Position numbers and translations under genes: made by a program. Below the pieces are notes generated by a model that was not told where the DNA came from, searched no databases, and worked only from the letters and a program-made list of their open reading frames with translations. 64,000 nucleotides of DNA from a bacterium (GTDB lineage Bacteria > Lernaellota > Lernaellaia > JACKCT01): NCBI GenBank assembly GCA_019912885.1, contig JAIOHV010000006.1:1-64000 (forward strand), in the 5' to 3' direction. Positions 1-64,000 of the stretch are shown one piece after another; the stretch's first letter is position 1, and every line of letters begins with the position of its first letter.

Positions 1-119
1 GCCATCTTCGCGCCCCGATTCGATATGTCCGTGGGAAAAACGACGTTCGCGGCCATGCCGGTATTTCTCGCGTCCGGCGCGGGATGGGCGCTTCTTGCCG
101 CTTTTGCCGCCGCCGTCGC
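1..119. repeat. Inverted repeat arm, partner at 395-513
   Basis: Bases 1-119 are an exact reverse complement of bases 395-513. After one mismatch at 120 six more bases match, and then similarity stops. The two arms enclose about 275 bases. The right arm lies inside the open frame of the minus-strand membrane protein. The left arm replaces the natural continuation of that gene with its own antisense. A perfect fold-back at the extreme end of a sequence is typical of a chimeric read or contig end. A genuine palindromic duplication is possible but less likely. Confidence 0.85.
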
Positions 120-2010
120 TGCCGTCGACGTTGACATACGAAACGCGCGCCGTGCCGCCGGGACCGGCCAAATGGAATGGCGCGTTGCGCCCGGCGTAAG
201 CGACCTGTCGCGGCGACTCGCGCCATAACGCGCCATAGCCGCGCCAGGGAAGATCGGCGAGGCCGGCGAACGTCGGCGCGACGAAGTGGCCGCGCGCCGG
301 TCCGCGAATCGCGAACGCCGCGGCGCTCGACGCGCCGAACGCGAGAATCACGACGGCGATAAGCGAGCGAGCGCGAAAAGACGCCAGGACGGCCGCGACG
401 GCGGCGGCAAAAGCGGCAAGAAGCGCCCATCCCGCGCCGGACGCGAGAAATACCGGCATGGCCGCGAACGTCGTTTTTCCCACGGACATATCGAATCGGG
501 GCGCGAAGATGGCCGCGAACGCAATCGCGATCGCTGCTGACGACACGGCCTGGCCTCGGCGTGTTGCGGGCAGCGCCGCAAGCGGCGCGAAACACAACGC
601 GATCGCGAAGACGAGGAATCGATCCTGCGAACTATAAGGCACAAGCGCGTAATGCCAGAGGATGGCGATCGGGCCAAGTCCCGCGATAACGGCAAGCCCG
701 CGATCGCGCCGGCGCGCGGCTTCGAGAAGGCCCGCCACGATGCCCATGGCCGCCGCGGCGGCAAGCAACGGATGGAAGGCGCGCAGCGTCACACCGGCGG
801 CGGTCGCCGCGTCCGGCACGTGAAACGGGCTTGCGAGCATCGCTTCGCGTGTGTAAAGCCCGGGGAAAAGGTCGATGCCGAAAAACCGCACGTGCGCGGG
901 GAAAATCGGGTTGCCGGTCGCCATGAGATTGCGTACGTACCAGGGCGACGCGACGACGACGGCGGCGACAAGGAACGCGAGCGCATCGCCACGGCGAATC
1001 CGGCGCCCGGCCTGGACAACCGCCGCGACGACGACAAGCGGCGCGTAAACGATGGCGGCGTATTTCGTTGCCAGCGCCGCGCCTAGCGCGATTGCGGACA
1101 TCGCGGCCAAAGCGCGGCGCGGCATGCGTGCGAAATCCATCGCGAAGGCAAGGGCGGCGAGCAAAAACGCCCCCATCATCAGATCGACGCCCGCCGTCGC
1201 GGACTGGCGCAACGCCCACGGCGAAATCGCGAACAGAATCGCCGGCAGCGCGGCGCGCGGGCCGGTCGCGCCGACGCCTTGCGCGATCATGATTAGCGCG
1301 GCGAGCGCGAGCCCGAAAAAAGGCAACTGCCCGGCGCGCGCCAGGGCGTCGATCCCCGCGAGCTTGAAGGACGTGCCCGGCGCCGGGCCGCGCCACGGCG
1401 CCATCAGCCAGGCGAACCATAATTCGCCGGACGCGGGCGCGTAGGCCGGCGCGGCGTCGCCAAACGGCGTCTCGATATGTTCGATGGCGCCCCTCGCCAG
1501 CCACTGCGCGGGAAAGTGAAGGTGGTAGGTGAGCTCGTCGTATTCCGCGGTCGGGTTCGACAGGCGCGCCGCGAAAAGGCCCGCGTGCGCGCTGATGGCC
1601 AGCAGCGCGAGCGTCGTGACAAGAGCAAGTTCGAGGCGGTTGGGCGTGCCGGAGTACCAGGTCGCGGCCACCCGCTCCCTGACGGTCGCGGCCACCCGCT
1701 CCCTGACGGTCGCGGCGCTGTTGTCGGTCGCGGCGCTGTTGTCGGTCGCGGCGCGGTGACGGACGATCGCCTCGACGGCGACGGCGGCCGACGCGAGAAG
1801 GATGATGTAGGTCGACGCCGATAAGGCGTGCGCGGCGCCAAGGACTCCGCCGGCCAGGTTGACCAACAGGAACGCGATGAGGATCGCGGCCGCCGCGCGC
1901 GCCGCGCCGGAAAAGGCGAGCGCCGCGGGCCCGGTGAGGCGGAGCGCCACGAAGACGACGGGCGCCGTCGCGAGAGCGGCGGCGACGGCGTGCGCCGCGA
2001 AATAGGACAT
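1..2010 (-). CDS. Polytopic membrane protein, GT-C glycosyltransferase-like, partial
   Basis: The open frame starts at the ATG complementary to 2008-2010 and runs off the left edge with no stop. The protein is very rich in Ala, Leu and Val and has about ten or more hydrophobic segments. After the third helix comes a soluble stretch containing a YDELTYHLHFPAQW motif, like the acidic first-loop motif of lipid-linked-sugar glycosyltransferases (GT-C, PMT/ArnT-like). Transfer of a sugar from a polyprenyl carrier on the periplasmic face is therefore the likely role, by family inference only. Residues about 90-118 are made of short tandem repeats. The last 40 codons (bases 1-119) are antisense to the gene itself through the inverted repeat, so the real C-terminus after about residue 630 is missing. 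It is divergent from the gene at 2087 and shares a 76-base upstream region with it. Confidence 0.7.
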   Translation of the reverse strand, partial: MSYFAAHAVAAALATAPVVFVALRLTGPAALAFSGAARAAAAILIAFLLVNLAGGVLGAAHALSASTYIILLASAAVAVEAIVRHRAATDNSAATDNSAATVRERVAATVRERVAATWYSGTPNRLELALVTTLALLAISAHAGLFAARLSNPTAEYDELTYHLHFPAQWLARGAIEHIETPFGDAAPAYAPASGELWFAWLMAPWRGPAPGTSFKLAGIDALARAGQLPFFGLALAALIMIAQGVGATGPRAALPAILFAISPWALRQSATAGVDLMMGAFLLAALAFAMDFARMPRRALAAMSAIALGAALATKYAAIVYAPLVVVAAVVQAGRRIRRGDALAFLVAAVVVASPWYVRNLMATGNPIFPAHVRFFGIDLFPGLYTREAMLASPFHVPDAATAAGVTLRAFHPLLAAAAAMGIVAGLLEAARRRDRGLAVIAGLGPIAILWHYALVPYSSQDRFLVFAIALCFAPLAALPATRRGQAVSSAAIAIAFAAIFAPRFDMSVGKTTFAAMPVFLASGAGWALLAAFAAAVAAVLASFRARSLIAVVILAFGASSAAAFAIRGPARGHFVAPTFAGLADLPWRGYGALWRESPRQVAYAGRNAPFHLAGPGGTARVSYVNVDGSDGGGKSGKKRPSRAGREKYRHGRERRFSHGHIESGREDG
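1660..1743. repeat. In-frame short tandem repeats (24 bp x2, 18 bp x2)
   Basis: Two exact 24-base units (1660-1683 and 1684-1707) are followed by two exact 18-base units (1708-1725 and 1726-1743) and a partial third. All begin GGTCGCGGC. Both unit lengths are multiples of three, so the membrane-protein frame is kept; it encodes AATDNS twice and then TVRERVAA twice in a loop between helices. The 24-base unit contains the motif GTCAGGGAGCGGGT on the minus strand, which recurs at 56902 and 56966. Confidence 0.9.
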
Positions 2011-2086
2011 GGCGCGATCTTGGCACGACGAAACGCGCGCGAACAAGCGGAGTGTGCTAGAAGAGCCGGACTTGCCGGAGCGCCCG

Positions 2087-3775
2087 ATGAGAACCGACCG
2101 CTCTCCAAGCGCCATCCTCGCGCTCGTCGTCATTTTGCTTGCGTTGCCGGCCACGAAATACGCGGGCAGCAATGCCGTGAGCCGGTTTGCGACGACGGTG
2201 CGCCTCGTCGAGAACGGCACGGCGGAGCTTGGGCCGTACGCGCTCATGACCGCGGACCGCACGGTCGCCGGCGACGCCAGTTATTCCGACAAGGCGCCGG
2301 GCGTCAGCCTTCTGCTCGTTCCATTCTACGCGCTCGTCCGCCTTGCGATGCGCGATTTCGATGCCGCGCGCCATCTGACGCGCCTTGTCGCATTCGTACC
2401 GATCGTGCTGATGGGCGCCCTGTACGTCTTCCGTCGGTTGAAGACCCTGACGGGTGACGACAGGCTTGCGCGCTCCTCGGCGTTCGTCCTTTTAACCGCC
2501 GGAAGCGTTGCGTGGCCGTATCATGCGATGATCTACGCGCACGGTCTTGCGGCCATTGCCGTCGCGGCGGGACTTGCCGCGCTTTTGGCTTATCGGCGAG
2601 GCGACGAACGCCCGGCGGCGACGCTTGCCCTCGCGGGGATTTCGTTCGGCGGCGCGATCGCGATGGAGTACCCCGCGGCGGTTCTTGGCGCGATCGCGGG
2701 GCTATATCTGATCTCGTTTGAACGCCGGCCGGCGCGCGTGGCGCTGTTTGCCGCGCTTGGCGCGGCGCTGCCCGCCGCGATCATCCTCTTCTACAACGCC
2801 GCCGTATTCGGCGATCCGCTGCGCGTCAGCTACGAGCATGTCGCGTCCGAATACTACGCAACGGCCGCCTCGCGAGGACTATTCGGCATCGGCGCACCGA
2901 GTCTGTCCGGGCTCGCGCTGATCCTGCTGTCGCCCGCGAAGGGATTGTTCTTCTACAGCCCGGTGCTGATATTCGGCGTTGTCGGAATCGCCCGCCTTTG
3001 GCGCGAAAGCGCGCGGGATGCCCTGCTTCTCGGCGGGTCATTTTTCGCCTATGCGCTTATTTTTTCGGGATATTTCGAGGCGGGCGGCGCCGCGTCTCTT
3101 GGGCCGAGGCACCTTGTGCCGGCGATCGGCGCGCTCGTCATCGGCGCGGCGTATTTCGTTTCGAAGTCGAACGCGGCCTGGCGCGGCGCGTTTTGCGGGG
3201 CGGGGCTTATTTCGGGGCTCGTCGTGGCGTTCGGGACAATGGTCGAACCGCAAATGCCCGATCGCGTCGCCAATCCGCTCCACGAATTCGCGCGACCGAT
3301 GTTGAAGGCGGGGGTCGGCGCGGGAAACATCCTGGGCCTGCCCGTCGGCGCGGCGGTTTTGCTCGCGATGCTGCTCGTTGCCGCGCTCTGGTTGTTTATC
3401 GCCGCGCACGACCGAAGCGCGCCCCGGCGGGCGCTTGCGGGATTCGCGGGCGCGGCCGTCGGTTTTGCGACGTTCTACCTCTTCATGGCGCCGCATCTTG
3501 CGCGAACCGATCCCGGCATTCTCCGCCAGGTGATGGCGAATCACTTTTCGATGCACGAGCGTTACGAGGATGCCGTGGCTGCTTACGGCGAGGCGTACGC
3601 GGCGCGCCGGGATCCGAATATCCTTTGGTACGGAGCGCGCGCCGCGTGGCGGTCCGGCGACGAGGCCGCGCTGCGCGGGTTCCTGGCGACGCTGCGCCGC
3701 GAGCATCCGGATTACGTGCCGCCCGGCGAGGTCGCGGCGGGAAAAGAAAATCCCGCCGAAAGCGACGCCAATTGA
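2087..3775 (+). CDS. Polytopic membrane protein, GT-C glycosyltransferase-like, with soluble tail
   Basis: This is a 562-residue protein with many hydrophobic segments. Residues 65-72 read SYSDKAPG, close to the DKPPG/DKAPG loop motif of GT39/GT83-type mannosyl or arabinosyl transferases, which take sugars from polyprenyl phosphate. The last about 70 residues are soluble and helical, with a pattern like one or two TPR units (ERYEDAVAAYGEAYAARRDP). The ATG at 2087 is chosen over the one at 2009: it sits just before the first membrane segment, while the extra 26 residues are charged and would overlap the divergent gene's start. Substrate cannot be read from sequence. It may act with the divergent neighbour in surface glycan or lipid modification. 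Confidence 0.7.
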   Translation: MRTDRSPSAILALVVILLALPATKYAGSNAVSRFATTVRLVENGTAELGPYALMTADRTVAGDASYSDKAPGVSLLLVPFYALVRLAMRDFDAARHLTRLVAFVPIVLMGALYVFRRLKTLTGDDRLARSSAFVLLTAGSVAWPYHAMIYAHGLAAIAVAAGLAALLAYRRGDERPAATLALAGISFGGAIAMEYPAAVLGAIAGLYLISFERRPARVALFAALGAALPAAIILFYNAAVFGDPLRVSYEHVASEYYATAASRGLFGIGAPSLSGLALILLSPAKGLFFYSPVLIFGVVGIARLWRESARDALLLGGSFFAYALIFSGYFEAGGAASLGPRHLVPAIGALVIGAAYFVSKSNAAWRGAFCGAGLISGLVVAFGTMVEPQMPDRVANPLHEFARPMLKAGVGAGNILGLPVGAAVLLAMLLVAALWLFIAAHDRSAPRRALAGFAGAAVGFATFYLFMAPHLARTDPGILRQVMANHFSMHERYEDAVAAYGEAYAARRDPNILWYGARAAWRSGDEAALRGFLATLRREHPDYVPPGEVAAGKENPAESDAN

Positions 3776-3841
3776 CAAGCCCCTGCGCATTCGGCACAAA
3801 GGAAGCGAGTTCAAAGCACCAGCGCCGGGTGGAGGCCCCAG

Positions 3842-4123
3842 GTGGCGGATTTTCTCGAAGTCACGGTTTTTGGAAGAAAAATCCCGCTGAAGGCGGGCCG
3901 CGATGACGCGGAATACGTGCGTCGCGTCGTCGACTTCGTGAACGAGCACCTGGATGACGTTCAGCGGCGGCAGCCGGGGTTGTCCGACGTGACCGTCGCG
4001 ATCCTGGCGGCGCTGGACATCGCCGACCAGTGCCTCTCCACGCGGGAGCGGCAGCGATCCGCGTTCGCGCAGATCGAGGAGCACTGCGACGAGGTGCTGA
4101 GCTACATCGACTCGAAGCTCTGA
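3842..4123 (+). CDS. zapA: Cell division protein ZapA
   Basis: ZapA binds FtsZ in the cytoplasm and bundles protofilaments at the Z-ring. The 93-residue product has the family layout: a short N-terminal beta segment (VTVFGRKIPLKAG), then DDAEYVRRVVDFVNEHLDDVQRR, then a long helix for the tetrameric coiled coil. The start is GTG at 3842. The identification is strengthened by context: a 6S RNA candidate follows directly and rny comes next, an order seen in many proteobacteria and relatives. Length is normal for the family. Confidence 0.9.
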   Translation: MADFLEVTVFGRKIPLKAGRDDAEYVRRVVDFVNEHLDDVQRRQPGLSDVTVAILAALDIADQCLSTRERQRSAFAQIEEHCDEVLSYIDSKL

Positions 4124-4152
4124 CGGGCTTCGCGTCGGTTTTGACAAGAAAA

Positions 4153-4309
4153 GATGTGTCCCCTGCGGCTCTCGTGATCTGCAGGTGTGTTTGAGCCATC
4201 TCTGACGTAAGGGGCTTTGCTCCCTGCGGCCAGACGGCACGTCCCCTCGCAAGAGCGGATACGCCCGAGACCGCAAACCGAGGCCCGCCTGTTGTTGTTT
4301 TACAACAGG
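4153..4309 (+). ncRNA. ssrS: 6S RNA (ssrS) candidate
   Basis: This structured, non-coding stretch lies directly downstream of zapA, the classic position of 6S RNA. A long-range closing helix is visible: GCGGCTCTCG at 4165-4174 pairs with CGAGACCGC at 4266-4274 with one bulged base, enclosing about 90 bases. Inside are short GC-rich helices, for example around AAGGGGC...GCTCCCT. A second hairpin, CCTGTTGT/ACAACAGG (4288-4309), ends the region and may be the terminator. 6S RNA binds sigma-70 RNA polymerase holoenzyme and down-regulates transcription in stationary phase. The exact ends are estimates. Confidence 0.75.
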
Positions 4310-4677
4310 TTCAAATACTGGCAGACACGGTTTTCGCGGGGGGCATGTTTCGATGCGAATGCGCGCGGTGGTGCCGCGCGCTGGTAGATAAAAACCTCGG
4401 GGCGAAATTCCTCAGGGGTGACCGGGAGTCCGAAACCGACTAGCGATCCGGCGCAAGCCGGATCTAAAGATAACGATCGCGCACCTCGCGGCACGATAAC
4501 GCGGCCGTGCGCGGTCCCGCCTTTTGTCGGCGGCGCCTTTGCGCGCATGGCGCAACGCGCCCGGACTTCCTGTTGATTTCGCCCTGATTTGGAGTCGCGT
4601 CGCGCGGATCGTCGCCGTGCGCGGATAACACCGCCGCGCCGGCCTGGGACGTTTCGCGCGTTGCGTAGGAGGCATCC
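4310..4677. other. 368-base gap before rny, with a GCAA-tetraloop hairpin
   Basis: No gene is supported here; the open frames crossing it on both strands lack coherent composition. It holds one strong hairpin, GATCCGGC-GCAA-GCCGGATC (4445-4464), an eight-pair stem closed by a GNRA tetraloop. No T-run follows, so it is more likely an RNA structural element or part of the rny leader than an intrinsic terminator. A GGAGG-type ribosome site (GTAGGAGGC) precedes the rny ATG. Confidence 0.5.
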
Positions 4678-6246
4678 ATGAACGGTGGCTTCATTGTCGC
4701 CCTGATCGCCATTGTCGTGGCGCTCGGCGGCGGCGGGGCGGCGGGATATTATCTCGCGCGAACCGCCGGCGCGCGGCGCGTTCGCGAACTCGAGCTTCTG
4801 GCCGAACAAACCAGCAAGGAATCCGAGTCGCGTCAAAAAACGTTGACCAAGGATTTTGAACTGCGTCTCAAGGACGAGCAGCTTCGTCTGAAATCGGCCT
4901 TCGAGAACGAGGCGCAAGCATCCCGCGATCGCCTCAAGCATCAGGAACAGCGTGTCCGCCAAAAAAGCGAGATCGCCGACCGCAAGGCGGAGACGGTGGA
5001 CAAGAAAGAGGTCGAGGTCGGGCAGCGCGAACGCACGCTGATCGTCCGCGAGCGCGCGCTGGTGCAGCAGGAAAAGAAATACCAGGCGCTCGTGGACGAG
5101 TGGATGTCGAAGGTCGAGCGCGCCAGCGGTTTCACCGCCGGTGAGGCGAAAAAGCAGCTCATCGACACCATGCTCTCGGAGGCCAAGCACGAGGCGGCCA
5201 AGACGATCCGCGAGATCGAGGAAGAAACGCGCGAAAATTCGGAGAAGAGCGCCAAAAAGATCATCGCGCTCGCGACGCAGCGCCTGGCGGTCGAATACAA
5301 CAACGAGGCGTCGGTTTCGGTGGTGCATCTCCCGAGCGAGGACATGAAGGGCCGCATCATCGGCCGCGAGGGGCGCAACATCCGCGCGCTCGAGGCGGCG
5401 ACCGGCGTCGATTTCATCGTGGACGACACGCCCGAGGCGGTCATTCTGTCGGCGCACAATCCGGTGCGCCGCGCGGTGGCGCGATTGTCGCTGCAAACGC
5501 TCATCCAGGACGGGCGCATCCATCCGGGCCGCATCGAGGAAGTCGTCCGCAAGTGCGAGTCGGATATTGAAAAAGAGATCTGGCAGGCGGGCGAGCAGGC
5601 GACATTCGACGTCGGCGTGCACGGCATCCATCCGGAACTCATCAAGCTGCTCGGGCGCCTGAAGTTCCGCACGAGCTATTCGCAAAACCAGCTCAGCCAC
5701 GCCATCGAGGTGTCGTTCATCGCGAGTATCATGGCCGCGGAGCTTGGGGTGAACCAGAAGCTCGCCAAGCGCGCGGGCCTTCTGCACGACATCGGCAAGG
5801 CGGTGGATCACGACGTGGAGGGCTCGCACGCGCTCATCGGCATGGACCTCGTCAAGAAGTACAACGAGCATCCGGACGTATGCCACGCCGTCGGCGCGCA
5901 CCACGAGGACATCAAGATGGAATCGACGCTCGATATCATCACGCAGGTGGCCGATGCGCTCTCCGGCGCGCGTCCCGGCGCCCGGCGCGAGATGTTTGAG
6001 TCGTACATCAAGCGGCTCACGGACCTGGAGCGCATCGCCAGCAGCTTCACCGGCGTCGAGAAGACGTTCGCCATCCAGGCGGGCCGCGAGATCCGCGTCA
6101 TCGTCGAATCCGACAAGATCACAGATGACGACAGCGTGGTGCTGTCCAAGGACATCGCGAAGAAGATCGAGGAGGAGATGGTCTATCCCGGCCAGATCCG
6201 CGTCGTTGTCATTCGCGAGAGCCGCGCGGTGGATTACGCGAGGTAG
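4678..6246 (+). CDS. rny: Ribonuclease Y
   Basis: RNase Y is a membrane-anchored endoribonuclease that starts mRNA decay. The 522 residues contain one N-terminal membrane helix (about 5-27), a long charged coiled coil (about 30-195), a KH RNA-binding domain with IIGREGRNIR around 227-236, and an HD metal-dependent phosphohydrolase domain with HDIGKAVDHD beginning at His370. Length and domain order match the family closely. The ATG at 4678 follows a strong AGGAGG-like site. It stands alone downstream of zapA and the 6S RNA candidate. Confidence 0.97.
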   Translation: MNGGFIVALIAIVVALGGGGAAGYYLARTAGARRVRELELLAEQTSKESESRQKTLTKDFELRLKDEQLRLKSAFENEAQASRDRLKHQEQRVRQKSEIADRKAETVDKKEVEVGQRERTLIVRERALVQQEKKYQALVDEWMSKVERASGFTAGEAKKQLIDTMLSEAKHEAAKTIREIEEETRENSEKSAKKIIALATQRLAVEYNNEASVSVVHLPSEDMKGRIIGREGRNIRALEAATGVDFIVDDTPEAVILSAHNPVRRAVARLSLQTLIQDGRIHPGRIEEVVRKCESDIEKEIWQAGEQATFDVGVHGIHPELIKLLGRLKFRTSYSQNQLSHAIEVSFIASIMAAELGVNQKLAKRAGLLHDIGKAVDHDVEGSHALIGMDLVKKYNEHPDVCHAVGAHHEDIKMESTLDIITQVADALSGARPGARREMFESYIKRLTDLERIASSFTGVEKTFAIQAGREIRVIVESDKITDDDSVVLSKDIAKKIEEEMVYPGQIRVVVIRESRAVDYAR

Positions 6247-6302
6247 GAGAAACGTCCGTCGAAAAACCACGCACCAGCTCTGACTTTCGAAAGCGCGGGC
6301 CT

Positions 6303-6677
6303 ATGGGGTTCGCGTTTTTCGTTGGCGCTGTTCGTCGGCACCTTTTGCCGACTTGGTACGTCGCATTGACGATATTCTTTTCGATGTTTCTCGTTTCCTA
6401 CCACATCGAGGACCGCGCCTTGATCGGGCACATGACGGCGGCGCTATGGCTGGGAATGTCGGCGGACGAACTCGTTGCAGTGACAGGCACTCCAATCTCT
6501 CGAAATGCCGACATTTGTCGCCGCTCAATACGCAGGGATTGTCCGTGGTGCGAATCTGCACGCACCGATTTTGACGCATGCGTCGTTTACAGAGACCGCA
6601 CGTCTATCGTATCGATGCAATGCGTTGCGCTCGTCAAAGACGCAGTGTTCATGGAACTGATATGCACGTGCCAATGA
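6303..6677 (+). CDS. Small membrane-anchored protein, unknown function
   Basis: The product is 124 residues with a hydrophobic N-terminus (about residues 14-32) and a cysteine-containing C-terminal domain. A GMSADELVAVTGTPI motif resembles the helix start of SmpA/BamE-like domains (GMSxxEVxxxxGxP), but nothing more is recognisable. Its stop overlaps the start of the next gene (ATGA at 6674), so the two are probably translated together. Base composition is lower in GC than the surroundings, which may mean recent acquisition. It is retained as real because of the clear coupling and the shared layout of the two products. Confidence 0.55.
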   Translation: MGFAFFVGAVRRHLLPTWYVALTIFFSMFLVSYHIEDRALIGHMTAALWLGMSADELVAVTGTPISRNADICRRSIRRDCPWCESARTDFDACVVYRDRTSIVSMQCVALVKDAVFMELICTCQ

Positions 6678-7090
6678 AAACGAATGCCAAGAACGGAACC
6701 TCGAAGAAATTGCTAAAAGTGCTCGTCGTAATTTTCGTGGCTCCGCCCGCCGCCTTCGTCACTGCACTTATTATTGAATCCGCGCTTTATGGAGGAGTTT
6801 CGCAACCGCATCTTGGCCAAAAAGATTTCCGAATAAACCAGACTCGCGTAGCCATCACCGAAAAGTTCGGTGAAGCCGCCACGACGATTCAAGGTGCGGG
6901 TGCGTGCATCGACGCGGCGCGGCGGATCACAGGAAGGGCGCTTTCGTCGAAATCAGCGGAATATTGCCTGGTGTATCCGCGTTTTCTCGGCGAACATTCC
7001 GGACGCCGGTGTTTCCTCGCCTTTAACGCGGAAGACAGATTGCTCGAAGCCGTATGCGGCGACCGCCACGAGAAGCGTCCCGGATTTTAG
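6674..7090 (+). CDS. Small membrane-anchored protein, coupled to the preceding gene
   Basis: This is a 138-residue protein with an N-terminal membrane helix (about 16-36) and a periplasmic domain with Cys residues (ACIDAAR, EYCLVYP, RCFLAF, EAVCGD). The layout mirrors the upstream product: helix, short regulatory-looking helix (ITEKFGEAATT), then strands ending in a small Cys-rich core. The two may be distant paralogues. The start at 6674 overlaps the previous stop by ATGA; upstream codons in this frame belong to the other gene. No family is recognised. Its stop overlaps the convergent amidase gene by four bases. Confidence 0.5.
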   Translation: MKTNAKNGTSKKLLKVLVVIFVAPPAAFVTALIIESALYGGVSQPHLGQKDFRINQTRVAITEKFGEAATTIQGAGACIDAARRITGRALSSKSAEYCLVYPRFLGEHSGRRCFLAFNAEDRLLEAVCGDRHEKRPGF

Positions 7091-8547
7091 TTCCACTCCC
7101 CCAGTTGCCGCGGCGGCGTCCAGCCGCCGAAGCGGCGCTCCAGTTCCATCGCCACCGCGACGCACAGATGGTCGTTGCCGTGCCTGGCGATGACCTGTAC
7201 GCCGGTGGGCACGCCTTTTTTGTTCAGGCCGAGGGGCACCTGCGTCGCGGGGAGTTCGAGCGTGTTGATGATCCCCGTGTATACGAAGTTGAACGGCGCC
7301 ACGAGCGGAAGGTAGTGCAGCGGCGCGGGCGAGCTGTACGACGGGAAAAGCATCACCCCGTCGTCGCCGAGTGCATCCGCGATCTCGTCTTTCAGGCGCT
7401 GGCCAAGTTCAAAGAAACGCTTCATCCGCGCGGGGAACGCTTTTTCGATCGACTCCGTCGCCGCGAGCATCAGTGTGGGCAGCGTGTGCGGCGACTTCCG
7501 CAAGATCCAGCTCGGAAGCTCCGCGAAGGCGTTCATGGCCTTGCCGTTGCCCAACAGTTCCGCGAACGACGGGCCTCCCGCCAGGGTGAGCGTCGAGCCC
7601 CAGATGTTGAACGATTTGCCGAGGTCCTTGAAGCGCGTTTTTTCCACCGCCGCGCCAAGCGAGCGCAAGTGCGTCGCCACGTCGCGCTGAGCGATGCGCA
7701 AATCGTCCGAAACGGGCGTGTGGCCGTTGTCGGGCACGTTCAGCACGCGCAGCTTCGCCACATCGACGGCGTGCGGATCGCCGACTTCCCACGGCACGCA
7801 GGAAAGGTCTTCGCCGTCGGGTCCGGCGAACGCCTTGACGAGCGTCCAGAGATCCTCCGCGCGCCGGGCGATCGGGCCGGTCGAGAGGCTGCGCAGCGCG
7901 TGGCCGTGCGCCATGGGGTATTGCCCCGTCGCGGGGATCATCGTGCCGGTCGCCTTGTGGCCGAAGACTCCGTTGAAAAACGCGGGCAGGCGGATCGATC
8001 CGCCAATGTCCGCGCCGAGTCCGAAGGGGGAGGAGCCCGAACCGATCAGGGCGCCCTCGCCGCCGGAGCTGCCGCCGACGATGCGCGTGGGGTCGTACGG
8101 ATTGTTTGTACGGCCGTAGATGCGGTTTTCCGTCTCCATCCACATGCAGAGTTCCGGCACGTTCGTCGTGCCGATGGGGATCGCTCCCGTGGCGAGCAGG
8201 CGCGACACGCACGTCGCGTTTTTGGTCGCGATCATGTTTTTTCTGGCGACGAGGCCGGATGTCTGCGGAAACCCGACAAACGCGAAATTTTCCTTGATGG
8301 AGCAGGGCACGCCGAAAAAGGGCGGCAGGCCGTCCGTGCCTTTTTCGCGGATGCGCGCGTCCGCGGCGCGGGCTTCCTCGCGGGCCTTGTCGAATCGCAA
8401 CTGGATGATGGCATTGATCGTCGGATTCACGCTTTGCGCTCGCCGGATGTGCGTCTCGACGATATCCTCCGAGGAGGCGGCCCCGTCGCGGATCAGGCGC
8501 GCGAGCGCGGTTCCGGATTTCAGCAGATATTCGTTCATGGGATTCAC
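7087..8547 (-). CDS. Amidase (amidase-signature family)
   Basis: The 486-residue enzyme hydrolyses an amide bond using the Ser-cisSer-Lys triad of this family. Lys85 lies in SIKENF, the glycine/serine loop GGSSGGEGA covers 158-166 with the cis-Ser, and the nucleophile is Ser184 in ADIGGSIR. Length is typical. The IKEN form and the following GFPQTSG recall the fatty-acid-amide-hydrolase-like branch rather than GatA; no gatB or gatC lies nearby. The substrate is unknown. A second ATG nine bases downstream (8538) is a possible alternative start. It probably belongs to a minus-strand series with the flavin oxidase upstream. Confidence 0.9.
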   Translation of the reverse strand: MNPMNEYLLKSGTALARLIRDGAASSEDIVETHIRRAQSVNPTINAIIQLRFDKAREEARAADARIREKGTDGLPPFFGVPCSIKENFAFVGFPQTSGLVARKNMIATKNATCVSRLLATGAIPIGTTNVPELCMWMETENRIYGRTNNPYDPTRIVGGSSGGEGALIGSGSSPFGLGADIGGSIRLPAFFNGVFGHKATGTMIPATGQYPMAHGHALRSLSTGPIARRAEDLWTLVKAFAGPDGEDLSCVPWEVGDPHAVDVAKLRVLNVPDNGHTPVSDDLRIAQRDVATHLRSLGAAVEKTRFKDLGKSFNIWGSTLTLAGGPSFAELLGNGKAMNAFAELPSWILRKSPHTLPTLMLAATESIEKAFPARMKRFFELGQRLKDEIADALGDDGVMLFPSYSSPAPLHYLPLVAPFNFVYTGIINTLELPATQVPLGLNKKGVPTGVQVIARHGNDHLCVAVAMELERRFGGWTPPRQLGEWN

Positions 8548-8658
8548 GTCCGAGGGTTTGGCGGCGTCAAAATGACGCGCCGCGACACAAAGCGGAATCT
8601 ACGCTGAACGGCGATTCAGGAAAAGGGCGCAATGCCCCCGGCGCGGAAAAAACCCGCG

Positions 8659-9960
8659 TCAGACGGCGCGGCCGATCACCCGGCGCAGGTGATCGTTCAG
8701 GAACGTGCCCCGCGGATCAAACCGTTCGCGCACGGCGAGAAAGTCGTTCCAGCGGGGGTACAGGCGCGCGAAATCGGCGGCGGTCCTCGTGTGGCACTTT
8801 CCCCAATGCGGCCGGCCGTCGAATGCGCCCATACGCGCCTCGAAATCGTGGAAGAAATCGTCCCACGGCATGCCGTGGTGCTGGAATGCGCCGAGGTAAC
8901 AACTGTCGCGGCCGTGCGCCGGCGAGAGCCACGGCGCGTCACCGCGCACGAAACGCACCTCGAGGATGAAGCCGATGTCGCGGTCGTGCTCATCGACGCA
9001 CGCCTGCCTTGCGAGGATCGCCTCGCGCGCGTGTTCGATCGGCACGGCGTATTCGGATTCCCAATGGCGGGTGCGTACCCGGAAGTTGAATACGCGGTCG
9101 CTGCGATCGACGTATTCGATTGTTTTCGGCGAAACGGCGGCCAGCAGCCTGTGAAAGGCGCGCACGCGGCGCGGCTTCGGCGCGCAGGCGGCCAAGCCAA
9201 GGTCGACGATGTAGTTGCGCACCAATTCGCGGTGAATCAGGCGGTTGACCCGATGGCCACGCGGTTTTTCGTCCGTGCGGTTTTGCCGGAAGACCAGGGC
9301 GTAGTCCGTGTGTGGCAGGCACCAGAATTTGAAATGTTCGTTATCGCGCACGTAGGCGTCGAGATTCGCGAGCACCTCGTCAACGGTCAGCATTTCCTCG
9401 ACGCAATGGACATTGAACGCGGGCACGCACTCCATTGTCACTTCGGACACCACGCCGAAAAGGCCAAGCGAGCAGGCGGCCGCGTGCAGCAATTCTCCGT
9501 CGCTCTCATCGATGCGCACGATCTCACCGTCGCCGGTGACGATCGTCAGGCCGCGCACGAGGTCGGAGAGCGTGCCGAAGCCGATGCCGGAACCGTGCGT
9601 CGCCGTGGAGATAAGCCCGGCAACGCTCTGCACGTCGATGGAACCGAGGTTCGCGAGCGCCACGCCGTGCGCGGCGAGCATCGCGTTGAGTTGCGCAAGA
9701 CGCAGGCCGCCCTCAACGGTGAATCGCCCCGCGTCACGATCGACGAAAAGCAGCCGCTGGTGGCGGTCCAGGGTGATAAGTTCGCCGTCGCAGCGCGTCG
9801 CCTCCGACCAGGAGTGCCCGCCGCCAACGACGCGCACGTGGGCTTGAGAGGCCGCGGCGCGCCGCACGATGTCGCGGATTTCGGATTGCGTGCGCGGGCG
9901 GTGAAACGCGCGCGGGCGATTGACGACGTTGCGCGGCCAGTTCGTCCAGACGGGATCCAC
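8659..9960 (-). CDS. FAD-linked sugar-lactone oxidase (D-arabinono-1,4-lactone/L-gulonolactone oxidase family)
   Basis: The 433-residue protein has an N-terminal PCMH-type FAD domain with VGGGHSWSEA (His49 is the likely covalent flavin attachment site) and STATHGSG, and a C-terminal ALO domain ending with the family hallmark HWGK (385-388). Family members oxidise aldonolactones such as L-gulono- or D-arabinono-1,4-lactone with oxygen or another acceptor, giving ascorbate-like products. No membrane segment or signal peptide is visible, suggesting a cytoplasmic enzyme. The physiological lactone cannot be deduced. Confidence 0.88.
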   Translation of the reverse strand: MDPVWTNWPRNVVNRPRAFHRPRTQSEIRDIVRRAAASQAHVRVVGGGHSWSEATRCDGELITLDRHQRLLFVDRDAGRFTVEGGLRLAQLNAMLAAHGVALANLGSIDVQSVAGLISTATHGSGIGFGTLSDLVRGLTIVTGDGEIVRIDESDGELLHAAACSLGLFGVVSEVTMECVPAFNVHCVEEMLTVDEVLANLDAYVRDNEHFKFWCLPHTDYALVFRQNRTDEKPRGHRVNRLIHRELVRNYIVDLGLAACAPKPRRVRAFHRLLAAVSPKTIEYVDRSDRVFNFRVRTRHWESEYAVPIEHAREAILARQACVDEHDRDIGFILEVRFVRGDAPWLSPAHGRDSCYLGAFQHHGMPWDDFFHDFEARMGAFDGRPHWGKCHTRTAADFARLYPRWNDFLAVRERFDPRGTFLNDHLRRVIGRAV

Positions 9961-9993
9961 GAACCTACACTATGTTTCGATCGCGCCTGCCGT

Positions 9994-11544
9994 CTACCGC
10001 CGCCACGCGAGAAAGCGCCTGAACCATTTCGCCACGGACGGCGTGAAACGCGTGCGATTGTAGGCATCCGCCGCGCGCTTGATGGCCTCGGCCTGCGTGG
10101 GGTAGGGGTGGATAACGCTCGCGAGGCCGCCAAGGCCGATGCCGTGCACCATCGCGGTCGTGATTTCGCCGATCATCTCGCCCGCGTGGCGCGCGACGAT
10201 GGTGGCGCCGACGATCTCGTCCGTACCCTTTTTCACGCGCACTTTCACGAAGCCGTCCGTCTCGCCCTCGGCCATCGCGCGGTCGTTCTCGGCGAGGTCG
10301 TGGCGATAGGTGTCGATCGCGATGCCGCGCTCGGCAGCCATCGACTCGGTCAGGCCGATCGCGGCGATTTCCGGATCGGTGTAGGTGCATCGGGGGATTT
10401 GCAGCGCGGAGAGTTTTTTGCTCCCGAAAAACAGCGCGTTCTGGATGACGATGCGTGCGGCGGCATCGGCGGCGTGCGTGAATTTCTGCTCCATGCAGAT
10501 ATCGCCTGCGGCGAAGATGCGTTTGTTCGATGTGCGCAGCGCGTCGTCGACCTTCACGCCCGTTCGCGGATCGTACGCGACGCGCGCGGCCTCGAGATTC
10601 ATCGTATCGACATTCGGCTTGCGGCCGACGCCGACAAGAATCTCATCGACGTTCAGAATCGATTCGACGCCGCCGCGATCGAGCGTGAGCGCTTTTCCGT
10701 CGCCGTCGGAGGCAACGCGCGACAGTTTCGTGCCGAGGCGCACGTCGATGCCTTCCGCCTGAAAACGCGAAAGCAGAAGGCGCGCCGCGTCCGGGTCCTC
10801 GCGCAACAGAAATTGATCCATCGCCTCGACGATCGTCACCTCGGACCCCAGGCGCCGGAAAGCCTGGGCCAGTTCGCATCCGATCGGCCCGCCGCCGAGC
10901 ACCGCGAGCCGGCGCGGCAGGCGCGTAATGTTGAAGACGGTCTCGTTGGTCAGGAAGCCGGCCTCGGCCAGGCCCGGGATCGGCGGCGTTGCGGGGCGCG
11001 CGCCCGCCGCGATGACGGCGCGCGAAAAGCGCAGTGTACGGCCATCGACGTCGATCGCGTCGGGCGCGCTGAAACGCGCGGTCCCGATGAAAACGTCCAC
11101 GCCGAGGTCGCGGTAGCGCGCGGCGGCGTCAACCTTGCTGATATCCGCGCGAACACGGCGCACGCGCTCCATGACGCGCGCGAAATCGATTCGCGGATCG
11201 CCGGCGGATACGCCAAAACTCGCGGCGTCGCGAATGTCCCTGGCGGCGCGCGAACTTCGGATGATCGTCTTGCTCGGAACGCACCCGACGTTCAGGCAGT
11301 CTCCTCCCAGGAGGTGCTTTTCGATGAGCGCGACCTTTGCGCCGAGCCCCGCCGCCCCGATCGCGGTGACGAGTCCGGCCGCGCCGGCGCCGATGACGAC
11401 AAGGTTGTATTTCGGCGCCGGTGTCGGATTGATCCAGTCGAGCGGGCGGACGTTCGCGATGAGACGTTCGTTCTGCTCGTCGCGCGGCTCGATCGGAAAC
11501 GCGGGCGACCCGGACATTACGGCCATGGTGGTGGTTTGCGTCAT
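9994..11544 (-). CDS. Pyridine nucleotide-disulfide oxidoreductase (MerA/Lpd-like)
   Basis: The 516-residue flavoprotein has an N-terminal FAD motif (VVIGAGAAGLVTA, about 50-61), the redox-active pair Cys83/Cys88 in GGDCLNVGCVPSK, an NAD(P)-binding motif (LAVLGGGPIGCELA), and a C-terminal dimerisation domain with HPYPTQAE. It lacks the C-terminal vicinal cysteines of mercuric reductase and any N-terminal HMA domain, so mercury reduction is not supported. About 40 extra N-terminal residues precede the FAD motif. Its ATG overlaps the stop of the TVP38 gene (ATGA, 11541-11544). Such TVP38-reductase pairs, sometimes fused, are known in several phyla, but their substrate is not established. Confidence 0.88.
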   Translation of the reverse strand: MTQTTTMAVMSGSPAFPIEPRDEQNERLIANVRPLDWINPTPAPKYNLVVIGAGAAGLVTAIGAAGLGAKVALIEKHLLGGDCLNVGCVPSKTIIRSSRAARDIRDAASFGVSAGDPRIDFARVMERVRRVRADISKVDAAARYRDLGVDVFIGTARFSAPDAIDVDGRTLRFSRAVIAAGARPATPPIPGLAEAGFLTNETVFNITRLPRRLAVLGGGPIGCELAQAFRRLGSEVTIVEAMDQFLLREDPDAARLLLSRFQAEGIDVRLGTKLSRVASDGDGKALTLDRGGVESILNVDEILVGVGRKPNVDTMNLEAARVAYDPRTGVKVDDALRTSNKRIFAAGDICMEQKFTHAADAAARIVIQNALFFGSKKLSALQIPRCTYTDPEIAAIGLTESMAAERGIAIDTYRHDLAENDRAMAEGETDGFVKVRVKKGTDEIVGATIVARHAGEMIGEITTAMVHGIGLGGLASVIHPYPTQAEAIKRAADAYNRTRFTPSVAKWFRRFLAWRR

Positions 11545-12284
11545 GCGTCGTCTCCATCGGCCTCGATCGACACGCCGGCCGCTTTTTCCTTCTCCTGCAA
11601 CTTCTTTTTCGCCGCGCGGACGATGAGGACGAGCACGCCGATGGCCGCACCGAATACCGCGACGAGCGCCCAGGGAATTTTGCCCTGTTCAAGGCCCCTC
11701 GTGACCGCGTCCGCGCCGACGACGTACAGCACCGTGCCCGGAATCATGCATACAAACGACCAGAGCGCGTAAGTCAAAAACGTAACGCGCGTCAGGCCGA
11801 ATCCGTAGTTGAGCAGGTTGAACGGGAAGACAGGCACGAGCCTTGTCAGCGCGACGATGATCGCGCCGTGCGTTTCGGTGAGGCGATCAAGCTTCCTGAA
11901 TTTCTCGTTCTTGCCGAGCCAGGCGGCGATGGCGTCCCGCGCGAAGTAGCGCGCGACAAGAAACGCCAGGCACGCGCCGAGCGTTGCGCCGACAATGACA
12001 CTCGCGACGCCGACGACGGAGCCGAACAGCCCGCCCGCCGCGATGGTCAGCGCCGAGCCGGGGATCGCCGCGACGGTTGCGACGGCGTAGATCAGTACGA
12101 ACACGACTGGGCCAAGCCAGCCGAGCGCGTCGATGAAGCCGCGCAGCCTGCCGAGCTGCGCGCCGATATCAAAGACGTACGAAAGGACGAGCACGGCTAT
12201 CACCGCGGCCATGAGCGCGATCGGGCGCCAAGCGGACGCCTTGCGCGCGGACGGCGGTGCGTTGGGGTTCATGGTGTCGATCAT
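11541..12284 (-). CDS. TVP38/TMEM64 (DedA-like, SNARE-associated) membrane protein
   Basis: The 247-residue integral membrane protein has the central VTT domain: re-entrant segments with AIPGSALTIAAGGLFGSVVG, then ARYFARD, and FPFNLLNYGFGLTRV, flanked by membrane helices. Members of the DedA/VTT superfamily are implicated in lipid scrambling or ion-coupled transport. Translational overlap with the flavin reductase downstream suggests a joint membrane-associated redox function, which is inference. The ATG at 12284 is used; an in-frame ATG lies at 12272. Confidence 0.88.
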   Translation of the reverse strand: MIDTMNPNAPPSARKASAWRPIALMAAVIAVLVLSYVFDIGAQLGRLRGFIDALGWLGPVVFVLIYAVATVAAIPGSALTIAAGGLFGSVVGVASVIVGATLGACLAFLVARYFARDAIAAWLGKNEKFRKLDRLTETHGAIIVALTRLVPVFPFNLLNYGFGLTRVTFLTYALWSFVCMIPGTVLYVVGADAVTRGLEQGKIPWALVAVFGAAIGVLVLIVRAAKKKLQEKEKAAGVSIEADGDDA

Positions 12285-12409
12285 GCCTTCTCCCGATCGG
12301 CGTGAAAACCGTTGCGCCGGATCGTCGAAGGATACGCGCGGGCAGGCGCGGGCGTTTCCGGCAAATCGCGGTTGACGGAGTGCGCGAATTTGCCGACGCT
12401 CATTCCTCG

Positions 12410-13312
12410 ATGCTTTCCGTCGATACCGACTCCTTTGAGCACGCGACCGTGCCGACAAGCACGCTGCGTTTCCATGTGGTGCGCAAGGGCGACGGGCCGC
12501 CCGTCCTGATGCTGCACGGCTTTCCGGAGCACTGGTTTGCCTGGCGCTATCAGATCGACGCGCTCGCCGGCGCGGGCTTTCGCGCGATTGCGCCGGACCT
12601 GCGCGGCTACAACCTCACCGAGCGTCCGCCGAACAAGATCGACTACTCGATGGACCATCTATGCGCGGACGTGGATGCGCTCATCGACGCGCACGGCGGC
12701 GGGCCGGTGCACCTGGTCGCGCACGACTGGGGCGGAGGCGTCGCGTGGATTTACGCGGCGCGCAAGCCGGAGCGTTTGCGATCGCTCTCGATCATGAACG
12801 CGCCGCACCCGCGCGTCTTTCTGCGGCACGTTCTGACCAATCCGCGCCAGATGCTGCGCTCGTGGTACATGCTGTTTTTTCAGATCCCGCGCGTGCCGGA
12901 GTGGTTTTTCCTGCGCGATCCCGGGAAAGAGACGGAAAAGATGTTTCGCGGCTGGGCGCGGCGCAAGGAGATGTTCCCGGACGAGGTGATCGCCAAGTTT
13001 CGCGACGCGATGACGCAGCCCGGCGCGTTGACCGCGGGGATCAATTGGTACCGAGCGGTGCTTCCGGATCGAAAGAGCTTTCGCGAGGTGCGCGGCTTCC
13101 CGAAGATTCGCGTGCCGACGCTTGTCATCTGGGCGGGCAACGACCGCGCGCTCGGCCCGGAGCTCGTTGACGACATCGACAAGCAGATCGACGCGCCTTG
13201 CCGTCTGCATCGGATCCCCGGATGTTCGCATTGGGTGCAGCAGGAGGAGCCGGAGGAAGTGAATCGCGTGTTGATCGAATTTCTGCGCGAACAGGAGGCG
13301 GCCCGCTCATGA
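12410..13312 (+). CDS. Alpha/beta hydrolase, epoxide hydrolase-like
   Basis: The 300-residue protein has the epoxide-hydrolase pattern: oxyanion motif HGFPEHW (36-42), nucleophile Asp106 in AHDWGGG, and a cap domain rich in aromatic residues. The likely catalytic His is in GCSHWVQQEEPEEV near the end. Aspartate as nucleophile separates it from esterases and fits soluble epoxide hydrolases or dehalogenases. The ATG at 12410 gives the normal N-terminus; longer in-frame extensions overlap the upstream divergent region. Its stop overlaps the DHH gene start by four bases (13309-13312), so they form a two-gene operon. Confidence 0.88.
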   Translation: MLSVDTDSFEHATVPTSTLRFHVVRKGDGPPVLMLHGFPEHWFAWRYQIDALAGAGFRAIAPDLRGYNLTERPPNKIDYSMDHLCADVDALIDAHGGGPVHLVAHDWGGGVAWIYAARKPERLRSLSIMNAPHPRVFLRHVLTNPRQMLRSWYMLFFQIPRVPEWFFLRDPGKETEKMFRGWARRKEMFPDEVIAKFRDAMTQPGALTAGINWYRAVLPDRKSFREVRGFPKIRVPTLVIWAGNDRALGPELVDDIDKQIDAPCRLHRIPGCSHWVQQEEPEEVNRVLIEFLREQEAARS

Positions 13313-14259
13313 ACAACGAGCCGATGATCGCGACGCACAACGATTTCGACGGGCTTGTGTCCGCGGCTCTGGTGTCGATCTGGAGCGGCCTCGACGCGTA
13401 TTTTTTCACAAGCCCGACGCAGGTGCGCAACGCGCCGCTCGACCCGACGGACATCGTTTGCGACCTGCCGCATCCGATGCGCGAGGTCCGCGCGTGGTTC
13501 GATCATCACCCGGGCAATCTCGACGAGGCGAAAAAGCTCGGCCTGTCGATCGGCGAGGGCGCGGCGTTCGAGGCGCCGTCGGCCGCGCGCGTGGCGTTCG
13601 ACCATCTGCGCGACAAGGCGGCGTTCCCGCCGTTCATGGAAAACACCGTTATCGACGCGGACAAGATCGACAGCATGGATTACGCGTCGATCGACGAGTG
13701 GCTCGCGGATTCGCCGGCGAACCTGGTGAACCGCGCGATCTACCTGCCGACGGAGGACTTCAAGACGGCGCGCGCGTTCATGATCTGGCTGACGCGGCGT
13801 TTTCGCGATACATCCGTCGCCGCGATCGCCGCGATGCCGGAGATAACCTCGCGCCTTGCCGAATACGAATCGAGCAAGAAGAGCTTCGCCGAAATCGTTC
13901 GCAAGCTCGGGCGCGTGCGTGGAAAACTGCTCGTGCTCGATTTTTCGGATATGCGCAGCGCGCCGCGGTTTTCGCGCAACCTGGCCTACGCCGTCCATCC
14001 GGAGGTGGATGCGCTCGTGACGGTGACGGCGCAATATCAGCAGAATCGCAAGACGAACGACCTGCGCGTTTCCGCCGCGCTCAATCCGTTCAAGAGGCAG
14101 GAGTCGCCGCCCGACCTCGCGTCGTTCATGGAAGATCGCGGTCTCGGCGGTGGACATCCCGCGGCGGCGGGCGGGATCATCCGAAGCGCGTCGAAGGACG
14201 AGCGGATCAAGAAGCTCGACGCGTTTTTGTCCGAACTGGCCGATGAATTTGGCGGTTAG
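13309..14259 (+). CDS. DHH-family phosphoesterase
   Basis: The 316-residue protein carries the manganese-binding motifs of the DHH superfamily: HNDFDG (10-15), the eponymous DHHPGN (65-70), a further acidic IDADKIDSMD, and the DHHA1-type GGGHPAAAGG near the C-terminus. Family members cleave phosphodiester bonds (RecJ, NrnA, cyclic-dinucleotide phosphodiesterases) or phosphoanhydrides. It is the length of NrnA-like oligoribonucleases, but the N-terminal motif is HNDFDG rather than HxxPDxD, so substrate assignment stays open. It is translationally coupled to the hydrolase upstream and overlaps the convergent acyltransferase gene at its end. Confidence 0.85.
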   Translation: MNNEPMIATHNDFDGLVSAALVSIWSGLDAYFFTSPTQVRNAPLDPTDIVCDLPHPMREVRAWFDHHPGNLDEAKKLGLSIGEGAAFEAPSAARVAFDHLRDKAAFPPFMENTVIDADKIDSMDYASIDEWLADSPANLVNRAIYLPTEDFKTARAFMIWLTRRFRDTSVAAIAAMPEITSRLAEYESSKKSFAEIVRKLGRVRGKLLVLDFSDMRSAPRFSRNLAYAVHPEVDALVTVTAQYQQNRKTNDLRVSAALNPFKRQESPPDLASFMEDRGLGGGHPAAAGGIIRSASKDERIKKLDAFLSELADEFGG

Positions 14260-15620
14260 GATTTGCCGAGCAGGCGCGCGCGAATGCGGTTGACGAAGGC
14301 GTCCGCGGCCAGCTGCGTCATAACATCCGTATAGACCGAAAATGCCACGAAAAAGCGTGAATCAAACGTGTAGGCGACAAAGCCGTGTCCCATGTTGTCG
14401 TCCACGGCGAAGTTCACCATGTAGTCGAGAATCTCGAGGTTCGCCGCGCGGGTGATCTCGCTGTCGCTCGTGACGCGCCCGTCCACGCGTCGCGGCCAGA
14501 GCACGCCGACGTTGGAAAGCATGAAGGTCATCGGCTGCGAAAACAGCTTGTGGAGCTTCGGCGCGCGTTTGGCGTACGGCAGAAAGCTCATGAAATAAAG
14601 CAGCCAGCCGAGCATGCGCAGATTGGCGTAGGCGCGGCCGGTTTCGGTGGCGCGCTTTCGCCGCGCGACGAACAGCCCGGTCATCGTTCGCTCGTCCAGG
14701 CGTTCGTCGCGCGTCAGTTCGACGTTGATCGACGTGGAATAGTTCATGCGCCAGTCGCGCACGTCGGCGTCCGTGCGGACATTGACGGGAATCCAGATGG
14801 AGTGCGTTCCGGGAGGCGTGCCGAGGTCTTCGTCCATGATGCGCGCGATCGAGACGCACACGAAATCGTTGACCGTCGCACCCGCGGCTTTGGCGCGATC
14901 GCGCAGAAGGCGCGTTTCGTTTTTGTCGAGCAGGATATACGCGACGTGGCGGCGCGAGCTTGTGACGCGCGTCGGAGGCGTGTAGCGGATGATGGGATGC
15001 TTTTTGTGCAGACGCGACTCGCGCGCCATCTCGACGATCGAATGCCGAAGGCTCGCGGCGGGCGCGGCGCGGCCGGTGGAGACCATGTCCTCGGTGTCGG
15101 CCCACGCGGGATGCTCGCCGGTCAACGTCTGATGATAGCGGGCCAGCAAGATGCGGATGAGCGGAAACATCGTGCCGGCGTCGGAGCCGACATGATGAAA
15201 GTAGAAAACGATCGCATCGTACCCGTCGGAGAAACGCGCGAGGTACAGGCGAAACGAGGACTCCGCGAACAGGTCCATGGGCGTGAGGTATTCGGGTTCA
15301 AACGCCCGGCGAAGCGCGTCAAAACGCCCGAGCGGTTTTTCGCCGGGTTCGGCGATATCGACAACACGCACCCGTGGCGGCGTGTCGAGCGGGACGCGGG
15401 CGAGTTTGTGGCGCAGGCCGGCCTGTTCTTCGGAAAGGCGGCAGTTGAGGCCGGGGAAAATGCGGACGATTTCGTCCAGCGCGGCCTGCAAGGCATCGAG
15501 GTCGACGCGGCCCCGCACGGAGAGATAACAGTACCCGCCGCGCGGCACGCCGGGCGAATCAAGGACGCTCATCGCCTCGCTGACCGGGCCGAGATATTTG
15601 CGGAACCGAACGTCGGTCAT
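14256..15620 (-). CDS. Condensation/CoA-dependent acyltransferase-like protein
   Basis: The 454-residue protein resembles the BAHD/condensation/wax-ester-synthase fold. The catalytic HHxxxD motif is FHHVGSD at 141-147, giving His143 and Asp147. A DFxxxxxxR-like structural region and MNYSTSINVEL follow in the second half. These enzymes transfer acyl groups to alcohols or amines, or catalyse peptide condensation. No carrier-protein or adenylation domain is nearby, so a free-standing acyltransferase (alcohol or lipid acylation) is more likely than a peptide synthetase part. It is convergent with the DHH gene and divergent from the outer-membrane operon at 15762. Confidence 0.75.
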   Translation of the reverse strand: MTDVRFRKYLGPVSEAMSVLDSPGVPRGGYCYLSVRGRVDLDALQAALDEIVRIFPGLNCRLSEEQAGLRHKLARVPLDTPPRVRVVDIAEPGEKPLGRFDALRRAFEPEYLTPMDLFAESSFRLYLARFSDGYDAIVFYFHHVGSDAGTMFPLIRILLARYHQTLTGEHPAWADTEDMVSTGRAAPAASLRHSIVEMARESRLHKKHPIIRYTPPTRVTSSRRHVAYILLDKNETRLLRDRAKAAGATVNDFVCVSIARIMDEDLGTPPGTHSIWIPVNVRTDADVRDWRMNYSTSINVELTRDERLDERTMTGLFVARRKRATETGRAYANLRMLGWLLYFMSFLPYAKRAPKLHKLFSQPMTFMLSNVGVLWPRRVDGRVTSDSEITRAANLEILDYMVNFAVDDNMGHGFVAYTFDSRFFVAFSVYTDVMTQLAADAFVNRIRARLLGKS

Positions 15621-15639
15621 CGGGACGCCCTGACTTCAC

Positions 15640-15662
15640 TTATCGTGGGAGTATGTCGATAA
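15640..15662. promoter_or_regulatory. Inverted repeat in the divergent spacer, possible operator
   Basis: TTATCG (15640-15645) and CGATAA (15657-15662) form a perfect six-base inverted repeat with an 11-base spacer, in the 141-base gap between the acyltransferase and the outer-membrane operon. The local AT-richness fits a promoter region. No regulator gene lies next to it, so this is only a candidate. Confidence 0.25.
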
Positions 15663-15761
15663 AAAACGCCACCCGGTCGCGTCCGGCGGCCCGCGGCGAT
15701 GGACACGCTAACCGAGCTACGTTAACCTCCGCAAGCTTCGAAATTCCGGATTTGGGACCCT

Positions 15762-17300
15762 ATGCATCGACCCATCCGGCGCGGCGTCGCGCGCGGCGCC
15801 CGCGCGCTTTACGTGCCGGCGGTGATCGTCCTTTCGCTTGCCCGTTCGGCGGCGGCGCAGGACGCGTGGGATCTCATCGACGAGGGTGCGTTCACGCCTC
15901 GCGCGGTTCTGTCCGGCGATTTTCAAAGCCGCACCACCGCGGACCTCGTCGCCGACGACGCCTTCGAGGATTTTGTGACGACGCGTGAGTTGCTCTTCGC
16001 GCGAGCCCTGTTCAACACAGCGCCCAACCTTTCCGTATTGCTGTCGGGCATCGTCGATTACGAAATACGTGGCAACCGCGATTTCGAGGGAAACGGCGCG
16101 ACGTTCGAGCCGCGCCTTGAGGAATTGTACGCGGATGTGCACGTCGGGCAGGTGGATTTGCGGCTTGGTCACCAGATCGTGACGTGGGGGAGGACGGATG
16201 TCGTCAGCCCGACGGATACCGTAAACTCCTGGGATCTGCGTCGCGCGATCGACACCGAGCTTGGCCACGTGAAGATCCCGAACCTCATGGCCAAGGCGGA
16301 TTACTACGTGGGCCCGTGGCGCTTCGAGGCGATCTACATCCCGTTTTTTGCGCCCGCGCGCGTCGATCTCATCGGCGGCGACTTCGCGCCGTTTGGAAAC
16401 CGCGTGCCGATCGAACAAGCCGTCGGTTTCATGCAGGAGACCGAGGAGGGGCGGCGCTTCGTGCGTTTCGCGGACGCGTGGTTTCCGGACTGGCGCGACG
16501 AGCTCGCCGATGAGATTTCGCGCGGCGAGATGAACGGTGTCTATCCGATGCCGGACGCCGAGCCGGAAAACGGCGAGCTCGCCGCGCGCGCGAGCCTGAT
16601 CTCCGGGCCGGTCGGCGCGTCCGTTTCGTACATTTACGGCCTGGATGACGTGCCGACGTTGTACCTCAATCCCGTCATTCGCGATCTCGTGCTCGAATCG
16701 GAGGAGCTCTCCGTCGAGGCGATCGGCGACCTGCTCGGCGACGCCGAGCCGCTGCCGCTGTTCGAGACGCGCTACGAGCGGCGCCATCAATTCGGCGCCG
16801 ATTTCGCGGCGAATCTGGGGCCGTCGGTCGTGCGCGCCGAGGGAGTTCTGCAAACGCCCCGTCATCTCTACACGGACGAGCTGCGCATCGTCGAGCGACC
16901 GGCCGCGATCTACACCGCCGCCGTGGATTACACGTTCTCCTTCGACCTTCTTATCAACGCGCAGGTCTTGCAGATGTTCACGCTCGGCGACACGGACGAT
17001 TTGCTGACCGACCGCGCCTATACTTTTTTCATCGCTTACGCGCGGCAGACGTTTTTCGAGGACAAACTCGAGGTGTACGCGCAGCTTCTCTACAACCTCT
17101 CGGAGCTTGATCGCGAGGACTGGAACGACGGCGATGTGTTCGGCGAGGACATGCAATTTTCCACCAAAACGAGCTACGACATCACGCCGGACCTTGAGAT
17201 CGGCGCCGGCGTGATCGCGTTCGGCGGGCCGGAAGGCCGGCTGTTGTCGTTCGCGCACGAACGCAATTTCGCGTTCGTCGATGGGAAATACAGTTTCTGA
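15762..17300 (+). CDS. Outer-membrane beta-barrel protein, DUF1302-like
   Basis: The 512-residue protein has a signal peptide ending near SAAAQ (about residue 35) and alternating amphipathic strands throughout. It has the family hallmark GHQIVTWGRTDVVSPTDTVNSWDL and ends in Phe (GKYSF), as expected for BAM-inserted barrels. DUF1302 proteins often occur with LolA-like/DUF1329 proteins and RND exporters of the MMPL type, as they do in this region. A role in moving hydrophobic molecules through the outer membrane is inferred. Its stop overlaps the next gene's ATG (TGATG at 17298-17302), opening a five-gene operon. Confidence 0.82.
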   Translation: MHRPIRRGVARGARALYVPAVIVLSLARSAAAQDAWDLIDEGAFTPRAVLSGDFQSRTTADLVADDAFEDFVTTRELLFARALFNTAPNLSVLLSGIVDYEIRGNRDFEGNGATFEPRLEELYADVHVGQVDLRLGHQIVTWGRTDVVSPTDTVNSWDLRRAIDTELGHVKIPNLMAKADYYVGPWRFEAIYIPFFAPARVDLIGGDFAPFGNRVPIEQAVGFMQETEEGRRFVRFADAWFPDWRDELADEISRGEMNGVYPMPDAEPENGELAARASLISGPVGASVSYIYGLDDVPTLYLNPVIRDLVLESEELSVEAIGDLLGDAEPLPLFETRYERRHQFGADFAANLGPSVVRAEGVLQTPRHLYTDELRIVERPAAIYTAAVDYTFSFDLLINAQVLQMFTLGDTDDLLTDRAYTFFIAYARQTFFEDKLEVYAQLLYNLSELDREDWNDGDVFGEDMQFSTKTSYDITPDLEIGAGVIAFGGPEGRLLSFAHERNFAFVDGKYSF

Positions 17301-18667
17301 TGCGCGGCATTCCACGAATTTCCATGCGCCTGTTCATCGCGGTCGCGATCGCGTTCGCGGCGACGTTCGCCGCGATCCGAGCGCACGCCCAGACAAACCA
17401 GGCGTTTGAGGAATATGGCGTCGGGCCGCGCGATGCCGCGATGGGAAACGCCTACACCGCCGTCGCGGACGATTTCGCGGCCGCGTTCTACAACCCGGCG
17501 GGGCTGTATCAAACCGAAGGCGCCAACATGACGTTCGGCTGGAAATACTTGCAGCCGGAATTGACGATGAAGATGCCGGGATTCGACGAGAAGAAATTCA
17601 CGGATTTTCAGCCGACCTCCTGGTTTCTCTACGGATTCACGTGGGATCTGCACGCGCCGCGGCTCATCAATCCCAAGGTCACGGATCGCGTTTCCTTCGG
17701 CGTCGCGTTCGCGATCAGCGAATACGTTCATTCGTATTCGAATTATTACGACGAGCACACGCCGTACTTTTTCCGCTATCAGGACCGGCCCGTCGCGCTT
17801 TTATCGCTCTACATCGCGGGGGCGTTCCGCATCACGGACTGGCTCGCGGTCGGCGGCGGTGTCGTCATCGCGCCTTCGTACACGTACATCGACGCGCGCG
17901 TGCGCACGGACATCTACCTGCCCGACGGGCGCGATGAATCGACGCAGGGGCTTGTCAATCGCTCGTACTCCATCGCGGAGCCCGTGCTCGGCGTCATCGC
18001 GCGTATCCCCGTGCTGGGCGAGAAGGACGGCGTTCGCGTCGGCCTGTCGTGGCGCGATGAGGTGAAGGTCATCGACGGCAAGGGCCGCGCGCTCAATCGC
18101 ATCATCGTGCACGCACCGGGGGACGACGGCGGCATCACGCCCACGCCGCCGCAGGATGTGCCGGTGACGACGCTGTCGGGTTTTTCGCCGATGCAGGCAA
18201 CGGCGGGCGTGTCGGTCAAGGCGTGGCGCGGCGCGCTTCTGGCGAACGATACGATCTACAAACGCTGGTCGCGCTTTAAGGGCTACTTCCTGACGGAGCC
18301 CGATCCGAAATTCGGCGACACGCTGCAAAATCGCACGGGCGTCGAGCAGTCGTTTTTTCCGGACGCGGGCTGGATCGAATCCTGGTCGCTGCGCGCCGGC
18401 GGTTATTACGAGCCGTCGCCCGTGCCGAGCCAAGACGGCGTCTGGAATTTTCTCGATAACGACAAGACCGTTGTGTCGGCGGGAGGCGGCGTGCGTATCG
18501 GTGATGTGCTCGGCGTCATCAAGACGCCGGTGGATATCGACGCGAACGTGCAGGTGCACTTGCTCGCGGACAAGACGATTCAGAATGACAACGATCCGAG
18601 CTTTCCCGAGATCGAGACCGGCGGCGCCCTTTGGTCCGGCGCGATCGCGGCGAAGCTCACGTGGTGA
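17300..18667 (+). CDS. FadL/OMPP1-type outer-membrane transport protein
   Basis: The 455-residue protein has a signal peptide (cleavage near AHAQ, about residue 31) and then the FadL-family N-terminal plug sequence: GVGPRDAAMGNAYTAVADDFAAAFYNPAGL. The rest is strand-rich and ends in TW. FadL proteins import long-chain fatty acids and other hydrophobic compounds across the outer membrane. It is about 40 percent similar by eye to the second FadL-like protein at 19167, sharing GVGPRDxAMGN and GFSPMQ/GWSPMQ. Second gene of the operon. Confidence 0.88.
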   Translation: MRGIPRISMRLFIAVAIAFAATFAAIRAHAQTNQAFEEYGVGPRDAAMGNAYTAVADDFAAAFYNPAGLYQTEGANMTFGWKYLQPELTMKMPGFDEKKFTDFQPTSWFLYGFTWDLHAPRLINPKVTDRVSFGVAFAISEYVHSYSNYYDEHTPYFFRYQDRPVALLSLYIAGAFRITDWLAVGGGVVIAPSYTYIDARVRTDIYLPDGRDESTQGLVNRSYSIAEPVLGVIARIPVLGEKDGVRVGLSWRDEVKVIDGKGRALNRIIVHAPGDDGGITPTPPQDVPVTTLSGFSPMQATAGVSVKAWRGALLANDTIYKRWSRFKGYFLTEPDPKFGDTLQNRTGVEQSFFPDAGWIESWSLRAGGYYEPSPVPSQDGVWNFLDNDKTVVSAGGGVRIGDVLGVIKTPVDIDANVQVHLLADKTIQNDNDPSFPEIETGGALWSGAIAAKLTW

Positions 18668-18677
18668 GGAGGCGGTC

Positions 18678-19160
18678 ATGAGAAAAATGCGTTGGGTGTG
18701 GGCGGCCGTATTGCTGCTGCCCGTCTTCTTCGGAACGCACTGCGCCGAGGGCGAAACACCGGAAACGGTCGTCGTGCCCGTGGGAGAGCCGGACTACGGC
18801 GGCGACGACCCGTACGACTCCGGCGGCGACCTTGGATGCGGGTCGGAAACGGGGGCGATCACCGCGGACGCGATCGGCGGCGAGGACGGCTGGGTCGCGA
18901 TCGTGTTCGTCGGCGAGCGCGACGTGTGGGCGTTCATGCTCTCCGCCGATGAAACGACGGCGCTGCGCGTCAGCCTTTCGGATTACTTCCCCGGCGACAC
19001 GTGGCAAGACATCACCCGGCGAGACGTGGACGCGCTTCACGCGGAGCTTTGCGCTTCGCCGGGCGAACGCACGGAGCGCGCGGGCGCGCTGCGGGCGCTG
19101 TTTGGCGAGGTGCTCGGCGAACGCATGGCCGAGATGTCCGCCGAAGCCTGCGAGGACTAA
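18678..19160 (+). CDS. Small exported acidic protein between two FadL-like genes
   Basis: The 160-residue product has a hydrophobic N-terminal leader (about 5-21) ending in FFGTHCAEGE. The Cys could be a lipidation site, but His at -1 is not a good lipobox, so simple secretion is equally possible. The mature part is rich in Gly, Asp and Glu (GGDDPYDSGGDLGCGS) and then alpha-helical, with further Cys residues. No family is recognised. Its place between two FadL-like genes, 10 and 6 bases from its neighbours, suggests a periplasmic partner of those barrels. Confidence 0.65.
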   Translation: MRKMRWVWAAVLLLPVFFGTHCAEGETPETVVVPVGEPDYGGDDPYDSGGDLGCGSETGAITADAIGGEDGWVAIVFVGERDVWAFMLSADETTALRVSLSDYFPGDTWQDITRRDVDALHAELCASPGERTERAGALRALFGEVLGERMAEMSAEACED

Positions 19161-19166
19161 ACGACG

Positions 19167-20495
19167 ATGCGCCGAACCGTCCTCCTCGCCCTGCTGATGC
19201 TGTTTGCGCGGCCCGCGTTCGCGCAGATGGAGCAGATCTACGAGGACTTCGGCGTCGGTCCGCGCGACATGGCGATGGGTAACACGGGCACCGCCTCGGC
19301 GAACAACTATGTGGCGTCATTCTACAATCCGGCCGCTCTCGTGCGCGCGCGCGGTCTGGCGCTCGACATGGGCTACAAGGGCGTGCATCCCGATCTCCAC
19401 ATGAAGATCGGGCGTCACGGCAGCAAGGCGTTCACGGATTATCCGTCCACGAACCTGTACCTCGTCGGACTTTCCTGGAACATGGAATTGAAGGGCCTTC
19501 TCGCCACGGACTTCATGTCGCGATTCACCGTCGCGCTTGCGGCCGGGTTTTCGGATTACTTCAAGAGTTTTACGGTCTACTACGATCCGGATACGCCGTA
19601 TTTCTACCGCTACCACGACCGCTATCTGAACCTCATCCCGATCTATTTTGGCGCGTCGTTTCGCTTGTTCGAGTGGCTCTCCATCGGCGGGGGACTCGTG
19701 CCCGCGCCCGCGGATACGAAGGTGGATGTGTCGGTCGAGACGAACATCGGCGCGCCGGAATACGAATTCGCCGCGACGCAAAGCACCGTCACGCGCGCGA
19801 AGGGCAAGCTCGAACCGCTCGCCGGAATTCTCGTGCGCGTGCCGCTTGACGGCGAGCCGGATCGCCTCTCGTTCGGGCTCGTGTGGCGGGATCAGGTCTC
19901 CACCGCCGATGGCCTTGGCGAGGCGCGAAACTACACGACGGTGTTTTTCAACGGCGACGTCATCAAGCTTCCGAACTCGACGACGCCGATCCTGACGCTC
20001 ACGGGTTGGTCGCCGATGCAGATTGCCGGCGGCATCGCGTGGAGGCCGCTGTCGAATGCGACGTTGACGGGCGACCTGCTGTGGAAGCAATGGTCCAAGT
20101 GGAAAAACTTCTTTCTGGAGCATCCCGACCCGCGTTTCCGGGATACGTGGAACGCGCGCTTCGGCGGCGAATACGTTTTTGAATTCGATCGCGATGTCTT
20201 GAAGTCGATCGCCGCGCGCGCCGGCGCGTATCGCGAAAACTCGCCCGTGCCGGACCAGAACGGCGAAAGCAATTATCTCGATCCTGACAAATGGGTGTTT
20301 TCCGCGGGCGGCGGCGTGGACCTGAAGGACCCGTGGGAAATCTTCCCGCAACCGGTGAAGTTCGCGATTGCCGGCCAGTGGCACAAGATGGATCGCATCC
20401 ACCTTTCGAACGACCGAGATCCGGACTTCCCGGCGCTCGACGCGTGGGGCGACGTGTACAGCGTGTCGGCGACTGTCGGGATTTCGTCGCGATGA
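19167..20495 (+). CDS. Second FadL/OMPP1-type outer-membrane transport protein
   Basis: This 442-residue paralogue of the protein at 17300 has a signal peptide ending ARPAFAQ (about residue 20) and then the FadL plug GVGPRDMAMGNTGTASANNYVASFYNPAALV. Conserved blocks YYDPDTPYFYRYHDRYLN and LTGWSPMQIAGG match the sister protein. A tandem pair of different FadL-like proteins in one operon suggests two cargo types or a hetero-assembly. The start of the TPR gene overlaps its stop (ATGA at 20492). Confidence 0.88.
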   Translation: MRRTVLLALLMLFARPAFAQMEQIYEDFGVGPRDMAMGNTGTASANNYVASFYNPAALVRARGLALDMGYKGVHPDLHMKIGRHGSKAFTDYPSTNLYLVGLSWNMELKGLLATDFMSRFTVALAAGFSDYFKSFTVYYDPDTPYFYRYHDRYLNLIPIYFGASFRLFEWLSIGGGLVPAPADTKVDVSVETNIGAPEYEFAATQSTVTRAKGKLEPLAGILVRVPLDGEPDRLSFGLVWRDQVSTADGLGEARNYTTVFFNGDVIKLPNSTTPILTLTGWSPMQIAGGIAWRPLSNATLTGDLLWKQWSKWKNFFLEHPDPRFRDTWNARFGGEYVFEFDRDVLKSIAARAGAYRENSPVPDQNGESNYLDPDKWVFSAGGGVDLKDPWEIFPQPVKFAIAGQWHKMDRIHLSNDRDPDFPALDAWGDVYSVSATVGISSR

Positions 20496-21328
20496 GTCGT
20501 AGACGCTCGAGCCGTTGTCATCCTGAGCGAAGCGAAGGATCTCGCCGCGCTCCACCAACACGCGTCCTGTCCTGCCTGTCCGTTCTGTCCATCGTGTCCA
20601 TTCTGTCCATGGCGCCTTTGGCGAACGCGCAATCCGCCGATCGATCCTGCCGCGATTTCATAAACGAAGGCGTCTCGCATTTTGCGCTCTATCACGAATC
20701 GCGTACGCACCTCGATGCGGCGCGCGCGGCGTACCGGCGCGCGTCCGAATCCGGCGATTGCGCGTATGAAGCGCATTGGCGGATGGCAGAGCTGGAAATC
20801 GGCGCGGGTTACGGCCGCGATAAAGCCGAGCGCGTCGCGATGGCCGAACGTGGCGTCAAGGCGGCGAAAAAGGCCATCGAGCTGAACGCAAACGGAAAGG
20901 AAGGGCACTACTTCTACGCGATCAATCTCGGCAGCAAGGTCGAGGTGAAAGGCGCGCTGACGCAACTGCCGAGCGTGCGTGTCATCAAGAAAGAAAACGA
21001 ACGCGCGCTCGAAATCGACCCGAACTACGGGCCCGCAATCCTTGTGAAGGCGCGCTTTTTATCCGACATGCCCGGACTGTTCGGCGGCGACGACGCGCAG
21101 GCGGAAGCGCTTTTTTTGCGCGCCATCGAAACGGCGCCGCGGTTCGAGGCCGCGTACATCAGTTATGCGGAATTTCTGGTGAAGAAAAAACGCCCTGGCG
21201 ACGCGCTTGCCGTCATCGACAAAGTGCTCGCGCCGGAATTCGATCATCCGTACCCGTCCACGTGGGCGGATTACGAGCGCTTGCAGGCACTGACCTTGCG
21301 GGAAACGGCGCGCTCGGCGAGTCAGTAG
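20492..21328 (+). CDS. Exported TPR-type protein with repeat-derived leader
   Basis: The 278-residue protein has helical repeats resembling tetratricopeptide units (KAAKKAIELNANGKEGHYFYAINLG, NERALEIDPNYGPAILVKARFL, EALFLRAIETAPRFEAAYISYAEFL). The pattern GALTQLPSVRVIKKENERALEIDP recalls TatT-like TRAP-associated proteins, but no TRAP transporter is present. The first about 47 residues come from dispersed DNA repeats: a RCHPERSEGS stretch, then a hydrophobic stretch (VLSCLSVLSIVSILSMAPLANAQ) that works as a plausible signal peptide. The coupled ATG at 20492 is chosen because no later in-frame start keeps the leader. Last gene of the outer-membrane operon. Confidence 0.7.
   Translation: MSRRRSSRCHPERSEGSRRAPPTRVLSCLSVLSIVSILSMAPLANAQSADRSCRDFINEGVSHFALYHESRTHLDAARAAYRRASESGDCAYEAHWRMAELEIGAGYGRDKAERVAMAERGVKAAKKAIELNANGKEGHYFYAINLGSKVEVKGALTQLPSVRVIKKENERALEIDPNYGPAILVKARFLSDMPGLFGGDDAQAEALFLRAIETAPRFEAAYISYAEFLVKKKRPGDALAVIDKVLAPEFDHPYPSTWADYERLQALTLRETARSASQ
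20514..20611. repeat. Dispersed-type repeats inside the TPR gene leader
   Basis: Bases 20514-20552 contain TCATCCTGAGCGAAGCGAAG, a sequence type found between genes in many environmental bacterial genomes and translating as HPERSEG. Immediately after, 20565-20611 is a degenerate array of TGTCC-based units (CTGTCC, GTGTCC, TCTGTCCAT). Both keep the reading frame and supply most of the export leader of the TPR protein. Confidence 0.75.
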
Positions 21329-22137
21329 CGATCCGTTTGATTCAAGAATCGCTCGGTGAAATATTCGTCGTCCACCGCTTTTCGTTCGCTGTCGATGACC
21401 TGGATGATCGTGCGGTGTTCGCGCTGCACGTCGTTCATGACCATCTTTTTCATGAGCCAGCCGTCGCCCTGGCGCGTGACGTCGTGGACGGTCTTCACTT
21501 TTTTCAGGTTGCCGTCGCGGTCGTAGTATTCCGTCTTCACGGGGATGAAGTTGTCCTTGCGGATCCAGTTCACCATCTTCGCGTAACCGGTGCCCGAATT
21601 GGGATCGGGCGTCGTTTCGACCTTGTACGTTTCCGCGCCATCGATCGTTTCTTCGCCGGCGAACGTGTGCGTGCCCGTGTCGGGATCGAGCGCCTCCAGG
21701 TCGCCAAACGCGAAGTCGGTCCCCATGTAGCTCTGGTTGCGCTGCGCGGTGCTGATCGTGCGGATGCGCTTGAGGTCGGGGATAAAAATCTTCATGTCGT
21801 CGTCACGGCCCGCGTTTTCGACCATCAGGAATTTCGTGCCCTTGGTTTCGTCCGGCGCGAGGAACGTCGTGACCGAGCGCGTCAGACCGCCTTCGGTTTT
21901 CGTGCGCGTCACGAGTTTTTGTGAAAGCGTCTCGCCGCGTTTGTTCTCGAGCGTCATCTCGATCTTGTTGACGGTGGCGCCGGTCTGTTGCGCGTCGCGC
22001 GATTTGGCGATGATTTCCTTGCCCGATAGTTCGGCGCGGGCGGGCGCCGCGAAAAGTAACGCCACGCAGAAGGCCGCGAGAAGAGCCGCAAATCGAGAGA
22101 ATTGAAGATTGAAGAATGACGATTGGAGATTGGTCAT
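21322..22137 (-). CDS. LolA-like outer-membrane lipoprotein-sorting family protein
   Basis: The 271-residue periplasmic protein has a signal peptide (cleavage near APARAE, about residue 36). It then has the pattern of the 'outer membrane lipoprotein-sorting protein' family: KSRDAQQTGATVNKIEMTLENKRGE, LAPDETKGTKFLMVEN, DMKIFIPDLKRIRTISTAQRNQSYMGTDF. The fold is a half-open barrel that binds lipid. It is coupled by ATGA overlap (22134-22137) to the MMPL exporter upstream, so it probably receives or delivers the exporter's hydrophobic cargo in the periplasm. Its first residues (MTNLQSSFFNLQFS) come from a short DNA repeat. Confidence 0.85.
   Translation of the reverse strand: MTNLQSSFFNLQFSRFAALLAAFCVALLFAAPARAELSGKEIIAKSRDAQQTGATVNKIEMTLENKRGETLSQKLVTRTKTEGGLTRSVTTFLAPDETKGTKFLMVENAGRDDDMKIFIPDLKRIRTISTAQRNQSYMGTDFAFGDLEALDPDTGTHTFAGEETIDGAETYKVETTPDPNSGTGYAKMVNWIRKDNFIPVKTEYYDRDGNLKKVKTVHDVTRQGDGWLMKKMVMNDVQREHRTIIQVIDSERKAVDDEYFTERFLNQTDRY
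22093..22134. repeat. ATTGAAGATTGAAG-type dispersed repeat within a signal peptide
   Basis: The stretch around GAATTGAAGATTGAAGAATG and GATTGGAGATTGG is a degenerate six- to seven-base repeat of a kind common between genes. Here it lies inside the coding sequence and encodes residues 2-13 of the LolA-like protein (NLQSSFFNLQFS). Its AT content is far above that of the surrounding DNA. Confidence 0.6.
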
Positions 22138-24464
22138 GAGACTTCCCCCGCCGGGTTGGCTTGCGCTTCGATCGGCGCGCCGCCCGCGCGTACGAAACGT
22201 GGATCGAAGACGGCCAGCAGCACGGCCAGGATCGTAACCGCCGCGGCGAAACTTGTGAACATGTTCAACGAGATCATCACGCCCATGTGGCGGCTCGGCG
22301 GAAATTCGCTCGCCAGCAGCACCAGGAATCCGCCGATGACGACCGCCGCGTTGAAGAAGATCGCCTTGCCGGCGGTGCCCATCGTGGTTTCGACGACGGA
22401 CGCGATGTCGCCCGACGTGCGTCGCATGAATCGGTATTTCGCGATGAAGTGAATCGCGTAATCGACGCCGACGCCGATGCCGATGCACGAGGTGATCGCC
22501 GTCGCCGGTTCTAGCGGAATGCCGAAAAGACCCATCACGCCGAAGTTGACGAGCGTCGCGATGGAAATCGGCACGATGTTGAAAACGCCGGCGACAAGCG
22601 AACGGAACATGATCGCGGTGATCGCAAAGACGCCCGCGATCGACAGCAGGATCGACCACACCTGCCCAAAGACAAGGATGTCGGTCAGCTCGACGAGAAC
22701 GACGCCCATGCCGCCGACTTGCGGCGTCACGTCGGAGAAGGCGCCGAAGTGCTTTTCCATGAGCTCTCGGATGCGCGCAACCGCCCGCCCGACGGTTTTT
22801 GTCGATGTCGTCATCAGGCGCACGCTGATCGCCGTCTCGTCGCGAGCGTAGTTGATCGACTTGTCGAGGTTGTCGCCGGTATAGAGCATCAGATACGTGC
22901 CGGCGAGATTGCGCGTGGGCGGGACGACGCGGTTTTCCTCGCCGCCGCCGGACATCGCCATGTGCATCATCTTCAGCAGATCGACGACGCTCGCCGTCGC
23001 GCCGACGATCGGATCGGCCTCCAACTCGCGCTGAAACGCGTCGATCGCACGCAGGACATCGGGCTCGAGAAAACGTTTTTCCGTCCCGGAGGCGAGCGTC
23101 ACGTGCACGGTCATCGCGCCGGAGAACAGGCGGTTGATGACGTCCGTCGAGATCGGAATCGGGTCTTCCTGATTGAAGTTCGCCATCGGATCGGAATCCA
23201 CGTTGAGCCTTGAGACGAGCGCGGCGGACGCCAGGACGACAACGGTGCCGGCGGCGAGAACGACCGCACGCCGCCGGAAGACCGTAACGCCGACGCGGTC
23301 GAACATCTTGTCCGCGTTCGCCCACCAGGTGATCGCGTAACGCACGGCGGGCTTTTCCCGCAGCGAGAGCGCGGCGGGGATGAGCGTCAGGGAAAATACC
23401 ATCGCCGCCATCACGCCGAACGCGGTGAAAACGCCGGTGTGAAAGATCGGCCGCATGTCGCTTGTCAGAAGCGAAAGAAACCCGACCGCGGTCGTCAGCG
23501 AGGTCATCACGACGGGCGACCCGAGTTCGAGCATCGTTCGCCGCGCGATGTCGCGGGAAAAATCGTTTGGGTGACGGCGCGCGCCTTCGTCGAATCGCGT
23601 CACGATATGAATGCCGTCGGCGACGCCGATCGCCATGATGACGATGGGGACGATCGTCGTCATGGGGTAGATCGGGATGCCGCACCAGGCCATGAGACCC
23701 ATCGCGCAAACGACGGAAAGGAGCACGACGGCAAGCGGCAGCACCACGCCGCGCACGCTGCGGAAGATCGCGGTAAGCGTCAGGATGATGACGAGCGAAA
23801 CGAGCGGCATCATCTTGGCCATGTCGCGCTCGACGTGGATGCCGATGACGCCCTCGATGACCGGCTGCCCCGTCACGTAAAACGTCTCCGGCCCCGGGGG
23901 CAGCGCGTCGAGAAGATCGCGCACGTCGAAGTAAACCTGCGCCTTGTTCGCGGCGGGCGTCAGCGCGCCGAAGACCAGCGTGCCGGCGCCGTTTCTGGAG
24001 ACGAGCGACCCGTAAAAAAACGGATTGCCGCGCACGGCTTCGCGCAGCGCGTTCATCTGTTCGTCGTTCGCGGGCACAGCCTCCGCGAGCGGCGCGACCG
24101 CGAACCCGCCCTCGTCGGCGACGATGTTCTCCGCGGAAAAGACCGAATACACCTTGGCCGGATCGACGCCGCGAACTTCGGCGAGCCTGTCGCCGATCGT
24201 CTTCACGCGCGCGAGTGTTCCCGCGTCGTAAATCGATCCGCCGTCCTCGCGCACGACCGCGATCGTGATCGCGTCTTCAGCGCCGAACACCTCCTCGATG
24301 CGCTCTTTCGCCAACACCGCGGGGTGCCCCTCGGGCAGCATGTTCTCGACGTTCGCATCGGCGACAAGGCGCGTTAAGCCCGCGGCGAACGGCGCGGTGA
24401 ACGCCAGGCAAAGCGCGATCGTGATGACGGGGCGCGTCGTGATCCAGGTAAAAAGGCCGGTCAT
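22134..24464 (-). CDS. MMPL/RND superfamily exporter
   Basis: The 776-residue inner-membrane protein has the duplicated RND layout: one helix, a large periplasmic domain (about 35-215), five helices, a second helix plus periplasmic domain (about 400-590), and five helices. The fourth-helix motif MAIGVADGIHIVTRFDE (first half) and GIGVGVDYAIHFIAKYRF (second half) match MMPL/HpnN-type lipid exporters. These use the proton gradient to move lipids or hydrophobic compounds out of the inner membrane. Coupled to the LolA-like carrier, and convergent with the DUF1302/FadL operon. Confidence 0.9.
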   Translation of the reverse strand: MTGLFTWITTRPVITIALCLAFTAPFAAGLTRLVADANVENMLPEGHPAVLAKERIEEVFGAEDAITIAVVREDGGSIYDAGTLARVKTIGDRLAEVRGVDPAKVYSVFSAENIVADEGGFAVAPLAEAVPANDEQMNALREAVRGNPFFYGSLVSRNGAGTLVFGALTPAANKAQVYFDVRDLLDALPPGPETFYVTGQPVIEGVIGIHVERDMAKMMPLVSLVIILTLTAIFRSVRGVVLPLAVVLLSVVCAMGLMAWCGIPIYPMTTIVPIVIMAIGVADGIHIVTRFDEGARRHPNDFSRDIARRTMLELGSPVVMTSLTTAVGFLSLLTSDMRPIFHTGVFTAFGVMAAMVFSLTLIPAALSLREKPAVRYAITWWANADKMFDRVGVTVFRRRAVVLAAGTVVVLASAALVSRLNVDSDPMANFNQEDPIPISTDVINRLFSGAMTVHVTLASGTEKRFLEPDVLRAIDAFQRELEADPIVGATASVVDLLKMMHMAMSGGGEENRVVPPTRNLAGTYLMLYTGDNLDKSINYARDETAISVRLMTTSTKTVGRAVARIRELMEKHFGAFSDVTPQVGGMGVVLVELTDILVFGQVWSILLSIAGVFAITAIMFRSLVAGVFNIVPISIATLVNFGVMGLFGIPLEPATAITSCIGIGVGVDYAIHFIAKYRFMRRTSGDIASVVETTMGTAGKAIFFNAAVVIGGFLVLLASEFPPSRHMGVMISLNMFTSFAAAVTILAVLLAVFDPRFVRAGGAPIEAQANPAGEVS

Positions 24465-24558
24465 GGAGATCGCGTGCTTTCGGATTCCGCTCGGAAAGGT
24501 TCGCGGAAATCTAGGAGAAAGGCGGCGTGTTGTATAGCGGGCATGGTGCTACATTCGA

Positions 24559-25236
24559 ATGCGCATGAACGGCACCTCGCCCATCGAAGAAACGATTTCG
24601 ATCCGGCCGGCGCGCGCCCAGGAGGCGCCCGCGATCGCGCCGCTCGTTTTCGCTTCGGGTCCGCGCGTTTACCGGCGCATGATGCGCGGCGACGATGCGA
24701 TCGCGGTCGAGCGGCTGTCGCGGCTGATCGCGCGTGCGGGACATTTGCTTGGACATCAAAACATCCTCGTCGCATCGATTGGACGGGACGCAATCCGGGG
24801 AGCGGCGCTCGTTTACGACGCCAGACAGGAAAAACGCGAGGGCATGCGCCTTGTTCGCGAGATCGCGCGCGTCATGCCCGCGACGTCGTTTGGCGCGTCG
24901 CTCGCGTTCATGCTCGCGATGACGCGAGTGACCGCGTCGATCGCCGACGGCGCGCTATATCTCGCGGCGTTTGGCGTCGCGCCGGACATGCGCGGCCGGG
25001 GGATCGGCGCGCGGCTCATCGACGCCATGCGCGACGCGGCGATAAAGCGCGGGTTATCGCTTCTCGAAGCGGACGTGGATATCGATAACGAGCGCGCGAT
25101 GGCGTTCTACCGGCGACTGGGATTTGAGATCGCGAAAACGAAACCGGCGGGTTTGCTGCGCCCGATGCTGGGGTTTCCGGGTCATCATCGGGTGCGCGTA
25201 CGCGCGGACGACATTCGCGCCGAACGACAAATGTAG
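24559..25236 (+). CDS. GNAT family N-acetyltransferase
   Basis: The 225-residue protein has the acetyl-CoA binding motif A (LYLAAFGVAPDMRGRGIGARLIDAMRDAA) and motif B (ERAMAFYRRLGFEIAKT). GNATs transfer acetyl from CoA to amines on proteins or small molecules; the acceptor cannot be read from sequence. The start at 24559 gives MRMNGTS; the ATG at 24565 is an equal alternative. It stands alone, divergent from the MMPL operon. Its stop codon sits in the stem of a strong inverted repeat. Confidence 0.85.
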   Translation: MRMNGTSPIEETISIRPARAQEAPAIAPLVFASGPRVYRRMMRGDDAIAVERLSRLIARAGHLLGHQNILVASIGRDAIRGAALVYDARQEKREGMRLVREIARVMPATSFGASLAFMLAMTRVTASIADGALYLAAFGVAPDMRGRGIGARLIDAMRDAAIKRGLSLLEADVDIDNERAMAFYRRLGFEIAKTKPAGLLRPMLGFPGHHRVRVRADDIRAERQM

Positions 25237-25265
25237 GGGCGCGACACTCTCCGCGCCCCTACATT
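25230..25265. terminator. Perfect inverted repeat between convergent genes
   Basis: AATGTAGGGGCGCG (25230-25243) and CGCGCCCCTACATT (25252-25265) form a perfect 14-base stem with an eight-base loop. It lies between two converging genes and includes the stop of the GNAT gene. The GTAGGGGCGCG palindrome type is dispersed in many environmental genomes. It can act as a terminator in both directions; the AATG/CATT ends leave only a short T-stretch. Confidence 0.7.
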
Positions 25266-25311
25266 GAATCGGCGCGATCCGCGAAGTCCGCGGATTAGCT
25301 TCCCGCTATCC

Positions 25312-27153
25312 CTATCGTGTGTATCGCCCGAGCCAATAGGCGAATCGGAAATCGACGCCCGGCAAAAGGCGCGTGCCGTTGCCGCCGCCGTTGACCTGAT
25401 ACGGATTCGAGCGCCACTCGTAGTTGCTGGGGCGGCGAATCTCCTTGGGGATCGGGTCCTCGGCGACGAGATCGTCGTTGCGTCCGACGTAGCCGAGCAC
25501 GGTGATCGGCGTCACGCCGTCGATTCCGATGCAGTCGCCGGAAAGGATTTCGTCCTCGTCGCAGTTGATGATCTCCACGTCCCAGTAGGGCGGTTCGGGA
25601 AAGGCGTGCAGCGTCTCGACGCCGTTCGCGACCGCGAGTTGGTCGGGCTCCTCGACTATGCTGGTGTACGCGCTCGCGCCCGCGGCGAAGGCGGCGAAGA
25701 TGAAGTCGTACATCGACATCTTCTGCTCCTTGGGCAGGCGCGGCCAGAACGGATGATCGTACATCTTGTTCGCCAGGACGTCGGCGATCCGGGCTCGAAA
25801 TTCGGGATCGTCGATGTATCGCATCGCCAGATACACCCCCATGAACTCCATGTTCACGCCGGAGTAGTTCGATTTCGTGCCGAAATGAAGGCCGATCAAA
25901 TTTTGTTCGACGATTTCGATGAAACCGCGCGCGGCGATGAGCGTGTCGTAGAGGTAGGCATAGGTTTCGTCATCCTCGGCGACGTACGCGAGCGACGCGA
26001 CGATGCCAAGCGACATCATGGCGTAGAATCCGTCCTTGAACGGCAGGAAAGGCAGATACAGGCGGTCGAACGCGTTCTCGTTCAGGAAACCGTGGAAGGT
26101 GCGCCGCCCGTCCGCGTCGTAAATCTCGAGGTCGTATCCGTTCGGGCGCACGGTCGCGAGCTGCTGGACCATCTCCTTGGCGTACAACTGCAGTTTGTCC
26201 TTCATGCCCTTGGCGAACGCGTCGTCGTCGCGGATGACCTCCCACGCCGCGCCGAACGCGGCGGACCAGCCGATGTACATATCGCGGCTGCACGAGTCTT
26301 CCCAGATGAAGTCGGGAAAAACGCCGCCGTCGGAGTTGTCCGCGCGCCAGGTGCCGTTATTCTTTTCGGGCGGCAGCGGATCGCCAAACTCGTCGAAAAG
26401 CGGTGTCAGCACCTGACTATCCTGATTGCCGGGGATATCCAGGCGGTTGTATCCGCGGGCGATCAGTCCCGGCTCGCCGGTGATTTCAACCGCGACGAAC
26501 AGCCCCTCGATGGCCGCGCGCAGGTGCTCGCGCGCCAGGTCGATCTCGGCTTGCGAATACTGTCCGGAATCGCGCACCACGGCGTAGCGGTACGCGTCCG
26601 CCACGATGCCCACGCCGCCGTAAAGGCCGGCGATCTTTTCGTAGGAGTCGATGACGTCAAAGGCGGTCTTGCCGCCGGAGTACGTTTCGAAATCCCACCC
26701 GTCCGTGTCCTGGACGAAACCGCGAATCAGTTCGCGATCGGCCGCGTCGGCCAGGGCGACGGTGAGATCCTGATTCAGGCCCGTGCCCGCCGCGTGGAAC
26801 GTATGGAACGTCCGGTCGTACTGGCGCGCCAGATCCTCGAGCGCCGCGTCGTAATCGGGCTCGCCCGGTCCGTGGATGAGCGCGTAGGGATAATTATCGA
26901 TGTCGTCGTCGCCCGTGTCGTCGTCATCGGCATCGTCGTCGCCGGAATCGTCGTCCGTCGCGTCGTCGTCATCGCCGCCGGTGTCGTCGTCGGCGTCGTC
27001 GTCGCCGGAATCGTCGTCGCCGGTATCGTCGTCACCGGGCGCGCCGCCGTCGTCGTCATCGTCGTCGCCGCACGAGCAACCGGCGGCGAAGATCAGCAGG
27101 GCGGCGGTCAGAAGCACGAGACACCGCGCCGTCAGGCCGTATTTCGCAAACAT
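25312..27153 (-). CDS. Surface-type lipoprotein with long Asp-rich linker
   Basis: The 613-residue precursor has a lipoprotein signal (ALLIFAAGC, Cys26). Next come CSCG and an aspartate-rich linker (about residues 30-84) of DDDDT/DDDSG units, then a globular domain of about 530 residues. That domain is rich in Trp, Tyr and acidic helices (AEIDLAREHLRAAIEGL, WSAAFGAAWEVIRDDDAF, FLNENAFDRLYLPFLPFKDGFYAMMSLG). It looks like an alpha/alpha-barrel, as in carbohydrate-processing enzymes, but no family motif is certain. The ATG at 27153 is used because it precedes the lipoprotein signal directly. The linker probably lifts the domain away from the outer membrane. Confidence 0.75.
   Translation of the reverse strand: MFAKYGLTARCLVLLTAALLIFAAGCSCGDDDDDDGGAPGDDDTGDDDSGDDDADDDTGGDDDDATDDDSGDDDADDDDTGDDDIDNYPYALIHGPGEPDYDAALEDLARQYDRTFHTFHAAGTGLNQDLTVALADAADRELIRGFVQDTDGWDFETYSGGKTAFDVIDSYEKIAGLYGGVGIVADAYRYAVVRDSGQYSQAEIDLAREHLRAAIEGLFVAVEITGEPGLIARGYNRLDIPGNQDSQVLTPLFDEFGDPLPPEKNNGTWRADNSDGGVFPDFIWEDSCSRDMYIGWSAAFGAAWEVIRDDDAFAKGMKDKLQLYAKEMVQQLATVRPNGYDLEIYDADGRRTFHGFLNENAFDRLYLPFLPFKDGFYAMMSLGIVASLAYVAEDDETYAYLYDTLIAARGFIEIVEQNLIGLHFGTKSNYSGVNMEFMGVYLAMRYIDDPEFRARIADVLANKMYDHPFWPRLPKEQKMSMYDFIFAAFAAGASAYTSIVEEPDQLAVANGVETLHAFPEPPYWDVEIINCDEDEILSGDCIGIDGVTPITVLGYVGRNDDLVAEDPIPKEIRRPSNYEWRSNPYQVNGGGNGTRLLPGVDFRFAYWLGRYTR
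26902..27066. repeat. Asp-codon repeat tract (N-terminal linker of lipoprotein)
   Basis: The tract consists of 9-18 base GAC/GAT units spelling DDD followed by T, S, A or G. GAC and GAT are mixed, so the DNA is not a pure trinucleotide run. It codes for residues 30-84 of the lipoprotein. Matching tracts occur at the C-terminal ends of the GH18 protein (30290-30358) and the glycosidase (45881-46156). Confidence 0.85.
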
Positions 27154-27286
27154 GAGCGATCCTCCCAAAACGCCGGGCGACGCCATTGCGCGCCTCATGC
27201 GGTCATGTCGAATGGGGCGACAGGTTACCAAATCCCGCCGGCGAAAGCACGCGCGCGGGCCGCGGAAATGTTATAGCGTCGCGGCG

Positions 27287-28183
27287 ATGAATCGACGGAC
27301 CGCCATCGGCCTTCTGGCCATGAACATTGCCTGGGCGGGCACGTATGCCGCGACCAAGGTGTTGATGGAACGCGCGCCGTTTTTTCTGGTGACCTCGCTT
27401 CGCTACCTGGCCGCCGCGGCGCCGCTTCTTCTCGTCGCGTGGCGGATTTCGGGGTTGCGGATGTCGGCGCGCGACTTCGCCCGCGCGGCGCTGATGGGGA
27501 TCGCCACGTTCACGCTCTGCCCGCTTTTCCTTTACGCGGGCGTGTCGCTTTCGCGCGCGGGCGACGCGGCGGTGCTCGTTTCGACGGAGCCGCTTCTGGT
27601 CTCGATCGGCGCATTCGTCTTCCTGCGCGAAAAGATCGACCGGCCGACCGGCGCCGCGCTCGCGGCGGCCTTTGCCGGCGCGGTGATCCTTTCGGGCTTT
27701 TGGCTCGAGACCGGCGCGGTGCACCCGTTCGGCACGGCGCTCATCGTGCTCGGCATCTTTTTCGAGGCGTCGTATTCCGTCATGGGAAAGGAGCTGCTTC
27801 GCCGCCATCCGCCGCTTCGCGTGACGGCCGTGGCGCTCGCGGCGGCGTGCGTCGTGAATGCGGTCGCCGTGACGTTGTTTGTCGGCTGGGCTCCTGCCGC
27901 GAGGCTGACCGCCGGCGATGGACTGATCCTCGTCGGCTATCTCGCGGGGCTCTGCACCGTCGTCGGTTATACGTATTGGTATGTCGCGCTGCGCGACGCG
28001 GCGACCTCGCGCGTGACCCTGACGATCTTCGCGCAGCCGGTCGTCGGCCTGGCGGCGGCCTATTTTCTGAACCGCGAGAGCCCCACGGCGCACCAGATCG
28101 CCGGCGCGGCGATCATTCTCGCGGCCGTCGCCGCGACGCTGCGTCGCGTACCGGCGGTGCCGATCCCGCCGGAGGCGGCGTAA
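27287..28183 (+). CDS. DMT superfamily (EamA) transporter
   Basis: The 298-residue membrane protein has ten hydrophobic helices in two EamA repeats. The first repeat has NIAWAGTYAATKVLMERAPFFLVTSLRYL, and each repeat ends in the EamA-type helix pair (VSTEPLLVSIGAFVFLREKI; FAQPVVGLAAAYFLNRESPT). Members export amino acids, purines or other small metabolites across the inner membrane. The ATG at 27287 fits the first helix. It is a monocistronic gene between the divergent lipoprotein and the small barrel gene. Confidence 0.9.
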   Translation: MNRRTAIGLLAMNIAWAGTYAATKVLMERAPFFLVTSLRYLAAAAPLLLVAWRISGLRMSARDFARAALMGIATFTLCPLFLYAGVSLSRAGDAAVLVSTEPLLVSIGAFVFLREKIDRPTGAALAAAFAGAVILSGFWLETGAVHPFGTALIVLGIFFEASYSVMGKELLRRHPPLRVTAVALAAACVVNAVAVTLFVGWAPAARLTAGDGLILVGYLAGLCTVVGYTYWYVALRDAATSRVTLTIFAQPVVGLAAAYFLNRESPTAHQIAGAAIILAAVAATLRRVPAVPIPPEAA

Positions 28184-28265
28184 GTATCATTTTCATCCAG
28201 CGGCTTGCACCCGGCGGCGAATCGCCGTTCAATAACGCGACCGTATCCCCATCCCCGGAGGTCCG

Positions 28266-28952
28266 ATGCGGACGATTGCCGCGTTGACGCTCATGATGTC
28301 GCTTGTGCTCGCGGGTCCGACGCTCGCCCAGGAACTCGATGAGTCCGATGACGACGGGCCGGGGACCGGCGGCGGGGGCGGATTGTTTTTCGGGCCGTCG
28401 TGGCACTTTCTCGATTTGTCCGAATTCAACGACGATCTCGACGCGCTCGGCATCTCGGAGTTCAACGGGCCGCCGTGGGGATTCTCGTTTTTCCTCGTCG
28501 GCGACGTGGCGTTCGGCAAAAACGTCGTTCGCCTGGGCGGCGGCGGGCGCAATTTCTCGGTGGAAAGCCACGAGTCCGGTCGTTACGCCGCTCTCGAATC
28601 CGGATATGGCGGACTGTTGCTCGGCTACAAACGCCTTCTCTCGCGCGGATTCGGCGTGGTCCTGGACGCGGTCGCGGGCTTCGGCCGATGGGAATATGAT
28701 CTCTACAGCCCCGCGTTCGACGGGAGAGCCAGCGGCGGGTTTCTTTTTGTCGAACCCGAATTTGGATTGGAGTTGGCGGGCGATTTTCTGGGTCTTGGCG
28801 TGACGGGTTCGTATTTCTTCGAGGCGAACGACACGGGCAAGCTGTTTTCCGGCGACGCGAAGCGCGACGAATTCGGCGACCGCGATTTTCATCACGCGGT
28901 TCTGAACGTGTACGTCATGCTCGGCGCGTTCCGGCAAGGCGGGGGATTCTGA
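28266..28952 (+). CDS. Exported beta-strand-rich protein, probably a small outer-membrane barrel
   Basis: The 228-residue protein has a signal peptide ending TLAQE (about residue 22) and a short acidic/glycine linker (DESDDDGPGTGGGGG). Regularly alternating strands follow (GFSFFLVGDVAFGKNVVRLGGGG, GYGGLLLGYKRLLSRGFGVVLDAVAGFG, GGFLFVEPEFGLELAGDFLGLGVTGSYFF), and it ends in Phe. This is the pattern of an 8- to 10-strand outer-membrane barrel; no named family was recognised. Its stop overlaps the GH18 gene start (TGATG at 28950), so the two are coupled. Confidence 0.7.
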   Translation: MRTIAALTLMMSLVLAGPTLAQELDESDDDGPGTGGGGGLFFGPSWHFLDLSEFNDDLDALGISEFNGPPWGFSFFLVGDVAFGKNVVRLGGGGRNFSVESHESGRYAALESGYGGLLLGYKRLLSRGFGVVLDAVAGFGRWEYDLYSPAFDGRASGGFLFVEPEFGLELAGDFLGLGVTGSYFFEANDTGKLFSGDAKRDEFGDRDFHHAVLNVYVMLGAFRQGGGF

Positions 28953-30388
28953 TGCGTAAGACGGCCGCGAACGAAACCCGCTTCCTTACGGTCGCGGTTC
29001 GTATTGGCGTGGCGCTCGCGTCATTTCATACGGTCGCGGTTCGTACTGGCGTGGCGCTCGCGTCATTTCATACAGTCGCGGTTCGTATTGGCGTGGCGCT
29101 CGCGTCATTTCATACAGTCGCGGTTCGTATTGGCGTGGCGCTCGCGGCAATTCTTGCGTTCGCGATACCGGCCGTGGCGCGGACAATCGGCGGGCATCGC
29201 GATTTCGCGCGCTGGGCGATCGAGCAGGGGCTCGAGCCTGGTCGCGAATCGCGCCCGGCCACACGGCCGCTCGCGAAGGCGGCGCCGCTTGCGCTTGGCG
29301 TCGAGTCGATCGGCTTTTATCCGTACTGGTCGACGGAAGACCCGGCCGATCTGCCCTACGACGTGCTCTCCGTCATCGCATGGTTCTCCGTCACGCTCGG
29401 CTCAAACGGTGATATCACCGTGTACAACGGCTGGCCGGACGGCACGCTCATCGACGAGGCGCACGCGAACGGCGTGAAGGTCGCGCTGACGGTCAACAAT
29501 TTTACGCCGACCGAACAGACGACGCTTCTTTCGAGTGCGATCAATCGCGCGAACGCGATCGACAATATCGTCTTTGAGGTCACGGACGCCGGCGCGGACG
29601 GCGTGAACATCGACTTTGAACTGCTTCCCGCGACGCAGAAGGCGAACTTCGTGACGTTCATCGAGGATCTGGCCGACGCGCTGCGCGCCGCGATACCGGG
29701 CGCTCATCTTTCGATCGACACGCCGGCGGTGGATTGGTCGGGCGCGTTCGATTACGACAAGCTCGCCGCCGCCGCGGACTACCTTTTCATCATGGCCTAC
29801 GACTATCACTACAAAGGCGGTGATCCCGGCCCGGTGTCGCCGCTTTTCGCGGGCACGCTTTGGAGTCCGTGGTCCATCGAGTGGACGCTGAACGACTACG
29901 AGACGTACATCTTTCCGTACGACCTCGCGAATACGATTGTCGGACTTCCTCTCTACGGTTACGACTGGCCGACGACAACCGGCGCGGTGCCCGGCACGAA
30001 ACGCGGCACGGGCCTCGCGACGATCCTCGCGACCGCGGTGAACATGGCCAATAGCGGATCGTACGGGCCGCGCCTGTGGGATGCCGGGAGCCGCACGCCT
30101 TATCTTGTCTACGACAAGGCAGGCGACGGCTGGCATCAGCTCTGGTACGACGATGCCGCGTCGCTCGCGGAGCGTTTCGAATACGCCGCGCTGCGCCATA
30201 CCGGCGGCGTCGGCTTCTGGGCGCTTGGCTATGAGGGAAGCCGCGAAGATGTCTGGGACGCGCTCGACGCGACGTTCGGCATCCCTGGCGATGATGACGA
30301 CGCGGCGGATGATGACGCCTCGGATGATGACGCGGCCGACGATGACGACGATGACGGCGGAATCGGACAGCTTTGCTGCGGAAGGTAG
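28952..30388 (+). CDS. Glycoside hydrolase family 18 protein with Asp-rich Cys tail
   Basis: The 478-residue protein has a repeat-built hydrophobic N-terminus (four copies of TVAVRIGVALASFH), then a GH18 barrel. The signature DGVNIDFELLP carries the catalytic Glu at about residue 223; IGFYPYW near the start and YDYHYKGG, GLPLYGYDWP and GVGFWALGYEG later are typical of spore-cortex/chitinase-like GH18 enzymes. Such enzymes cleave beta-1,4 bonds next to N-acetylglucosamine. The C-terminal tail is Asp-rich (about residues 447-469) and ends GGIGQLCCGR. It is coupled to the small barrel gene upstream. Export and surface attachment are likely. Confidence 0.88.
   Translation: MRKTAANETRFLTVAVRIGVALASFHTVAVRTGVALASFHTVAVRIGVALASFHTVAVRIGVALAAILAFAIPAVARTIGGHRDFARWAIEQGLEPGRESRPATRPLAKAAPLALGVESIGFYPYWSTEDPADLPYDVLSVIAWFSVTLGSNGDITVYNGWPDGTLIDEAHANGVKVALTVNNFTPTEQTTLLSSAINRANAIDNIVFEVTDAGADGVNIDFELLPATQKANFVTFIEDLADALRAAIPGAHLSIDTPAVDWSGAFDYDKLAAAADYLFIMAYDYHYKGGDPGPVSPLFAGTLWSPWSIEWTLNDYETYIFPYDLANTIVGLPLYGYDWPTTTGAVPGTKRGTGLATILATAVNMANSGSYGPRLWDAGSRTPYLVYDKAGDGWHQLWYDDAASLAERFEYAALRHTGGVGFWALGYEGSREDVWDALDATFGIPGDDDDAADDDASDDDAADDDDDDGGIGQLCCGR
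28988..29147. repeat. 42-base tandem repeat forming the GH18 leader
   Basis: Three full 42-base units (28988-29029, 29030-29071, 29072-29113) and a partial fourth, differing by one or two bases, encode 14-residue units TVAVRIGVALASFH. Unit length is a multiple of three and each unit is hydrophobic, so extra copies lengthen the leader without breaking the frame. Units start near CGGTCGCGG, like those at 1660-1743. Confidence 0.93.
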
Positions 30389-30395
30389 CGGCCGT

Positions 30396-31469
30396 TTATT
30401 CGAACGATTCTTCGTCCAGCATGTGACGCGGCGACGGGGCCGTAGCGTCCGTCGCGGACGTTTCCACGACGGGCGGAAGATACCATCGCCCTTGCCGCTC
30501 CGCCCGTTTCGGGAACAGCGATTTCTCCACGATCTCCGGGAATGTCTCAAGCGGCGTGACGAGGTTTTCCGCGACCAATTCGTCGTGCAGCGGCGCGAGA
30601 TCCGCCGCGCCGAAAATCCCCCGGCGCACGCCTTCGGCCAGGTCCTCGGCTAGATCGTCCCGGCAAGCATGGTCGATCGCCAGCATGGCGCGCGCGCTGT
30701 CAACGGCGGCCTGGGCGCGCACAAGGCCGCCGAGCGTCATGTGCACGGCCATCTGAAACGCGCTGCGGCAGGCGACAAGGTCGCTTGAGAACGGCGCGAA
30801 GATTTTTGGGTCCGTCCGTTTTTCGAGATAGATGTAGATCCGCTCGACGCGCTCGCCGGGCGGTTTTACCGCGCGGAACGCCTCGATCACCTCGGCCTTT
30901 TCTTCCGCGTCGCATCGCTCGCGGCGCAAAATCTCCGACAGCTCCGCTTCGTTGACGCGCCCGGCGAGGATGTCGGCGTAGAGCGCGTAGGCACGCGCGT
31001 CGGCCTCCGCGTCGTCGCCGATCAGAATCTCGCGCGCGCTCTCGGGAAGCCGCGTGCGCTGGTGCAAAAGAGCGCTGACCTTGTAGGGCAACTGGCGGCG
31101 CAACCACGCCGGCTTTTTTCGCTTGAAAAGAATCTGCCGCCAGTCCTTGCACGTGACGCCGTCGCATTGCACGCCGTCGATCAGCATCTTGCGATAGACC
31201 TCCTTCATGATGAACGGAGGGCTCGCGGTCAGAAAGAAAAACGGCGTTTGCGCATTCTCGATTGCGCCGCCGTGACGCAACTCCCGAAGCACCGGCGCCA
31301 TGCCCGCGATGGCGCGTTTGTCCTCGGCTTTTTCCATCGGGATGATCGCCAGGCCGAGCCACGATTCGAAATCGGATTCGAGATACGTTTTGTCGACGTC
31401 GCAGGTGATGACGCGCCCGGCGTATTCGGCGGGCAGGGTGCGTTCATCGTGTCGCACGAGAGGATACAT
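30396..31469 (-). CDS. HAD/App1-like phosphatase
   Basis: The 357-residue protein opens with a HAD-type catalytic motif, ITCDVDKTYLES (Asp24 and Asp26). TPFFFLTASPP, DGVTCKDW and LIGDDAEADARAYALYADI follow, the last being the motif IV-like acidic pair. This order matches the App1/DUF2183 phosphatidate-phosphatase-type proteins, which have D-x-D-x-T at their core. The C-terminal about 130 residues are helical and of unknown role. It is the last gene of an operon after a PlsB-like acyltransferase and a GpsA-like protein, one base after the latter, so hydrolysis of a phospholipid or lysophosphatidate is the favoured function. The ATG is at 31469. Confidence 0.72.
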   Translation of the reverse strand: MYPLVRHDERTLPAEYAGRVITCDVDKTYLESDFESWLGLAIIPMEKAEDKRAIAGMAPVLRELRHGGAIENAQTPFFFLTASPPFIMKEVYRKMLIDGVQCDGVTCKDWRQILFKRKKPAWLRRQLPYKVSALLHQRTRLPESAREILIGDDAEADARAYALYADILAGRVNEAELSEILRRERCDAEEKAEVIEAFRAVKPPGERVERIYIYLEKRTDPKIFAPFSSDLVACRSAFQMAVHMTLGGLVRAQAAVDSARAMLAIDHACRDDLAEDLAEGVRRGIFGAADLAPLHDELVAENLVTPLETFPEIVEKSLFPKRAERQGRWYLPPVVETSATDATAPSPRHMLDEESFE

Positions 31470-31470
31470 G

Positions 31471-32550
31471 TCAGCTCCGGCCGCGCCCGCCTTTCGGCAT
31501 GATGGCCGTCGCGCTTCGGCGCGCGTCGTCGAGATCGAGCCGCAGATCCTCGCCAAGCCGCGCCTCGCGCGCGATCAGGCGGCGCGCGGCCTCGGCCGGC
31601 GTAAGATCGCCGGTGAGAACCCCCCGCACGGCGGCGAGGATCGGCGCGCGAACGCACCGCGATTCGACAAGGCGCGCGGCCGCGTCGATGGTTGCGAGCG
31701 TTTCGGCGAGACCCGCGTCCGGCGGTTCGGCGCGCTTGCGCGACCGCGCGCGGTGCGTGCCGTATCGGTAGGCGGGCGATCCGTCCGCGTAGGTCTCGGC
31801 GACGATGCCGCCGAGCCCCGCGAGGCCGGCGAGCGTCGCGGGATCGGCGCCGAGCGTCGCGGCGATGCGCGCCATCTCCGCGACCGATCGCGTCACAAGA
31901 ATCGCGCGCGAGGCCGCGCCGAAACCGAGGCCGTCGGCGATGCCCGCGGCGATCGCGTAGATCGGCGCGAGCGACGCGCCGACCTCGACGCCCGCCAGGT
32001 CGCTTGTGCCGTAGGCGTGAAATCGATCGGTCGTGAAAAGGCGGCGCGCCTCGCCGACGACCTCGGCAAACGGCGAGGCGACAAGCCCGGCGGCCGGCAC
32101 GTTCGAGACCAATTCCGCGGGCTCGTGAACGCCGGCCAGAACGCCGATCTTCCGGACGCAGCATTCGGCGCGAATGACATCGCTTGCCGTCACAAGGCGC
32201 CCGTCAAACGCAAGGCCGCGGACGGCGTGCAGGACAATGTGTTCACCCGTGAGGTGTTCGCCGATCTCGCGCATCAACCCGCGCAATTCGTCAAGCGGCA
32301 CGGCCAGGAACAGGACCGGCGCAGCGCACGCCTGCGCGGCGTTGCTCGCCGTCGACAATCGCGGCAAGGCCTTCGCGCGCCCAAAGCGCGTGGCCAGGGC
32401 CTCCTTGGCGAGCCGGTCCGCGAGGCCAGACGTAGCGGCGTAGACGCGAATCCGCCCGGCGCCGGCGCCTTGCGCGAGCAACGCGTACGCCAATGCGAGA
32501 TCGCCGTCGCCGAAAACGGTCAGCGCGGTGTCCGGCGCGTTCGGCGTCAT
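31471..32550 (-). CDS. GpsA-like glycerol-3-phosphate dehydrogenase homologue, active site lost
   Basis: The 359-residue protein has the GpsA domain order: a Rossmann start (TVFGDGDLALAYA, 11-23) and the C-terminal helical domain with LAGVEVGASLAPIYAIAAGIADGLGFG (186-211) and MARIAATLGADPATLAGLAGLGG. However, positions that are nearly invariant in true enzymes are changed. The catalytic Lys of GALKN is Ala195 in ASLAP; the KG Lys is Arg111; the Asp of GLGDL is Gly248; and the SRNRxxG substrate motif is SPAYRYG (258-264). The glycine motif GxGxxG is also altered (GDGDLA). It is likely not a working dehydrogenase; binding of G3P or of the coenzyme as a sensor or partner is possible. Translation is coupled to the acyltransferase by ATGA (32547-32550). 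Confidence 0.8.
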   Translation of the reverse strand: MTPNAPDTALTVFGDGDLALAYALLAQGAGAGRIRVYAATSGLADRLAKEALATRFGRAKALPRLSTASNAAQACAAPVLFLAVPLDELRGLMREIGEHLTGEHIVLHAVRGLAFDGRLVTASDVIRAECCVRKIGVLAGVHEPAELVSNVPAAGLVASPFAEVVGEARRLFTTDRFHAYGTSDLAGVEVGASLAPIYAIAAGIADGLGFGAASRAILVTRSVAEMARIAATLGADPATLAGLAGLGGIVAETYADGSPAYRYGTHRARSRKRAEPPDAGLAETLATIDAAARLVESRCVRAPILAAVRGVLTGDLTPAEAARRLIAREARLGEDLRLDLDDARRSATAIMPKGGRGRS

Positions 32551-34202
32551 GTGTCCGGCCCCCCGATGCCGTATCCGAACAGGCGATTGCGGTAGTAGTA
32601 GAGCAGCTTCATATCGCCGACGAACAGGCGGTCGCCGCGCCGGTAGAGAACGGGCTGCGTGTGATAGCCGCCGAACCGGCGCAGCGCGCTGTTGACGAGC
32701 GCGGTCGCGTCGCCGGATTGCGCCGTCCCCGCCAGGTGGAGATCGCCGGCGCCGGCCCGATCGCGCAAGAGCGCAAGCACGCGGTCCACCTCACGATGCA
32801 CCTCGACAAGCGGCACGGACACCTCGCGCGGCGTTTCGCGCAAAAAGCGGAAGAAGTCCGGGTCGTCGCTTTCGCGCCGGATGCGCTCGAACACGGTGAA
32901 GGCGAGGGTGTGCGTGGACTGGATGACGGTATCGCGCACGAACGATTCGACAACGCGCTCGCCGAGTTCGCGTGTGAACTCGCGGTCGCGATCGGCGTCG
33001 TCCACGTATTCGCCACGCCGTTGCAGGTACTTTCGCGTATCGATGACGCGCCCGCGGCCGTCGAGCGAGCGGCCCTCGTCGTCCACCCGGTTGCCGAACG
33101 GATCGAGCGCGGGCGAGACGCGCAGGTAGATGCGGTCGTCGAGCGTCACGATGTTGCGAAGGAACGAGTAGATACGCGACGGCATGCTGAACTCGTCGTC
33201 CTCGATGATATAGCGGCTCTTGCCCGCGTCCTTCAGGTAATCGTCGATGAGGTTTTCGGCCTCGAGCACGATCTGGTAGTTGATCGTACACGGGACGACG
33301 TAGACGTTGGGCTTCGGCTTGCCGGCGCGCAGGTTCGCAAGATAGGCGTTGAGCCCGCATCCCATGAGCCCAAGCTTGAGGTGGCGCTCCACCGCGCCGG
33401 AGCGGCTGCGCGTTCCGCCCGGAAAAAACAGGTTGTGGTAGCCGGCCTCGATGGTGACCGTCGCGTATTCCTTCAGCACCTGCTTGTAGAGCGAATGCTG
33501 CTTGAGCCGATCGACCTTGTACGCCCCGAGGCGGTGCATGAAAAAGCCGATGATCTTGTGATGGAACAGGTTCAGGCCCGCGCCGTAGGTGAACGGCGGA
33601 AGGCCCATGTGATAGATCGCCCAGCCCATCAGCGGCGAATCGACGTTGGACTGGTGCGTCGGCACCAGAACCACCGTGCCGAGCTTGTCGAGCTTGCGAA
33701 TCTGCTCGACTTCGCCGTCGATGCGCACGTTTCGCGAAACGTCCGGGAGGTTCGGAAGCGACGTGACGAGCTTGACCGGGCTTAGCGCGCTCAGCATGAA
33801 GCCAAGGCCCACGGGCAACACCGTCGTCGAGAACTGATACACGGGCTCGGAAAAGTGGCCGACGATCTCCCGCACGTGGTGATCGACGATCTCTTCCACG
33901 AGTCGCCGTTTTTCGGCCTCGCTGGCCTTGCCGAAGCGCGAGCGGATCGACGCGAGCCACGCGCGGTCACGTTTCTGGTTTAGCCGATAGGGCAGGCGCT
34001 CGATGCGGCGCTGCTCGAAGTAGAGGACCTCGTGGATGAGGTTGTCGAGAAACGCCTCCTCGCTTTTGGCCGCGCGGGCGAGCACGTCCTTGTGAACGCG
34101 GCTGCGCACTTCCACGGCGATGCGCTCCTGGTCGTCCGCGGACATCCGTCCGGGCGTGCCGGGAGCGCGAAGGAATTCAAGAGCGCGGGAAATGTCGAGC
34201 AT
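32547..34202 (-). CDS. PlsB-like glycerol-3-phosphate/lysophosphatidate acyltransferase
   Basis: The 551-residue protein has the acyltransferase motifs of the PlsB/PlsC superfamily: motif I PTHQSNVDSP (His183, Asp188), motif III FFPGGTRSRSG (about 259-269), and VYVVPCTINYQIVLEAE as motif IV. The enzyme would acylate sn-glycerol-3-phosphate at position 1 on the membrane, the first step of phospholipid synthesis. It is shorter than E. coli PlsB (about 800). The start at 34202 (MLDISRALEF) is chosen by the onset of coherent sequence. First gene of a three-gene operon with a GpsA homologue and a phosphatase. Confidence 0.85.
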   Translation of the reverse strand: MLDISRALEFLRAPGTPGRMSADDQERIAVEVRSRVHKDVLARAAKSEEAFLDNLIHEVLYFEQRRIERLPYRLNQKRDRAWLASIRSRFGKASEAEKRRLVEEIVDHHVREIVGHFSEPVYQFSTTVLPVGLGFMLSALSPVKLVTSLPNLPDVSRNVRIDGEVEQIRKLDKLGTVVLVPTHQSNVDSPLMGWAIYHMGLPPFTYGAGLNLFHHKIIGFFMHRLGAYKVDRLKQHSLYKQVLKEYATVTIEAGYHNLFFPGGTRSRSGAVERHLKLGLMGCGLNAYLANLRAGKPKPNVYVVPCTINYQIVLEAENLIDDYLKDAGKSRYIIEDDEFSMPSRIYSFLRNIVTLDDRIYLRVSPALDPFGNRVDDEGRSLDGRGRVIDTRKYLQRRGEYVDDADRDREFTRELGERVVESFVRDTVIQSTHTLAFTVFERIRRESDDPDFFRFLRETPREVSVPLVEVHREVDRVLALLRDRAGAGDLHLAGTAQSGDATALVNSALRRFGGYHTQPVLYRRGDRLFVGDMKLLYYYRNRLFGYGIGGPDT

Positions 34203-34381
34203 GGCCGCCGCATGATAGGTCTGCGTTACAAGGCGTACAACATGGCCTTGCGTTATCTCCGCGCCTTGCACGACGATCCGCGTGTCCGTGCCCGGTTCAT
34301 GGCACGACCACGGATTTTGCGATGCGCGTCTTGCGTGGTAGGGTCCAAGCGCCGCGCGAGTCGATACGAAGGAGGAGGCGC

Positions 34382-35653
34382 ATGAGCGTACCAACAACGG
34401 TCGTCGACCCGGCTGCCGCCCGCGCGGCGGACCTTCGCGCACGATACGACGAGGTCCGCGCCGCGACCGAGGCGTTTTGCGACCCGCTTTCGACCGAGGA
34501 TTACGTCGTCCAGTCCATGCCCGACGTCAGCCCGACGAAATGGCATCTGGCGCATACGAGCTGGTTTTTCGAAACATTGATTCTCGAGCGGGGATTGCCG
34601 GGCTACAAGGTATTTCACGACGATTTTCGGATTCTTTTCAACTCCTACTACAACACCATCGGCCCGCAGCACGCGCGTCCCGAGCGCGGTTTCATCACGC
34701 GGCCGGGCGTCGAGGCGACACGCGCCTACCGCCGGCACGTCGATGACGGCATGCGGCGGTTTTTCGCCGAACCGGCGCCCGAATGGCTCGATATCGTCGA
34801 AATCGGCCTGCACCACGAACAGCAGCATCAGGAGCTCATGGTCACCGACCTCAAGCACGTGCTCTCGTGTAACCCGCTCAATCCGGTTTATCGCGCCTTC
34901 GAACGCGAAGCGCCCGTCGCCGTGCCCGGGCCGCTCACGTTCCGCGAATTTCCGGAGGGGCAAGTCGAGATCGGCCACGCGGGCGACGGATTTGCTTACG
35001 ACAACGAAAGCCCGCGACACCGGCGTTTCGTGAACGCCTTCGCGCTTGGCGAGCGATTGGTCACGAACGGCGAATACCTCGAGTTCATGAACGACGGCGG
35101 ATACGCCCGCGCCGAGTTCTGGCTTTCCGACGGCTGGTTCGCCGTCGCGAAAAAAGGCTGGCGCGCGCCGCTGTACTGGCGCGAGCGCGAGGGAGCCTGG
35201 CACGCCTTCACGCTTGGCGGGCTGCTGCCGGTCGACCCGAACGAGCCCGTGTGTCACGTGAGCTATTACGAAGCCGATGCGTTCGCGCGTTGGGCGGGCG
35301 CACGTCTCGCGCGCGAAGACGAGTGGGAGATCGCCGCGCGCGAGCAGGCGATCGAAGGCCATTTCGTCGAATCCCGCCGCTATCATCCGCGCGGCGCGGC
35401 CGGCGCCGGGATGCGTCAACTCTACGGCGACGTCTGGGAGTGGACGCAGAGTCCCTACATGCCCTATCCGGGCTATCGGCCGGCCGCGGGGCCGCTTGGC
35501 GAATACAACGGCAAATTCATGTGCGACCAGTTCGTCCTGCGCGGCGGGTCGTGCGCCACAAGCCGGACGCACATCCGTGCGACGTACCGCAACTTTTTCC
35601 CGGCCGCCGCACGCTGGCAGTTTTCGGGCATCCGCCTCGCGAAAGACGTATGA
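34382..35653 (+). CDS. egtB: Ergothioneine biosynthesis sulfoxide synthase EgtB
   Basis: The 423-residue non-heme iron enzyme joins a thiol to trimethyl-histidine (hercynine) with oxygen. The N-terminal DinB-like domain carries the iron ligands: His58 in KWHLAHTSW, and His145 and His149 in the LHHEQQHQE box. The C-terminal FGE-sulfatase domain contains GDVWEWTQSPY and FVLRGGSCATSRTHIRATYRNFF. Length and motif order match EgtB closely. Its stop overlaps the egtD start by four bases (35650-35653). An AGGAGG ribosome site precedes the ATG at 34382. Confidence 0.95.
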   Translation: MSVPTTVVDPAAARAADLRARYDEVRAATEAFCDPLSTEDYVVQSMPDVSPTKWHLAHTSWFFETLILERGLPGYKVFHDDFRILFNSYYNTIGPQHARPERGFITRPGVEATRAYRRHVDDGMRRFFAEPAPEWLDIVEIGLHHEQQHQELMVTDLKHVLSCNPLNPVYRAFEREAPVAVPGPLTFREFPEGQVEIGHAGDGFAYDNESPRHRRFVNAFALGERLVTNGEYLEFMNDGGYARAEFWLSDGWFAVAKKGWRAPLYWREREGAWHAFTLGGLLPVDPNEPVCHVSYYEADAFARWAGARLAREDEWEIAAREQAIEGHFVESRRYHPRGAAGAGMRQLYGDVWEWTQSPYMPYPGYRPAAGPLGEYNGKFMCDQFVLRGGSCATSRTHIRATYRNFFPAAARWQFSGIRLAKDV

Positions 35654-36630
35654 AAAGCGTGGACGACACCGCGACCGTGGAGGCGCTTCATTTCGCGCCC
35701 GATGAAGCGACCTTTTTCGCCGAGGTGATGGACGGTCTCACCGCCCGTCCCAAGACGCTGCCGTGTAAATACTTCTACGACGCGCGCGGCTCGCAGCTAT
35801 TCGAGCGCATCTGCGCGCTTGCCGAATATTACCCAACGCGCACCGAGCTCGACATCATGATGAAACACGCGCCCGAGATGGCCCAGTTTATCGGCGCGCG
35901 CGCGGTGCTCATCGAATACGGCAGCGGCACAAGCACCAAGACGCGCGTGCTGCTCGATTATCTCGAAAAACCCGCGGCGTATGTGCCGATCGACATTTCC
36001 CGCGATCATCTTCTTCGCGCGGCCGCGGACGTCAACCTTGCGTATCCGGATCTGGCGGTGCTGCCGGTGTGCGCCGACTACACGGGCGATTTCGAGCTGC
36101 CCGACCTGCCCCAGGGTGCCGGCGCGCGCGTCGTCTATTTCCCCGGCTCGACGATCGGCAACTTCGATCCGGCCGACATTCCCGCGTTTTTCGGCCATGT
36201 CGCCGATGTCGTCGGCGCCGGCGGCGGATTCCTGATCGGCGTCGATCTCGTGAAGCCGCGCGAAACGCTGGAGCTTGCCTACAACGACGCGGCGGGCGTG
36301 ACCGCTGCGTTCAACAAGAACATTCTCGCGCGCATCAATCGCGAACTCGACGGGCGTTTTGATCTCGATGCGTTCGAGCACCGCGCGCATTTCAACGCCG
36401 AGCGTTCGCGCATCGAGATGCACCTGGTCAGCCGGCGCGATCAGGCCGTGCGCATCGGCGGCACGTTCGTCGCGTTTCGCAGGGGTGAATCGATCCACAC
36501 GGAGTCGTCCTACAAATATTCGCTGGATTCGTTCGCGTCGCTGGCCGAGGATCACGGTTTTCGAACGCGCCGCGTCTTTCTGGACGACGCCCGCCTGTTC
36601 AGCGTCCGGTTCCTGACGTATCGGGGCTAG
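35650..36630 (+). CDS. egtD: L-histidine N(alpha)-methyltransferase EgtD
   Basis: The 326-residue SAM-dependent methyltransferase converts histidine to hercynine, the EgtB substrate. Visible motifs: LPCKYFYDARGSQLFERIC near the N-terminus, IEYGSGTSTKTRVLLDYL (SAM loop), YFPGSTIGNFDP, and the C-terminal IHTESSYKYSLDSFASLAEDHGF. It is coupled to egtB. The genes egtA, egtC and egtE are not in the window; a minimal EgtB-EgtD route is known in many bacteria, with a separate lyase elsewhere. Confidence 0.96.
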   Translation: MKSVDDTATVEALHFAPDEATFFAEVMDGLTARPKTLPCKYFYDARGSQLFERICALAEYYPTRTELDIMMKHAPEMAQFIGARAVLIEYGSGTSTKTRVLLDYLEKPAAYVPIDISRDHLLRAAADVNLAYPDLAVLPVCADYTGDFELPDLPQGAGARVVYFPGSTIGNFDPADIPAFFGHVADVVGAGGGFLIGVDLVKPRETLELAYNDAAGVTAAFNKNILARINRELDGRFDLDAFEHRAHFNAERSRIEMHLVSRRDQAVRIGGTFVAFRRGESIHTESSYKYSLDSFASLAEDHGFRTRRVFLDDARLFSVRFLTYRG

Positions 36631-37037
36631 TCCGCGGTCGGCGTCGGCGTCGGAAGCGGCGGGACGACGGGCGGCGTTGGCGTGGGCGAAGGCGTTGCCG
36701 GCGGCGTTTCGAACTCCATCCTCGACAGCGTAAACTTCGCGTGGTGATGCGTGTCGCTCTCCAGGCGGATCACCAGGTCCGCCGGCGCCTCTACCTCAAA
36801 ACTGAACACGCCCTTGGCGTCCGTCTTGCCCTCGGCGATGTGGGCTCCCTCGGGCGTTTTGGCGGTGATGTCCGCGTCGGCCACCGGTTCGCCGTCGCTT
36901 GCGTGAGCCTCGACGCGCACCGTCAGCCCGTTGGCTTCCACCCAAAGCTCGACGCCATGGGCCAACGCGATCGACGTGAAGACGAGCGCGCATACGAAAA
37001 CGCCCGTCCAGCCGAAGCGAATTGTCGAAAACGTCAT
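36627..37037 (-). CDS. Periplasmic carboxypeptidase-regulatory-like protein of the metal transporter operon
   Basis: The 136-residue protein has a signal peptide ending SIALAHG (about residue 27). One immunoglobulin/transthyretin-type domain follows (LWVEANGLTVRVEAHASDGEPVADADITAKTPEG...GKTDAKGVFSFEVEAPADLVIRLES), with a His cluster DTHHHAKF and then a Pro/Thr-rich tail (TPSPTPTPPVVPPLPTPTP). Similar small proteins (NikL/DUF4198-like) accompany nickel, cobalt or zinc importers and may hold or sense the metal. Its start overlaps the permease stop (37034-37037). Last gene of the operon. Confidence 0.65.
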   Translation of the reverse strand: MTFSTIRFGWTGVFVCALVFTSIALAHGVELWVEANGLTVRVEAHASDGEPVADADITAKTPEGAHIAEGKTDAKGVFSFEVEAPADLVIRLESDTHHHAKFTLSRMEFETPPATPSPTPTPPVVPPLPTPTPTAD

Positions 37038-37951
37038 GTCAAACCTCCGTGGCGGCGCAAGTCGTTTCCTTGACGTCGAACGGCGCCGGCGACCGCCTTT
37101 GATAGCAGCGCCGAGTAAAATAAAACCGTGGCCACGACGACAATCCCGCCGCCGGTCGGAATCGCGAGATAGCCCGATAGCGTAAGGCCGCCAACGGTGC
37201 TGATCGTCGATAGAATCACCGCGACGAAAAAGAACCCACGCAGCCCGCGCGCGACGTGCTCAGCGGCGGCGGCGGGCATCACCGTCAGGACAAGGACAAG
37301 CAGCGCGCCCGCGATCTTCAGCGACGCGACGACCGCCGCCGTCAGCAGCACGACGAACACATATTCGACAAGAACCGGCCGATGCCCGCGCACGGCGGCG
37401 AGCGTCGGATCGATGCCCGCGAGCAGCACGCGGTTGAACAGAAAGCCGCACGCGAAAAGTCCGGGCACGAAGGCCAGCGCGAGAATATCCACATCGCGCG
37501 GCGTCAGCGTGACGAGGCTTCCGAAAAGCACCGCCTCGATCTGGTGGATGTCGAACCGCTTGGTGACGAGCACGAGCATCACGACACCAAGGCCGAGCGT
37601 CTGAGACAGCACGACGCCGATCGCCGTGTCGGACGAAAAGCGCGTATGTCCGCGCAGAAACGTCATGACGATCGCGACCGCGAGGCAAAAGCCGTAGAGG
37701 CCGAAATACGGCTCGCGCAAAGGCTCGCCAAGGAGAAGGCCGATGGCGACGCCGGTCATCGCCGCGTTGCCGACGGTCTGCGTGAAGAAGGCGAGCTTCC
37801 GCGCGACGACCAGCGTTCCGAAGGCGCCCATGAGCGGCCCAACGAGAAGCGCGGCAACGAGCCCCCGCGCCATGAAGGCATGCTCGAAAATTTCCGGTAA
37901 TGCGCCGCGTGATGCGGCCGACGAAAGAAAAGCGACAACCGATTCGGTCAT
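37034..37951 (-). CDS. znuB: Metal ABC transporter permease (ZnuB/ABC-3 type)
   Basis: The 305-residue integral membrane protein of the ABC-3 family has about eight helices. Its motifs include GPLMGAFGTLVVARKLAFFTQTVGNAAMTGVAIGLLLG, FSSDTAIGVVLSQTLGLGVVML, and KIAGALLVLVLTVMPAAAAEHVARGL near the cytoplasmic EAA-like loop. It forms the import channel for Zn(II) or Mn(II) with the ATPase at 37948. The start at 37951 overlaps the ATPase stop by four bases. Metal identity is from the family; manganese cannot be excluded. Confidence 0.9.
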   Translation of the reverse strand: MTESVVAFLSSAASRGALPEIFEHAFMARGLVAALLVGPLMGAFGTLVVARKLAFFTQTVGNAAMTGVAIGLLLGEPLREPYFGLYGFCLAVAIVMTFLRGHTRFSSDTAIGVVLSQTLGLGVVMLVLVTKRFDIHQIEAVLFGSLVTLTPRDVDILALAFVPGLFACGFLFNRVLLAGIDPTLAAVRGHRPVLVEYVFVVLLTAAVVASLKIAGALLVLVLTVMPAAAAEHVARGLRGFFFVAVILSTISTVGGLTLSGYLAIPTGGGIVVVATVLFYSALLSKAVAGAVRRQGNDLRRHGGLT

Positions 37952-38682
37952 GGCGCATCCACCGTGACGGGGGCGTGATGGCCTTCCGCCCCGTAAATCG
38001 CACGCAACGTTTCCGCTTCGGCGAGCCTCGATGCCGGACCCACGAAACGCACTGTCTCGTCGAGGCCGGTCGCGTCGTCGGCGAGGCGCGCGACGGCGCC
38101 GGTGTCGTGCGCGACCATGAGGATCGACACGCCGTCGCGGTCGCGCAACTCGCGCAACAATTCGTGAACGAGCCGCGTGCCCGGAAGGTCGAGATGCGTC
38201 GCCGGCTCGTCGAGGATCAATAGTTCCGGCGCCGGGCACAGGGCGTGCGCCACCAGTACCCGGCGCATCTCGCCGCCCGAAAGATCGCGCATTCGTCGTG
38301 CGAAAAGGTGCGTCGCGTTCAATCGCGCCAGCGCGGCTTCGATCGCGAGGCGCGACGCGCGCGGCAAACCCAGAAACGGCGGGCGCGGCCCGAGCGCGAT
38401 CTGGAAAAAGTCGGCCACGGTCATCGGCAGCGCGTCGGGGACTTCCACGCGCTGCGGCACGTATCCCACGCGGCCGTCGCGCGCAAAGCGCATCGCGATC
38501 CGGCCGTCATGCGGCACGCCGCGAAATATCGCACGCAGCAGTGTCGTCTTGCCGGCGCCGTTCGGGCCGACGAGCGCGTGGATCGACCCGCGCCGCACGC
38601 GCATGTCGACGTCGCGCACGATCGCGACGCGTCCCGCGCGCACCGTGACGCCGTCAAGCGACAGGATCGCGTCCGCGCTCAC
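37948..38682 (-). CDS. znuC: Metal ABC transporter ATPase (ZnuC type)
   Basis: The 244-residue ATPase has Walker A GPNGAGKTT (39-47), the signature LSGGEMRRVLVAHAL, Walker B LLILDEPATHLD and the switch His in VAHD. It energises the ABC-3 permease. The signature is LSGGE, and the switch region is DGVSILMVAHDTGAV. It overlaps both neighbours by four bases, so the operon is tightly coupled. Confidence 0.92.
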   Translation of the reverse strand: MSADAILSLDGVTVRAGRVAIVRDVDMRVRRGSIHALVGPNGAGKTTLLRAIFRGVPHDGRIAMRFARDGRVGYVPQRVEVPDALPMTVADFFQIALGPRPPFLGLPRASRLAIEAALARLNATHLFARRMRDLSGGEMRRVLVAHALCPAPELLILDEPATHLDLPGTRLVHELLRELRDRDGVSILMVAHDTGAVARLADDATGLDETVRFVGPASRLAEAETLRAIYGAEGHHAPVTVDAP

Positions 38683-39563
38683 GAGCCCTCGGCGAGCGCG
38701 CGCACGACGGTGTCGAGGTTGGCGCGCATGTCGTTCTCGAACCGGTCCGCGCCGTAAGCCCCGCCCGCGATATGCGAGAGTCTGTAGACGCGGCAGCCGG
38801 TCTCCTCGCGTAGCGTCGCGTCGAACCCGCCCGTGTAATCGGCCTCGGTGAACAGCACCGTCACGTTCGCCTCGCGGATCCGCCGGACCGTGTCGGCGAG
38901 CTGCTTCGCGGAAGGCTCGATGCCATGCCGCGGCTGCACGACGGCCGCGATTGTCAACCCGAGATCGCGGAATAGATACGCGTAGCCGTCGTGCACGGTC
39001 GCCACGCGCACGTCCTTGATGTCGATGGCGCCAAGGCTTTTTTGCGCGCCGGCCAGCATTTTTCGAAGGCGCGCGATGTACGCGCGGGCGTTCGCATCGA
39101 TAGTGTCCTTCTCGTCTGGCCGCGCCTTTCCCAGGCCGCGCGCGATGTTTCGCACCTGCCGGATCGAGGCGTTGATCGAAAGAAACGTGTGCGGATTCGG
39201 CGCGTCCGATCCCTCGGCCTTGATGGTCGCGACGCCCTCGTTGGCGCGAACAATCGGCATGTCCTCGCGTCCCGCGGCTTTCAGCATCGGAAAGATGAAC
39301 TCGTCGTGACCCAGGCCGTTGACGATCAGCACGTCGATCGCGGCGAGGCGTTTCACGTCGTCAGGACCGGGCTGAAAGCTGTGCGGATTCGCGCCATCGG
39401 GAAGGACGGGAACGACCGTCGCGGCGTCGCCCGCGATGTTTGCCGCGAACGAGTAATAAGGATGCAGCGTGACGCCGATGGTGAACGGCTTGTCCTCGGC
39501 CGCCGCGCTCCTTGCGGCGATGGCGACCGCGATCGCGAGGAAAACGGCGGTGCGTCGCTTCAA
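38679..39563 (-). CDS. znuA: Periplasmic zinc/manganese-binding protein (ZnuA/TroA type)
   Basis: The 294-residue cluster A-I binding protein has a signal peptide ending ARSAAAED (about residue 23). Metal-binding candidates are His in VTLHPYYS, NPHSFQP, GLGHDEF and AVVQPRHGIEPSAKQ, plus acidic FTEADYTGGF. The start is taken as TTG (39561-39563), whose TTGA overlaps the upstream gene's stop; a GGAGGTG site lies directly upstream and no ATG fits. It delivers metal to the ABC-3 permease. Confidence 0.88.
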   Translation of the reverse strand: MKRRTAVFLAIAVAIAARSAAAEDKPFTIGVTLHPYYSFAANIAGDAATVVPVLPDGANPHSFQPGPDDVKRLAAIDVLIVNGLGHDEFIFPMLKAAGREDMPIVRANEGVATIKAEGSDAPNPHTFLSINASIRQVRNIARGLGKARPDEKDTIDANARAYIARLRKMLAGAQKSLGAIDIKDVRVATVHDGYAYLFRDLGLTIAAVVQPRHGIEPSAKQLADTVRRIREANVTVLFTEADYTGGFDATLREETGCRVYRLSHIAGGAYGADRFENDMRANLDTVVRALAEGS

Positions 39564-40210
39564 CGCTTCACCTCCATCTTCGGCGGCGGCGGTGTCGACA
39601 TCCGCGCGGGAAAAAGGATCGTCGGATCGTCGGGCGTGACGATCCAGATCCACCCCGCCTCCGGCAGCCGTTCGCCGGGATCGTCCGGCCGCGTGCCGCC
39701 GCTCCACCAGATCTGGTAGGTGTAGCGGCGGTCGGGATCGTAGTCGATGCCCGGGTGAGGATGCGGGTGATATTCCGCGTGCAGATCGATGATGCGCAGG
39801 ATGAATCCGGCGTCGCCGCGCACGAAACGATAATCGGCCCACGACGGTTGATGCGTCTCGTGGGGTGCGAATCCGCGCAGGTCAGCCGCGAGCGTCGACT
39901 CGTCGTAGGGCGGCACGCCCGCTTTGCGCAGCTCGTCTATGGAAGGGAATCGGCCGGCGCCGGACATATCGGCCGCATCCTGCGCCGCGTTCGACAGCAA
40001 TTCAAACAGGCGCACGGCGTTGTTTGGCGACGCGGTCGTCAGCCGCTGGTACGGGCGCAAAAATAGCGGCTCGCTGCTGCCGGAGAGAGTCGCCTGGCGA
40101 ACGAAGGCCGCCGTCGCGATCATCGTAAGGACGGCGAACACGAGCCCGCCCTCGATGGCGCCTCGCGGCGATTTGACGATCACCTCGCGCGTTCGGTGCG
40201 GCGCGTTCAT
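39560..40210 (-). CDS. Membrane-anchored His-rich protein, first gene of metal transporter operon (DUF6162-like)
   Basis: The 216-residue protein has one N-terminal membrane helix (about 20-40) and then a periplasmic domain with HETHQPSWADYRFVRGDAGF and a His-rich segment HAEYHPHPHPGIDYD, ending in PPPPKMEVKR. It resembles small proteins (DUF6162) found beside metal ABC transporters; I assign this from memory of the family and context. The histidines may bind zinc before transfer to the solute-binding protein. Translation is coupled to znuA through TTGA. Divergent from the dehalogenase gene with a 78-base spacer. Confidence 0.65.
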   Translation of the reverse strand: MNAPHRTREVIVKSPRGAIEGGLVFAVLTMIATAAFVRQATLSGSSEPLFLRPYQRLTTASPNNAVRLFELLSNAAQDAADMSGAGRFPSIDELRKAGVPPYDESTLAADLRGFAPHETHQPSWADYRFVRGDAGFILRIIDLHAEYHPHPHPGIDYDPDRRYTYQIWWSGGTRPDDPGERLPEAGWIWIVTPDDPTILFPARMSTPPPPKMEVKR

Positions 40211-40216
40211 CGCCCG

Positions 40217-40234
40217 CAAGCCATGTTCGGCTTG
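40217..40234. promoter_or_regulatory. Perfect inverted repeat before the metal transporter operon
   Basis: CAAGCC (40217-40222) and GGCTTG (40229-40234) are a perfect six-base inverted repeat with a six-base spacer, just upstream of the operon's first ATG (40210). It could be a repressor site (for example Zur-like), but the sequence does not match the AT-rich Zur consensus, so this is a weak candidate. Confidence 0.25.
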
Positions 40235-40288
40235 TGCATGGGCGGGTGTCATAGCACAATGGCGCGCCCTCCGGAAAGGAACCTCCTC

Positions 40289-41278
40289 ATGCCGCCGAAG
40301 CCCAGGTCCGACAAACAACCCGCGCCGTATCTGCCCGAGGCGATCGCGCGGTTTGTGCCCGATACGCGCTACATCCTGCCCCTCGGCGAGCATCTCGTGC
40401 ACGTGATGGAAGCGGGCGAGGGACGGCCCGTGCTGATGTTGCACGGCAACCCGACGTGGAGCTTTCTGTGGCGCAAGGTCGCGCGCGAGATCGAAGGCAA
40501 GGGCGTGCGGGCGATCATGCCGGACCTCGTAGGACTCGGCTATTCCGACAAGCCGTCCGATCCCGCGTGGCACACCATCGAAAATCACGGTCAGGTGATC
40601 CGCGATCTTGTCGACAAACTCGATCTGAACGGCCTGATCTTCGTCGGCCAGGACTGGGGCGGGCCGATCGGCGCGTACGCGCTCGCCACGCGCGCGGACC
40701 GCGTTGCAGGCATGGTGATCCTGAACACCGTTCTCGGGCCGCCGCGCCCAGGCTTCAAACCCACCGCGTTCCATCGCTTTGCGCGCGTCCCCGGCATCAG
40801 CGAGTTCGTGCACAAGCGGCTGGGGTTTCCGATGAACGTGCTCGCGTACGCGCAGGGCGACAAGAGTTCGATGCGCGGTCTGCCCTCGCGGGCGTACAAG
40901 TTGCCTCTCGCGAGCGTCAGCCAGCGCGTCGCGCCGCTCGCGCTTGCGCGCATGGTGCCGGATTCGCTCTCGCATGTTTCGATCCCCGCGCTCGAAACCT
41001 GCCGCGATTTCGTCAAGGGATTCACGGGGCCGGAGGCGATCGTCTGGGGCGATCGCGATCCGGTGCTCGGCCGCGCGTTCAAGCGCGTCCACGAACTGAT
41101 GCCGAACGCCGCCGTGACGCACACGCAGGCCGGCCACTTTTTGCAGGAAGAGGTGCCGGACGCGATCGCAAATGCGATACTCGACGTCGCCGCGCGGGCC
41201 GATGCGATCGACGCCGAACGCGCGCCCGTAACGCCGCCCGAAACGAACGGCGACACCGACGCGCCTGCCGGCGGCTGA
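40289..41278 (+). CDS. Haloalkane-dehalogenase-like alpha/beta hydrolase
   Basis: The 329-residue protein has the dehalogenase-type motifs HGNPTWSFLWRKV (oxyanion and halide-binding Asn/Trp) and nucleophile Asp in VGQDWGGPIG; the catalytic His is in THTQAGHFLQEEVPD. The cap domain and the IVWGDRDPVLG acid site follow. In true haloalkane dehalogenases HGNPTxS is characteristic, so dehalogenation of an alkyl halide is plausible; activity is unproven. The ATG at 40289 is chosen because AAAGGAA lies upstream. Divergent from the metal transporter operon. Confidence 0.8.
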   Translation: MPPKPRSDKQPAPYLPEAIARFVPDTRYILPLGEHLVHVMEAGEGRPVLMLHGNPTWSFLWRKVAREIEGKGVRAIMPDLVGLGYSDKPSDPAWHTIENHGQVIRDLVDKLDLNGLIFVGQDWGGPIGAYALATRADRVAGMVILNTVLGPPRPGFKPTAFHRFARVPGISEFVHKRLGFPMNVLAYAQGDKSSMRGLPSRAYKLPLASVSQRVAPLALARMVPDSLSHVSIPALETCRDFVKGFTGPEAIVWGDRDPVLGRAFKRVHELMPNAAVTHTQAGHFLQEEVPDAIANAILDVAARADAIDAERAPVTPPETNGDTDAPAGG

Positions 41279-41305
41279 CCAGGCGCCAACGCAAAATCCC
41301 CCGAC

Positions 41306-42049
41306 GTGTTGACGCCCGACTTCCTCGCGCTTGCCCTCATCGTCGTTCTCTCGCACGCCTCGCAGGCGATGACGGGTTTCGGCGCGATCGCCATCACGTT
41401 AACGCTCGGCGCGCATTTCTACCCCGTCGAGCAGCTCGTGCCGGTGCTCGTGCCGATGAACTTCGCGCTGTCGCTTTATCTTGCGGCGCGATATCGCGAG
41501 CACGTCGATCACCGCCAGCTCTGGACGCGCATCGCGCCTGTTTCGCTCGCGGCGGTTCCGGTGGGATTGTCGATCTATTTCCTCGCGCAAAGCCGCACGC
41601 TGCGCGTGCTCTACGCGACATTCATCATCGCGTTCGCGGCGGCGGGGCTTATTCGCGAGCGGCCGGGAGCCGCGCCGAGGCGGCCGGAGCGGGTGCGTTG
41701 GTTCGATTACCTCTGGCTGCTTCTGGGCGGGGTGATGGAGGGAATCTTCGCGGCCGGCGGCCCGCCGATCGTCATGTACGCGCGGCGGGCCATCACCGAC
41801 AAGAGCCGCTTTCGCAGCACCTTGTCGCTTTTATGGGTCGTGCTGGTCGGCGTCCTGGTCGCCGGCTTCGCGGTCGGAGGCGCCATCACGCCGTTGACGC
41901 TGAAATTTTCCGCGATGCTCATTCCGTCGCTTATCGCCGGCACGGTCCTCGGTGACCGCCTTCATCATCAGGTGAACGAAGATCGATTTCGCCTGGCGAT
42001 CCACGTCATCCTGTTCGTCGCGGGACTGTCTCTTCTGCTGGCCGATTGA
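41306..42049 (+). CDS. TauE/SafE family membrane transporter
   Basis: The 247-residue inner-membrane protein has about eight helices and two related halves. The first-half motif is SHASQAMTGFGAIAITLTLG and the second-half motif is GGVMEGIFAAGGPPIVMYARRA, both typical of TauE/SafE (sulfite/organosulfonate exporter) proteins. The start is GTG at 41306. Exported anion unknown. It lies 27 bases after the dehalogenase-like gene, and a shared transcript is possible. Confidence 0.85.
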   Translation: MLTPDFLALALIVVLSHASQAMTGFGAIAITLTLGAHFYPVEQLVPVLVPMNFALSLYLAARYREHVDHRQLWTRIAPVSLAAVPVGLSIYFLAQSRTLRVLYATFIIAFAAAGLIRERPGAAPRRPERVRWFDYLWLLLGGVMEGIFAAGGPPIVMYARRAITDKSRFRSTLSLLWVVLVGVLVAGFAVGGAITPLTLKFSAMLIPSLIAGTVLGDRLHHQVNEDRFRLAIHVILFVAGLSLLLAD

Positions 42050-42082
42050 CCCGGCATAGGGTGCCGTGTTGGATGGAGAGCC

Positions 42083-43222
42083 ATGTTTTCGCCGTTGACG
42101 ATGCTGCAGACGCTCGTGTTGCTCGCGTTTCCCGCGCTCGCGATTTTCCTCACGCGGCGGGTGGAGGCGATGCGGCGCCTGTCGCCGGTCGTCGTCTGTT
42201 ATCTGTTCGGCATCTTTCTGGCGAACCTGCCGCGCGTGCCGCTGGATGGCGGCCTGTCGCAGTCGATCGCGGAGGCGAGCGTGCCGCTGGCGATTCCGCT
42301 GCTGCTTTTTTCGCTCGATCTGCGCGTTGCGGCGCGAAACGCGCGGCCCATCGCGCTCGGCTACGGCCTGGCGGTTGCCGTCGTCGTGATCGTGGCGGCG
42401 CTCGCGCATTACGCCTTCCAGGCTCGCGTCGAAAATTCGTCGGCCGTGGCGGGCATGCTCGTCGGCGTATACACCGGCGGCACGCCGAACATGAACGCCA
42501 TCGGCATCGCGCTGGGGATCGACGCGCCGACCTTCGTCAAGATGAACGCGGCGGATGTGCTGTTCGGCGGCGTCGTGTTCTTGTTTTTGCTCTCCGTCGC
42601 TAAACCGCTTTTCGGCAAAATTCTTCCGCGCGCCACACGAGCCCTGGGCGCTCCCGACGAAGAAATCTGGCGCGACGACGAGTTCGAGAAGTTGCTGCGT
42701 CGCGACACTTTGCGCCAGGCCGCGAACGCGCTGGGCTTGGCCGCCGCCATCGTGATCGTGTCGATCGGCGCGTCGGCCGCGATTTTCCGCGCGGTGGAAA
42801 GTACGTTTGTCATTCTGCTTCTCACGAGTCTTTCGATCGTCGCGGGACTATCGGCGCGCGTCCGCGCCTTGTCGGGCCCCTACGAACTCGGGCAGTACGT
42901 TTTGCTGGTGTTCTGCGTCGCGGTGGGATCGCTTGCGGATGTCGGCGCCCTGGCGCACGGCGCGGCGACGATCGTCGCCTTCGTCGCTGTCGTATTGTTC
43001 GCGTCGATGGCGTTGCACATCGCGCTTTGCGCGGCGTTTCGCGTCAACGATGACACCGCCATCATGAGCGCGACGGCGGCGATCTTCGGCCCGGCGTTCA
43101 TCGGACCGGTCGCCGCGGCGATCGGCAATCGCGATCTCATCCTGCCGGGCCTCGCCGCGAGCCTCTTGGGCCTGGCCGTCGGGACGTATCTTGGCATCGG
43201 CCTCGCGTTCCTGCTTTCGTGA
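42083..43222 (+). CDS. DUF819 family membrane protein
   Basis: The 379-residue integral membrane protein has about ten helices in two similar halves. The family hallmark GVYTGGTPNMNAIGIALGI lies after the fourth helix, and the second half has MSATAAIFGPAFIGPVAAAIGNRDLILPG. DUF819 proteins (YjcL-like) are predicted transporters of unknown substrate, distantly related to bile-acid/cation symporters. A GGATGGAGAG ribosome site precedes the ATG at 42083. Confidence 0.85.
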   Translation: MFSPLTMLQTLVLLAFPALAIFLTRRVEAMRRLSPVVVCYLFGIFLANLPRVPLDGGLSQSIAEASVPLAIPLLLFSLDLRVAARNARPIALGYGLAVAVVVIVAALAHYAFQARVENSSAVAGMLVGVYTGGTPNMNAIGIALGIDAPTFVKMNAADVLFGGVVFLFLLSVAKPLFGKILPRATRALGAPDEEIWRDDEFEKLLRRDTLRQAANALGLAAAIVIVSIGASAAIFRAVESTFVILLLTSLSIVAGLSARVRALSGPYELGQYVLLVFCVAVGSLADVGALAHGAATIVAFVAVVLFASMALHIALCAAFRVNDDTAIMSATAAIFGPAFIGPVAAAIGNRDLILPGLAASLLGLAVGTYLGIGLAFLLS

Positions 43223-43256
43223 CAGCGGTCTCGTGAACCGGCGCGATTTGGCGCGG

Positions 43257-44474
43257 TCACAGAAACGCGAAACCGAGGCCGCGATAGGTCGGCGCCTCGC
43301 CGACGATGTCATCGCCGCGCACAAGCAGGATCGTGTTGAAGTGCTCGGCCAATTCGCCGGCCTTCGCGTGGCGAAAGACGATGGGATCGCCAAGGGCGAT
43401 CGGCGGCGCGCCGGGCGGCAGCAGGACGGGCGTCTGCACCTCGCCCGCGCCTTCGATCGAAAGCAACTCCGCGCCCGGCGGCAGCCACGGGCGCGGCAGG
43501 CGATCCGCGCCGATTTCGCCGCTCGCGACGTATCCGCCGCCGTGACAGGTCACCATGCCGGGCGCCGGGCGGCGCACGGCTTGCAGCGCGAAAAACGCGG
43601 CCGGCTCGAAGGGGGTGTTACGGTAGTAGTCGAACAGATGCGGGCAGAAAAAGCCGCTGCCCGCCGTCACCTCCGTGATCGGGTCTTCGAGCACCGTCGC
43701 CGCAAGACTCCCCGTGCCGCCACCGTTGAACAACTCGAGCGAAACGCCTTGCGAGGCGAGAAACGCCGCGATTTCGCGCCGGCGGGCGGCGACATCGACG
43801 ATCGACCGACTTTTCACGAGACGCTTGACCGGATTGGCCGCTCGCGTGAACGGATTGGCATCGGTCATCCCCGCGACCTGCGCCTCGTAGGCCATGATCC
43901 CCGTGACGCGCACGTTTGGTAACGTTTCGGCGTGACGCACGAGCCGAAGCACGTCGCCGCCCGTTCGAACGGGGCTGCGTCTCACGCCCAGATGCACCAT
44001 GTCACCGAACGGCCGCCACGCCATGTCGATCTCGAGGACGGCCTGAAGCATGACGCCCGCGGCGCGCCCCGCGGCATCGAGCGCGTCAAGATGCGCGTTG
44101 TCGTCGATCACCAGACACGCGCGTGATCCCTCGCGCGAAAGCTGGGCGACAATCGAAAGATCGCCGGTCTGCACGGTGGGGTAGGCGATCAAAAAGTCCC
44201 GATGACCGAGCGTCGCCAGATGGCGCGTTTCTTCGGCTGTGTACGTCATGAGGCCGCCGGCGACATCGCCCAGGCCGTCGATCGCGCGGGCGATGAGCGT
44301 GGGAACACGAAGCGATTTCGTCGCGACGCGCAACGTCTTGCCCGATCCGCGCACCATCGCCGCGGCCGTCCCGACATTGTGGTCGAACGCGTCGAGGTCG
44401 ACAAACGCGCACGGCAAGCGCCGCCCGGCAAGCAGGCGGCGGATTCGCTCGTAGTCCGCGTTCGTTCGAGTCAT
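43257..44474 (-). CDS. Type III PLP enzyme (D-threonine aldolase/alanine racemase-like)
   Basis: The 405-residue protein has the alanine-racemase-type barrel start FVDLDAFDHNVGTAAAMVRGSGKTLRVATKSLRVPTL, with the PLP lysine in VATKS (Lys53). GIMAYEAQVAG, NGGGTGS and CHGGGYVASGEIGADRLPRPWLPPGA follow, as in amino-acid deaminase or D-threonine aldolase relatives. The C-terminal metal site region (HFN and HAK) fits that group. It probably acts on a D- or beta-hydroxy-amino acid. The ATG is at 44474. Divergent from the glycosidase at 44540. Confidence 0.8.
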   Translation of the reverse strand: MTRTNADYERIRRLLAGRRLPCAFVDLDAFDHNVGTAAAMVRGSGKTLRVATKSLRVPTLIARAIDGLGDVAGGLMTYTAEETRHLATLGHRDFLIAYPTVQTGDLSIVAQLSREGSRACLVIDDNAHLDALDAAGRAAGVMLQAVLEIDMAWRPFGDMVHLGVRRSPVRTGGDVLRLVRHAETLPNVRVTGIMAYEAQVAGMTDANPFTRAANPVKRLVKSRSIVDVAARRREIAAFLASQGVSLELFNGGGTGSLAATVLEDPITEVTAGSGFFCPHLFDYYRNTPFEPAAFFALQAVRRPAPGMVTCHGGGYVASGEIGADRLPRPWLPPGAELLSIEGAGEVQTPVLLPPGAPPIALGDPIVFRHAKAGELAEHFNTILLVRGDDIVGEAPTYRGLGFAFL

Positions 44475-44539
44475 CCGGGTCGCGTCTTTATGGTTTGTCC
44501 GGAAGGGGAGATGGGGTATCCTCGCGCGCGACGCCGGGC

Positions 44540-46174
44540 ATGACAAGCATGAAACAAATACGTCGGCTGATTCTTGCGACCGTCGGGCTTGCCGCTTTTT
44601 GCGGCTCCGCGTTCGCGGCGTATTTTTCCACCGGGCAGGCGGACGGCCGCTGGTGGCTGCTCGACCCGGACGGTGCGCGCTTTTTCTCGCTCGGCGTGTG
44701 CGTTGTCGATCCGTCGGGCTATTACGCGCCGGACCTTGGCTATAGCCCCTATCAGCAAAACATCCTTGCAATATACGGCGACGAGGCGGCGTGGGCCGAG
44801 ACGACGCGCGACCGCTTGCAAACCTGGGGTTTCAACACCATCGGATCGTGGGGAAAAGTGTCGCTTTTCGAGAACGACATGCCTTACACCGTCAACCTCG
44901 GCCTCGCCGACGCGAATTGGCAATACGGTGAGGTGACCGATTACTTCGATCCTGGCTGGCTCGATTTCGTCGATACGCGCGTGGCGCAACAGGTGACACC
45001 GCGCGCCGCGGACGAAAATCTCGTCGGCTGGTTTCTCGACAACGAGCTCCGTTGGGGTCCGGACTGGCGTTCGGTGAAGGATCTGTTCGCCGAGTACTTC
45101 GCGTTCCCCGAGACGGCGGCGGGCAAGATCGCTCTCGTCGATTTTCTCGTCGATCGTTATGGCGGCGACGTCGCGGCCTTCAACAGCGCGTGGGGAATGA
45201 GCCTGACGTCGTTCGACGATCTGCTGCCGATGACGGACACGACGCCCATGTCGCTGCAATCGCCCATGAAGGAAGACCGCGTCGCGTTTGGCGCCCTCGT
45301 CGCCGACAAGTTTTTCATGGAGACAACCGACCGCATCCGCGCGGCGGACCCGAATCACCTGATACTCGGCGTGCGTTTCGTGAGCTGGGCGATATCGAAG
45401 GCGATCGTCGAGGCAAGCGCGCCGTACGTCGACGTGCTGTCTTTGAACCATTACACGGTCTATCCGTTTTACGAGCCGCTGCTTGACGGCATCGCGTCGT
45501 TGTTCAGTTGGGCGAGCCCGCACGACGAATGGGCCGAATTTCACGCGCTGACCGGTCTGCCGGTGATGGTCAGCGAATTCAACGTGCGCGCCTACGATTC
45601 CGGCCTGCCGAACACCAATCCCTACGACTGGTTTTTCTACACCGTCGATACGCAGGCCGAGCGAGCGGATTTCTACGAAGGATTCGCGCGCGCGGCTTTC
45701 GAAAGTGCGCACGTCGTCGGCATCCATTGGTTCAGCTACATGGACGAGCCGGCCGAGGGGCGATTCGACGGCGAAAACGGCAACACGGGTATCGTGAACG
45801 AACAAGACGAGCCGTATGACCTCCTCGTGACGCGCATGGCAGAGACGAACGCCGACGCACTGGTTTGGCCGCCCGCGGGCGACGACGATGATAGTGCTGA
45901 CGACGACGCAACGGACGACGATGTAACGGACGACGACGCAACGGATGACGACGCAACGGACGACGACGCAACGGACGACGACGCGACGGACGACGACGCG
46001 ATGGACGACGATGCCGATGACGACGTGATGGATGACGACACGGATGATGACGCGGATGACGACATTGACGATGACGGCGACCTTCCGGGTGACGACGATT
46101 CGGTGAGCGGCGAAGCGGACGACGACGCGGTGCCGGCCGGCGACGACGACGACGACGGAGGTTGCGGATGCTAA
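44540..46174 (+). CDS. Clan-A glycoside hydrolase (GH42/GH50-like) with Asp-rich Cys tail
   Basis: The 544-residue protein has a signal peptide (KQIRRLILATVGLAAFCGSAFA, ending near residue 26) and then a TIM-barrel glycosidase. RWWLLDPDGARFFSLGV near the start and GWFLDNELRWG (acid/base Glu169) match beta-agarase/GH42-like proteins, with the likely nucleophile Glu346 in VMVSEFNVRAYDSG. Substrate unclear. The C-terminal tail (residues 448-539) is Asp-rich, mostly DDDAT units, and ends GGCGC. The start could also be the ATG at 44549. The tail coding sequence overlaps the start of the GNAT gene. Confidence 0.8.
   Translation: MTSMKQIRRLILATVGLAAFCGSAFAAYFSTGQADGRWWLLDPDGARFFSLGVCVVDPSGYYAPDLGYSPYQQNILAIYGDEAAWAETTRDRLQTWGFNTIGSWGKVSLFENDMPYTVNLGLADANWQYGEVTDYFDPGWLDFVDTRVAQQVTPRAADENLVGWFLDNELRWGPDWRSVKDLFAEYFAFPETAAGKIALVDFLVDRYGGDVAAFNSAWGMSLTSFDDLLPMTDTTPMSLQSPMKEDRVAFGALVADKFFMETTDRIRAADPNHLILGVRFVSWAISKAIVEASAPYVDVLSLNHYTVYPFYEPLLDGIASLFSWASPHDEWAEFHALTGLPVMVSEFNVRAYDSGLPNTNPYDWFFYTVDTQAERADFYEGFARAAFESAHVVGIHWFSYMDEPAEGRFDGENGNTGIVNEQDEPYDLLVTRMAETNADALVWPPAGDDDDSADDDATDDDVTDDDATDDDATDDDATDDDATDDDAMDDDADDDVMDDDTDDDADDDIDDDGDLPGDDDSVSGEADDDAVPAGDDDDDGGCGC
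45881..46156. repeat. Asp-codon repeat tract (C-terminal tail of glycosidase)
   Basis: This tract of GAC/GAT-rich units codes for the glycosidase tail. Its core (about 45900-46010) is made of nearly identical 15-base units encoding DDDAT, which suggests expansion by slippage. The later part is more diverged. It is followed directly by codons for GGCGC and the stop. Confidence 0.88.
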
Positions 46175-46665
46175 CGGGCGGCGCGCCGGGCGAAGAAGCG
46201 GCCCGCACGTTTGTCGTGCGTCGTGCGCGGGCGGACGACGCGCCCGATATTGCACGTCAGAGCATGGAGATGGCGCTCGAAACCGAACACCGGCGGCTTG
46301 ATCCCGACACGGTTCTTTCCGGAACCCGCGGCGTGTTCAATGACGAGCGGCGCGGCTTTTACATCGTGGCCGTCGAGGGTGCGCGGATCGTCGGCCAGCT
46401 CATGGTGACGTTCGAGTGGAGCGACTGGCGCAACGGCCTTTTTTGGTGGATCCAGTCGGTGTACGTCGATCGCGAATTTCGCCGGCGCGGAGTCTATCGC
46501 GCGCTCTGGCAACATACGCGCGAGGAGGCCGCGCGCGCCGGCGGCGTGGCGGGTGTGCGCCTCTACGTCGAGCGCGACAACGCGATCGCCCGTCGCGCGT
46601 ACGAAGCGCTTGGGATGAGCGAGCTGCCGTATCGGATCTACGAAATCGGATCGGCGCGCGCGTGA
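46168..46665 (+). CDS. GNAT family N-acetyltransferase
   Basis: The 165-residue GNAT has motif A, FWWIQSVYVDREFRRRGVYRALWQHTREEA, and motif B, RLYVERDNAIARRAYEALGMSE. It has an R-R-R-G-V-Y version of the Q/RxxGxG/A loop. The substrate is unknown. The ATG at 46168 overlaps the glycosidase stop (46172-46174); a TTG six bases upstream is an alternative. It is translationally linked to the glycosidase but precedes phoB by a spacer with Pho-box-like repeats. Confidence 0.82.
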   Translation: MLTGGAPGEEAARTFVVRRARADDAPDIARQSMEMALETEHRRLDPDTVLSGTRGVFNDERRGFYIVAVEGARIVGQLMVTFEWSDWRNGLFWWIQSVYVDREFRRRGVYRALWQHTREEAARAGGVAGVRLYVERDNAIARRAYEALGMSELPYRIYEIGSARA

Positions 46666-46701
46666 CGGTGTCACGGGCGCGCGGCAAATTTGTATCGGCG
46701 T

Positions 46702-46730
46702 CGTAACCGGCGCGTCACACGAACGTCACG
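46702..46730 (+). promoter_or_regulatory. Pho-box-like direct repeats upstream of phoB
   Basis: CGTAACC (46702-46708), CGTCACA (46713-46719) and CGTCACG (46724-46730) are three seven-base units at an exact 11-base period. This is the architecture of PhoB sites (seven-base half-sites, four-base spacers). They end six bases before the ATG at 46736, so a later phoB start (46754 or 46763) or autorepression is possible. The match is inferred by eye. Confidence 0.55.
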
Positions 46731-46735
46731 GGGCC

Positions 46736-47455
46736 ATGAACAATAAGCCGCGTATGTCGGGGATGGTTCTCATTGTCGAGGACGAGGCCGATCTGGCCGC
46801 GACGCTCGAATTCAACCTCAAGCGCGAGGGGTTCAACCCGGCGACGGCCAAAACCGGCGCCGAGGCCCGCACCCGCCTTGCGGGCGATCGCCTGCCGGAG
46901 CTGATTCTCCTCGACCTGATGTTGCCGGACGCGAGCGGCACGGAACTGTGCCGCCTGGTGCGCGCGGACGCTCGCACGCGCGATATCCCGGTCATCATGC
47001 TGACCGCGCGCGGCGACGAGATCGACCGCGTCGTGGGTTTCGAGGTCGGCGCGGACGACTACGTCGTCAAGCCGTTTTCCGTGCGCGAGCTGATGTTGCG
47101 CATCAAGGCCGTGCTGCGCCGCCGGGCGGGCCAGCCCGCGTCCGAGGACGAACCGCTCGTGTTTGGCGTGCTGCGTATCGACGAGCAAAGCCACCGCGTG
47201 TGGGTGGCGGATGAAGAAGTCGTTCTGACCGCGCTCGAATTTCGCCTGTTGACGACCTTTGTTATGCGCCGCGGCCGTGTGCAGACGCGCGAGCGCCTGT
47301 TGGACGACGTGTGGGGCATCCAGGCTGACGTCACGACGCGCACTGTCGATACGCACGTCAAACGCCTTCGCCACAAGCTCGGCGCCGCGGAAGACTATAT
47401 CGAAACATTGCGCGGGGTCGGGTATCGTTTCCGGGACAAAGTTCCCGGAGCGTGA
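46736..47455 (+). CDS. phoB: Phosphate regulon response regulator PhoB
   Basis: The 239-residue OmpR-family regulator has an N-terminal receiver domain (LIVEDEAD, phosphorylated Asp in LLDLMLPDASG, TARGDEIDRVVGFEVGADDYVVKPFS) and a C-terminal winged helix (LTALEFRLLTTFVMRRGRVQTRERLLDDVWG...TRTVDTHVKRLRHKLG...IETLRGVGYRFRD). PhoR phosphorylates it under phosphate limitation. Starts at 46754 or 46763 are also possible. It heads the cluster phoB-phoR-pstSCAB-phoU; phoR follows three bases after its stop. Confidence 0.95.
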   Translation: MNNKPRMSGMVLIVEDEADLAATLEFNLKREGFNPATAKTGAEARTRLAGDRLPELILLDLMLPDASGTELCRLVRADARTRDIPVIMLTARGDEIDRVVGFEVGADDYVVKPFSVRELMLRIKAVLRRRAGQPASEDEPLVFGVLRIDEQSHRVWVADEEVVLTALEFRLLTTFVMRRGRVQTRERLLDDVWGIQADVTTRTVDTHVKRLRHKLGAAEDYIETLRGVGYRFRDKVPGA

Positions 47456-47458
47456 TTC

Positions 47459-48826
47459 TTGCCTCTTTCGTTTCGCGGGCGGCGTATTCGCGCAAGCGCC
47501 CTATTCGTATTGCTGGCCGCGGCGGGGGCCGCCGCGCTCGCTCTCGGGTTGTGGCCGGACAAGGCGGCGAGCTTCTCGTTTCTCTTTTCCCTGGCAGCCG
47601 GCCTTGGCCTTTTGATCGCCCTCGCGGTCAACCGGCTGACGACACGCGCCGTCGCCGCCGAGATGCGGGCGCTTGTCGAAAGCGCGCGCGCCGTGGCGCG
47701 ATCGGGCACGCCGCCGGATGCGGGGCTCGCGGCGGTCAGCCGCGCCGATCGTTCGGTGCGCCTTCTGGCCGACGAACTCGAGGCGATGCTGCAATCCGTG
47801 GCGACGGAGCGCGACCGCTTCATCGCCGTGCTCGAGGGCATGAGCGACGCGGTGATCGCGATGGACAAGGCGTTGCGCGTGACGCTTGTGAACCGCGCCG
47901 CGATCGACTCTTTGGGCATTATCGAAAATCCGCGCGGCCGGCCGCTCGCGGACATCATCCGCGTGCCGGAATTGCGCGAAAAGATCGACCGCGCGGCCCG
48001 GCATCTCGAATCCGCGACGCTGGAGTTCGATCTTCCCGGCCCGACGCCGCGCCGTCTGTTCGGCCGCGTGACGCCGGTGCCCGGCGGCGGGCATATCGTG
48101 GTGCTGCATGACATAAGCGAATTGCGCCGCCTGGAAACCGTTCGCCGCGATTTCGCGTCCAACGTTTCGCACGAGTTGCGAACGCCGATCAGCGTCATTC
48201 GCGCGAACGCCGAAACGCTTCTCGCCGGCGCGCTCGACGAGCCGGACGCGGCCCGGCCCTTCGCCGAGGCGATCTACCGCAACGCCGACCGCCTGGCGAA
48301 CATCATCAACGACCTGCTGGAGCTTTCGCGCATCGAGTCGGGAAATTCGCCGCGAAAAGCGGCGCCGGTTTCCGCCGCGGGCATCCTGCGCCGCGCGGCC
48401 GAGGCGCTCGAGCCGGCGGTGCGCGCCAGGCGCCATCGCGTACGCATCGAGGCCGCGGACGACCTGATGGCGCTCGGCGACGCCAAGGCGCTCGACCAGG
48501 TGATGATCAATCTCATCGACAACGCGGTGAAGTACACGCCGGAGCAGGGGGAGATCGTGTTATCGGCCGCGCGCGAAGGCGATCGCATCCGCCTGTCGGT
48601 GACCGACAACGGGCCGGGGATCGAGCCGCGCCATCGGCCGCGGATCTTCGAGCGTTTTTACCGCGTTGATCCGGGACGATCGCGCGATCTGGGGGGGACC
48701 GGACTTGGGCTTGCCATCGTCAAGCACCTGGTCGAGGCGATGGGGGGGCAGGTGGGCGTGGACGCCGTCGAGCCGCATGGCAGCATCTTCTGGATCGCCC
48801 TGCCATCGGCGCCTGCCGGCGGCTAA
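47459..48826 (+). CDS. phoR: Phosphate sensor histidine kinase PhoR
   Basis: The 455-residue membrane kinase has two N-terminal helices with almost no periplasmic loop (about 12-30 and 38-56), a HAMP-like stretch and a PAS domain (about 115-215: [29 protein letters not shown]). Then come the HisKA H-box [19 protein letters not shown] and HATPase boxes [36 protein letters not shown] and [19 protein letters not shown]. This layout is typical of PhoR. The start is taken as TTG at 47459, three bases after the phoB stop; no ATG fits. It senses phosphate through PstSCAB-PhoU. Confidence 0.93.
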
Positions 48827-48902
48827 AGGCCACCCGCGCGCCTGTTGCGCCTCGCCGACGTTGAAAATCGATTTTTTTCATGTTTTTTCGTTCGTTCGGT
48901 TT

Positions 48903-48936
48903 TTGTCACACGGTTGTGACATTGAGCTTCTAGGCT
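48903..48936 (+). promoter_or_regulatory. Pho box and -10-like element upstream of pstS
   Basis: TTGTCAC (48903-48909) and TTGTGAC (48914-48920) are seven-base half-sites at 11-base spacing, the PhoB binding layout. A -10-like TAGGCT follows at 48931-48936, ten bases after the box, as in Pho promoters where the box replaces the -35. The two half-sites also form a GTCACA/TGTGAC palindrome. The transcript would start about 35 bases before pstS at 48976. Confidence 0.65.
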
Positions 48937-48975
48937 CCCTGCGTCGCCACCATCCACGCAAAGGGGTTTCCGACC

Positions 48976-50130
48976 ATGCGGTATTGGGCAGGTTATCGAA
49001 AATACGTTGTGTTATTTGCTTGCGTCGCCTTGATCGCCCTCGCCGGATGCGGCAAGCCGCCGGCGTCCGATCAGGGACAAGCTGCGGCGGCGCCGGACGC
49101 GGATCCTTCGTTCGCGGATCGCGTCATCGCCGTTGACGGCTCCAGCACCGTTTTCCCGATCACGGAGGCGGTCGCCGAGGAATACCAGAAAGTCACGAAG
49201 GCTCGCGTCACGGTCGGCATTTCCGGCACGGGTGGAGGCTTCAAGAAATTCTGCTCCGGGGAGACGGTCATCGCGGATGCGTCGCGGCCCATCAAATCCG
49301 CGGAGGTCGAAGCGTGTGCCGCGAAAGGCGTGGAGTACGTCGAGCTTCCGGTCGCGTACGACGGCCTCGCGGTCGTCGTGCATCCCGAAAACGACTGGAT
49401 CGCGTCCATGACTGTCGCCGATCTCAAGAAAATCTGGGAGCCCGAAGCCCAGGGCAAGATCATGAAATGGAGCGACGTGCGTAAGGAATGGCCGAACGAG
49501 GAGTTGCATCTGTTCGGTGCCGGCGTCGATTCCGGTACATACGACTATTTCACGGAGGCCATTGTCGGCAAGGAGCACGCGAGCCGCGGCGATTTCACCG
49601 CGAGCGAGGACGACAACGTGCTTGTGCAGGGCGTTTCGACCGACAAGTTCGCCCTCGGATTTTTCGGGTTTGCGTATTACGCCGAGAACGCGGCGAAGCT
49701 GAAACTCGTTCCGATCGACGATGGCAATCCCGAAAACGGCAACGAGCCTGTCGCCCCGAGCATGGAAACCGTGGGGAACGGAACCTACCAGCCGCTCTCA
49801 AGGCCGATCTTCATTTACGCAAGCAAGGAAGCGGCCAATACGCGGCCCGAGGTTGACGCGTTCGTGCGTTACTACCTGGAGCACGGCGGTCCGCTCACCC
49901 GGGAGGTCGGATACATCCCGCTGCCGGATCAGGGGTACCGGCTCGCGCTCAAACGCTTTGCCGATCGCACGACGGGCTCCATGTTTTCGGGCGGATCCAA
50001 GGTCGGCGTCACCGTGGAGCAGCTACTGGCCGGTGAAGAGGCGGGCGGAGGCGAGGCGAAAACGGCCGAGGCCGGCGGCGAAGCGGCGCCTCCCGTTGAT
50101 GCCCCGGGCGAGACGGCGAAACCCGAATAG
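48976..50130 (+). CDS. pstS: Phosphate-binding lipoprotein PstS
   Basis: The 384-residue precursor has a lipoprotein signal (LIALAGC, Cys25), an Ala-rich linker, and the PstS fold with phosphate motifs [34 protein letters not shown] and [16 protein letters not shown] short Gly/Ala/Glu-rich tail follows ([20 protein letters not shown]). It binds phosphate in the periplasm and hands it to PstCA. It is the first gene after the Pho box at 48903. Confidence 0.95.
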
Positions 50131-50145
50131 CGCGGCCGGGGTATC

Positions 50146-51042
50146 GTGGAAAAAAGCGCCAATACCACGCAACCGATTTCCGAAAAGGCGATCGAGATCG
50201 GCCTGTTCGCCTGCGGGCTGATCTCGGTCTTCACCACTTTCGGCATCGTTTTCATCCTCGCGTTCGAATCGGCGGGCTTCTTTGCCGAAGTGCCGTTTTC
50301 GCGGTTTTTCCTCGACACGCAATGGACGCCGCTTTTCGTCGACAAACATTTCGGCATCTGGCCGCTTCTGTCCGGCACGCTGCTGACGACGGCGATCGCC
50401 GTCGCGGTCGCGGTGCCTTTCGGCCTTCTTTCGGCGATCTATCTCTCGGAGTTCGCGCCGGCGCGCGTGCGCAAGACGTTGAAGCCGGCGCTCGAGATCC
50501 TCGCGGGCGTGCCGACGATCGTATACGGCTACTTCGCGCTCGTTTTCGTGACGCCGTTGTTGCAGAAGATCGTCCCCGGCCTCGCGGGTTTCAACGCGCT
50601 GTCGCCGGGGATCGTCATGGGCATCATGATTGTCCCGCTCATCTCCTCGCTTTCGGAGGACGCCCTCTACGCGGTGCCCGTCAGTTTGCGCGAGGGCGCG
50701 TTCGCGCTCGGCGCCGGGCGGCTGCCGACGATCTTCCGCGTGGTCGTCCCCGCCGCGTTCTCGGGCATCGCGGCGTCCGTCACGCTGGCGGTTTCGCGCG
50801 CGGTCGGCGAGACGATGGTCGTCACCATCGCGGCGGGACAGCAGCCGCGCCTGACGCTCGACCCGCGCGTTCCGATCGAGACGATGACCGCCTACATCGT
50901 GCAGGTGGCGCTAGGCGATACGCCGCACGGCACGCTCGAATACAAGACGATCTTCGTCATCGGCATGTCGCTGTTTGTCGTCACCCTGGGCATGAACATG
51001 GCGAGCCAACGCCTGGCGCGCCGCTTCCGGCGGAAGCTCTGA
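50146..51042 (+). CDS. pstC: Phosphate ABC transporter permease PstC
   Basis: The 298-residue inner-membrane permease has six helices and the cytoplasmic EAA-like loop ([47 protein letters not shown]). [37 protein letters not shown] is typical of PstC. The start is GTG at 50146, 16 bases after pstS. It pairs with PstA to form the channel. Confidence 0.94.
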
Positions 51043-51046
51043 CGCC

Positions 51047-51898
<852 letters not shown>

Positions 51899-51956
51899 TC
51901 GATCGAGCGTTCGGGCTTTTGCCGCGAGGCCGGGGCGCGACCGCGGAGGATTTGGA

Positions 51957-52724
51957 GTGTCCGGCAACGGCGAGAAAATCAGAATCAGCGATCTCCACGC
52001 GTGGTACGGATCGCACGAGGTGCTGAAGGGCATCAATATCAACGTCGCCTCGCGCGAGGTCACCGCGATCATCGGGCCGTCGGGCTGCGGCAAGTCCACG
52101 TTCATCCGGTGCCTCAATCGCATGCACGAACTGGTCGACGGCGGCCGCGTGGGCGGCGAGATCGTCATCGACGGCCACAACATTTACGACCGCGCCGTCG
52201 ATCCGGTCGCGCTGCGCCGGCGCGTCGGCATGGTCTTTCAAAAGCCCAATCCGTTCCCGACCATGTCCGTGCGCGACAACGTCCTGGCGGGCTTGAGACT
52301 CACGGGCGCCATCCGGCGCGCGCACGCCGACGAGATACTCGAGCGCTCGCTTCGCCGCGCGGCCCTGTGGGACGAAGTGAAAGATCACCTCGGCAAGCCG
52401 GGGACGAGCCTGTCCGGCGGGCAGCAGCAGCGCCTTTGCATCGCGCGTGCGCTCGCCGTGGACCCGGACGTTATCTTGATGGACGAACCCTGTTCCGCGC
52501 TCGACCCGATCGCGACGGCGCACGTGGAAGACCTCATCCACCAGCTTATGGTGGACTACACGATCGTCATCGTGACGCACAACATGCAGCAGGCGGCGCG
52601 CGTTTCGACCAAGACCGCGTTTTTTCTGATGGGAGAGCTCGTCGAGTTCGACGATACGAACACCATTTTTACGTCGCCGGCGGACCGTCGCACGGAGGAA
52701 TACATCACCGGAAAATTCGGGTGA
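51957..52724 (+). CDS. pstB: Phosphate ABC transporter ATPase PstB
   Basis: The 255-residue ATPase has Walker [10 protein letters not shown] (40-48), the PstB-specific [20 protein letters not shown], the signature [15 protein letters not shown], Walker [14 protein letters not shown], and the switch [11 protein letters not shown]. The start is GTG at 51957, chosen because it precedes the conserved [20 protein letters not shown]; the longer upstream frame encodes unrelated Arg/Gly-rich residues. It lies 58 bases after pstA. Confidence 0.95.
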
Positions 52725-52749
52725 GAGCCGGCAGGGATAAGGATCAAAA

Positions 52750-53481
<732 letters not shown>

Positions 53482-53503
53482 AATATCCGGCGCCTGCCGG
53501 AGA

Positions 53504-53531
53504 GGCGGCGTCCATCGCGCCGCCCCGTTTT
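53504..53531 (+). terminator. Terminator after phoU
   Basis: GGCGGC (53504-53509) pairs with GCCGCC (53519-53524); four T follow at 53528-53531. Another hairpin, CCGGC-GCCT-GCCGG (53487-53500), precedes it. Together they probably end the pst-phoU transcript; the T-run overlaps the stop of the convergent methyltransferase gene. Confidence 0.55.
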
Positions 53532-54672
53532 ACTTTGCGGCGATGCGCCCGACGAAAAGCTCCACGCGCTGCCCTCCGTGGAAAAGCGTGTGGCGCTTTT
53601 CGTATCGCAGGCGCGCGCGCTGAAACAGCCGAAAGTCGGGCGCGAGCAACGCAAAACGCCATCCCGCGAACCGGGCCTTCAACGCATGCCCGATCGTGTC
53701 GTACACCGCGCCCGGATCGCCGTCGCGCATGCGCCGTCCGTAGGGTGGATCAAGTACGACGAGCCCCGGCAGATTCGGGGCGCGCACCTGGTTGATGTTC
53801 GCGCGTACGATCTCCACCGCGGCCTCGAGCCCGGCGCGCTCGCGATTGCCGTGAGCGGCGGCCAGCGCTCCGCCGCTTTGATCCGCCGCCAGGATCGGCG
53901 CGGGGGGCGTGCGCCGCTGGCGGGAATCGGCGTCGGCGATGAGGCGCTGCCAAAGCCGCGCATCGAAATCGCGATGGCGAAAAAACCGGAAGACGCGCTC
54001 GCGCCCGGGCGCGCGATCGAGCGCGATGAGCGCGGCTTCGAGCGCCATCGTGCCCGAGCCGCACATCGGATCGACAAGCGGCTCGTGCGGGTCGTACTCC
54101 GCGAGACGCAAGATCGTGGCGGCCAGCGTTTCGCGCAGCGGGGCGGCGGTGGTCAGTTCGCGATAGCCGCGCTTATGCAGGAGTTCGCCGGATGTGTCGG
54201 CGGAGACGGTGCAGGCATTGTGCAAGAAGCGTACGAGGACGAGCTGATCTTCGCCTTTTTCGACGCCCGCGACGCGATCGCGGATCGCGGTGAAAACGAC
54301 GTCTTCGATCTTGCGTTTCATGGTCAGGCGCGAGGCGTGCGCGGTCGATCGAACATCGACGCCATCGCCGCGGCGCACGAAAATATCCCAGGGGAGGTTG
54401 CGCGTCTTGCGGTGTAGCTCCGGAAACGAGACGGCGGGAAACGTCGCCAGACGCCTCACGACGCGGCTGGCCAGGCGCGACCAGAGGTTGACGCGATAAA
54501 GCGTTTCGAGATCCCCGCCAAACTCGACGCCGCCCTCGACGATGATCGCGTTCGCGGCACCGAGGTCGGAAATCTCGTCGTAGAGCAAGCCTTCCGTGCC
54601 GGGAGCGGCGACGGCGAAGAACAGGGGCGTATCGGCGTTGGGTGCGTTCATGGGGCGGCTCGGATTCGGCAT
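53530..54672 (-). CDS. THUMP-domain class I methyltransferase (RlmL/RlmKL-N type)
   Basis: The 380-residue protein has an N-terminal THUMP RNA-binding region (about 60-165) and a C-terminal SAM-methyltransferase: LVDPMCGSGTMALEAALIA, then the catalytic NPPY variant LDPPYGRR. LHKRGYRELTTAAPLRETLAATILRLAEYDP matches the RlmL family, which forms N2-methylguanosine 2445 in 23S rRNA. The start is probably 54672 or the ATG at 54651. Divergent from uvrB. Replacement of Asn by Asp in NPPY is seen in some members. Confidence 0.85.
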   Translation of the reverse strand: MPNPSRPMNAPNADTPLFFAVAAPGTEGLLYDEISDLGAANAIIVEGGVEFGGDLETLYRVNLWSRLASRVVRRLATFPAVSFPELHRKTRNLPWDIFVRRGDGVDVRSTAHASRLTMKRKIEDVVFTAIRDRVAGVEKGEDQLVLVRFLHNACTVSADTSGELLHKRGYRELTTAAPLRETLAATILRLAEYDPHEPLVDPMCGSGTMALEAALIALDRAPGRERVFRFFRHRDFDARLWQRLIADADSRQRRTPPAPILAADQSGGALAAAHGNRERAGLEAAVEIVRANINQVRAPNLPGLVVLDPPYGRRMRDGDPGAVYDTIGHALKARFAGWRFALLAPDFRLFQRARLRYEKRHTLFHGGQRVELFVGRIAAK

Positions 54673-54750
54673 GGTGCTACCCGAATTCCGCGCGCTTTGC
54701 CATAATTATTGTTTCGAGCGGCGCGGGCCGCGCCGTGGAGCCATGATCCC

Positions 54751-56748
54751 ATGCCCGACCAATTCCGCCTGATCGATGCGTATCCGCCCAAGGGCGATCA
54801 ACCCACGGCGATCGCGCAACTTGTCGCCGGCGTCGAGGCGGGCGACCGGCATCAGGTGCTGCTCGGCGTGACCGGCAGCGGCAAGACGCTGACGATGGCC
54901 AACGTCATCGCGCGGACGAACCGGCCGGCGCTTGTCATTGCGCACAACAAGACGCTCGCGGCGCAGCTCTACGGCGAGTTCAAGGAATTGTTTCCCGACA
55001 ACGCCGTGGAATATTTCGTCAGCTACTACGACTACTACCAGCCCGAGGCGTACATCGCGCGAACGGACACCTACATCGAAAAAGACAGCGCCATCAACGA
55101 GCGCATCGACCGGCTGCGCCACTCCGCGACGCGCAGTGTGCTGACGCGCCGCGACGTCATCGTGGTCGCGTCCGTCTCGTGCATCTATGGCCTCGGCAGC
55201 CCGCACGAATACAACAAGATGCTGAAGGTTTACGAGCCCGGTCAGACGATCGACCGCGACGACCTGCTACGCCAGCTCGTGGCGATGCAATACGCAAGAA
55301 ACGACGTGGACTTTTTCCGTGGCGCGTTTCGCGTGCGCGGAGAGTCGGTCGAAATTTTTCCGGCCTACGAGGACGAGGTCGCGATCCGCATCGAGTTTTT
55401 CGACAACGAAATCGAGCGCATCAGCGAGATCGATCCGCTGCGCGGCCAGGTGATCCGCCGGCTTCCGCGCGTGGGCGTCTTTCCGAACAGCCATTACGTG
55501 ACGGATCGCGAAACGCTCCAGCGCGCGCTCAACGACATCCGCCTGGAACTCAAGGACCGCGTCGCGCAGCTTCGCGCCAACAACAAGCTGCTCGAGGAGC
55601 AACGTCTCTCGCAGCGCACGCTCTACGACCTGGAGATGATCGAACAGCTCGGATTCTGTTCGGGTATCGAGAACTATTCGCGGCACATGGACGGCCGCGA
55701 GGCGGGAGAGCCGCCGTGGACGCTGATCGACTATTTCCCGGATGACTTCATCACCTTCATCGACGAGTGCCACCAGTCGATCCCGCAGCTTGGCGCGATG
55801 TACCACGGCGACCGCTCGCGCAAGATGGCGCTCGTGGAATACGGGTTCCGCCTCCCGTCCGCGCTCGACAACCGGCCGCTGAAGTTCGAGGAGATCGAGG
55901 AGCGCCTCGGGCAGATCGTGTACGTCTCCGCGACGCCGGCCGATTACGAATTGAAAAAAGCCGACGGCGTCGTCGTCGAGCAGGTGATCCGCCCGACCGG
56001 GCTCATGGACCCGCGGGTCGAGGTGCGTCCGGCGGGCAACCAGGTGGACGACCTGTTGGACGAAATCCGCGCGCGCATCGAGCGCGACGAGCGCGTGCTC
56101 GTCACCACGCTGACCAAGCGGATGGCCGAGGACCTGACGGAGTATTACCGCGACCTCGCGTTGCCGGTGCGTTATCTGCATAGCGAAATCGACACGCTGG
56201 AGCGCATCGGCATCCTGCGCGACCTGCGCCAGGGGAAGTTTTCCGTGCTCGTCGGCATCAACCTTCTGCGCGAGGGACTGGACCTGCCGGAGGTGAGCCT
56301 CGTCGCCGTGTTCGACGCCGATAAGGAGGGCTTTCTGCGATCGGGAACGAGTCTCTTGCAAACGATCGGCCGCGCCGCGCGCAACGTGAACGGCACGGTG
56401 ATTCTATACGCCGACCGCGTCACCGACAGCATGCGCCGCGCGATCGACGAGACCGAACGCCGCCGCGAAATCCAGGCGGCCTACAACGCCGAGCACGGCA
56501 TCACGCCGCAATCGATCGTGAAAGCGATCTCGAACGTGCTGACGAGCATCTACGAGAAGGATTACGTCACGGTCAAAACGCTGACCGACGACGAACTCGA
56601 CGACGTGAAGCGCGACGAAATCCCGCAACTCATCAACGAACTTCGCCGTCAGATGAAACAGGCGTCGAAGAACCTGGAATTCGAACGCGCCGCCGATATC
56701 CGCGACCGCATCAAGCGCCTGGAGGACCGGCAGGTGATCGGCTTGTAG
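54751..56748 (+). CDS. uvrB: Excinuclease ABC subunit UvrB
   Basis: The 665-residue helicase-like subunit of nucleotide excision repair has Walker A GVTGSGKT (39-46), the DNA-strand-separating hairpin [12 protein letters not shown], the DECH box in [11 protein letters not shown], the motif GRAARN, and the C-terminal UVR helix pair [24 protein letters not shown]. The ATG at 54751 gives [18 protein letters not shown], the usual UvrB start; a longer frame from 54709 is unlikely. It is followed directly by a repeat-rich spacer. Confidence 0.97.
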
Positions 56749-56966
56749 GAATGCGGAATGCGGATTTCGGAATGCGGAATGAATCGCAATTTTCACGCGG
56801 AGTCGCGGAGAATGTCAGAGCCGCGCGCGTCAGCAAGCGGCCACCCCGTTCACTCGATGTGGCGGCGACTCGGAAGAAGCACCGGCAACAGAGCCGCGCG
56901 CGTCAGGGAGCGGGTGGTCATGCCTCGGCTTTCGGCGTGTTTTCATTCGAATTGGAGCAGCGACCG
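56749..56966. repeat. Repeat-rich spacer downstream of uvrB
   Basis: The 218 bases between uvrB and the convergent membrane gene consist of dispersed repeats. 56749-56812 has four GGAATGCGGA-like units, then ATCGCAATTTTCACGCGGAG, homologous to the element at 63163. 56821-56915 has two GCCGCGCGCGTCAG units, one running into GTCAGGGAGCGGGT (56902-56915). A second exact copy of that motif (56966-56979) forms the end of the next gene. No coding sequence is supported. Confidence 0.7.
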
Positions 56967-58717
56967 TCAGGGAGCGGGTACGAGGCCGGCGATCCGCGCT
57001 TGCTCGGTCGCACCCCGCCGCCAGCGCACAATCCCCCAAATCGTCAGCGCGACGATCGGCCCGAACACCAGAATCGATCGCTCGATCGTCGCGACGTCGA
57101 AGGGGTGCGATGAATCAAAGCCAAAACGGAAAACACTGAAAAACTCGCGACGCGTATTCCACAACCACATGGCGATCAGATACGCGGAGCCCTGCCACCG
57201 CGCGAGAAAGAACATGAACGCAAAAGTCGCTGACCAAAAAATCATTTCGAATATTGATGAAGAGAGAGGCGCGTTGCCCCAGAAACCCAAATTCACGTTC
57301 AGTAGTGCCCACAGCATTGCGGCGAGTCCGGCCGCACGACGCGTGCGCAAGAAGGGGCGAAGCGCGGCGCAAACTGCCGTAAACCACATCGACTCTCGAA
57401 AGATTCCTCCCGCAACCATCGGACCTCTTAGAAGGTACGTGAGGGCGAGAGTGTCTAATCCAGTCGATTCCGGGGACGGGAAAAAATTGAATCTGTGCGG
57501 CGTAAACAAATAGGAAAAATCTGTCGCCAGGTCGTCTGCAAAAAGGAGGAATAAAAATGCGATACAACCGGCCGCAACGCCGCGTAGCAACGCGGCCGGT
57601 CGCCGGACTCCGTCGGGATCGGAAAAAAATAGTCGACGAAACGGTTGATCGTCGCCGGTTTCCGCTCGGAGTAAGACAATACCTGAAAACGCGATTGCAA
57701 TAACCCAAAGGGAAAAGATTAGCGCGCCAAAGGCGATCTGCTTCAGCTCGTGCCGGATCCGATCGGATAGCGGCCAATCGGCATGGAAAAAAAATCGCGC
57801 CAGTATGCCGGCGCATCGATGGTGACTTCCGCCAACAGAGGAAGAAGACCGAATATGGCGACGCATGAAACGGCGAACTTCAAATCGCTGCGGGCGACCT
57901 TTCGACGAAAAATTTGCGACAGCGTTCTCAGGGAAACGATGCCGATGACGATCCGCGTGATCCAAATGCGAGCGGCGTTCTTGGTTCGGGCGAATATTTC
58001 GACAGGAAAGTCGAAGTCGGCGCGAAATGGGCGCGGGTATTCGTATCGAAGCTCCGTGATCATTGCCGCACGATCGCCACGAACGATCACGTCGCGCGTA
58101 CGGCGGATACCGTTGGTATTTGCCGATACGTCCTGCCATGCGATTGTGAAATCGCAGCGGTGCTTCAGGCGGGTCGGTTCGATTTCTCGTACGCGCCAAT
58201 CGCCGTCTGTATAAAACGACATCTGAATCAACGCTTCTCGCGCTAACGAAACAGCCTCGTCGCGTGTAGCCGTGTTTAGAGGTATGTCGACGGGGATGTA
58301 TTCATTGATAAAAAGAAGTCTGCCGTCGTCGGAAATCTTCGTCCCGTATTGTTCGTGAGAGTCGTATTTGAACCATCGGGTGAGCCACGTCGGTTGGTTT
58401 TGGAAATACGCGCCAAAGTCTTGTGCCGCCGCGTCGGCGCCGAAATCCCAGGTCGGGCCATTGTAGATCGTCGTCCAATCGTCATCGAATTTCGTGACCG
58501 AGCGAAATCCGGTCGGATCGAGGCCAAACTGAGCGAGGTATGCGGCGCCAAGCGCCTCGGCTTTGTCGGGTGTTAATTTTACGTCGGGCCGAGTTCCAAA
58601 GGGATTCGGCGGCGTGACGATCTTCGACGCGCCGAACATGACGAACGCGGCGACCGCGAGCACGACGACAGTCTGCGTTGGGGACGGACGTGAATAAAAC
58701 CGATCCTCGCCAACCAC
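56967..58717 (-). pseudogene. Frameshifted paralogue of the C-terminal half of the large CPBP-type protein
   Basis: Two overlapping frames together encode one protein of about 583 residues. The first part (58717 to about 57790) has a signal-like helix, then TPDKAEALGAAYLAQFGLDPTGFRSVTKFDDD and SDDGRLLFINEYIP. The second part (about 57790 to 56967) has the membrane helices and ends FGFDSSHPFDVATIERSILVFGPIVALTIWGIVRWRR. Both align along their whole length with residues about 600-1176 of the neighbour at 58756. The break is at an eight-base A/T run (57787-57794): one extra T would join the frames. It may be a sequencing error, a pseudogene, or slippage-dependent expression. Its stop codon lies in a dispersed repeat. 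Confidence 0.75.
57787..57794 (-). other. Eight-base homopolymer at the frame break
   Basis: On the coding strand the sequence is GA, eight T, then CC. The upstream frame reads GAT TTT TTT TCC and stops after 16 more codons (at 57743). With nine T it would read on as TTC CAT GCC into the conserved membrane part. Runs of eight or more T are known sites of polymerase slippage and also of sequencing indels. Confidence 0.85.
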
Positions 58718-58755
58718 GTGATAGTACTCCGCGGGCGTTTAGCGGAAGAAATCTA

Positions 58756-61700
58756 TCACGTATTGAGCGCGCCGCCTCTAGACGGCGGGCGATGTTGCCA
58801 GGTTACGGTCGCACACCGCCGCCAGCGCACGACACCCCAAATCGTCAGCGCGACGATTGGTCCGAACACCAGAACCGATCGCTCGATCGTCGCGACGTCG
58901 AAGGGGTGCGACGACGCGAAGCCGAACCGATAGAGGCCGTAAAACTGCCCCGAAACGCTCATGGCCCAGAACATCACGAGGTAGGCGAGACCCTGTCGCC
59001 TAGCTAGGACGGTAACGAATACGTAGATGCCGATCCACTGCACGAGCGACATCGCGACATGGAAAAGGTCTTCGCCCGCGGTATCGCCGCGTTCCGCGGT
59101 GATGAGCGCCCACACGATCGCGGCCGACATGCCGATGCGCCTTGTACGGAAAAACGGCCAAAGCGAGCCCACGACGACGGTCCAGCCGGCCGCGTACTGA
59201 AACGCATGCTGGGCATGCAGCGGCGCATTGAGCAGATACGAAACCTCGCGCGTCATGAGGCTCGATGCCGATGCCGACAAGACGGTTTCCGTGGGGACGA
59301 ACAGGTAGTGAAGATCGTCCTCAATATATTTCGCGGCCATGAAAATCGCGAACGCGAGCAGGCCGCATGCGAGCGCGCGAAGGACCGATCCCGGCCGCGC
59401 GACGCCATCCGGATCCGCAAGGACAACATGCCGTAAAGCGGACTCGTCGCCGGTCGCCGTGCGGATCGCGAGCGACGCCAGAAAGGCGAAGATAAATATC
59501 GTCGCCGTGTCGCCAAGCGCGCCGATCGCCGCGATCGCGATTTGCCGCGTAACGTATTGCGTCGCCGGTTCCTCCGTGTTTTGCGCATAATCGTCGTAGA
59601 AGCCGGGCAGTTTGTTGGCTGTCCACGCCGCGGACGCCACGAATCCGAAAAGCAGGGCGCACACAATTGCAAAGTGCAGGTCCGCACGCTTTGCCTGACC
59701 GCGTACGACCGCGCGGCCGAGACGAACGATCACCACGAGGCCGATGATCAGGAATCCGGCGATCGGCGCGAAGCTCCACACCGTGTGGAGCGGATCGTCC
59801 GCGCGCATTCGCCGTTCGCGCTCCCAGGCGTCGGGCACATCGTACCGTGCCGGGTAGAGCCCCGCGACGCGATCGCCGGCAACGGACGCCTCGATTTCGC
59901 GGCGCAGCCCGGCAAGCTCGAACGACTCATCGAGCCATTCGACGTCGAAATCCAGGCGCGCCGGGCGAGCGTATTCATCGACCTCTTCGACAACCCAGTC
60001 GCCATCGGCGAGGAAGTCGAAACGTCGCATCGCATCCGTCGCGCGCTCGATCGCGTCCGTTCGCACAATCGACGCGCCCGGGGCGTCTTCCGGGAGATCG
60101 GCGTCGAATCGAAGCAGGCGCCCATCGTCAGCGATCGTGACCGAATATCGATCGATTGTTTCGAATTTGTACCATTGCGTTCGCCATTGCGGCGCGCGTG
60201 CGTAATACGCTCCGAATCGATCCGCCGCGTCGTCCGGCCCGAGCATGGCGACCGCGTACAGCGGCAGGCCCACACGATCGTCATCGAAGGTCGTAAACGA
60301 CCGGAACCCCTCCGGGTTGTAACCGAGATCGCGCAGATATCGCGTCGAGATGGCTTCGGCTTCGGCCGGCGTCATGGTCACAGGAGGCGGAGCGCCGAAC
60401 GGATCGGGCGGATCGATGATCGTGGTCGCCGCGATGGCAAGCGCGGCGATGACCGCGAGCGCCGCGACGGTGCGCCCCGGTGAGAGGACGCCGGTCGCGG
60501 CGGATACCGGCGATGAGGCAAGAGCGTCGGGCATTTCGGGGATCGGCGCGGGCGTCGCGGTCGAGGCGGCGCCGCGTTTGCGTCGATAGCGAATGGCGGC
60601 GCGGTCCGCGGCGAATACGAATCCCACCGGAGCGGCCAGCGCGAGGAGCGCGAATACGATCAATCGTGGATCGCCGGACTGAAAGTGCGGAACGACCCCG
60701 ACGAACGTATTGAAGACGCAGTGCGAGACAAGTGTGGTGACGATGCCGAATCGCAGGAAGACAAGCCCAAAAAGGACGCCTTCAAGCGTCAGTTCGACAC
60801 CTCGAATGTATACGGGTTCTTGTGGATACGAGGTGTGCGCGAATCCCCAGACGATCGCGGGCAGCAACACGGAAAGCCACGGGCGCCCCGTGATGCGCCA
60901 AAGAAACGCGATCGCGAACAGGCGAAACAAACCTTCCTCGCCCGATGCCGCGGACACACCGACGAGCAGCGCCTGAAGGCTCGGAAACCAGGTGGAAAAG
61001 GTTTCGGAAAACCGGATGTCCACGGGCGTCCACGCGCCGAACCATCGGATCCCGGCGACGTAGAACAGCGTAACGTAACCGAGAGATACGAACGCGAGCG
61101 CGTAGCCGCAAAGGACGCGGCGATAAACGCCGGGATCGCGCACAAGACGCGGTTCGAGCGCGTCGAACCGCTGGGCGGGACCGAACGGGCGAAAGCGCCC
61201 CGCGGCGTCCGCGACGGCGACGATCCCAAGCGTGCCGATTCCCGCGCCGAGCCCTCCGAGCAGCATGAACGCGATGGTTTTGAACGCGAACGACAGGAAC
61301 GAGTCGGTGGTCGGGTAGCCGCGCAACATGAGCGGCAGCGCGTTGATTTGAACGGCGATGACCAAAAGACCGACCGCGACGGCGATCGGCAGCGCGGCCC
61401 GGATATGCGTGCGCCGCCGGTGCAACGCGATGACGAAAAAAACCACCGCCGCAAGCGAAAGCGCGAGGATCGGCAATCCGTTGATCGCATTGACTGTATC
61501 GCGCAACTTGCGTAACGCGGTGCGCTCGCGGCTCCAGGCCTCGGGGATTTTCAGGCGCGTGTCGTAGTGGCCGATCTCGTCGCCCTGCAACGTCACCGAG
61601 CGGCGCAGTTCAGCGCCATCCACGTCGAAGCCGATACGCCGCCAGGTCAGCGTGCGATCGAGGCGATTGGGCTGCGACTCTTCCTGTCGCTCGATAAGCT

Positions 61701-62286
61701 CGTATTGCGCAAGATCGACGCCCGCGGGTCCGGCGAGAAATTCCTCGGCGACGCGCCGCGCGACGGCCTCCGGGATTTCGGGTCGCGCCTCGTTTTCCGG
61801 CAACTTGCGGTGGAGACCCGCGAGCTTTCCGGAAATGTCCCACAAGACCGCGTATTCGACTTCCTCGAGTTCGCGGTAAAAGCGGGTGCTCCATCGCCAT
61901 ACGGAAACTGTGTCGCGAAAAAGTTCGTTCGCTTTGGAGAGGCCGAGCTTGCGTTCAAGGTAGTTGATGTCGGTGCGCGTCTCGGCAAGCGTTGTGACGT
62001 CGCGGTAGCCCGCGAGATCGAAATCCAGGCTCGCCAAAAGCGCGCGAGAGCGCGTGGCGGCCTCTTCGCGCGAGATGCGAAAGTCGATCGACGCCTCCGG
62101 AAAGGCGTCGTTGTAATAGGCGAGGAAGGCGACAAAGCCCGCGAACCCGGCGGCAAGAAACGCGATGATCGCGCGCCGGGACGGCGGCGCGGACGAGACC
62201 CACGAACGATTCGAAAGAGCGCGCACGATCGTTTCGTCTCCCCTTGCATTCAGGGATAGGCGCGTAACGCGACGATCAAGATTCAA
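58756..62286 (-). CDS. Large two-module membrane protein with one CPBP (CAAX-type) protease domain
   Basis: The 1176-residue protein is built of two similar halves. Each has a membrane helix, a periplasmic region starting with a PepSY-like helix (SREEAATRSRALLASLDFDLAGYRDVTT; TPAEAEAISTRYLRDLGYNPEGFRSFTT), and a set of membrane helices. The first half contains the CPBP glutamic-protease motifs: GEEGLFR (EExxR), FAHTSY and SHCVFNTF. In the second half these positions are replaced (AQHAFQYAAG, ALITAERG), so it is probably inactive. CPBP proteins cleave within the membrane or act in immunity and processing. The start is TTG at 62286; the GTG at 62226 is an alternative. The degenerate copy at 56967-58717 follows 38 bases downstream. 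Confidence 0.8.
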   Translation of the reverse strand: MNLDRRVTRLSLNARGDETIVRALSNRSWVSSAPPSRRAIIAFLAAGFAGFVAFLAYYNDAFPEASIDFRISREEAATRSRALLASLDFDLAGYRDVTTLAETRTDINYLERKLGLSKANELFRDTVSVWRWSTRFYRELEEVEYAVLWDISGKLAGLHRKLPENEARPEIPEAVARRVAEEFLAGPAGVDLAQYELIERQEESQPNRLDRTLTWRRIGFDVDGAELRRSVTLQGDEIGHYDTRLKIPEAWSRERTALRKLRDTVNAINGLPILALSLAAVVFFVIALHRRRTHIRAALPIAVAVGLLVIAVQINALPLMLRGYPTTDSFLSFAFKTIAFMLLGGLGAGIGTLGIVAVADAAGRFRPFGPAQRFDALEPRLVRDPGVYRRVLCGYALAFVSLGYVTLFYVAGIRWFGAWTPVDIRFSETFSTWFPSLQALLVGVSAASGEEGLFRLFAIAFLWRITGRPWLSVLLPAIVWGFAHTSYPQEPVYIRGVELTLEGVLFGLVFLRFGIVTTLVSHCVFNTFVGVVPHFQSGDPRLIVFALLALAAPVGFVFAADRAAIRYRRKRGAASTATPAPIPEMPDALASSPVSAATGVLSPGRTVAALAVIAALAIAATTIIDPPDPFGAPPPVTMTPAEAEAISTRYLRDLGYNPEGFRSFTTFDDDRVGLPLYAVAMLGPDDAADRFGAYYARAPQWRTQWYKFETIDRYSVTIADDGRLLRFDADLPEDAPGASIVRTDAIERATDAMRRFDFLADGDWVVEEVDEYARPARLDFDVEWLDESFELAGLRREIEASVAGDRVAGLYPARYDVPDAWERERRMRADDPLHTVWSFAPIAGFLIIGLVVIVRLGRAVVRGQAKRADLHFAIVCALLFGFVASAAWTANKLPGFYDDYAQNTEEPATQYVTRQIAIAAIGALGDTATIFIFAFLASLAIRTATGDESALRHVVLADPDGVARPGSVLRALACGLLAFAIFMAAKYIEDDLHYLFVPTETVLSASASSLMTREVSYLLNAPLHAQHAFQYAAGWTVVVGSLWPFFRTRRIGMSAAIVWALITAERGDTAGEDLFHVAMSLVQWIGIYVFVTVLARRQGLAYLVMFWAMSVSGQFYGLYRFGFASSHPFDVATIERSVLVFGPIVALTIWGVVRWRRCATVTWQHRPPSRGGALNT

Positions 62287-62364
62287 CGAGAAAGCATTAT
62301 CACAAAACGCGCAGGCGCGATGCCCGCCTTTGCCCGGACGCCGGATTTCGATTAATCAACATGC

Positions 62365-63159
62365 GTGAGCGATACGCCCAATAGCGCCGCGACGCCGGCC
62401 GCCGCGAAACGCACCAGGCGCGTGCGCTGGTTTGCCGGCGTGTGGTCGGCGGTAACGCTTGTCGCCGCCGTGCCGATCCTCGCGTCCGTCGCGCTGTCCG
62501 CGCACGAGTGGCATGCCTGGCGCACGGACCCGGATTGGGAGCTTTTTCGCGACACGTGTTCGGAGTGCCACGCCGTCAGCCGGCCGCAGCGTTTCGCAAA
62601 ATCGCCCGAGCAATGGCGGCGCACCGTTGACACCATGCTCGCAAAAGACCCGGATTACGGAAAGCTCATCACCGAGGAGGAACGCAAGCGGATCGCGGCG
62701 CTGCTCATACGCCATCGATCGGCCGGCGCAAAAGAGCTGTTCGAGATCCGCTGCAACGCCTGCCACCAAGCCGGGGTCATCGACGCCTATCGCGACCTCG
62801 ACGAGGAGGCGCTGCGCGATTTGCTTGGCCGCCATGTGCTGACGCATAACTACTACGTCCAGACCTGGGAAGGCGATCTGATCTACAACGCGATCCGCGA
62901 ACGCTTCGCGGCCATGCCTCGCGGGGAGACCGTGAGTGACGTCGGCAGCCAGCGGCTCTTCGAGCGGCGCTGCAACGTCTGCCATACGGTCGGCTTCCGC
63001 TACCGCACGATGTTCGACCGCCCGCGCACGCCCGCGGAGTGGTACGAGATCATCGAACGCATGCGCCAGAAGGCGCCGGATTTCATTTTGGAGACGGAGA
63101 TCGCCTCCCTGCTCGCGCACATCATGCGCATCGAGGAGACGGGGAGGCCGGTGCCCTGA
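62365..63159 (+). CDS. Membrane-anchored triheme c-type cytochrome
   Basis: The 264-residue protein has an N-terminal membrane helix (about 22-46) and three CxxCH heme sites: CSECH (65-69), CNACH (130-134) and CNVCH (203-207). The spacing of 65 and 73 residues suggests three similar small domains, each ending with a helix rich in Arg and Glu (EQWRRTVDTMLAKDPDYGKLIT, AEWYEIIERMRQKAPDFILETEIASLLAHI). Distal ligands are not clear. It is exported and may carry electrons in the periplasm. The start is GTG at 62365; an out-of-frame ATG lies four bases upstream. Confidence 0.85.
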   Translation: MSDTPNSAATPAAAKRTRRVRWFAGVWSAVTLVAAVPILASVALSAHEWHAWRTDPDWELFRDTCSECHAVSRPQRFAKSPEQWRRTVDTMLAKDPDYGKLITEEERKRIAALLIRHRSAGAKELFEIRCNACHQAGVIDAYRDLDEEALRDLLGRHVLTHNYYVQTWEGDLIYNAIRERFAAMPRGETVSDVGSQRLFERRCNVCHTVGFRYRTMFDRPRTPAEWYEIIERMRQKAPDFILETEIASLLAHIMRIEETGRPVP

Positions 63160-63162
63160 AGT

Positions 63163-63227
63163 CAATGCGGAATTGCGAATTGCGAATGTGGAATGCCATC
63201 GCAATTTCTCGCGCGGAGGCGCGGGGG
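63163..63227. repeat. Dispersed intergenic repeat, second copy
   Basis: After the cytochrome stop, AATGCGGAATTGCGAATTGC-type units are followed by ATCGCAATTTCTCGCGCGGAG and GCGCGG. It is the same order as at 56749-56812 after uvrB. Both copies begin within a few bases of a stop codon. The rest of the gap to 63315 holds nothing recognisable. Confidence 0.65.
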
Positions 63228-63315
63228 GCGCTTTCATCACACCCCTCCTCGCTGCATCTCTCAACAAAATCAGATGACCCCGTCGAAAAAGATCATGCGA
63301 TGACCTTCCTGACTT

Positions 63316-63624
63316 TCAGCCGTTCAGCCTCGTCCTTATTTTCCACCACTTCGCCCAGCCGACGCCGACGACGCCGAAGACGAGCGGCATCACAAGGCCG
63401 AACGCGATGCGAAGCGCGACGATGCGCATGTTCAGCGCCATCTCGTCGGCGCCGCTGTGAAGCCAGACGAGATGTCCCGCGCGCGTCATGGCGTAATGGC
63501 CGATGGCCGACCAAAGAGCGAGATAAAGCACGACCGACGCGATGAAGGCGGCGGGGTAATAGACGACGGCCGGCCAGTGGACGACGCCCGCAAGGCGGCG
63601 CAGGGCGCCGGGCCGTGGTTTCAT
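63316..63624 (-). CDS. Small integral membrane protein
   Basis: The 102-residue protein has two long hydrophobic segments (about 16-42 and 66-92) with a soluble loop between them (HYAMTRAGHLVWLHSGADEMALNM). No family is recognised. The ATG at 63624 overlaps the stop of the gene upstream (63621-63624, ATGA), so the two form an operon. Its high proportion of Ala, Val and Trp and clean helix pattern support a real gene. Confidence 0.65.
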   Translation of the reverse strand: MKPRPGALRRLAGVVHWPAVVYYPAAFIASVVLYLALWSAIGHYAMTRAGHLVWLHSGADEMALNMRIVALRIAFGLVMPLVFGVVGVGWAKWWKIRTRLNG

Positions 63625-64000
63625 CCGCGCCCCGGTCCGGCGCTGTCGTCGCGGAACGCCGCGGGAATCAGAACGCGCCCGCCGCGCAGCGCCATCTTGC
63701 CGCCGGCGGTCGCCTTTTCACCGTCGGGGCCAACGCCTTCGATGAAAACGCCGATCTCGATCGTGTCGGACAGGCCCGGTTCGGCATAACCGCCGAATAG
63801 TCCGGCGATGCCGCGGCGAAACGCCTCGGCGAGTGAGCGCGGCGAATCGAGCGGATGCGCCGGGTGACTTTTCACATTCGGAAACTCGTCGCCGAACTGA
63901 TGCGGAAAAAATCGCAGGCGGAATTCGTCGCCGTCCATCGTTTGTTGTCCTTCATCCATCAGGATGCCCGGCGTGACGACCGTGTAATAGGCCACCGCGT
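63621..64000 (-). CDS. Soluble protein of unknown function, cut by the window edge
   Basis: The frame is open to the right edge (about 126 residues visible); a GTG at 63995 could be the start, but the frame continues upstream. Visible sequence AYYTVVTPGILMDEGQQTMDGDEFRLRFFPHQFGDEFPNVKSHP looks like the interior of a globular protein. It is followed by a segment with FIEGVGPDGEKATAGGKMALRGGRVLIP. No family is recognised. Coupled to the small membrane protein downstream. Confidence 0.5.
   Translation of the reverse strand, partial: AVAYYTVVTPGILMDEGQQTMDGDEFRLRFFPHQFGDEFPNVKSHPAHPLDSPRSLAEAFRRGIAGLFGGYAEPGLSDTIEIGVFIEGVGPDGEKATAGGKMALRGGRVLIPAAFRDDSAGPGRG

Follow-up and report, generated by a model that had tools for sequence, protein, structure and literature searches.

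We propose that a GpsA-like gene in the 64,000-nucleotide stretch of DNA analysed here (the window) encodes a pseudoenzyme, and on balance we lean towards its being a former operonic GpsA whose present role, as a subunit or regulator of the PlsB-type acyltransferase encoded directly upstream, is non-catalytic. In bacterial phospholipid synthesis, GpsA provides the glycerol backbone and PlsB performs the first acylation step. The features on which the argument depends are the following:

32547–34145, minus strand: PlsB-superfamily acyltransferase gene (relatives align from the Met at 34145; the ORF extends to 34442)
32547–32550, minus strand: ATGA overlap of the PlsB-like stop and the GpsA-like start, from the ORF coordinates
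31471–32550, minus strand: GpsA-like gene, the putative pseudo-dehydrogenase and main finding (359 aa, ATG start; identified by Pfam, NCBIfam, PDB and fold)
32494–32511, minus strand: Rossmann loop GDGDLA (G14–A19), a weakened GxGxxG, by alignment
32218–32220, minus strand: Arg111 codon, replacing Lys (human K120), by alignment
31966–31968, minus strand: Ala195 codon, replacing the catalytic Lys (human K204), by alignment
31807–31809, minus strand: Gly248 codon, replacing Asp (human D260), by alignment
31768–31776, minus strand: Pro259-Ala260-Tyr261, replacing Arg-Asn-Arg (phosphate-binding R269/N270), by alignment
30396–31469, minus strand: APP1-like HAD phosphatase gene (Pfam APP1_cat 30.7 bits, cut-off 27.1)

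The 359-aa product matches the Pfam domains NAD_Gly3P_dh_C (1.7e-26) and NAD_Gly3P_dh_N (6.6e-9), and a PDB sequence search returned the GpsA structure 3k96 (1.4e-26). An AlphaFold model (pLDDT 79.9, pTM 0.80), based on an alignment that included two canonical GpsAs from a viral-contig scan, recovered the two-domain GpsA fold with 3k96 as the top Foldseek match (E 2.7e-20, TM 0.78/0.85), confirming the GpsA-like fold and helical domain recognised in a preliminary description of the sequence. The protein shares with this canonical example its fold, domain order, length, most structural glycines and the Asp-x-x-Gly-x-Glu stretch. It differs in that all seven catalytic residues of the first and second shells are replaced, and in that all NCBIfam GpsA models match it far under their cut-offs (best 175.8 bits vs 257). 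Elsewhere the window's genome encodes a canonical GpsA with all residues intact (31% identical to the GpsA-like protein), a long PlsB and a glycerol kinase.

Numbered as in the human enzyme, the replaced residues are K120 (Arg111 in the window), K204 (Ala195), N205 (Pro196), D260 (Gly248), T264 (Glu252) and, in the phosphate site, R269/N270 (Pro259/Ala260, followed by Tyr261). The substitutions named in the preliminary description (Ala195, Arg111, Gly248 and Pro-Ala-Tyr) proved exact, with N205 and T264 lost in addition, and its non-catalytic reading is upheld in that the seven active-site residues of active homologues are all replaced. A catalytic lysine displaced by one or two positions, the caveat attached to that reading, was checked and is excluded since residues 134 to 272 contain no lysine. 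The alignment of 36 active GpsAs has 34 invariant columns; of these, the window protein retains none of the 7 catalytic ones vs 21 of the 27 others (Fisher p 3e-4). Judged from this alignment, the catalytic loss is therefore complete as well as active-site-specific, unlike general drift. In the human enzyme, R269A alone lowers kcat/Km 4.5e6-fold, K120A and K204A each lower kcat about 300-fold, and the values for D260G and N270A are 6.5 and 5.6 kcal/mol, respectively (PMC12874384).

Both neighbouring genes look catalytically intact from their motifs. The PlsB-like protein matches the Pfam Acyltransferase family (1.3e-17), NCBIfam plsB under its cut-off (3.8e-20) and a glycerol-3-phosphate acyltransferase in the PDB (4e-11); its motifs THQSNVD (HxxxxD), GAYKVDR and FFPGGTRSRSG are kept in all relatives, and it is 58–62% identical in sister genera. 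In the APP1-like protein the HAD motifs DVDKT and GDDAE are intact, with DVDKT and GDD invariant across three genera; its structure model was poor (pLDDT 67), and fold and PDB profile searches with it were uninformative. The tight coupling to both genes reported earlier is borne out by the ATGA overlap upstream, which probably couples translation of the plsB-like and GpsA-like genes, and by the APP1-like gene beginning 1 nt past the GpsA-like stop. Outside the operon, a divergent gene pair at 34322–36630 (plus strand) resembles, as read from sequence, the ergothioneine genes egtB/egtD, and such a pair also adjoins the operon in genome G002. A 42-bp tandem repeat of 4.2 copies lies at 28987–29164 in the 5′ part of a GH18-type-like secreted-protein ORF, and Asp-rich low-complexity stretches occur in secreted-looking ORFs at 26775–27231 (minus strand) and 30300–30390 (plus strand), similar to those in L009, the locus of G002.

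Among seven genomes of the window's phylum, the three that belong to the window's family all have the PlsB, GpsA-like and APP1 trio, and the other four do not. A fourth copy came from a MAG labelled Myxococcales SURF_8. The GpsA-like gene directly follows the PlsB-like gene in all four genomes, and K204-N205 is replaced in every copy (Ala-Pro, Ala-Pro, Ala-Ala, Ser-Glu). Decay limited to the window's genome is ruled out, as the loss is common to the four family genomes and to a second phylum described below. In three genomes of family f3 within the window's phylum (G004, G005, G006) and in the genome of L023 (G386), two of these four being 96% complete, a canonical GpsA was not found and glycerol kinase was present in all, so G3P is probably obtained from glycerol.

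These family data bear most directly on the strongest competing explanation, that the gene is a fading operonic GpsA, redundant with the canonical enzyme and kept between two useful coupled genes. Between genera the GpsA-like copies are only 32–43% identical vs about 60% for PlsB and about 52% for APP1, and their sites are saturated, such that dN/dS is not measurable. The Rossmann loop is eroding: it reads GDGDLA in the window and is eroded or missing in L009 and L023 (as it also is in the f265 copies of the second phylum), with about 40 Rossmann-domain residues absent from L009. The genomes also encode a canonical GpsA or glycerol kinase. However, the frame is open in three of the four genera despite >60% divergence, and the fold core is kept. 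The sole frameshift in the GpsA-like gene occurs in G002 (77% completeness), where frame changes at about 8110 and 9145 affect PlsB and, within a run of A, the GpsA-like gene; since the neighbouring PlsB gene is broken too, these may be assembly errors. Parallel dead copies in the second phylum are furthermore under purifying selection and carry new fixed residues. We consider a relic unlikely, if the most serious of the alternatives.

To place the operon more broadly, we swept 386 genomes across bacteria for the window's PlsB subfamily and detected it in 14 genomes beyond the family, at 38–48% identity. GpsA follows PlsB in 10 of these, often with APP1 next, and nine of the ten GpsAs are catalytically complete within the reach of the contigs, the dead exception being that of G379. 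On sequence evidence, several distant lineages thus have a PlsB-GpsA(-APP1) operon, as a rule with a predicted active GpsA of its own clade. Such operonic GpsAs (L063, L062, L066, L131, L218), for which we know of no established name, share with the window protein its clade, its place behind PlsB, an APP1 gene that often adjoins and the signature K-x-G-x-x-(S/A)-G. They differ in keeping K120, N151, K204, N205, D260, T264, R269 and N270, and with this set should be active. Contig scans with the PlsB alignment returned family members only, as N-terminal patterns were used, and plasmid searches returned canonical PlsB and GpsA only.

Following G379, we searched 237 genomes of a second phylum, probably Myxococcota and so named here, and found dead GpsA-like copies in about 50 of those sampled. 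We classified 57 dead sequences (43 and 14 in two rounds); PlsB lies directly upstream in 42, and no PlsB was detected near the other 15 (seven in family f204, eight in f265). A census of the 42 loci identified PlsB as the sole neighbour common to nearly all (same strand in 38/42). The APP1 link is confined to the window's family and to operons with a still-active GpsA, and constant APP1 linkage is ruled out by Myxococcota dead copies that lack an APP1 gene. Every active sequence reaching the catalytic region has the complete set and intermediates are nearly absent, L214, with N205 and D260 kept, being intermediate-like. When a dead-copy profile was run against the 386 genomes, the top-ranking matches came exclusively from Myxococcota and the window's family, and the next readable matches below them carry Lys-Asn. 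Active and dead PlsB-GpsA operons occur on separate contigs of one genome in two cases (L131/L112 in G603, L134/L128 in G618). As separate observations, eight dead GpsA-like genes of family f265 (L200–L207) have another residue set (e.g. HTLRAL, AYARA) and no adjoining PlsB detected, and PlsB is present at L146 and L147 of the same family. An iron-type alcohol dehydrogenase-like ORF lies right behind the pseudo-GpsA of G379 (L072, 9171–10346), and similar ORFs trail those of L158, L159 and L161.

The Myxococcota proteins (e.g. L072, L103, L148) resemble the window protein in having a dead active site, in lying directly behind PlsB and, in the genomes checked, in having a canonical GpsA as a paralogue. 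They differ from the window protein in that GxGxxG and Asp260 are retained, Arg-Pro-Glu is fixed and there is no APP1 gene, and they represent a separate loss on the PlsB tree. Within the main group, nearly all copies have GxGxxG, all have Asp260 and 94% have an Arg close to the dinucleotide site; K120 is replaced by a fixed Arg, and Ser-Arg-Asn by the Arg-Pro-Glu. In eight of nine related pairs dN/dS was 0.10–0.25, somewhat higher than for PlsB of the same loci (about 0.07–0.14); the outlier pair had 0.63 (0.40 for its PlsB). As estimated from these coding sequences, the Myxococcota dead copies are under purifying selection, and their residues appear to be conserved for something besides G3P dehydrogenation.

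A GpsA tree inferred without the catalytic columns placed the operonic GpsAs, dead ones and the window protein included, in a 62-row clade apart from canonical GpsA (100/99). The phylogeny proposed in the preliminary description was thus worthwhile, and its question of a separate clade always linked to PlsB and App1 is answered in the affirmative only in part: the PlsB link stands (42/57), whereas the APP1 link does not, nor do the dead copies' partners form a single clade on the PlsB tree. The two trees differ on a single origin of the dead copies, which the GpsA tree favours by nesting all of them as one group (98/97), with separation rejected only marginally (p 0.046), and which the PlsB tree rejects (AU p 8e-5 for one clade of their partners). 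In the latter, the window's family is placed next to Myxococcota operons whose GpsA is active (94/81), apart from the main dead group of Myxococcota (100/95), and L214 makes a third case, such that the best tree requires three changes from active to dead. Given the long branches of the dead copies in the GpsA tree, at least two independent losses of catalysis are favoured, with exchange of GpsA between operons as the alternative. Since the PlsB tree rejects a single clade and needs three changes, the linkage would have outlived catalysis more than once.

We hypothesise that the ancestor was a GpsA long paired in an operon with a PlsB-type acyltransferase, an arrangement that many lineages still have with a complete GpsA. 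This ancestral GpsA may have had a second, structural role toward PlsB, such as handing over G3P, that outlasted catalysis. The dehydrogenase site would then have been lost in the window's family and separately in the second phylum, with protein, fold and plsB-adjacent place kept; G3P would come from a canonical GpsA and/or glycerol kinase encoded elsewhere. The dead GpsA would most likely belong to the acyltransferase as a subunit or regulate it, for instance through stabilisation or gating; the contact, the direction of the effect and the ligand are what we infer here. Myxococcota copies with a kept dinucleotide loop may in addition respond to NAD(P)(H). The wider proposal is more tentative, namely that PlsB-linked pseudo-GpsAs form a class, arisen independently in at least two phyla, of regulatory subunits of the acyltransferase that starts lipid synthesis, with the Myxococcota members possibly reporting NAD(P)(H) state via a chemically dead site.

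Alternatively, the protein could be an altered enzyme that uses a different catalytic residue to reduce another substrate, for instance the acyl- or alkyl-DHAP that its neighbour would make. A DHAP acyltransferase followed by a reductase is a fitting pathway logic, and the Myxococcota copies have acquired fixed His, Arg and Glu residues besides keeping GxGxxG and Asp260. However, the K204 position has no consistent acid/base (Val, Ala, Thr, Met, Ser, Ile, Asn), and the window protein lacks Asp260, has a degraded nucleotide loop and has lost the substrate-phosphate site. An acyl-DHAP or ether-lipid reductase in particular is disfavoured; a review of myxobacterial ether lipids names other genes (PMC9131029). 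We regard an altered enzyme as improbable. Least probable is the G3P-binding sensor or channel of the preliminary description, which would bind G3P without turnover and feed or gate PlsB: it accords with descent from a G3P-producing enzyme and with the acyltransferase linkage, but is left unsupported by the replacement in the window of the phosphate ligands R269 and N270, of K120 and K204, which contact substrate oxygens, and of N205, and by the Pro-Glu at the Myxococcota phosphate site, within the fixed Arg-Pro-Glu.

The role we favour, a non-catalytic partner of the acyltransferase, belongs to a known kind, since pseudoenzymes acting as regulators are familiar. A search of the open-access literature found no description of a pseudo-GpsA or of a PlsB-GpsA-APP1 operon, and as far as checked the PlsB-linked pseudo-GpsA is a new form of pseudoenzyme. 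The human GPD1-like protein (GPD1L) is comparable as a second GpsA/GPD1-family paralogue within one genome; it differs in that it retains the catalytic lysines and is not known to be tied to an acyltransferase gene.

Annotation by family match will mislabel dozens of such genes as G3P dehydrogenases. With active as well as dead versions at one position, sometimes within a single genome, the operon provides a natural experiment in pseudoenzyme evolution. Repeated loss of the chemistry in a gene pair that persisted implies that the protein is of importance to the acyltransferase beyond the supply of G3P and, if true, this would constitute a control point where lipid synthesis begins.
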